DNA from: Candidatus Avigastranaerophilus faecigallinarum
GTDB lineage: Bacteria > Cyanobacteriota > Vampirovibrionia > Gastranaerophilales > Gastranaerophilaceae
Assembly: GCA_018716565.1 (NCBI GenBank)
Contig: DVJT01000173.1
Coordinates: 1-35,170 of the forward strand
Reading direction: 5' to 3'
DNA length: 35,170 nt
Both the position numbers and the translations under genes were made by a program. Under the pieces are notes generated by a model that saw only the letters and a program-made list of their open reading frames with translations, made no database searches and was not told the DNA's origin. Below are positions 1 through 35,170 of this stretch, one piece after another; the stretch's first letter is position 1; each line of letters starts with the position of its first letter.

Positions 1-55
1 TATTAATCTTATTTTAATTGCTATTATTTAAATTGAAGAAAGAGAGGAAATAACA

Positions 56-1039
56 ATGTTTGAATCATACCATTGTGAGAAATTGGAAAAAACTCTGCAT
101 TTTTTGCCGGATGGAGTCAAGTTTTGCTGCAGCTGTGCTGAAGGAACAGGAATTAAAATAAATGATTTTTCAAAATTTAACAAAGAAGAAATAATAAAAG
201 GTAAGAAAAAATATATTGATTTATTAAAAAAAGGATATATTCCAAAAGAATGTAAAGGCTGTATTGAATATAAAAAAAATAATCTATATAAAAAAATAAA
301 ATCTATATTCATAAAACAACACAAAAACAAAATTACACACATAATAATTGACCATTTTAAACAATGTGACAGTAATTGCATCTATTGTTCCCAGAAAAAA
401 TTATTTTCTGAAAGAACGCAAAATTATGAACTACTACCAATAATCAAACAATTATATGAACAAAATATGATTGACACTGAAAATCTAAAAGTTGAATTCC
501 AAGGTGGTAACATATCAGAATTAAAGGAATTTGAAGATTTAATGAAAGAATTTTATGAGCACAACTGTGATGATTTTGTTATATTAATGAATGGAATAAA
601 ATATATTCCAATACTTGAGGAAATAGGAAATAACTGGAAAAGCCATATATGCATTTCTTTAGACGCAGGAACAAAAGAAACTTATAAAAAAATCAAAAAC
701 ATAGATGCTTTTGATCAGGTTATAGAAAATATAAAACGATTAAAACAGAAATCTAAAGCTCAAATTTCGTTAAAATACATAATAATAAAGGATGTCAACG
801 ATAATAAAGAAGAATTAGAAAAGTTTTTAAATGTTGCAAAAGAAATAGGAAACATTCAACCTTTACATCTGGAAATTGACTATAATGATACTCTTCTGTC
901 ACCAGGAACAAGATTTGATATACCAAAACATTATTATGAATTATTTGAAGAAGCGGAAAATTACTGCAGAAAAAATAATATAAGCTATAAGGTATTTCCG
1001 TACACAAAACATATTTTAAAACAAGGTTATAGTATATAA
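56..1039 (+). CDS. radical SAM protein with N-terminal SPASM-like Cys region
   Basis: CDSNCIYC matches CxxxCxxC; upstream LPDGVKFCCSC...ECKGC; AGAGAGG Shine-Dalgarno before ATG 56. Confidence 0.85.
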   Translation: MFESYHCEKLEKTLHFLPDGVKFCCSCAEGTGIKINDFSKFNKEEIIKGKKKYIDLLKKGYIPKECKGCIEYKKNNLYKKIKSIFIKQHKNKITHIIIDHFKQCDSNCIYCSQKKLFSERTQNYELLPIIKQLYEQNMIDTENLKVEFQGGNISELKEFEDLMKEFYEHNCDDFVILMNGIKYIPILEEIGNNWKSHICISLDAGTKETYKKIKNIDAFDQVIENIKRLKQKSKAQISLKYIIIKDVNDNKEELEKFLNVAKEIGNIQPLHLEIDYNDTLLSPGTRFDIPKHYYELFEEAENYCRKNNISYKVFPYTKHILKQGYSI

Positions 1040-1104
1040 CTTGATTAAAAAATGTGTTTTAACTAATATCTACATGTTAATTACAAAGGAAAGAAGGTAG
1101 AATT

Positions 1105-1881
1105 ATGTCAAGAAGACCTGTAATTGCCGGTAACTGGAAAATGCACAATTTACAAAAAGAAGCAACAGATTTAACTAACGGAATTATGCAAGAACTAAAA
1201 GCAGAAGATAAAGCAGCACTTCCTGAAGTTATCATTGCTCCTACATTTACAGCATTATATGCTGCAAATAAAGCATTAAAAGACTGTGGTTGCGGAAAAG
1301 TCAAATTAGCAGCACAAAATTGTTACTATGAAACAAAAGGTGCTTTCACTGGTGAATGTTCTGTTGAAATGTTAAAAGACGCAGGATGCGAATATATTAT
1401 AATAGGACACTCTGAAAGAAGAGAATACTTTGGGGAAACTGATGAAATGGTTAATAAGAAAGCGAAAGCAATTTTAGCTAACGGTTTAATCCCAATTATT
1501 TGTTGCGGTGAATCTCTAGAACAAAGAGAAGCCGGAGTTACTGATTATCATATTGCATCTCAAATTACAAAAGCATTGAGAGGTTTAACAGCAGAAGAAG
1601 TTGCAAAATCAATTATTGCATATGAACCTATATGGGCAATTGGCACAGGCAAAACTTGTGATTCAACTGAAGCAAACAGAGTTATTGCTATGATTAGAAA
1701 TGTTGTAAAAGGTTTATATGATGCAAATACATCAGATTCTATAAGAATTTTATATGGTGGAAGTGTTAAACCTGCTACAATTAAGGAACAAATGGCTCAA
1801 TCAGACATAGATGGTGCATTAGTTGGCGGTGCAAGTTTAACAGCTGACAGTTTTGCTCAAATTGTTAAAGGTGCCATGTAA
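1105..1881 (+). CDS. tpiA: triosephosphate isomerase
   Basis: RPVIAGNWKMHN, IIGHSERREYFGE, AYEPIWAIGTGKT, ILYGGSVKP motifs. Confidence 0.98.
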   Translation: MSRRPVIAGNWKMHNLQKEATDLTNGIMQELKAEDKAALPEVIIAPTFTALYAANKALKDCGCGKVKLAAQNCYYETKGAFTGECSVEMLKDAGCEYIIIGHSERREYFGETDEMVNKKAKAILANGLIPIICCGESLEQREAGVTDYHIASQITKALRGLTAEEVAKSIIAYEPIWAIGTGKTCDSTEANRVIAMIRNVVKGLYDANTSDSIRILYGGSVKPATIKEQMAQSDIDGALVGGASLTADSFAQIVKGAM

Positions 1882-1900
1882 AAATCAAGAAAAAATATAA

Positions 1901-1928
1901 AAGGCTCTTAATTTTTGAGAGCCTTTTT
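1901..1928 (+). terminator. intrinsic terminator after tpiA
   Basis: AAGGCTCTtaatttttGAGAGCCTTTTT hairpin followed by T-tract. Confidence 0.85.
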
Positions 1929-1954
1929 GTTTGTTTTGTTTCTTAATAAATTTT

Positions 1955-3031
1955 TTATATTCTGAAAGAAGTAGATAATTTCAATCTTTGATTGATAGAA
2001 GAATTATTTGTGTACTGATTAGTAGCATAAAGTTCTATTTCCAGATTATTTTTATTCTTAATTGGCTTATAAGTAAGTACAATTTCATCTTGCATATTGT
2101 TTTGAGAAACATTTCGTATAAATCTGGTTTTTAAATATAAAGAATCTGATATTTTAAATTCAGGAATAAAATACAAACTTGTATCATAATTCTGGGTATT
2201 GGAAAATTTACTCTGACCTATCTGAGCATTTAGTTTCAATCTTTTATATGTATATTCAATAAATCCACCACCAGTAATTTTATTAACAGCTTGTGCTTCA
2301 TTAGAATAATATGCACCACCTATAATAAAACTCCCCGCATTTCTTGGTAAAAATATTGAATTGGAAGATAAAATAGCACCACCAGAAGCTTCATGATTAT
2401 ATGAAGAAGAAAAGGATCCAACCGATAAGTTAAGAGAATCACCTTTATATGATATTATTGAACCAGTATTGTACGTTGATTCATTAGCTCTAACAAATAA
2501 AACTGATGGTCCATTAACATCAAATAAAAAAGTCTGTCCTAATTGTGCAGAAATTGAACTTCCTATATCAGCTGTTATTTTAGATGAATTTACAACACCC
2601 GGTATTGGGGCCATATGTCTTGTATCATTCAAAAAAGCCTGTGAAAAAGCCTTTGAACCATCCCAAATCATATTTTCTGCTTTTATCGATTGCTCTATTC
2701 TATATTGAGTTTCATTTACTTTTAATTTAAAAACTCTATCATTATTAACATCTTCTAAAGCAGAGTCATCAATTTCATCTAAATTTAGTTCAACAGAATT
2801 TGCTTCATATCTTTTTGCAACATCAATTATTGCCTCTTCTTCAAAATTATCATCTTGAATTGTTTCTGATACTTCATCTTCATTCGACTTTTCGTTTATT
2901 TCCAAAGTTTCAACATAACGACCCAAATCAATAAAACTTTTAGACTGAACATCAAGTTTTTCAATTTCTTTTGCAGAAATAGGATTAATAATAAAGTTAA
3001 ATAAGAAAATAAAAAATAATATCTTTTTCAT
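1955..3031 (-). CDS. secreted, possibly outer-membrane beta-barrel protein of unknown family
   Basis: Signal peptide MKKILFFIFLFNFIINPISA (start moved from 3070 to 3031); alternating-polarity C-terminal half ending LKLSTSFRI. Confidence 0.55.
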   Translation of the reverse strand: MKKILFFIFLFNFIINPISAKEIEKLDVQSKSFIDLGRYVETLEINEKSNEDEVSETIQDDNFEEEAIIDVAKRYEANSVELNLDEIDDSALEDVNNDRVFKLKVNETQYRIEQSIKAENMIWDGSKAFSQAFLNDTRHMAPIPGVVNSSKITADIGSSISAQLGQTFLFDVNGPSVLFVRANESTYNTGSIISYKGDSLNLSVGSFSSSYNHEASGGAILSSNSIFLPRNAGSFIIGGAYYSNEAQAVNKITGGGFIEYTYKRLKLNAQIGQSKFSNTQNYDTSLYFIPEFKISDSLYLKTRFIRNVSQNNMQDEIVLTYKPIKNKNNLEIELYATNQYTNNSSINQRLKLSTSFRI

Positions 3032-3331
3032 AATACAATTTTGAATTAAAAAAAATATTTGTTCAATCAACTAAATAAATAATATTTGACAATAGCGAAA
3101 AAAAGTATTTGAATAATATATGCAGAAATGAATAAATTTTACCTACTAAGTATATAATATATTAAGTTTTGTAAACATGCATTTGTTATGGTTATTCTTC
3201 AAGTCTGACAAGAAGTTTAAGCTTATTAAAAAGGTCTTTTTTACAAAAAAAGATATATATTTTTAAATTAACTAGCAAAAAATTTTGATAACACGGTTTA
3301 AAATAAATTGCGAATGAACACGGAGATAAAA

Positions 3332-3718
3332 ATGGCTGAAATAAATAATAATATTCAAAAATTTGGATATAACATAGAAAAAGTTGATAATAGTAAAAAT
3401 AAAACACCAGAGACACCTCATGTTGAAGTACCTGAAGGCAGTGAAGAAAAACGATATGTACCAGACACAGGAATACTTGGACGTTCACAAATAAAGAATC
3501 CAAAAGGGGCAGATGTTACAAGAAGCGTAGATGAAACAATTGCATTATGCGAAAAATATCCTCAAATATTAAATTGCGGGGATGAACTTTTTGATACTTT
3601 ATATGAACAGTTTTTAAACAATGGAATGGAACCATTTGAAGCTTATGCAAAAGCATCTATTGCAATGGAAGAATTCGTTGAGATTGGTAAAGCTCAATTG
3701 AGTCAACATCTTGATTAG
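3332..3718 (+). CDS. small hypothetical protein
   Basis: Open ORF; ATG 3332 is preceded by CGGAG at suitable spacing (track start 3308 is TTG). Confidence 0.6.
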   Translation: MAEINNNIQKFGYNIEKVDNSKNKTPETPHVEVPEGSEEKRYVPDTGILGRSQIKNPKGADVTRSVDETIALCEKYPQILNCGDELFDTLYEQFLNNGMEPFEAYAKASIAMEEFVEIGKAQLSQHLD

Positions 3719-3771
3719 TTGATTCAAAGGTGTTAACATGTAGACATTGTTCGATTTTTTGAAAGAGATAT

Positions 3772-4530
3772 ATGGAACGAATAAAACCTATTGAAGCAAA
3801 AGATAGAATAATCTTAGCACTTGATGTTGATACTATTGAAGAAGTAATAAAATATGTTGATTTATTAAAGGAATACGTCGGATTTTTTAAAGTCGGTCTT
3901 CCTTTATTTGTATCTTGCGGATTTGAAGCAATAAATGTTATAAAAGAGCATGGAGGCAAAGTATATTTTGATGGTAAGTTTCAGGATATACCAAATACTA
4001 CAGCAAAAGCCAGTATTAATTTAATGAAAAAAGGAATCGACTTTTTCAATATAAGTTCAACAGGTGGTTCAAAAATGTTGACCAATACAATTGCAGAATG
4101 TAATAACTATGCCAAAAAAAATAATATTGAACCACCAATAATATTAGCTGTTACACTTCTTTCAAGTTTTGGACAAAAAACACTTACTAATGAACTTGGC
4201 ATAGAAATGAATATTTCATCATACGTACTAAAATTATCCCAGATAGCAAAAGAAGCCGGATTATCAGGAGTTGTAGCACCAGATACGGATGCAGCTCAAA
4301 TAAAAAAAGAATTGGGTGAAGATTTTATTGTTGTATGCCCTGCAGTAAGACCTACTTGGGCAATCGTAAATGATCAAATAAGAATAGTATCGCCAACAGA
4401 TGCAATAAAAGCAGGTGCGGATTATATAATTATAGGCAGACCCATAACACGTGCAGCAGATCCGACTGTAGCTGCGAAATTGGTAATCGCAGAAATAGAA
4501 GAAGCACTTAAAGAAAAAAGGAACAACTGA
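3772..4530 (+). CDS. pyrF: orotidine-5'-phosphate decarboxylase
   Basis: DRIILALDVDT, FKVGLPLF, VYFDGKFQDIPNT, YIIIGRPIT motifs. Confidence 0.97.
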   Translation: MERIKPIEAKDRIILALDVDTIEEVIKYVDLLKEYVGFFKVGLPLFVSCGFEAINVIKEHGGKVYFDGKFQDIPNTTAKASINLMKKGIDFFNISSTGGSKMLTNTIAECNNYAKKNNIEPPIILAVTLLSSFGQKTLTNELGIEMNISSYVLKLSQIAKEAGLSGVVAPDTDAAQIKKELGEDFIVVCPAVRPTWAIVNDQIRIVSPTDAIKAGADYIIIGRPITRAADPTVAAKLVIAEIEEALKEKRNN

Positions 4531-5651
4531 TGAATATTGGTGTACCCAAAGAAATAAAAATTAGGGAAGACAGAGTTGCTATTGCACCGCAAGGAGTTAA
4601 ACTTTTAAGCAATGATGGTCACACTGTTTTAATTGAGAAATCAGCTGGGATAGGAAGTGGATTTTCTGATGAAGAATATAAAAATGCAGGTGCGATAATT
4701 CTGGATTCAGCAGAAGATATCTACAACAAAGCAGATATAATAGTAAAAGTAAAAGAGCCACAACCTTCGGAGTATCGTTTACTTAAGAAAAATCAAATTT
4801 TAATAGCTTATTTGCATCTCGCAGTAGAAAAAGCACTTACAAAAGAACTTATTAATAAAAAACTCACAAGTATTGCATACGAGACAATTCAAACTAAAGA
4901 TGGGAAATTACCATTATTAACACCTATGAGTGAAGTAGCTGGAAAAATGTCCGTTCAAATTGCTGCAAATCTTCTTGAAAACAGAAATAATGGAGCTGGT
5001 ATTCTACTTGGTGGTATAGCTGGTGTTCCAGCTGGAAAAGTTCTTATTGTTGGTGCTGGCAATGTTGGTATTAATGCAGCTAAAATTGCAATAGGAATGG
5101 GAGCAAACGTAAGTATTGCGGATGTAGATATAGACAAATTAAGACATATTGATGATATGTTCGGTTCAAAAATAAAAACATATGTATCAACAGAAGCAAA
5201 TCTTAAAGAACTTGTAAAAGATACTGATGTTCTAATTGGTGCTGTTTTAATACCCGGATACAAAGCTCCTTGTATAATTACAGAAGATATGGTTAAAAGC
5301 ATGCATAAAGGGTCAGTTATTGTTGACGTATCAATTGATCAAGGCGGAATTGTTGAGACAATGGATAGAGTTACAACTCTTGATAATCCGACATATGAGA
5401 AGCACTGTATAATACATTACAGCGTTGCAAATATTCCTGGAAGTGTAGCAAGAACATCAACAATTGCATTAACAAATGAAAGTATAAAATATATAAGAGC
5501 AGTTGCTACAGACGGGATAGTTGAAGCTCTAAAAAAGGATAAAGCATTGGCAAAAGGTGTTAATACATTTAACGGCAAACTAACCAATAAAGGTGTTGCT
5601 GAAGCTTTAAATTTTGAATTCACAGAACTACCAAGTATCATTGGTTTTTAG
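4530..5651 (+). CDS. ald: alanine dehydrogenase
   Basis: MNIGVPKEIKIREDRVAI, YETIQ, PLLTPMSEVAGKMSVQ, GIAGVPAGKVLIVGAGNVG, VDVSIDQGG; start overlaps pyrF stop. Confidence 0.97.
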   Translation: MNIGVPKEIKIREDRVAIAPQGVKLLSNDGHTVLIEKSAGIGSGFSDEEYKNAGAIILDSAEDIYNKADIIVKVKEPQPSEYRLLKKNQILIAYLHLAVEKALTKELINKKLTSIAYETIQTKDGKLPLLTPMSEVAGKMSVQIAANLLENRNNGAGILLGGIAGVPAGKVLIVGAGNVGINAAKIAIGMGANVSIADVDIDKLRHIDDMFGSKIKTYVSTEANLKELVKDTDVLIGAVLIPGYKAPCIITEDMVKSMHKGSVIVDVSIDQGGIVETMDRVTTLDNPTYEKHCIIHYSVANIPGSVARTSTIALTNESIKYIRAVATDGIVEALKKDKALAKGVNTFNGKLTNKGVAEALNFEFTELPSIIGF

Positions 5652-6720
5652 GAATCAAATCACAACACATTTGACAAGAATTAAAGACTTTAGTTCTATA
5701 TAAATTCTTCCTAAAACACTTAAACTTAGTTGTATTAATAGCTTCTTTTAAAGTCATTTCACGAAGGCTTGCAACTTTGTATGAAAGACAAGGATAAATA
5801 TCTCCTTCCGGATTGATATATATACTTGTCATTGGTATTTTGCAAGGATGATACAAATCTGTAATTTTTTTATTAGCAGGATTAAAGAATTTCTTTATAT
5901 TTTCATAATCACCAACAGCTTTAAATCTCGGAGCATACCTTAATATAGTTCTAGATTTTCTTGATAAACTTTCAAGTTCTTTATATATTTCGATAAAATG
6001 CTCCAAATCAAAATACAAATTAACGGGATACTCTTTCAAATAGAAATCTTCATTAAATTCAACCCATAATTTTGAATTTTGCCTCAATGGTTGTTTTCTT
6101 AAAAATGTTAAAGAAAAAAATTGAGCATTTAAATTTATTGCTTCTTTATATAATTTAGGCAAATCATCTAGATTATCGTTCAGAATACAAGTTTTTATAT
6201 CCAACATCGGCTTCATTTTATTTCCTCTTTTAGAATTAAAGAGCTCTATATTATTCATAACTTTTTGCCATAAACCAGAAAAATTTCTATTTTTATCATG
6301 ATTTTTCCCATAACCATCCAATGAAACAGAAAGAAGTAATAATTTATTTTTTATAAATGAATCCATAATTTCTTCATTTAAAGCTAAACCATTTGAAATC
6401 AAAGAAACTTTTCTATATTTTTGAGAAGCTTTTTCATAAATTTTCAGGAAATCTTTTTTTAGAATAACCTCACCAGCAACAAAAGAAATTAATGCAAATG
6501 GAGGAATTTGTTTTATTATATATAACCATTCTTGAGTTGTTAATTCATTCTTATTTCTATCTTCCGTAATATAACAAAAAGGACACTTCAAATTACAATT
6601 ATATGTTAATTCCAAAATATATCGCATTGGAGGAATTAATATACATCCATTTTTATCCGAATAAGCAATATTTGCATATATTCGCCGAAAAAAATCAAAC
6701 AAATAGCTATAATTAATCAT
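5638..6720 (-). CDS. radical SAM/SPASM domain protein
   Basis: CNLKCPFC plus C-terminal PEGDIYPC...CQMCC; start at 6720 (MINYSYLF) supported by GGAGG, track start 6780 is upstream. Confidence 0.88.
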   Translation of the reverse strand: MINYSYLFDFFRRIYANIAYSDKNGCILIPPMRYILELTYNCNLKCPFCYITEDRNKNELTTQEWLYIIKQIPPFALISFVAGEVILKKDFLKIYEKASQKYRKVSLISNGLALNEEIMDSFIKNKLLLLSVSLDGYGKNHDKNRNFSGLWQKVMNNIELFNSKRGNKMKPMLDIKTCILNDNLDDLPKLYKEAINLNAQFFSLTFLRKQPLRQNSKLWVEFNEDFYLKEYPVNLYFDLEHFIEIYKELESLSRKSRTILRYAPRFKAVGDYENIKKFFNPANKKITDLYHPCKIPMTSIYINPEGDIYPCLSYKVASLREMTLKEAINTTKFKCFRKNLYRTKVFNSCQMCCDLIPKNQ

Positions 6721-6852
6721 TTTACCTCCAAAGACATAATACAAAAAAAATATATTGTTAACAAAATTTAAATTCCCCAAAATAATAACGCAATTTTCTC
6801 AAACAAAAACTTTTTATATGAATATAAAGGGAAATTATTTAATACACAGGGG

Positions 6853-7116
6853 ATGAAGTTTATGGCTGTCGGAGCAAAAGACAAAATTGACAGGGAATTA
6901 GTTAAAAAATATGCAAAACTAAAAATGGATAATCCAGAAACAACAAAATTAGTTGATTCCCAAAAAATGTTAGCAGCAATGAATGATTATGCTGCAATGC
7001 AAAGAAATATGCTTGATATGAATTCAAAATTAAAGGATATTTGTTCAAATGTAACATCAAAATCAGTTGTTTATCTAAAACTGAATTTCAATCCACCAAG
7101 AGCAAGAAAGCAATAA
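6853..7116 (+). CDS. small hypothetical protein
   Basis: Open 87-aa ORF with GGGG upstream; true start may be the in-frame ATG at 6862. Confidence 0.5.
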   Translation: MKFMAVGAKDKIDRELVKKYAKLKMDNPETTKLVDSQKMLAAMNDYAAMQRNMLDMNSKLKDICSNVTSKSVVYLKLNFNPPRARKQ

Positions 7117-7156
7117 ATTGTAAATAAATTAAAAATAAATCCTTTGCATATATAAA

Positions 7157-7200
7157 AATGATTAACTTTTAATTACAATGTAATATGAAAGTTAATCATT
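7157..7200. other. long perfect stem-loop upstream of maf
   Basis: 13-bp inverted repeat AATGATTAACTTT / AAAGTTAATCATT enclosing ATTAC-AAT-GTAAT. Confidence 0.65.
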
Positions 7201-7216
7201 ATAGTATGGAAAAAAA

Positions 7217-7789
7217 ATGAAACAAATTATATTAGCATCAACATCACCAAGAAGACAAGAATTACTAGAAAATTTAGGATTAATTTTCCAAATTATTGAA
7301 CCAAATTACAATGAAAATATATTAAATAAAGCTTTTTCATATAAGCTAATTGAGTCTTTAGCAGAAAATAAGGGATTATCAGTTGTTGACAAAATTAAAG
7401 TTCCGGCAATTATAATAAGTGCAGACACAGTTGTTGTATACAATAATGTTGTACTGGGTAAACCAAAAGATTTTGATGATGCTTTAAAAATGCTTTTAAT
7501 GCTAAATGGAAAAACACATAATGTAGTTACAGCAGTTTGTATGATAAATAATGAAAATAACAAAAAAATAATTAAATCAGAAACAAGCGAAGTAACTTTT
7601 AATAAGCTTTCTGAAAACGAAATAAAGAATTATATATATGATTTTCAACCTTACGATAAAGCAGGCTCATATGGTATTCAAGAACTTCCTGAAAATTTTA
7701 TAAAAGAAATAAAAGGAGAATATGATAATATTGTAGGGTTACCAACAAAATTATTAATAAATATGCTTTCAGAAATAAACAATATATAA
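7217..7789 (+). CDS. maf: Maf-family nucleotide pyrophosphatase
   Basis: IILASTSPRRQELLENLGL, ISADTVV, LGKP, YDKAGSYGIQ motifs. Confidence 0.95.
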   Translation: MKQIILASTSPRRQELLENLGLIFQIIEPNYNENILNKAFSYKLIESLAENKGLSVVDKIKVPAIIISADTVVVYNNVVLGKPKDFDDALKMLLMLNGKTHNVVTAVCMINNENNKKIIKSETSEVTFNKLSENEIKNYIYDFQPYDKAGSYGIQELPENFIKEIKGEYDNIVGLPTKLLINMLSEINNI

Positions 7790-7833
7790 ATTTAATGTAA
7801 AATATAAATAGAGGAGTTAAGAAGGAGATAATT

Positions 7834-8361
7834 ATGAACAGTGTGCAGCTGGTAAAAGATAGGATAAGAAGTATAAAAGATTTTCCTATAGAAGGAATTA
7901 TTTTTAGGGATATTACGACTGCAATAAAAGACAAAGAAGCACTAAGAGAAATGATTAACTTCTTAACTGAAAAATTTATAAATAAAGGTATAGATTATGT
8001 TGCAGTAATTGAATCAAGAGGTTTCATTTTTGGTTCTGCACTTGCGTACAACATAAATGCAGGCTGTATATTAATAAGAAAGCCTGGTAAACTTCCTGCT
8101 GAAACAATAAGTGAAGAATACTCTCTTGAATATGGAACAGATAAACTTGAAATCCATAAAGATGCAATAGAAGAAGGTAAAAACGTAATTGTTATAGATG
8201 ATTTATTAGCTACAGGCGGAACCGTATCAGCAGCTTGTAAATTATTAAAAAAAGCAGGAGCAAATGTAAAAGCAGCGGCTTTTGTAATTGAACTTGCTGA
8301 TTTAAACGGAAGAAAAAATTTACCTCAAGATATAGAAGTTGTTTCTATGGTTACTTATTAA
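7834..8361 (+). CDS. apt: adenine phosphoribosyltransferase
   Basis: DFPIEGIIFRDITT, ESRGFIFG, VIVIDDLLATGGT motifs. Confidence 0.97.
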   Translation: MNSVQLVKDRIRSIKDFPIEGIIFRDITTAIKDKEALREMINFLTEKFINKGIDYVAVIESRGFIFGSALAYNINAGCILIRKPGKLPAETISEEYSLEYGTDKLEIHKDAIEEGKNVIVIDDLLATGGTVSAACKLLKKAGANVKAAAFVIELADLNGRKNLPQDIEVVSMVTY

Positions 8362-8378
8362 AATATCGGTAAAATTTA

Positions 8379-9452
8379 ATGGGTGATGAAAATAAACAAT
8401 TTGAAGCCAGTCAACAAAAGTTGCAAAAAGCAAGAAAAGAAGGTCAGGTTGTAAAATCAAAAGATTTTTCAATGGCTTTAGCATTACTTGTTATGTTTAT
8501 TATAATATTAAAACTATCACCATTCATATGGGATCAGATATCTGTATTATTTGTATATCTGTATGATAAAATTCCTGAAAAACATCTTGAAGATATAGGC
8601 TATGCTCATCTATTTACTGCAATTGCAATTCCAACAGTTCTAATAATAGGTCCAATATTAATAATGGCAGCTTTCATTGCAATTCTTGGTGATTTTATAC
8701 AAGTCGGTCCATTAGTAACAACAAAACCATTAGAACCCAAACTTGATAAATTAAATCCAACAAAATATTTTAAGAACTTAATGTCACCCAAAACAGCATT
8801 TGAACTAGTAAAAAACATTATAAAAGTTGCACTTTTAGGACTTATAGGTTGGATGGTATATAATTCACATCTTGAAGCAATACTAGCATTAGCAACAATT
8901 GATAATAGTTTTGCAATAATGAATGAATTTGGTTCTTTAATTATAGATTTCGTTATGAAAGCTGGTTTAGCCTTTTTAATAATCGCAGCAGCAGATTATG
9001 GTATGGTAAGATGGAAATTTTTACAAGACCAAAAAATGTCATTTAAAGAAGTAAAAGATGAATATAAAAACTCAGAAGGAGATCCTCACGTTAAAGCTGC
9101 ATTAAGACAACGAAGACAACAAATGTTACAAAAAAAGATGATGGATTCAGTCCCAGATGCAGACTTTGTTGTTACAAATCCAACACATATTGCTTGTGCT
9201 TTAAAATATGATGCGCAGCAAATGGAATCTCCCAAAATGCTTGCAAAAGGTACAGAATTATTTGCAAAAAAAATTATAGAAATAGCGAGGGAACATTCAA
9301 TACCTGTTATAGAAAATCCTCCTGTTGCAAGAGCTTTATTTCGGATGGTAGAAATCAATGCATCTATTCCACCTGAATTATATAAAGCAGTCGCCGAAAT
9401 ATTGATTTTTGTATACAATTTGCGAAATGCCAAAAAAGGTAGTAATATATAA
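8379..9452 (+). CDS. flhB: flagellar biosynthesis / type III export switch protein FlhB family
   Basis: QKLQKARKEGQVVKSKDF N-terminus, TM segments, NPTH autocleavage motif (VVTNPTHIACALKYD), ENPPVARALF. Confidence 0.93.
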   Translation: MGDENKQFEASQQKLQKARKEGQVVKSKDFSMALALLVMFIIILKLSPFIWDQISVLFVYLYDKIPEKHLEDIGYAHLFTAIAIPTVLIIGPILIMAAFIAILGDFIQVGPLVTTKPLEPKLDKLNPTKYFKNLMSPKTAFELVKNIIKVALLGLIGWMVYNSHLEAILALATIDNSFAIMNEFGSLIIDFVMKAGLAFLIIAAADYGMVRWKFLQDQKMSFKEVKDEYKNSEGDPHVKAALRQRRQQMLQKKMMDSVPDADFVVTNPTHIACALKYDAQQMESPKMLAKGTELFAKKIIEIAREHSIPVIENPPVARALFRMVEINASIPPELYKAVAEILIFVYNLRNAKKGSNI

Positions 9453-9477
9453 AATAAAAAGATTAATAGAATAAAAG

Positions 9478-10137
9478 ATGCACGCAAAAATAAAAGATTA
9501 CATTGAAATAATCGAAAAGGTAGCTAAGGTAGAACATAAGCGTATTCCATCGCATATGGTGGATTATGACGAACTTGTCAGTATTGGAATTATTGCAATA
9601 CAAGTACTAATTAAAGATAAAACAGATGAACAACTGGCAAGATATAATAATGCTTATATAGCTACTGCTGTAAGATGGGCAATAAGAAATGAGCTCAGAA
9701 ACAGATATAAATGGTATTCTTTAAAACATACAAATGTAGATTCACGAAATGAACAATCACAAGATGAATACGGAGAAGAATCAACAATTACTCCGGGCAA
9801 AGTAAGAGAAGCTATTTACGAAACAATATTATCTATTGATAGTTTGGCTGCAGCTGCCTCTGATAATGATTCACCTTTTGATTTTATAAAAGACCCATCA
9901 GCTCTTCCTGATGAAAAAGCTGAAATTTCTGAACTTGGGAGAGTTATTAGGGAAGCTATTGCAAAATTACCGCCAAAAGAAAGAATTATTATTGAATACA
10001 GATTCTATCGTAATATGCAGGTAAAAGAAATTGCAGAACAAGTCGGACTTTCTTCTTCAAGAATTACAAGAATTATTCAAGCTGCATTAAATACAGTAAG
10101 AGAATATCTAAATAAAAAAGAACACTATGGATATTAA
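9478..10137 (+). CDS. sigma-70 family RNA polymerase sigma factor, FliA-like
   Basis: Region 2 (HKRIPSHMVDYDELVSIG...YIATAVRWAIRNELR) and region 4 HTH (LPPKERIIIEYRFYRNMQVKEIAEQVGLSSSRITRI). Confidence 0.85.
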   Translation: MHAKIKDYIEIIEKVAKVEHKRIPSHMVDYDELVSIGIIAIQVLIKDKTDEQLARYNNAYIATAVRWAIRNELRNRYKWYSLKHTNVDSRNEQSQDEYGEESTITPGKVREAIYETILSIDSLAAAASDNDSPFDFIKDPSALPDEKAEISELGRVIREAIAKLPPKERIIIEYRFYRNMQVKEIAEQVGLSSSRITRIIQAALNTVREYLNKKEHYGY

Positions 10138-10150
10138 TATTTCCTCATTT

Positions 10151-11818
10151 TTATACTTCGAATAAGGCAAATAATCTTGTTCTAATTTCTTCAGAATCAA
10201 GTTCTGTTTCAATTTCATTTAATTCCATAGCTTTTTGATAAGCTTTAGCAGCTTCTATATTATTTCCTTGTTCCTGCAATACTCGACCTAAGTTAAAATG
10301 AGCCATAACGTAATTTTTTTTCAGAGAAATTGCAGTTTCAAAGAGTTTTTTAGCTTCTCTTAGATTTCTTATTCCATCCAAATATATAACACCTAAATTA
10401 TTATAAGCAGAATAATAGTCAGGAGCTATGGCGATTGCCTTATGGTAGGCAATAATTGCTTCTTCCAAATAATCTTTTTTCCAAAGAGCCATAGCACATT
10501 TGTTATAAGAAACTGCATTTTTAGGGTTTAATTTAATTGCTTCACAATAAGCTTTTATAGCACTGTCAATATCATCTGTTTGCAAATATATATCCCCAAG
10601 TTCGACAAAAATTTCATCATTATTTTCATCAAGAATTATTGCAGTTTTCAATAAATCAATAGCTGTATCAATATCATCAAAAATATTATGATATAATGAA
10701 GCCAAAGCCTGACAAACAATAGCTGTCCACTCAGGATCAGGATTTCTATCTATTGCAAATTTATAATGTTCACAAGCATCATCATATTGTTCTGCTTTAA
10801 CCAAGGCATATGCTAAGGCATTATGATAAAATGGATTTTCTAAATCCTTATCTAATGCAAGCTTAAAAGCATTAACAGAATTTATTACATCATTTTTTTT
10901 CAAATATAGATGCCCAAGTTCATAATATATATTTGCACTATTCTCTTCAACTTCTAGAAGTTTAGAATAACAATCTATTGCTGTATTAATATCATTTTCA
11001 AAGTAAATTTGAGTAATTGTTGCAACTTTTAATAGCAATTCTTTATTATATGGATTATTTTGCAAAGCTTTTATATAAGCTTTTCTTGCTGTATCAATGT
11101 CTTCTTCTTTTATATTAATATCACCAATTTTTTGATAATATACTTCATTACGGCCTGTTGAATTAGCAGCAACATCATATGCTTTTACAGCCATTGAATA
11201 ATTTTTTGTTTTTTCTAAAACTTTACCAAGTAAATCATAAAACATTAATGAAAAATTTTTAGATAAATTTTTATATAGCATTCTCATCGAAGGATAATCA
11301 AGAGGAATACTTAAACTTCCCGACAGCATATAATAAATTGATTGAGAGAAATCTTTTGCATTAATATTAGTATCATGCATTTTATCAATGTACATTGAAG
11401 CCAATGACAATCTGGAACGAGCAGATTTTAATGGACAAAGTTTAATAGCCTCTTTTAACTCTTTTTCAGCTTCATCGTATTTTTTTGCCATTTCAAGGAA
11501 ATATGCGGTATAAATACGTGCATTAGGATTTGATGGAGAAATATTAATTGCTGATTTACATTGTTCTATTGCGGAAGAAAGATTTATTTCGCCTCTGTCC
11601 CATAACAAAGTTGCTAGTCGATAATAGGCTTCCGCAATATTCGGATTAAATTTTATTGCATCAATATAATTATCAACGGCATTATCTAAATCTGATTTTT
11701 TGCCTTTAATCAAATATTGTTCATGATATTTACGGGCAAACTCCATGTAATTTTGAGCCATAGAATCAAAATCAAATTCTTCAGTTTCCATAGAATTACT
11801 TGTTATTTTTTCAGACAT
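10151..11818 (-). CDS. tetratricopeptide repeat protein
   Basis: Many TPR units, e.g. AVSYNKCAMALWKKDYLEEAIIAYHKAIAIAPDYYSAYNNLGVIY. Confidence 0.95.
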   Translation of the reverse strand: MSEKITSNSMETEEFDFDSMAQNYMEFARKYHEQYLIKGKKSDLDNAVDNYIDAIKFNPNIAEAYYRLATLLWDRGEINLSSAIEQCKSAINISPSNPNARIYTAYFLEMAKKYDEAEKELKEAIKLCPLKSARSRLSLASMYIDKMHDTNINAKDFSQSIYYMLSGSLSIPLDYPSMRMLYKNLSKNFSLMFYDLLGKVLEKTKNYSMAVKAYDVAANSTGRNEVYYQKIGDINIKEEDIDTARKAYIKALQNNPYNKELLLKVATITQIYFENDINTAIDCYSKLLEVEENSANIYYELGHLYLKKNDVINSVNAFKLALDKDLENPFYHNALAYALVKAEQYDDACEHYKFAIDRNPDPEWTAIVCQALASLYHNIFDDIDTAIDLLKTAIILDENNDEIFVELGDIYLQTDDIDSAIKAYCEAIKLNPKNAVSYNKCAMALWKKDYLEEAIIAYHKAIAIAPDYYSAYNNLGVIYLDGIRNLREAKKLFETAISLKKNYVMAHFNLGRVLQEQGNNIEAAKAYQKAMELNEIETELDSEEIRTRLFALFEV

Positions 11819-12005
11819 CGACCATCTATTCCTCTATAATATATATCATCTGATAAAATTTTAAAAAAAGGAATATTTTGCTTATAAAATACTGCGTATG
11901 GAGTAGTCTAAATATGTTATATTCGTTTACTTAACAAAAGAAAAAAGTCAATTTTTAAAACTTTTTTGTTTTTTAAATATTAGGTAGCAATACAAGGAGT
12001 TTTTT

Positions 12006-12464
12006 ATGAATCCTATAAGATTTGGAGAAATAAACTACAGTTCAAAATATGGAAAAGATGCTCTTCGTGCAAAAACAGAGCAAAGTGCAAATCAAGAAGT
12101 TCAAAAAGATTCATTCAACCCCAAATATAAATCTAAAAGGAATAAAAAAGCTTCTGGTACATTAGGTACAATTGCCCTAATGGTAGCAACAGGTATTGCT
12201 GTATATAAAGGAAAAGGCAAAATCCAAACAATTTTAAATAATACTAATTCAGGTGTAAGCAATAAAATAAAAGATTTTGCAACAAAACATCCTAATTTAT
12301 CTCTAGCAGGGCAATCACTAAAAGAAGCCGGCATACATATAAAAGATGCTTGTGCAAAACCAACAGAAATTGTAAAAAAAGGTGCAAAAACAATAACAAA
12401 ACCATTTATTGCATTATATAATGGTGCAAAAAATATATTTTCGAATTTTAAAAATAAACAATAA
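12006..12464 (+). CDS. small membrane protein of unknown family
   Basis: AAGGAG before ATG; one predicted TM (LGTIALMVATGIAVYKG). Confidence 0.7.
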   Translation: MNPIRFGEINYSSKYGKDALRAKTEQSANQEVQKDSFNPKYKSKRNKKASGTLGTIALMVATGIAVYKGKGKIQTILNNTNSGVSNKIKDFATKHPNLSLAGQSLKEAGIHIKDACAKPTEIVKKGAKTITKPFIALYNGAKNIFSNFKNKQ

Positions 12465-12467
12465 AAT

Positions 12468-14306
12468 ATGACACAAAATAATAATATTCAAACATCAAAT
12501 AATATATTTAGCTTGTTCCCACAATATACGCTGGAACAAGCTAATGTAGTGCAAAAACCTGTTTCAAAAGTGTCTGTAAATTCTTCTATCGAAAGAAAAG
12601 AAGATTCAATTGAACTTACTAAGGAAAAATCAAGTAAAGCAAAGAAAATTATTTTTGGTTCAACTCTTGCATCAACAATAATAACTGCAGGAATCGTAAG
12701 CATGTTTTTTGCGAAAGGTTTTCACGGAAGTTCATTAAAGAAACTAACAAAATTCAAAGAAAAACTGGCAAGAGAAATATCTGAAAGCAGCAGCAATAAA
12801 GCAGAAGGTATAACTCAAAAAGCAGTTCTTTATACAAAGAAAGGAACTCAAAAAGCAATAGACGGACTTGAAGCTACATCTAATTTTGCAGCAATTAAAG
12901 ACTGGACATGCGATAAAATTTTAAGATTAAACAAAGTAACTGCTAAATTTGCTGATAAATCAAAAGATTTATTCAAAAAAGTTGTAGATAAAACTTTAGG
13001 AAAAAAATATGATAAAGTTGAAGTTAAAGTAAAAGATTTAACTTCACTATTGAAGCATTATAACATTACGAATTTAGAAAATTTAGACGAAGCCCAAAAA
13101 ATAATGCCTGTAACAATCAAGGGCGAAACAAAAACATTATCAGAATGGGTCGAAAAACTTTCTCAAGAGATAAAACGTCTTGAAAGTGCTTATGATGATG
13201 GATTTAGTTTAGGCGCAAGAAAGTTAAGAGGACAAAAACGTACTAAATTATTGTCTGGAATTTCTGACAAAATAAAAGAAAAATTATTTGGCACAAAAGG
13301 CAATAAAGTTGATACAAATAATTATAGAACTTATGTAACTCAAGACGTTTCAAGTGCTGCTCAACAAGAACTAAGAGAAGAAATCTTGCGAGCAAGAAAA
13401 AAAGTTACAAACAATATTCCTGCAATATATGATGATATAAAAGGTAAAGTTAATCAGTTCTCGAATTCAATAAAATTTCAAGATACAGCTTCTTTAGAAT
13501 TCATAACAAAATTAAATCAACAACTTGATGCATTTAAGAAATGCTCAGGTGCAAGTGAAGCCGCTTCAAGAAGAAAAATTGTTGAGGAAATATCATCAAG
13601 CGTTGATGACTTTATTGAATTAATAAAGAAATCAGATTATACAGATATCGAAAAAGCAAACTTATTTGAAATTTTAAATTCAATAAAGATGTCGGCAAAA
13701 TCTTCAAGCGGAAAATCAAAAGGAGCACTTGAAGAAATAATGACAATATTAAAAGGTTTAAATAACCAAAAAATAAAAGGTACTAATACAAAAATCATTT
13801 CAGATACAGATTTTAAGGATTTTTCAAAATTATCATCAAAAATAAGCAAAGGTCTTGATAATGCTACAGAACTTGAAATGGGTGAATATTTCTTAAAACA
13901 AGCAGAACTTGAAGTTGGTTCTGCAGCTACTGACGTATTATCATTACTCTTCCCAATAGGAGCCGGTGCAATTGCAATTGCAAAAGGTGATGATAAAGAG
14001 GAAAAAGTTTCTGCAACATTAACTACATGCATTCCATTAGCAGGCAGTTTCGCAACATTTATCTACGGAACAACAAAGATGTTATCCGGAGCTAAGAACC
14101 TTATGTTTTCTCTAGTTTCTGGTATTGTTCTAGGTAAATTTGGAAACTATTGCGATAAACTATATAAAAAATACAAAGAATCAGGATCTGTAGCAAAAGT
14201 AGCAAAAGAAGAATATGATAATTTTTGGACTGATTTAACTCCTAAATATGCTCAACCTTTAAACGATAATGAAAAAATAAATAACAAAGATAAAAAATCC
14301 AAATAA
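12468..14306 (+). CDS. large membrane/coiled-coil protein of unknown function
   Basis: Long ORF 3 nt after the previous stop; N-terminal TM (IIFGSTLASTIITAGIVSMFF), coiled-coil-rich middle, C-terminal hydrophobic segments. Confidence 0.8.
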   Translation: MTQNNNIQTSNNIFSLFPQYTLEQANVVQKPVSKVSVNSSIERKEDSIELTKEKSSKAKKIIFGSTLASTIITAGIVSMFFAKGFHGSSLKKLTKFKEKLAREISESSSNKAEGITQKAVLYTKKGTQKAIDGLEATSNFAAIKDWTCDKILRLNKVTAKFADKSKDLFKKVVDKTLGKKYDKVEVKVKDLTSLLKHYNITNLENLDEAQKIMPVTIKGETKTLSEWVEKLSQEIKRLESAYDDGFSLGARKLRGQKRTKLLSGISDKIKEKLFGTKGNKVDTNNYRTYVTQDVSSAAQQELREEILRARKKVTNNIPAIYDDIKGKVNQFSNSIKFQDTASLEFITKLNQQLDAFKKCSGASEAASRRKIVEEISSSVDDFIELIKKSDYTDIEKANLFEILNSIKMSAKSSSGKSKGALEEIMTILKGLNNQKIKGTNTKIISDTDFKDFSKLSSKISKGLDNATELEMGEYFLKQAELEVGSAATDVLSLLFPIGAGAIAIAKGDDKEEKVSATLTTCIPLAGSFATFIYGTTKMLSGAKNLMFSLVSGIVLGKFGNYCDKLYKKYKESGSVAKVAKEEYDNFWTDLTPKYAQPLNDNEKINNKDKKSK

Positions 14307-14356
14307 TCACTCATTTAATTGAGTAACTTTTAATTATTTAATTATAAAATATCGTT

Positions 14357-15148
14357 ATGAAGAAATTTTTAACTATATTTTTAATATTAGGAATTATAAA
14401 TTTAACAGCTGTTGCTGTCGAATTTGATTCATCGATTGACGCAAGTATAAGAAAAGATTTTAATGTTGAAACAAATGAATTACCTGCGCTACCAAATGCT
14501 GTACCAACTACAAATCCTGTAAAAACAGAAATTTCAACACAAAATAAATACAATTATACAGGGAAGATATACACACTTAAAAGAGGAACAAAAATAAATC
14601 TGACTTCAACAAACAAAATATCCGATTGGATGCACAAAGGAAGTCAAGTAACATTTAGTTCAAATAATAATATATATACAAAAGAAGGAACTTTAATTCC
14701 ATCCGGCACAATATTTAAAGGAATAGTAACAGACTCTCACAGACCACAAATTACAGGAAATGGTGGTCTTGTTGAACTTAAAATTGATGAAATATACTTT
14801 AACGGAATAATGTCTAAAATAGATACAAAAGTAAGTATGGCAAATTCTAAAAGAATCTTTTTAAGCAATATAAAGGGTAAACGTTCATACTGGAAGAATT
14901 TTTCAAAAGTAATGACACCAGGTAAAAAAGTTTTTTCGGCAGCCCACACTTGCGCTATGGCTATGATGCCAATCCCTGTTGTTAACCTATTTTCTATAAT
15001 TCCTTTAGCTGGCGGTGGTATTGTTTATACCTTAAATTTAGTAACTGCACCAATTATCACAATATTTACAAAGGGCGGTTCTTTATCATTACCTGCCGGT
15101 ACACAATTTCAAATTAAAATCACAGATGAAGTAAAAATTAAAGGTTAA
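14357..15148 (+). CDS. secreted hypothetical protein
   Basis: Signal peptide MKKFLTIFLILGIINLTAVAVE; RGTKINLTS...GTLIPSGTIFKGIV repeated beta-type pattern. Confidence 0.75.
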   Translation: MKKFLTIFLILGIINLTAVAVEFDSSIDASIRKDFNVETNELPALPNAVPTTNPVKTEISTQNKYNYTGKIYTLKRGTKINLTSTNKISDWMHKGSQVTFSSNNNIYTKEGTLIPSGTIFKGIVTDSHRPQITGNGGLVELKIDEIYFNGIMSKIDTKVSMANSKRIFLSNIKGKRSYWKNFSKVMTPGKKVFSAAHTCAMAMMPIPVVNLFSIIPLAGGGIVYTLNLVTAPIITIFTKGGSLSLPAGTQFQIKITDEVKIKG

Positions 15149-15162
15149 TTTTAAATTGTTGA

Positions 15163-15189
15163 TTAGCGTATATTTTTATATTACGCTAA
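15163..15189. other. stem-loop upstream of ychF
   Basis: TTAGCGTA / TACGCTAA inverted repeat with AT-rich loop; no following T-tract. Confidence 0.45.
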
Positions 15190-15212
15190 AGACAGTTTGA
15201 AAGGAAATATTT

Positions 15213-16310
15213 ATGTTACGAGCAGGAATTGTAGGATTACCAAACGTAGGGAAATCAACATTATTTAACGCATTAACTTCTTCAAATAATGCACAGAGTG
15301 CTAACTTTCCGTTTTGTACTATAGAACCGAATGTAGGCGTTGTTAATGTTCCTGATGAAAGACTCCAAATTTTAGGCAAACTTGTTAAAACTCAAACAAT
15401 AATTCCTACAGCTATTGAGTTTGTAGATATTGCAGGACTTGTAAAAGGTGCAAGTAAAGGTGAAGGTCTTGGTAACCAATTTTTACATAATATAAGAGAA
15501 GTTGATGCAATTATTCAAGTTGTAAGATGTTTTGATGATATAAATACAATTCATGTTGCAGGAAAAGTTAATCCTATTGATGACATAGAAACCATTAATA
15601 CAGAATTAGCTTTAGCTGATATGGCATCAATAGAAAAAAGGCTTGAAAGATTAACTAAAATAGTTAAAACCGGTGATAAACAAGCAGCACTTGAATATAA
15701 AGTTCTATCAAAAATCAATGAGTTATTAGCTGATGCAACATTTATAAATCTCGAAAAATATTTTGAAGACGAAGAACTTGAATTTGCAAAAAATTCACAA
15801 TTAATGTGTATAAAACCTGTTATATATGCTGCAAATGTTAGTGAAACAGATTTAGCAACAGGTAATAATTATGTAGAGCAGGTAAGAGAATATGCATCAA
15901 AACATGGTGCTGATGTTGTTGTAATTTCAGCTAAAATAGAAGCAGAACTTGTAGATCTATCACCGGAAGAAGCAAAAGCATATTTATCAGATTTAGGTGT
16001 AACAAGCTCTGGTATTGAAAGAATGGTTCAATCCGTATATAAACTGCTTGATTTGACAACCTTTATAACAGCTGGCGAAAAAGAAGTAAGAGCTTGGACT
16101 GTAAAAAAAGGTTCTAAAGCCCCAAAAGCTGCTGGAGTTATCCATACTGACTTTGAAAAAGGATTCATAAGAGCAGAAGTAACCAGTTATAAAGACTTTG
16201 TAGATGCAGGTTCTTATGTAGTAGCTAGAGAAAAGGGTGTTACTAGACTTGAAGGTAAAGATTACATTATTCAAGATGGAGATATAGTCCATTTTAGATT
16301 TAATGTATAG
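15213..16310 (+). CDS. ychF: YchF/OLA1 family ribosome-associated GTPase/ATPase
   Basis: [53 protein letters not shown] motifs. Confidence 0.98.
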
Positions 16311-16323
16311 AAGAAAATCTATA

Positions 16324-16381
16324 TACAAAATATTAAAATTAATTAAGCAACAGCTTAACTAAATTAGCGATATATTTTGTA
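16324..16381. other. nested inverted repeats between ychF and the riboswitch-like RNA
   Basis: Outer 10-bp TACAAAATAT / ATATTTTGTA enclosing TTAAGC-AACA-GCTTAA. Confidence 0.55.
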
Positions 16382-16399
16382 CGTGATAAAATTAAAATT

Positions 16400-16541
16400 A
16401 GTTAATAACGAGGAAATCGAGTGAAATTCTTGAACCGGACCGCGGCCGTATAGTCGGAATGCTCAATATTCATATATAGGTTGCGTGTTTCCAATCTATA
16501 TAGTGAAGAAGAGCTCCTTACGTTAAACGTATAAGGAGTTT
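16400..16541 (+). promoter_or_regulatory. cobalamin-family riboswitch, short class-II / AdoCbl-variant type, with expression platform
   Basis: GAGGAAATCGAGTGAAATTCTTGAACCGGACCGCGGCCGTATAGTCGGAATGCTC core: TCGAG-TGAAATT-CTTGA stem, CGG-ACCGCGG-CCG stem-loop, GGAATG junction, GAG/CTC closing; then TATATAGGTTG/CAATCTATATA stem and SD-covering hairpin. Confidence 0.72.
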
Positions 16542-16548
16542 TTATTTT
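16511..16548 (+). promoter_or_regulatory. expression-platform hairpin that sequesters the SD and is followed by a U-tract
   Basis: GAGCTCCTTACG-TTAAA-CGTATAAGGAGTTTTTATTTT; AAGGAG 16533-16538 is the paired SD of the 16547 start. Confidence 0.7.
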
Positions 16549-17251
16549 GCCGACACCAATTTCATTACAATCTAATAATAGAGCAGGATTATGTCCTCAT
16601 GGACTTCCTCCTTCCGCATGCCCTATTTGTAGTGGTGGCGGAATGGCTGGTGGTGGAAGAGTAAAAGAAGCTGTAGTTTTAAAACCAATAAACTCAGGTG
16701 AATGGTCATTTATGAAATGTTACGCAGCAGGACTTGCTATGCGTGCACAAGAGGCAAGAGTTGAAAATGCAAAAACTGCTTTCGAACGTCAAATTGAGTT
16801 TGCGCAACAACTTGGGAAAAACATACAAAATATTGCGGATAAAATCAAAAATGCCATTCAGAATTTACAAAACAGTTCTCCTGTTATTATCCAAAATATT
16901 TTACAAGTAATCAATAATTCAATAATTAACCCTATATTGAACCTAATATCACAAATACCTAAATTAATTGAAAATATAGCCGAATTTCAAAAAAAGATAG
17001 GTGAAATGATTCAACAAGCTAGTGAAAAGCTAAGTGCATTATTAGGTGATATTAAAAACTTCATTGACAGAAAAATTATTGAAAACATAAAAAAACAAAT
17101 TAAAAAAATTTTCTTATTATTTACAACAGATCTAGAAGATGAAAATTATAAGAATGATGATGCTTTAGAAGTATTCAAAGCAAGAGAAATGAAAAAATAC
17201 TTGGTTAATATAATAAATAAGATTAAGAAACGGAATAAAAATGATAATTGA
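16547..17251 (+). CDS. hypothetical protein with N-terminal Cys/His motif
   Basis: TTG start 8 nt after AAGGAG; GLCPHGLPPSACPICSGGG motif, then amphipathic helical region. Confidence 0.75.
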   Translation: MPTPISLQSNNRAGLCPHGLPPSACPICSGGGMAGGGRVKEAVVLKPINSGEWSFMKCYAAGLAMRAQEARVENAKTAFERQIEFAQQLGKNIQNIADKIKNAIQNLQNSSPVIIQNILQVINNSIINPILNLISQIPKLIENIAEFQKKIGEMIQQASEKLSALLGDIKNFIDRKIIENIKKQIKKIFLLFTTDLEDENYKNDDALEVFKAREMKKYLVNIINKIKKRNKNDN

Positions 17252-18773
17252 ACCAATAAAGAATAAACAATCAGATATAAAAAGAAAGAGGAAAAAGGAA
17301 GAAAAACCGGATAAAACAATGAATAAAACTTTGCAAGGAGTTTTAATAAATAGTCATGTCAAAAATAATCAAGACACAGTCTATTCTTTTAATGACATAA
17401 AGGATTCTTTATTAATAAGTGATTCAACAAATTATTATTCTTCAAATTTAAATACAAAAAAGAGAGAAAATGAAAGTTCCTTTGATACAAAAAAAGCAAT
17501 CAAACCACTATTAATAGGCACAAGTTTAATTGTTGGCGGATGTTTTGCAATAAGTGCCATTTTGAAAAAGTCATCAAAAGCTTTATTAACAACAGCTAAC
17601 TTTGAACATTTACCTGATTTAGCTATAAATATGAATATAAAAGAAGAGCCTCAATTTGCTATATACCGGGCTATACGAGATCCAAATTTCAAAAATCTGT
17701 TCGGAGCGGCAGTTGTTTTTCTTATGAGTGGAATTACTATTGCTTGTAAAAATTTTGTAGAAGGAGCAAAAGAAGTTTGGACAAAGAAACAGTCTGCAGA
17801 TATTGAGAAAAACCTTCAAGAAAATTTAATTGAAGTTGAGACGAATGCATTTTCAGGAAAACTCAAAGTTGTAAACGATATAATGCAAAATAATGTAAAA
17901 TTTTTTGACGAAATTCTAAATAACAGAAAAGAACAAGCATCTACCCCAGAAGTTTTCTCCGGATTTTTATCCTTTAAAGGTGAAAATAAAGAAAAAGAAA
18001 CCTTACATAAAGACAATACAAGAATTAACAAAAATCTAAAATATGCCGCTCTAATCGGAGGTGTAATTGCAGGTGCTGTTATTCTTGGGAAATTAAGCAT
18101 TTCAAATTTAAAGAAAACTCTTGAATATACAAATAAATACGCAAACAATTATACAGAAAAAACTATAGATGCAATTAATGAACTCAGTAATAAGGCAGAA
18201 AAAAAAGACTTGCCCAAAATTATAGAGTTTTTTAAATCGATTTGTGCAAAACCTGATTACATAAAAGAAGTTGCGAAAAAATATAACCTTTCTGACAATG
18301 AAGTACAATCAATAATTCTTGCAGTTGAAGAATCAAAGAAGACCATATTTGCAGATGCACCGACAGCACTTGGAGGTATTCCTCAAAAAGTCCAATATTA
18401 TTGCTATATAGATGAAAATAGAGGTCACTTATACAACTGGATATTGAATCCCCAAAATAAATTTACAAAACTAATATTTAGCGCATTTACAATTTCAAGT
18501 GCAATTGGATATCTTTTCAAACAAGGAATGGATGCAATAAAAGAAGTAACAGTTATGAAGGAAAACGCCAAAACTGAACTCGATTTAAGAAAAAGACTTG
18601 TAGACGTTGAAATTGCAAACTTTAAAGCAAAAAAGGAAAGTGCTATCAATCCTCTTCTTGAAAATTTTGCAAAACACGCAAATGATGGCTCTAAAACAAA
18701 AGAAGAATTAAAACAATTGGCAGATAATATATTAATGGAAACAAAAAATGGTCCGCCATACGTATATAACTAA
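17241..18773 (+). CDS. multi-TM protein of unknown function with internal duplication
   Basis: Start overlaps preceding stop by 11 nt; about four TM segments; two similar halves. Confidence 0.8.
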   Translation: MIIEPIKNKQSDIKRKRKKEEKPDKTMNKTLQGVLINSHVKNNQDTVYSFNDIKDSLLISDSTNYYSSNLNTKKRENESSFDTKKAIKPLLIGTSLIVGGCFAISAILKKSSKALLTTANFEHLPDLAINMNIKEEPQFAIYRAIRDPNFKNLFGAAVVFLMSGITIACKNFVEGAKEVWTKKQSADIEKNLQENLIEVETNAFSGKLKVVNDIMQNNVKFFDEILNNRKEQASTPEVFSGFLSFKGENKEKETLHKDNTRINKNLKYAALIGGVIAGAVILGKLSISNLKKTLEYTNKYANNYTEKTIDAINELSNKAEKKDLPKIIEFFKSICAKPDYIKEVAKKYNLSDNEVQSIILAVEESKKTIFADAPTALGGIPQKVQYYCYIDENRGHLYNWILNPQNKFTKLIFSAFTISSAIGYLFKQGMDAIKEVTVMKENAKTELDLRKRLVDVEIANFKAKKESAINPLLENFAKHANDGSKTKEELKQLADNILMETKNGPPYVYN

Positions 18774-18782
18774 GGAAAAATT

Positions 18783-19277
18783 ATGAAAATAGCAAACATA
18801 AATATTCAGAATAATGTTTCACAACTTGGACAAGGAGTTTCTTTTCCAAATCATCAAAGAAATTACTGTACTTTCAACGAAAAAAGAACAGAAGAGCTTG
18901 TTAATGCAAAAGAAGAGGCTCTACCATATATTGATACATTTTTAAAATCCGCCTGGAGTGAAGAACAAGTATTAGATGGACTTCAAGTACTTGATAAAAT
19001 GCTTGATAAAGGCGTAAAGGGAATAGATAAAATGTATCCGACAATTGCAAGGTTTAATGATGTAACATCTCCGAATGTACAAGTTATGTTAGCAGGAATT
19101 TACAGAAAAACACTTGTTCCGGATGCATTTGGTCCTTTGAACAAAATGATGATAAGGCAAACTTTAACACCAAACTCTCCTTATTTTGATCCTACAGAAG
19201 AAATAGGCGGTGCAATTATGGAATATTTAAAAAATCAATCTAATATTAATTCTTCTGCAGTCATTAAACATCAATAG
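18783..19277 (+). CDS. small hypothetical protein
   Basis: AAGGAAAAATT-ATG, 9 nt after preceding stop. Confidence 0.7.
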   Translation: MKIANINIQNNVSQLGQGVSFPNHQRNYCTFNEKRTEELVNAKEEALPYIDTFLKSAWSEEQVLDGLQVLDKMLDKGVKGIDKMYPTIARFNDVTSPNVQVMLAGIYRKTLVPDAFGPLNKMMIRQTLTPNSPYFDPTEEIGGAIMEYLKNQSNINSSAVIKHQ

Positions 19278-19954
19278 AAACTGTTTATATTTTCAATAAT
19301 ATCTGAAGCTTCTTCTTCTATCTGCTGTTCTTGTGGAATTTTTTTATCTTTAAATAGATATTTATATTTAGCTTCTTCCAATTCTTGTGAATGATCAGGA
19401 TGTTTTGCAGATGTATATTCATTTAATTTATTCATTACTTCTTTTGATTTAGCATTCAAATGAAAACAAATCTGATAATACAATTCAGCATTTTTCAAAT
19501 CGCCTAATTTTTCATAGCATTTTGCGCTCTGAAGATTAGTATCAAAATCTCTTAATAAACCTGAAGCCAATGCTAATTTATAATATTCTATAGCTGTTGA
19601 ATACTCTTGAAAACTGTAAAAGAAATCTCCCATTGCTCTTTGCAACTTAGGATCAGCAGGATTCATATTATAAGCTTTTAAAACATATAATTTTGCCTCT
19701 GCTCTATCTTGAAGAAGTTGATTTACTTTAGATAGTCCCAATAATGCTTTTGTATTTATCGGATTTTTTTCATATTCTTCTTCATATAAAATTCTTGCTT
19801 TATGAATATATTCATAGCCTTCTTCTTGATTAGATGTTGTTTGAGCTTTCCTTAACAATTTTTCCGCTTGAGAAAAATTATCTGCCAATGCACAATTTAA
19901 AGATAAAAAAATTATCAATAAAGTATATATTAGTTTATTTCGTAAACTTTTCAT
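19271..19954 (-). CDS. secreted TPR protein
   Basis: Signal peptide MKSLRNKLIYTLLIIFLSLNCALA (start moved from 19960 to 19954); TPR-like repeats. Confidence 0.85.
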   Translation of the reverse strand: MKSLRNKLIYTLLIIFLSLNCALADNFSQAEKLLRKAQTTSNQEEGYEYIHKARILYEEEYEKNPINTKALLGLSKVNQLLQDRAEAKLYVLKAYNMNPADPKLQRAMGDFFYSFQEYSTAIEYYKLALASGLLRDFDTNLQSAKCYEKLGDLKNAELYYQICFHLNAKSKEVMNKLNEYTSAKHPDHSQELEEAKYKYLFKDKKIPQEQQIEEEASDIIENINSFY

Positions 19955-20046
19955 AATCAAACTTAATAATATCCAATCTAGCTATTTATCTTAATAATAA
20001 CTATATGTTATAAATATTTCAAGGTTAGCAACAAGGATAGTAATAA

Positions 20047-20400
20047 ATGCAAGAAATCGGGATTTTATTTACATTTATTTTTTTTGCACTATTATTTGCT
20101 ATTTTTATGTTGATATGTTCAATTATTGCCGCGCCTAAAGCAAATAATAAGAATAAAGAAAGTATTTATGAATGCGGATTAAATATAAAAGAAAAATTTA
20201 ATTGTAAATTTAAAATACAATTTCTTATTTATGCAATATTATTTTTAATTTTCGATGTCGAAACAATATTTATATTTCCTTTTTCATTAAGCTATAGTTT
20301 TCTCGGGGTATTTGCTTTAATTGAAACAGTTATATTTTTAGGATTACTGTTATTAGGCTTAGTTTATGCAATAAGAACTAGAATGTTAAGGTTTAAATAA
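20047..20400 (+). CDS. nuoA: NADH-quinone oxidoreductase subunit A
   Basis: [20 protein letters not shown] motifs; operon context. Confidence 0.95.
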
Positions 20401-20954
20401 TGAATATTATTTTATCAACGCTAGATGCAATATCAAACTGGGCAAGGTCAAACTCATTATGGCCATTAACTTTTGCTACATCTTGCTGTGGCATAGAAAT
20501 GATGTCAGTATCAGCGTCAGATTATGATATAGCAAGATTTGGCTCTGAAGTTTTCAGAGCTTCTCCAAGGCAAGCAGATTTATTAATTATAGCAGGAACC
20601 ATAACTCATAAAATGGCGCCAATACTATTAAAGTTATACGAACAAATGCCGGAACAGAAGTATGTTATTGCGATGGGTGCTTGTGCTTGCTCTGGGGGAA
20701 TGTTTAAAAATGATTCTTACTCTGTTGTTTACGGCGCAGATAAGATTATTCCCGTTGATATATATCTACCTATGTGTCCTCCAAAACCTGAAGCACTTAT
20801 TGATGCGATAAGAAAGCTTCAATCAGAAATAAAAAAGGAATCCTTGACTACAAGAAAAGAACTTATAGCAAAACATAAGTCTAAGTTAAAGATTCAAGAT
20901 GACCTTGATATTTTAATACAAGAAGATGTTAATATTTTTAAAATGGGGATATAG
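20400..20954 (+). CDS. nuoB: NADH-quinone oxidoreductase subunit B
   Basis: [46 protein letters not shown]. Confidence 0.97.
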
Positions 20955-20957
20955 ATT

Positions 20958-21419
20958 GTGTTTAAAGAATTTGAAACAAAATTTGATATATTAAATAAAA
21001 CTATAATTCTACCAAATATTCAAGAATTTTATATAAAAAAAGATAATATAAAAGAAGCATTAAGGTACTTGAAAAATTCGCCGGAGACAATATTTTCAAG
21101 GCTAGATTGCATTATAGCAAAAGATAATTCTAAAAATTTTACGGTTAGCTACATTTTAAACTCAGATACATATAATACAAAATGTGCAATAAGTTATTAT
21201 CTGGGCTACGAAGAAGCAGAGACTGTAAGCATTTCCGATATATATAAAAATGCAACTTGGGACGAGAGAGAAATTTATGACCTATTTGGAATTAAATTTA
21301 ATAATCACCCAAATCTAAAACGAATTCTGCTGCCAGATTCATTTAAAGGGAATCCTTTAAGAAAAGACTACATTGCAAATGATGAAAGACTCAAATGGAA
21401 TAATGACAAAAACTTCTGA
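20958..21419 (+). CDS. nuoC: NADH-quinone oxidoreductase subunit C
   Basis: [42 protein letters not shown] at 20958. Confidence 0.95.
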
Positions 21420-22518
21420 ACATACAATGCAAATAAATATAGGGCCGCAACACCCATCAACACATGGAGTGTTAAGAATGCTTGTAACGTTATGTGGTGA
21501 ACAAATTATAAAAATAGAACCCATAATCGGCTACCTGCACCGAGGTATGGAAAAAATGGCTGAAACAAGAACATATATGCAATATTTACCTATTGTTGAC
21601 AGAGTTGATTATCTTTCAGGATTTTTCTGCTCATATGCTTACATTTCAGCAATTGAAAATTTAATCAATACAGATATTCCGATAAAAGCAAAATATATAA
21701 GAACACTTACAATGGAAATGAACAGAATTTCATCTCACCTTCTGTGGCTAGGCTGCTATCTGCTTGATTTAGGAGCCACATCACCATTATTTTACACGTT
21801 CATTGAAAGAGAAAAAATATTAAATATTTTTGAAGATTTAACAGGCTCAAGAATGATGTATAACTACTATACTTTTGGCGGTGTTAAAAGGGATATAGAG
21901 AAAGAACTTTTAATAAGAATTAAAAAATTTTCCAATGAATTTTTAAAAGCAGTTCAAGAATACGAAGACTTAATAACAAACAATCCTATTTTTCTTACAA
22001 GAACAAAAAACATAGGAATATTATCGAAAGAAGATGCAATAGAATATTCAATAACAGGTGCAAATTTAAGAGCCTGCGGGATCCAAAAAGATTTAAGAAA
22101 AGATTCTCCTTATCTTATATATAATAATTTAGAATTTTCTGTTCCAATAGAAACAATTTCCGATTCTCATTCACGATACCTTATGAGAATAAAGGAAATG
22201 AAAGAAAGTAATAAAATAATAAATCAATGTACAGATTGGCTTTTATCAAATATAGAAGACAACGAAATAAATACGAAAATAAATCCGTTAACAATAAAAC
22301 CAAACGGAACTGCCTTAGGAGAAGTAGAATCAACAAGAGGACTTCTACAATGTTATATAGAAGCAAACGGAACTGAATTTCCAAACCGAATTAAGTGGAG
22401 AACTCCGTCATTTTATTCAACGCAAGCAATCAATACAATTGCAAAAGGATTTATGCTTCCTGATTTAATGGCAATCTTTGGCAGTTTAGATATAATCATG
22501 CCGGAGGTAGACAGATAA
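21403..22518 (+). CDS. nuoD: NADH-quinone oxidoreductase subunit D
   Basis: [31 protein letters not shown]; start chosen at MTKTSEH (track start 21373). Confidence 0.97.
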
Positions 22519-23603
22519 TGAGTATATTTCATCTTATTTTTGTCGAATATCTTTTAAAATTAAACATTCCTGAATGGTTAATTTTTATATTATGGCAAAT
22601 CATTTGTTTTGTTTTTATAAGTTTATTAATGATTTTAGCTGTATTATTTTTAGTTCTATTTGAAAGAAAGTACCTCGCTTTTTTCACAAGAAGAAAAGGT
22701 CCAAATAGAGTCGGACTTTATGGATGTCTGCAAACAGTAGCAGATGGAATAAAAATATTATTCAAAGAAAATATAATGCCAAAAAATGCAGATAAATTTA
22801 TTTATTTTGTTGCACCAATTATAGTTTTTGCACCCATTTTAACAGTATATTCGCTAATTCCTTTTTCATCAGACATTAATTCTTACAAATCAGATATTAG
22901 TATTTTATTATTTATGGCAATATTATCACTCCCTATAGCCGGCATTTTATTTGCAGGATATTCAAGCGGAAATAAATATTCTTTAATTGGAGGCATGCGT
23001 TCTTGTATACAGGCAATAAGTTCTGAAATTCCAATATTTCTTACGATTGCAGGAATAGTCATTTTAACAGGTTCTATGAATTTAAGTGAGATAGTAAAAG
23101 CTCAACATTCATTCTCGCAATGGAATATTTTTCCTTCAATATTAGGATTTATAATATTTTTCATTTGTTCATTAATAACATTAAACAGAATTCCTTTTGA
23201 TTTTCCCGAAGCGGAAAGTGAACTTGTTGCAGGTTATAACAGCGAATATTCAGGCATGAAATTTGCAATGTTTTTTCTTGGAGAATACGCCTTAACCTTT
23301 ATTTTTAGTGCATACACTGCTACTTTATTTTTAGGCGGATACAATTCGCCTTTTGGATTTTATATAGCTGATTTGTTTGATTTAACATTAATCACCGGAG
23401 AAATTATAAGAAATATAGAACAATTTTTCTGGTTAATATTAAAAACATTCTTTTTAATATTAATAATAATGTGGATACGAGCAGCCTACCCAAGATTTAA
23501 GACAGAAAAAGCACTTGAACTTTGTTGGTATATTTTTATACCCTTAGCTATTTTTAATCTGTTTGTTTTATGTATAGTTCAATATTTTAGGGGGAGTTTA
23601 TGA
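22518..23603 (+). CDS. nuoH: NADH-quinone oxidoreductase subunit H
   Basis: RRKGPNRVGLYGCLQTVADGIKILFKE, RIPFDFPEAESELVAGYNSEYSG. Confidence 0.98.
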   Translation: MSIFHLIFVEYLLKLNIPEWLIFILWQIICFVFISLLMILAVLFLVLFERKYLAFFTRRKGPNRVGLYGCLQTVADGIKILFKENIMPKNADKFIYFVAPIIVFAPILTVYSLIPFSSDINSYKSDISILLFMAILSLPIAGILFAGYSSGNKYSLIGGMRSCIQAISSEIPIFLTIAGIVILTGSMNLSEIVKAQHSFSQWNIFPSILGFIIFFICSLITLNRIPFDFPEAESELVAGYNSEYSGMKFAMFFLGEYALTFIFSAYTATLFLGGYNSPFGFYIADLFDLTLITGEIIRNIEQFFWLILKTFFLILIIMWIRAAYPRFKTEKALELCWYIFIPLAIFNLFVLCIVQYFRGSL

Positions 23604-23965
23604 TAAAAAGTTTCATTTACCCTATAAAAGAACTGATTAAAGGACTTTTAACCGTATTAAAAAACGGTTTTAAAGAGAAAGTAACACTTGAATACCCCGA
23701 AAAGAAAAAAGTTCTTAATAACAATTTTAGAGGTAAAATTAAATACGATAAAACAAAATGTATCAAATGCAAAATTTGTCAAAAAGTATGCCCGGCAAAA
23801 GGGACCATAGAAATAAACGAAACATTTAAAATAGACTATAGTCAATGTATATTCTGTGCTAATTGTGTTGAATTTTGCCCAAAAGGTGCATTAACAATAA
23901 CAAAAGAATACGAATTAGCAACAAACAATAAAAATGAATTAATATTCAATGAGGGAATAAATTAA
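23600..23965 (+). CDS. nuoI: NADH-quinone oxidoreductase subunit I, 2x[4Fe-4S]
   Basis: CIKCKICQKVCP and CIFCANCVEFCP in nuo context. Confidence 0.93.
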   Translation: MIKSFIYPIKELIKGLLTVLKNGFKEKVTLEYPEKKKVLNNNFRGKIKYDKTKCIKCKICQKVCPAKGTIEINETFKIDYSQCIFCANCVEFCPKGALTITKEYELATNNKNELIFNEGIN

Positions 23966-24501
23966 TGGAACAATTAAATGCAATTATATTTTATATAATT
24001 TCCGCAATTATTATATTTTCAAGTATTGCTGTAATTTTTACAAAAAAAATAATGCAAAGTGTATTTTTTGCATTAGTAACATTTATTTGTTTCGGACTTC
24101 TATTTTTCTTCTTAAATGCTCTTTTTAACGGAGTAATTCAAATTTCAATATATGGAATAGCCCTATGTATTCTTTTTGCTATAGCAGTTATGCTTACTAA
24201 TAATAATGAAGAAGAAACTCATAAAATAAAGTTTTCACCAACGATTATTTTGGCTTTTTTAGGTGTTATAATGATTCTTTCATCCATATTAATTTTTCTA
24301 AAAGAGACAATGATGTATGATTCCGTTTTTAAAACATACATTAACTCCTCGCATATATTAACAAGTCTTGATAATACTAAACAATTATCATCTGAACTCT
24401 TAACACACAATTTATACTCATTTGAACTTTTAGGTCTTTATCTTTTAATCGTTCTCATAGGTATTTTAGTATTATTAACTTTTAAAGGAGAATCAAAATA
24501 A
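23965..24501 (+). CDS. nuoJ: NADH-quinone oxidoreductase subunit J
   Basis: Hydrophobic, NuoJ-like, operon position. Confidence 0.9.
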   Translation: MEQLNAIIFYIISAIIIFSSIAVIFTKKIMQSVFFALVTFICFGLLFFFLNALFNGVIQISIYGIALCILFAIAVMLTNNNEEETHKIKFSPTIILAFLGVIMILSSILIFLKETMMYDSVFKTYINSSHILTSLDNTKQLSSELLTHNLYSFELLGLYLLIVLIGILVLLTFKGESK

Positions 24502-24815
24502 TGTTTGAAATCACATTGTATCATTATTTAGTTTTATCTTTAATTCTTTTTGCAATAGGTTTTATTGGAATAATAATTTCCAAAAATATTATAAAAGTTC
24601 TAATATGTATAGAGATAGTAATGTCAGCAATAAACTTAAATTTCATAGCATTTACAGCATACAAAAACTATCTTTTCTTATCCGGTATGATATTTGCTTT
24701 ATTTATAACTGCAATTTCAGCAGTACAAACAGCAATAGGACTAGTATTAATATATCAAATATATAAAAATAAAGAAAAAATTACATCAGAAGAGATTGAG
24801 GAGCTAAAAGGTTAA
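24501..24815 (+). CDS. nuoK: NADH-quinone oxidoreductase subunit K
   Basis: IGFIGIIISKNIIKVLICIEIVMSAINLNFIAF, AVQTAIGLVLI. Confidence 0.95.
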   Translation: MFEITLYHYLVLSLILFAIGFIGIIISKNIIKVLICIEIVMSAINLNFIAFTAYKNYLFLSGMIFALFITAISAVQTAIGLVLIYQIYKNKEKITSEEIEELKG

Positions 24816-26641
24816 TGGATTTTTTTGCTAATAATATATTCCTAATAATGTTTCTTCCAATATGGATTTGTCTAATAATCATTTCAGGTGCCTTTATAAG
24901 ATTAACTGAAAATAAAAAAATGACAGCCTTTTTGACATCAATTTCAACTTTAACAGGCTTGGTATTCTCAATTGCTCTTTTTAATGACATAAAAAGTCCG
25001 CAGCCCATAATTATAGAAGATTCATTTTCTTGGCTTAATATTGATAATCTTAATATTTATCTTGGAGTTTTACTTGATTCAACTTCTGCTATATTCCTTG
25101 TTATTCTAATGTTAATCAGTTTATTAATTCAAATTTATTCATATGGATATATGAAAAATAAAGAAGAATTTAACAAGTATTTTATATATCTGAATTTTTT
25201 CAACTTTGCAATGACCGGATTAATTCTTTCTCCAAACTTAATACAATTATATATCTTTTGGGAACTGGTAGGTGTTGCAAGTTATCTTTTAATCGGATTT
25301 TTTCATAGAAAAGAAGATGTATCACAATCTGCAAAAAAAGTCTTTATCATTAATAGCTTTGGCGATACTGCACTTTTAGCAGGAATCATATTTTTTGCAT
25401 ATTTTTCGATAACATATATGAATCAACAACCAAATGAATTCTTAGCATTTAGTGATTTAGACTATTTTCATAACCAACTTCAAAGTTTGACATACCCAAA
25501 TGTATACAATTTAGTTCTATCCTTATTTTTAATCGGAGCATTTGTAAAGTCAGCTCAATTCCCATTTCAACAATGGCTGATAGATGCAATGAAAGCGCCT
25601 ACGCCTGTAAGTGCATTGATTCATTCTGCTACAATGGTTTGTGCCGGTGTATTTTTAATAATTAGAATATACCCTTTATTATCTGACGAATTATTAAAAA
25701 TAATATTATCAATTGGACTTATAACTGCTGTTTTATGTGCATTTATAGCAATTTCGCAAAATAATATAAAAAAAATGCTTGCATATTCAACATCTTCTCA
25801 ATTAGGACTAATGTTTACAGCAATTGGCTTACAATCTATCCCGGTTGCAATAATATATTTAGTTATACATTCTTTTACAAAAGCTTTACTATTCTTATGT
25901 GCAGGAAATATTTCACAAATTTCAAATTCAATAGAAACAAAAGATATATCAGGATTAAGAAAAATCGATTTTTACCTTGCAATTTATTGGATAATTGGAG
26001 CATTGTCACTTTCTGGACTTTTCTTTGGCGGTTTCACCTCTAAAGAAATGCTATTAAATATAGCAGAAAACAATAAATCAATATTATTTTTAATTCTATT
26101 AACATCTTTTATGAGTACTTTCTATATTTTTAGAACTTATTTCAATATCTTTGAAGGAAACAAAAGAGAAGAATATAAAATAATAAATGAAAAATCAATG
26201 TCGTTTGCTTTAATGACAAAGGTTATATTTGTAATATTTCCAGGATTTTTATTCAAAGTTTCGCAAATAAATATGATATGTCTACTCGCATTCGGAGTTG
26301 GAATAACAGCTATATTTTCCGCATATTTCAGTAATAAATGCAATAAAATTATGATTCCGCCTATGCTATATAAATTATCTCAAAATGAGCTTTTTATCCC
26401 TAACTTATATAATTTCATAGGCAGATTGTTTAATTTAATATACTTTGCAGTAAATATAATTGATAATTATGTTATAGAAGGAATTATTAATGTAACTGTA
26501 AAAATAACAAAATTTATCTCTAATATAATTTCCAAACTTCAAAACGGTAATATTCAAACTTATGTTTCATATTCGATTTTTTCAATCGGAATAATACTGT
26601 TAATTATTTTATATTTATATTTTATGGCATTGAGGAGTTAA
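24815..26641 (+). CDS. nuoL: NADH-quinone oxidoreductase subunit L
   Basis: FWELVGVASYLLIGFF, DAMKAPTPVSALIHSATMVCAGVFL, KKMLAYSTSSQLG. Confidence 0.97.
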   Translation: MDFFANNIFLIMFLPIWICLIIISGAFIRLTENKKMTAFLTSISTLTGLVFSIALFNDIKSPQPIIIEDSFSWLNIDNLNIYLGVLLDSTSAIFLVILMLISLLIQIYSYGYMKNKEEFNKYFIYLNFFNFAMTGLILSPNLIQLYIFWELVGVASYLLIGFFHRKEDVSQSAKKVFIINSFGDTALLAGIIFFAYFSITYMNQQPNEFLAFSDLDYFHNQLQSLTYPNVYNLVLSLFLIGAFVKSAQFPFQQWLIDAMKAPTPVSALIHSATMVCAGVFLIIRIYPLLSDELLKIILSIGLITAVLCAFIAISQNNIKKMLAYSTSSQLGLMFTAIGLQSIPVAIIYLVIHSFTKALLFLCAGNISQISNSIETKDISGLRKIDFYLAIYWIIGALSLSGLFFGGFTSKEMLLNIAENNKSILFLILLTSFMSTFYIFRTYFNIFEGNKREEYKIINEKSMSFALMTKVIFVIFPGFLFKVSQINMICLLAFGVGITAIFSAYFSNKCNKIMIPPMLYKLSQNELFIPNLYNFIGRLFNLIYFAVNIIDNYVIEGIINVTVKITKFISNIISKLQNGNIQTYVSYSIFSIGIILLIILYLYFMALRS

Positions 26642-26642
26642 T

Positions 26643-28148
26643 ATGATAGATAATTTTATTCCTTTAATAGTCTTTACACCATTAATAATGAGCTTAATTT
26701 TATATAGTCCGTTTATAGCTGATGATGAAAAAATAATCAGAAGAGTATCAAAAGGATTCATAACTATTCATTTTGCATTAACCGTACTATGCAGTATTTT
26801 CTTTAATTTCTCAAATCCAGACTTTATAATTGAAACAGACTACCAATGGATTGATGTATTAGGAATTAATGCAAATTTTGCATTTGATTCTTTAACTATG
26901 CTATTTGTTATTCTTACTTCATTTATATTTCTAATAGCAATCTATTTAAGTAAAAGTATGATAAAAAAATCATACAGATTATATTACTCTCTCATATTCA
27001 TATTGTTAACAGCAATACTCGGAGTATTTAGTGCAAAAGATATCTTTTTATTCTTCTTATTTTGGGAACTTGAATTAATTCCGATGTATCTTCTTATACA
27101 AAAATGGGGAAGCGGGAATAAACAAAAGACCTCAATGAAATTTCTATTATATACATTCTTCGGAAGTATTTTTATACTATTAGGATTTTTAATCTTATAC
27201 TATTTAAATTTTAAACTTACAGGTACTCTAAGCAGCGATATAAATGATATAGATATAATATCAGCACCTGAAGTTCTAAGAGATTTAATATTTTTCCTTT
27301 TATTAATAGGGTTTGGAGTTAAACTTCCTATAATACCATTACACGGCTGGTTAAGCGATGTGCATTCACAAGCACCAACCCCTGTTAGTATTATATTGTC
27401 ATCTATACTTCTAAAACTTGGAGCATACGGTATTTTAAGATTTAACCTGCAAATATTTAATTACGAGTTTCAAGTTTTTGCAATATATATAATGCTATTT
27501 GCATTAATAAACATAATATATGCCAGCTTCTGCGCAATTATGCAAAAAGATATAAAAAGAATTATTGCTTTTTCAGGAATTGCGAATATGGGAATATTTT
27601 TACTTGGCATATCTTCACTAAATTCAATAGGAATAACAGGGGGAATATTTCAACTATTTTCACATGCATTTATAAGTGCGGGGTTATTCACAATAGCTGG
27701 CTTAATATACATTAAATGCGGAACAAAAAATATAACCAGAATAACAGGCCTCGGTGAAAAAATGCCAAGACTTATGTTTATCTCTATACCAATATTATTA
27801 GCTTCAATCGGTACACCATTATTATGTGGTTTTATAGCTGAATTTTTAAGTTTTACTGGTGCTTTTTTACTGCAAACAGAAGGAATATTTAACGCAAAAG
27901 CATTATCTTTAACAGCGCTAAGCGTCTTAATATTTTCAAGTATATACATACTAAAAATCTTCCACGGAGTATTTTTTAACACTATAAAAATTAAAAACAG
28001 AAAAATATCTGATATAAACACAAAACAACTAACAATTTTATGTTTGCTGACAATATGCATAATAATTTTCGGCATATTCCCATTCTTATTGACAGACATA
28101 ATAAGAGAATATACAAATATTACATATAATCCGCAAGGAGTTTTTTAA
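26643..28148 (+). CDS. nuoM: NADH-quinone oxidoreductase subunit M
   Basis: FLFWELELIPMYLLI, PLHGWLSDVHSQAPTPVSIILSSILLKLGAYGILRF. Confidence 0.97.
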   Translation: MIDNFIPLIVFTPLIMSLILYSPFIADDEKIIRRVSKGFITIHFALTVLCSIFFNFSNPDFIIETDYQWIDVLGINANFAFDSLTMLFVILTSFIFLIAIYLSKSMIKKSYRLYYSLIFILLTAILGVFSAKDIFLFFLFWELELIPMYLLIQKWGSGNKQKTSMKFLLYTFFGSIFILLGFLILYYLNFKLTGTLSSDINDIDIISAPEVLRDLIFFLLLIGFGVKLPIIPLHGWLSDVHSQAPTPVSIILSSILLKLGAYGILRFNLQIFNYEFQVFAIYIMLFALINIIYASFCAIMQKDIKRIIAFSGIANMGIFLLGISSLNSIGITGGIFQLFSHAFISAGLFTIAGLIYIKCGTKNITRITGLGEKMPRLMFISIPILLASIGTPLLCGFIAEFLSFTGAFLLQTEGIFNAKALSLTALSVLIFSSIYILKIFHGVFFNTIKIKNRKISDINTKQLTILCLLTICIIIFGIFPFLLTDIIREYTNITYNPQGVF

Positions 28149-29584
28149 TGGAAATAGTAAAAGACATACAAAACGCTTATTTACCGGAATTAATATTATT
28201 TATATTTATCATTTTAAATATTATTTTTTCACTTTTTATAAAAAAGAATACATATAAAATATCTAAAATAACAACCATTTCAGCTATAGCTCTATCTGGA
28301 TTATCAATATTTTTCATACAAATCAATCCGACATATAAAGCTTTTAATGATGTATATATATCAAATATCTACACAACAGCATTCAAAATAATGATACTGA
28401 TATCAGGATTATTAATAATTCTTTCATCTCATAGTTTCATAAGAGAAAAAAGACAAAAATCATATGAGTTCTTCTCTATATTTTTAACAGGAATATTAAG
28501 TGCATTTTCTATAATTTCGTCAAATGATTTTATAAGTGCATTTATATCTATTGAACTATTAAGCGTTTGTTGCTACTTTTTAACATCGTTCAGAAGGAAT
28601 CACAAATCAAAAGAAGCTGCATTAAAATATTTAATAACCGGAGCAAGTTCTTCTGCCATATTTCTTCTTGGAATTTCATATTTATACGGAATAACAGGAA
28701 ACATTAATTTTTCAGATATTTCTGATGTAATATCAACATCAGGAATAAACATAATGTTCATCATTTCTTGTATTTTAATAATAAGTGCACTAACTTTTAA
28801 ACTTGGATGTATTCCATTCAATAACTGGATAATTGATATATATGAAGGTTCCACATATGGTGTAGGAACTTATTTATCACTAATTCCCAAAATTGCAGCC
28901 ATTGGACTAATTTCAAGATTATTTGTGTTTATATTTTCATATAGCCCAATAATACAGATATTAACAGCTATTATTGCGCTATGTTCAATAATATATTCGG
29001 CAATAGGCGGAATTAACCAAACAAATATAAAAAGGCTCTACGCATATAGTTCTATTTTACAATCCGGTTTTTTATTATTAGCTGCAAGTTGCGTAAGTGT
29101 ATATGGATTTTCTTGCTTAATATTCTATATATTTACATATATTTTTATGAATATTGGAATATGGAATGCTGCTATAATTTATACAACAAATTATCAAAGT
29201 GATGAAATTATAGATTATAAAGGAATATTTTATAAAAATCCATATTTTTCAATAGCCTATACAATTTGCTTGATATCTTTAGCAGGATTACCACCAACAA
29301 GTGGATTTCTATCAAAACTATATTTATTTTCAGCTCTATCAAGAGAAGACTTCACCTACTTGATAATATTATTTTTAACCCTTTGCGCAACAGTAATAAG
29401 CTTATTTTTATATTTTAAAATCATAAAAGTAATTTATGAAAAAAATTCACAAGATACCAAAATAATAAAAAATATAACCATTGGGAAAATTATTCTTTAT
29501 ATATGCAGTATCATAACAATATTAATCTGTATATATCCAAATGAAATTATTAAATTATCTCAAATAATAGCATATTACATATAA
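28148..29584 (+). CDS. nuoN: NADH-quinone oxidoreductase subunit N
   Basis: Follows nuoM; KLGCIPFNNWIIDIYEGSTYGVGTYLSLIPKIAA, NIKRLYAYSSILQSGF, LAGLPPTSGFLSKLYLF. Confidence 0.95.
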   Translation: MEIVKDIQNAYLPELILFIFIILNIIFSLFIKKNTYKISKITTISAIALSGLSIFFIQINPTYKAFNDVYISNIYTTAFKIMILISGLLIILSSHSFIREKRQKSYEFFSIFLTGILSAFSIISSNDFISAFISIELLSVCCYFLTSFRRNHKSKEAALKYLITGASSSAIFLLGISYLYGITGNINFSDISDVISTSGINIMFIISCILIISALTFKLGCIPFNNWIIDIYEGSTYGVGTYLSLIPKIAAIGLISRLFVFIFSYSPIIQILTAIIALCSIIYSAIGGINQTNIKRLYAYSSILQSGFLLLAASCVSVYGFSCLIFYIFTYIFMNIGIWNAAIIYTTNYQSDEIIDYKGIFYKNPYFSIAYTICLISLAGLPPTSGFLSKLYLFSALSREDFTYLIILFLTLCATVISLFLYFKIIKVIYEKNSQDTKIIKNITIGKIILYICSIITILICIYPNEIIKLSQIIAYYI

Positions 29585-29612
29585 AAAAGAGGTCTATATG
29601 ACCTCTTTTTTA
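29583..29612. terminator. bidirectional intrinsic terminator after nuo operon
   Basis: AAAAAAGAGGTCTATATGACCTCTTTTTT between convergent genes. Confidence 0.88.
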
Positions 29613-29627
29613 AAAACTTGTTTCAAT

Positions 29628-29930
29628 TTAGTAATCTTTCCAATTAGGAGCTTCATAATTAATACTATGATTATAAAAGTCCAAATCTGTATAAACACCT
29701 GGAGCTATATAATTATAAATCCTTTTCAATACATCTTTATTTGAATTTTGTTCTGTATAAGGCTCTCTATAAGGATCTTGATTTGTTACCTTCATCATTT
29801 TAGCCATTTCCGAAGAATAACCGGTATTTACCATAAACTGCTCTGTTGTCATATATGTATTATCAATAAATGCATTTGATGCCAAAGAACTTGTTAAAAA
29901 TACAGTAAGAATAAAAGCTATCTTTCTCAT
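29628..29930 (-). CDS. small secreted hypothetical protein
   Basis: Signal peptide MRKIAFILTVFLTSSLASNAF; GGGG Shine-Dalgarno. Confidence 0.75.
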   Translation of the reverse strand: MRKIAFILTVFLTSSLASNAFIDNTYMTTEQFMVNTGYSSEMAKMMKVTNQDPYREPYTEQNSNKDVLKRIYNYIAPGVYTDLDFYNHSINYEAPNWKDY

Positions 29931-29988
29931 TAATAAATCCCCTTCATTATACTAACATGATAGCCTATTTTTTTAGAGAATGCAATAT

Positions 29989-31044
29989 TTAAAGATTCTC
30001 CATTTGTATGAGATTTATAAATTCATCAACAAGCTTTTCTTCAGGTAAACGCATAATAATTTCACCTTTTTTGAAAATATAACCTTCTTTTATGCCGCCA
30101 GCTATACCATAATCAGCATGTTTAGCTTCACCAGGACCATTTACAGCGCATCCCATAACTGCAATAGTAAGAGGTTTATCAAAATTTTCCAATTTTTTTT
30201 CAACTTCTTTTGCTAATGAAATTAAATCAATTTGAGTTCTACCGCAAGTAGGACAAGAAACAAAATTTATTCCTCTTTTTCTTAATCCTAAAGATTTTAA
30301 TATTAAAAATCCTGCTTTAACTTCTTCTATAGGAGAATCAGTAAGCGAAACCCTTATAGTATCACCAATACCTTCAGCAAGTAGAGTACCCAATCCAACA
30401 GCTGATTTAATTATACCACCAGTATAAGTCCCTGCTTCAGTAACTCCAAGATGAAGCGGATAATCAACTTTATTTGCTATTAATCTATATGCTTCAATAG
30501 TTGTTAATACATCACTGGATTTTAAAGAAATTTTTATTTTGTCAAAATTATTATCTTCCAAAATTTTGATGTGCCTCATAGCACTCATAACCATCTTTTC
30601 AGCAAGAGGTATGTCCATTTGTTCAAATTCTTTTTCTAATGAACCACCATTAATACCAATTCTTATAGGAACATCATTTATTTTTGCAAGTTCAACAACT
30701 TTCTTTGTATGTTCTTCTTTACCTATATTTCCTGGATTAATTCTTAAAGCATCAATACCATTTTCTATACAACGTATTGCAAGTCGATAATCAAAATGTA
30801 TATCTGCAATTAAAGGTAAAGGTGATTTCTTTTTTATTTCCTTAACAGCTTCAGCTGCATCACGGTTAAGAATTGCAAGGCGAACCAATTCGCAGCCTTG
30901 TTCACTTAAATTGTAAATTTGTTTTAAGGTGGATTCAACATCTCTTGTATCTGTATTAGTCATTGATTGTACTGATATAGGAGCATCTCCGCCTATTTTA
31001 ACATTACCAATTTGTATTTGTTTTGAAATTCTTCTCTGTATCAT
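29989..31044 (-). CDS. ispG: 4-hydroxy-3-methylbut-2-enyl diphosphate synthase
   Basis: GGDAPISVQSMTNTDTRDV, LRINPGNIG, FVSCPTCGRTQ, MGCAVNGPGEAKHADYGIAGG. Confidence 0.98.
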   Translation of the reverse strand: MIQRRISKQIQIGNVKIGGDAPISVQSMTNTDTRDVESTLKQIYNLSEQGCELVRLAILNRDAAEAVKEIKKKSPLPLIADIHFDYRLAIRCIENGIDALRINPGNIGKEEHTKKVVELAKINDVPIRIGINGGSLEKEFEQMDIPLAEKMVMSAMRHIKILEDNNFDKIKISLKSSDVLTTIEAYRLIANKVDYPLHLGVTEAGTYTGGIIKSAVGLGTLLAEGIGDTIRVSLTDSPIEEVKAGFLILKSLGLRKRGINFVSCPTCGRTQIDLISLAKEVEKKLENFDKPLTIAVMGCAVNGPGEAKHADYGIAGGIKEGYIFKKGEIIMRLPEEKLVDEFINLIQMENL

Positions 31045-31099
31045 GATTTTACTATTCCTGTTATGATTATCTTAGCATAAATAAAGTTAGGGATATAAA

Positions 31100-31852
31100 A
31101 TGAAAATTGCAATAATATCAGATATACACGGCAATATTGATGCTTTAGAAAGTGTTCTGCAGGATATAAAAAAAGAAAATTGTTCTAAAATATTATGTTT
31201 AGGTGATTTGGTAATGGCGGGTCCTGAGCCTAAAGCAACACTAAACAAGATACATGCCCTTATGCAGTCAAAAGATTTTCATATAATTCAAGGTAATACA
31301 GACAAGATGTTGTCTGTATTTTCGTTTGATACGTACAATGAAATTCTAAATACCAATGCAGTTATGGCTAGTGCATATCTTGCAGACAGTAAATTATTGA
31401 GTGATGAAGACAAGACGTTTCTAAAAAATCTTCCTGTTCAAGAAGAACTGGAATTATTTGGAATAAAAATACTAATGGTGCACGGCTCACCAAGAAAAAA
31501 TAACGAGAACATATATCCAAATCTTAAACTAGAAGAAGTTGAAGAAATGATAGAAGGTACAAATGCCGATATAATATTTTGCGGACACACACATATGCCT
31601 TGCGGATATCAAACCAATACGGAACAAACAGTCGTAAATGCTGGAAGTATAGGACGACCATTTGCTGAAAAACCTGATTCTTGCTATGTAATTATGGATA
31701 TTAATGAAAATAACTCCACATATACGATAAAACATAAATTTATAAAGTATGATGTACAATCAGCAAGTGAAAAAATATTAGCAAGAAAATTTGAAGGATG
31801 TGAAAAACTAGCCAAAATGCTTTTAAAAGCAACCTCAAGATACCCCGAATAA
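31100..31852 (+). CDS. YfcE/MJ0936-type metallophosphoesterase
   Basis: IISDIHGNIDALESVL, LGDLVMAGPEP, IQGNTD, GHTHMP, NAGSIGRP. Confidence 0.92.
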   Translation: MKIAIISDIHGNIDALESVLQDIKKENCSKILCLGDLVMAGPEPKATLNKIHALMQSKDFHIIQGNTDKMLSVFSFDTYNEILNTNAVMASAYLADSKLLSDEDKTFLKNLPVQEELELFGIKILMVHGSPRKNNENIYPNLKLEEVEEMIEGTNADIIFCGHTHMPCGYQTNTEQTVVNAGSIGRPFAEKPDSCYVIMDINENNSTYTIKHKFIKYDVQSASEKILARKFEGCEKLAKMLLKATSRYPE

Positions 31853-31894
31853 CAATTTGTTACATTTAAACAAAATAATGGCAAAAAAAAGTTT

Positions 31895-31922
31895 TTGACT
31901 TTTTAAACCATGCGGATACAAT
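31895..31922 (+). promoter_or_regulatory. candidate sigma-70 promoter
   Basis: TTGACT - 16 nt - TACAAT upstream of ATG 31947. Confidence 0.55.
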
Positions 31923-31946
31923 GTCCCACATAAAAAAGGAATTAAG

Positions 31947-34808
31947 ATGAATACAATTACACCTCGATTAGGGAATATATCACAAAAATATAAACAAAAG
32001 AGAAATAAGAATAGAACTCTTTCCCCAAATTATCAGTCAAACAAATCAAATATAAGCTTTAAAGGCGGTCCTGCAACATTAATTTCAGCAGCAGATAAAG
32101 AAATAATGAATGTATTTTCTCAGCATTACGGAAATATTGGAGAACGATTAGGACAAAAAGTCGGGAAATTAGTTACATCATCAGAAATATTAAAAAGGAG
32201 CTCCAGATTTTCATTAGAACAAGGAGCTCGTTCTATACGAGAAAAAAAAGTCCCACAAGCTCTATTAGAAAATGTATTATTCCCATTTGTAAACTTACCA
32301 TTATATGCGGTAAGCTGGGTATTAAAAAAAGCACAAGATATACCATCATTAAAAGATAGTGCTAGAAAACTATACAACAAACCATTATTAAGAATACCGA
32401 GAAAATTAAACGAACTTGATTCGAAAACTGATATGTTAAAAGGTATCTTTGAAAAAACAGAAGATGTTGTCAAAAAATTTGCAAAAGAAAAGGGTATTAA
32501 TTCTGATGACCTACTAAAAATATTAAATAATGCTGATGACAATTCAGCATTAAAAAAGGAAGCTACTGAATATATAAAAGAAAGCTTATATAAGGTAAGT
32601 AATAAATTCTTCGACAAACATACAGGTAACTTTAATACAGCATATGAAAGACCTTTAAACAGAATAGTTACAGGTCTAATACCTGTAGCTTTTTTAGCAA
32701 ATGATGCATATAATCTTTCTGTATTATGCGGTGATAAAAAGGAAGATTCAAATAAAGAGGCCCACGAAAGAGCAAAACAAGAAATTTCAAGAGTATTAAC
32801 AACTGCATATATACAATTATTGACATTTGGCGCATTTACAAAACAAGTAAATACAATTCCTTGGTTTACACCTTTAACATCTGCATCAACAGTACTGTTC
32901 TCAGAAACTTCATCAAGAAAACGTCTCGGAAAACCAATCTTTTTCTTATCAAAAGAAAAAGCAAAAGAATACAATCGAAAAGAAGCAGAAAAGAATTTAA
33001 AAGAAAAAGATGGTTCAGAAATAGCCACAACAAAAATTGCTGCTTCAAATGAAAATAAGCCAGCACAAATAAAGAATTTATCTTTCGATATTGATAAAAA
33101 TGAGCCACAAGTCTTTACAAGTTTCAAATCAGCTTCACAGAACAACACCAGTCAAACAAATAAAGAAGAAAAAAGTAAAGAGCCCAAAAAAGCATTAATT
33201 AACTTCAATACTTTTAAAAAAGGTGTTGCGATTCTTGTCACAGCAGGATTTGCTCTAAGTTTTATAAAAAACAGTTCTTATACAAAGAATACAAAACTAG
33301 TCAAAGGCATAAAAGATCTTGGAGATAAAATAACTAAAAAAATATATAATCCATTAGCTTATAAAGATTTTGAAATTTCACAAAATGATTTTGAGAAAAT
33401 GGCGCAAAGTCTTAAGGAGGCGGGTTGTAAAGAAATTGCAGAAGGACACGAATTTATAAAAGGTAAATATGGCAGACAAACAGCAGAAGGTACAATCAAG
33501 ATGTACAAAGCTGCATTATCTTCCTCTCAAATTCCAAACATAATAAAATCAGCTATAGATAAAATTAAATCCTCGGATGCAACATTGTCAGAAAAAGAAA
33601 TTGCACAAATAAGTGACTCAATTAAAACGGCAGTTGGTCTTGAAAGAACAGCTATTGCAGAAAAAAAATATTCTAATGTAGCTAAAAAGGCAGCTGAAAT
33701 AATAAAGAACAAAAAAATAAACTTAACGTCAGAACAAATGGAAGATCTTACAAAATCCATAACAGAATCAATATCAACAAATGCAAAAGAAATGCCTATA
33801 CAAGTCGAAACAAAAATAAAACCATTTGTTGATATATTTACCCAACCATTCAAATTCATAATGTCAGCAGCAAAATTACCATATAAAATTACAAGTACGT
33901 TACTCAAAATGATTGTTTCACCGGTAGAGAAGAAAGCTGCTCAAGCTGCTTTAGGCAAAGCTGAACTTTCAAAAGTTGAACAAGGCATACATAAAGCAGT
34001 AACCGAAATTTTTGGAGAAAAAGCATCAAAAGAAGGTAAAATATCTCAAGTTATATTTGCTAATGCAATGGAACAATTAAATAGACATACAATGCCATAC
34101 AGAAAAGCAGAAGCTGCATTAAAAGAAGCAATTGAAAAAGGTGCTTCGCAAGATGAAATAATGAAGTTACAAGAAATAGCAAATAAAGCAAAACATAAAC
34201 TAATGGTTTATGTAAACACAGCAGTTGAGAAATCATTCAATGGAGTTACACAATCTAATAATAAAAACACAGAACTTGCAATGATGACAAAACTGGCATC
34301 ATCTGCCGTAACTTCTGCATTCTTAGTTGCAGATAACTATAATATGGTAATGTTAAAATCAGATGGTGAAGATAAAGAAGGCGCAAAAGAAAAAGCAAAT
34401 GAACGTATTATCCAAAGACTAAGCGCACTATTCTACCAAACAATGTTAATTAACTGGTTCAATTCAACATTTAGATCAACATATAACAGTTCATTAAAAG
34501 GTATGACTGCGGTTGCTATACCTAATACACTTACAACAGAACTATTAACAAGAACATCAATCGGTATGCCGGTTGGAAAGAAATCATATGAGGAATTACA
34601 AGCCCTTGATGAAAAAAACGAGAACAGAACAGGCATTGTTGGCAAATACTTTAAATTTATGCGATTACTTACAGGTAAAAAACCATTAAAAGACAGACTA
34701 CCTAAAGATAAAGCAGAATCAAATAAAAAACCAGATATAAACTTAAAATCAGATACGATAAAAACATTAAATACATCAACAAACTTACTTGAAAGATTTT
34801 CAAAATAA
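31947..34808 (+). CDS. large membrane-associated protein of unknown function with internal duplication
   Basis: 953-aa ORF, AAGGA Shine-Dalgarno, promoter upstream and terminator downstream; two related domains. Confidence 0.88.
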   Translation: MNTITPRLGNISQKYKQKRNKNRTLSPNYQSNKSNISFKGGPATLISAADKEIMNVFSQHYGNIGERLGQKVGKLVTSSEILKRSSRFSLEQGARSIREKKVPQALLENVLFPFVNLPLYAVSWVLKKAQDIPSLKDSARKLYNKPLLRIPRKLNELDSKTDMLKGIFEKTEDVVKKFAKEKGINSDDLLKILNNADDNSALKKEATEYIKESLYKVSNKFFDKHTGNFNTAYERPLNRIVTGLIPVAFLANDAYNLSVLCGDKKEDSNKEAHERAKQEISRVLTTAYIQLLTFGAFTKQVNTIPWFTPLTSASTVLFSETSSRKRLGKPIFFLSKEKAKEYNRKEAEKNLKEKDGSEIATTKIAASNENKPAQIKNLSFDIDKNEPQVFTSFKSASQNNTSQTNKEEKSKEPKKALINFNTFKKGVAILVTAGFALSFIKNSSYTKNTKLVKGIKDLGDKITKKIYNPLAYKDFEISQNDFEKMAQSLKEAGCKEIAEGHEFIKGKYGRQTAEGTIKMYKAALSSSQIPNIIKSAIDKIKSSDATLSEKEIAQISDSIKTAVGLERTAIAEKKYSNVAKKAAEIIKNKKINLTSEQMEDLTKSITESISTNAKEMPIQVETKIKPFVDIFTQPFKFIMSAAKLPYKITSTLLKMIVSPVEKKAAQAALGKAELSKVEQGIHKAVTEIFGEKASKEGKISQVIFANAMEQLNRHTMPYRKAEAALKEAIEKGASQDEIMKLQEIANKAKHKLMVYVNTAVEKSFNGVTQSNNKNTELAMMTKLASSAVTSAFLVADNYNMVMLKSDGEDKEGAKEKANERIIQRLSALFYQTMLINWFNSTFRSTYNSSLKGMTAVAIPNTLTTELLTRTSIGMPVGKKSYEELQALDEKNENRTGIVGKYFKFMRLLTGKKPLKDRLPKDKAESNKKPDINLKSDTIKTLNTSTNLLERFSK

Positions 34809-34811
34809 TAG

Positions 34812-34844
34812 AAAAGAGGATAGAATAGAAACTATCCTCTTTTT
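34812..34844 (+). terminator. intrinsic terminator
   Basis: AAAAGAGGATAG-aatagaa-ACTATCCTCTTTTT. Confidence 0.88.
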
Positions 34845-34875
34845 ATAATTTTATTTTGTTGTAGAATGTTAATAT

Positions 34876-34948
34876 GCTGATGTAGCTCAGTCGGTAGAGC
34901 AATTGATTCGTAATCAATAGGTCAAGGGTTCGATTCCCTTCATCAGCT
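34876..34948 (+). tRNA. tRNA-Thr(CGT)
   Basis: Full cloverleaf: GCTGATG/CATCAGC acceptor, anticodon arm ATTGA-TTCGTAA-TCAAT, TTCGATT T-loop; CCA not encoded. Confidence 0.96.
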
Positions 34949-35063
34949 TTCTATTTTGAGTAATTGAGTTGAGTAAAAGAACAAAACTTTTTCTTTAGTC
35001 TATTAACTTTTGTATTTTTAAAAACAAATATTTTGAAAAAAAAACAAATTAATAAAAAAGTTC

Positions 35064-35091
35064 TTTACAATGATTTTTTTTTTGATAATAT
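35064..35091 (+). promoter_or_regulatory. candidate promoter for downstream tRNA
   Basis: TTTACA - 16 nt - TAATAT shortly before tRNA-Asn. Confidence 0.4.
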
Positions 35092-35105
35092 AGAGATATA
35101 GATAT

Positions 35106-35170
<65 letters not shown>

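Follow-up and report, generated by a model that had tools for sequence, protein, structure and literature searches.

The window, that is, the whole 35,170-nucleotide stretch analysed, corresponds to contig 122 in a draft genome of 2.2 Mb; the close relatives that have names are MAGs of Candidatus Gastranaerophilales recovered from animal guts. The Gastranaerophilales are a widespread gut lineage related to the cyanobacteria; they are hardly cultured, and their proteomes are largely uncharacterised. We analysed a gene encoding a 953-aa protein, the parts of which are listed in Table 1. Over its entire length, the gene is under purifying selection (dN/dS 0.09-0.18). It begins 94 bases after the end of a phosphoesterase gene on the same strand; ispG/gcpE (29989-31044) is adjacent on the opposite strand, and an NADH dehydrogenase cluster is located upstream. 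The phosphoesterase gene is retained next to it at 37 loci, which belong to close relatives only, and other genera have different neighbours; hence, the phosphoesterase is not a general partner of the family and the gene order gives no hint of a substrate.

Two more large proteins of the window have no Pfam match, one of 612 aa (12468-14306) and one of 510 aa (17241-18773). Among the searched genomes, relatives of the former are confined to the same order, and the latter contains an internal SFKG. The similar look of the 612-aa protein had raised the suspicion that it is a homologue of the domain described below, which neither HMM nor profile comparison supported.

Table 1. Features of the 953-aa protein gene and its 5' neighbour (positions in the window)
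Feature	Position	Strand	Remarks
Calcineurin-like phosphoesterase gene, 5' neighbour	31100..31852	+	Pfam Metallophos_2, 4e-30
ORF encoding the two-domain protein	31947..34808	+	953 aa; one gene in own genome
N-terminal leader, aa 1-40, disordered, basic, Asn/Ser-rich	31947..32066	+	pLDDT below 50
Hydrophobic helix, aa 102-129, PF..LP motif, before copy 1	32250..32333	+	Pairs with helix 33819-33914
Domain copy 1, aa 216-347, three helices	32592..32987	+	Profile match and full-length model
Hydrophobic inter-copy helix, aa 420-442	33204..33272	+	Model and hydrophobicity
Alpha/beta inter-copy region, aa 450-621	33294..33809	+	Best-predicted part of the model; without known relative
Hydrophobic helix, aa 625-656, PF..LP motif, before copy 2	33819..33914	+	Pairs with helix 32250-32333
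Domain copy 2, aa 759-892, three helices	34221..34622	+	Profile match and full-length model

An obligate domain pair in Gastranaerophilales

The 953-aa protein certainly contains an internal duplication. Since its two copies are only ~21% identical, the proof rests on profiles, which were built from a family alignment of 62 diverse, mutually dissimilar members. When the N-terminal and C-terminal halves were compared, aa 219-349 aligned with aa 762-894 at a probability of 99.7% with a single two-residue gap. The domain-trimmed copies matched each other in hhalign at 99.8% (E 2.2e-30, 131 columns), and none of the controls, a reversed profile and ten shuffles of the columns, exceeded 0.4%. An HMM of either copy detected the other in 62/62 proteins with a median of 62-65 bits, the top score of a one-copy HMM among 1240 shuffled sequences being 10.6, and the domain model matched the own genome at exactly two places, copies 1 and 2. 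A duplicated domain had been proposed for this protein in an earlier note, and the evidence is now stronger than the original claim: both the hhalign and the cross-copy HMM scores far exceed those of the shuffles, so that the objection of self-HMM scores at background level fails. The peptides by which the copies had been marked are present (VAFLAND at 32685, SAFLVAD at 34314), but the start positions given for them are 166-185 bases early, and the units as drawn were too short at the N-terminal side, the homologous units being those of Table 1.

Between the copies, a helical linker had been suggested. Such a hydrophobic helix exists, but it is preceded by a disordered stretch (~357-420) and followed by a well-predicted alpha/beta region. 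The PF..LP helices before each copy also match each other weakly (score 18.1, reached by 0/150 shuffles, which score at most 11.7), which suggests that they probably belong to the duplicated unit and that this unit probably spans ~250 aa; column shuffling also destroys helix periodicity, so the duplication of these helices is suggestive only.

Searches of Pfam, NCBIfam, PHROGs, and PDB sequences with both the whole protein and the domain gave no match above cut-off, in agreement with the earlier view of the domain as new, and we found no publication on the family. Foldseek against the PDB and viral models returned only length-driven helical matches with a TM of ~0.1. The long helical stretch at aa 718-777 has a weak profile likeness to TIGR02302 (aProt_lowcomp) and DUF4175, with which the protein shares nothing else; membership in either was rejected at 16.2 bits versus a cut-off of 394.3 and 8.9 versus 27.3, respectively.

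The protein search gave one match in the own genome and matches in 72 of 98 relatives, all of the same order, with identities from 89% down to ~25%. In the class (194 genomes), 90 genomes had matches, 89 of them in Gastranaerophilales and the exception, G109, with a marginal single match; in the phylum (244 genomes), matches were limited to order members plus one marginal match in G337. Neither outside match (E 0.005 in G109 and 0.0024 in G337) is strong enough to be accepted. In G109, the match covers helices 2-3 only, once, and the full family model reaches E 0.03. That match lies at the C-terminus of a 914-aa protein (L243:1616-4357), which by eye has an apparent internal repeat of its own (GGRSAYGWKRS... 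and GGRAISYGKRS...).

Confident domain matches per genome are even in number: two in most, four or six in some, and 12 in G233, with about one gene per genome across most of the order. Exactly two domains occur in 74/74 non-redundant proteins. The single-copy proteins sought by the earlier note did not appear except as contig-end fragments, namely the one-domain ORFs at L101 and L102:2929-4563. A gene split into two overlapping ORFs in G165 (L244:4674-6957) was rejected as a natural fission; the break coincides with a G-run that codes for glycine and includes an unknown base, suggesting an assembly fault. Copies 1 and 2 lie on opposite sides of one branch (support 100/99, 100% of bootstrap trees), which indicates that the duplication happened once, before the family radiated. 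Both copies are under strong constraint, with a dN/dS of 0.02-0.09 versus 0.12-0.26 in the linker. The domain is thus real, ancient, obligately paired, and restricted to Gastranaerophilales, which makes it a promising candidate for cell biology that defines the lineage. It is absent from at least ten near-complete genomes belonging to the same taxonomic family, and the genera g53, g54, g57, and g58 lack the protein; hence, the family is not universally needed.

Polar residues, hydrophobic segments, and a candidate membrane plan

We scored residue conservation over 148 domain copies from 74 proteins. The conserved residues are F249, D253, N256, R275, Q278, E320, R324, and G328 in copy 1, and F792, D796, N799, R820, Q823, E865, R869, and G873 in copy 2. 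Three positions are near-invariant (D253/D796 and N256/N799 in 147/148 copies each, R324/R869 in 148/148) and offer direct targets for mutagenesis. F249, R275, Q278, E320, and G328 (numbered as in copy 1) are present in 82-92% of copies. The protein shows the hallmarks of the family, namely two copies, D-x2-N in helix 1 of each, and R in helix 3 of each. In the short paralogues (669-696 aa), the helix-3 E is absent and the R/Q pair is only partly retained, so not every family member has the whole polar set.

The full-length AlphaFold model (pLDDT 74.9, pTM 0.70) has the same succession of helices in copy 1 (231-260, 265-296, 307-327, and 336-355) and copy 2 (774-804, 810-841, 850-872, and 881-892). 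The conserved residues sit toward the ends of helices 1 and 3 and near the start of helix 2; with this placement, they would come together on a single face of each predicted bundle. Modelled alone, the C-terminal half had low confidence (pTM 0.26) and was excluded from the fold search; the difference from the full-length model fits halves that need each other, although so poor a model may be technical.

On the octanol scale, hydrophobic segments were found at 106-127, 240-261, 280-322 (two helices), 422-440, 630-653, 777-802, and 821-859. The hydrophobic 19-mers of the two halves occupy corresponding places, and one further helix lies between the halves. The pattern in the short paralogues is close to 3-1-3, e.g., 189, 236, 257 / 334 / 550, 595, 617. 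Lysine and arginine are biased toward the side of the H1-H2 and post-H3 segments in both copies of 62/62 proteins, a bias that two parallel units connected by a linker helix should show. The hydrophobicity of the protein is intermediate between the soluble and membrane controls of the window: the soluble enzymes have 0-3 borderline octanol segments, and the Nuo and FlhB proteins have far stronger ones. Its best octanol sum is -7.7, compared with -15.7 to -19.8 in the Nuo subunits, and few of its helices exceed the usual Kyte-Doolittle cut of 1.6.

The best explanation, which we hold tentatively and at somewhat below an even chance, is an integral membrane protein with pseudo-symmetry and paired polar sites. 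An ancestral unit, consisting of a hydrophobic PF..LP helix and a three-helix bundle, would have been duplicated and fused within one gene before the order diversified. The two bundles would lie in the same orientation, linked via one membrane helix that restores the orientation of the second bundle (a 3+1+3 plan), and would pack against each other. D-x2-N of helix 1, R/Q of helix 2, and E/R of helix 3 would cluster at the same bundle face, forming paired polar sites, and the most likely role of such a paired site would be to move or bind a small polar or amphipathic ligand. A membrane role of the paired domain is plausible, but several observations weigh against it. The hydrophobicity is only moderate, as given above; none of the transporter fold matches is convincing (best E 0.04, TM 0.1); the genus-dependent neighbours give no hint of a substrate; and the polar set is incomplete in the short paralogues. 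Furthermore, the additional PF..LP helices make a strict 3-1-3 topology ambiguous.

The way of building such a protein is already known, although the family is novel. SWEET/SemiSWEET and PnuC are duplications of a three-helix protodomain with a linker helix; SWEET is built in parallel, its linker helix restoring the orientation, and PnuC is another parallel case (PMC7162841). Like SWEET and PnuC, the 953-aa protein has two homologous three-helix units in one chain, ~20% identical and joined by an extra hydrophobic helix, and its units may share one orientation. In contrast, no similarity of sequence or fold to SWEET or PnuC was found with Pfam, PDB sequences, or Foldseek; its helices are less hydrophobic; and it additionally possesses a disordered leader, an alpha/beta insert exceeding 150 aa, and the PF..LP helices. 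No single-unit relative resembling SemiSWEET was found for the family. TRIC, aquaporin, and FocA are inverted-repeat membrane proteins (PMC7162841, PMC3962082). The 953-aa protein would share with them the internal duplication of a three-helix unit in the membrane, but the charge bias of its family has the same direction in both copies (62/62), which argues against an inverted arrangement. If membrane insertion holds true, the family would be an independent instance of the 3-1-3 duplication route of SWEET and PnuC.

The main rival, which we regard as unlikely though a serious contender, is a soluble or peripheral helical scaffold, in which the three-helix units, packing through hydrophobic faces, would serve as modules for protein-protein interaction and the whole protein would organise a cytoplasmic or membrane-surface assembly. 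A hydrophobicity under the usual transmembrane cut-offs, long and partly charged helices, a well-predicted and soluble-looking alpha/beta middle, and the long disordered leader and linker all agree with a scaffold. However, the hydrophobic 19-mers are repeated at matching places and exceed the soluble controls of the window, the 3-1-3 pattern is clean in the short paralogues, and the charge bias is consistent throughout the 62 proteins; these features speak against a scaffold.

An N-terminal leader shared with unrelated proteins

The leader of the 953-aa protein is closed by an ISFKG motif, of which F38, K39, and G40 are kept in most of the 62 relatives. Many unrelated proteins in these genomes also start with a leader of this type, which is basic, rich in Asn/Ser, ~15-60 aa long, and closed by [VIL][SN]F[K]G. 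Besides 31947-32066 in the window, it was observed at L163:13978-15024, L161:4847-6469, L221:275-2020 and 2362-3417, L227:11189-12724, and in L136, L147, L151, and L157, and its carriers include one phosphomannomutase-like and one HAD-like protein. Among 455 genes, those of the family included, 21 have the pattern [VISTN][STN]F[KRTGE]?G within residues 6-55, versus 3-5 in deeper windows. The SF(K)G leader may serve as a sorting signal specific to the lineage, and it may represent a second, separate finding.

In 7/7 short paralogues examined (G233, G235), a SFG-leader protein of ~160-206 aa is encoded directly upstream on the same strand, occasionally in tandem copies. These genes are located at L236:9722-10228, L237:10656-11291, L238:7777-8277, L239:7754-8263, L240:7438-8049, L241:7771-8253, and L242:6936-7571, and 5/5 of the proteins tested had no Pfam match.

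The 953-aa protein might be a membrane docking or export factor for the unrelated leader-bearing proteins of the order. We consider this improbable. The near-complete conservation of the motif in the family, its excess at residues 6-55 of other proteins over positions deeper inside, and the small upstream SFG-leader proteins of the short paralogues favour a docking factor, but the protein's own leader suggests a client as much as a machine, and near-complete genomes without the family occur in the same taxonomic family. A bolder form, in which a new order-confined membrane fold, always parallel 3-1-3, would be the receptor or translocating device for the SF(K)G leader, is slighter still in its prospects.

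It is very hard to credit that the protein is a substrate or accessory of flagellar or type III export. FlhB is encoded ~22 kb away in the window, which also contains sigma-factor genes, and the N-terminus is disordered; however, FlhA-type genes occur in all listed same-family genomes without the domain, so the presence of the domain is independent of the export apparatus and the flagellar link is removed. A phage tape-measure protein or mobile-element remnant, suggested by weak PHROG and structure matches (E 0.025 and 0.0066) that are typical of long helical proteins, is refuted in practice, with negligible residual probability, by the lack of any copy in 50,697 phage and 72,556 plasmid records, by housekeeping neighbours instead of the structural-gene neighbourhood of a tape-measure gene, and by the strong constraint on a gene that occurs about once in each genome across most of the order.

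As a minor observation on the export genes, G000 and the other genomes of the same family mostly have two or more FHIPEP (FlhA) matches. Their scores form two classes, at ~720 and ~870 bits, which may correspond to two export systems.
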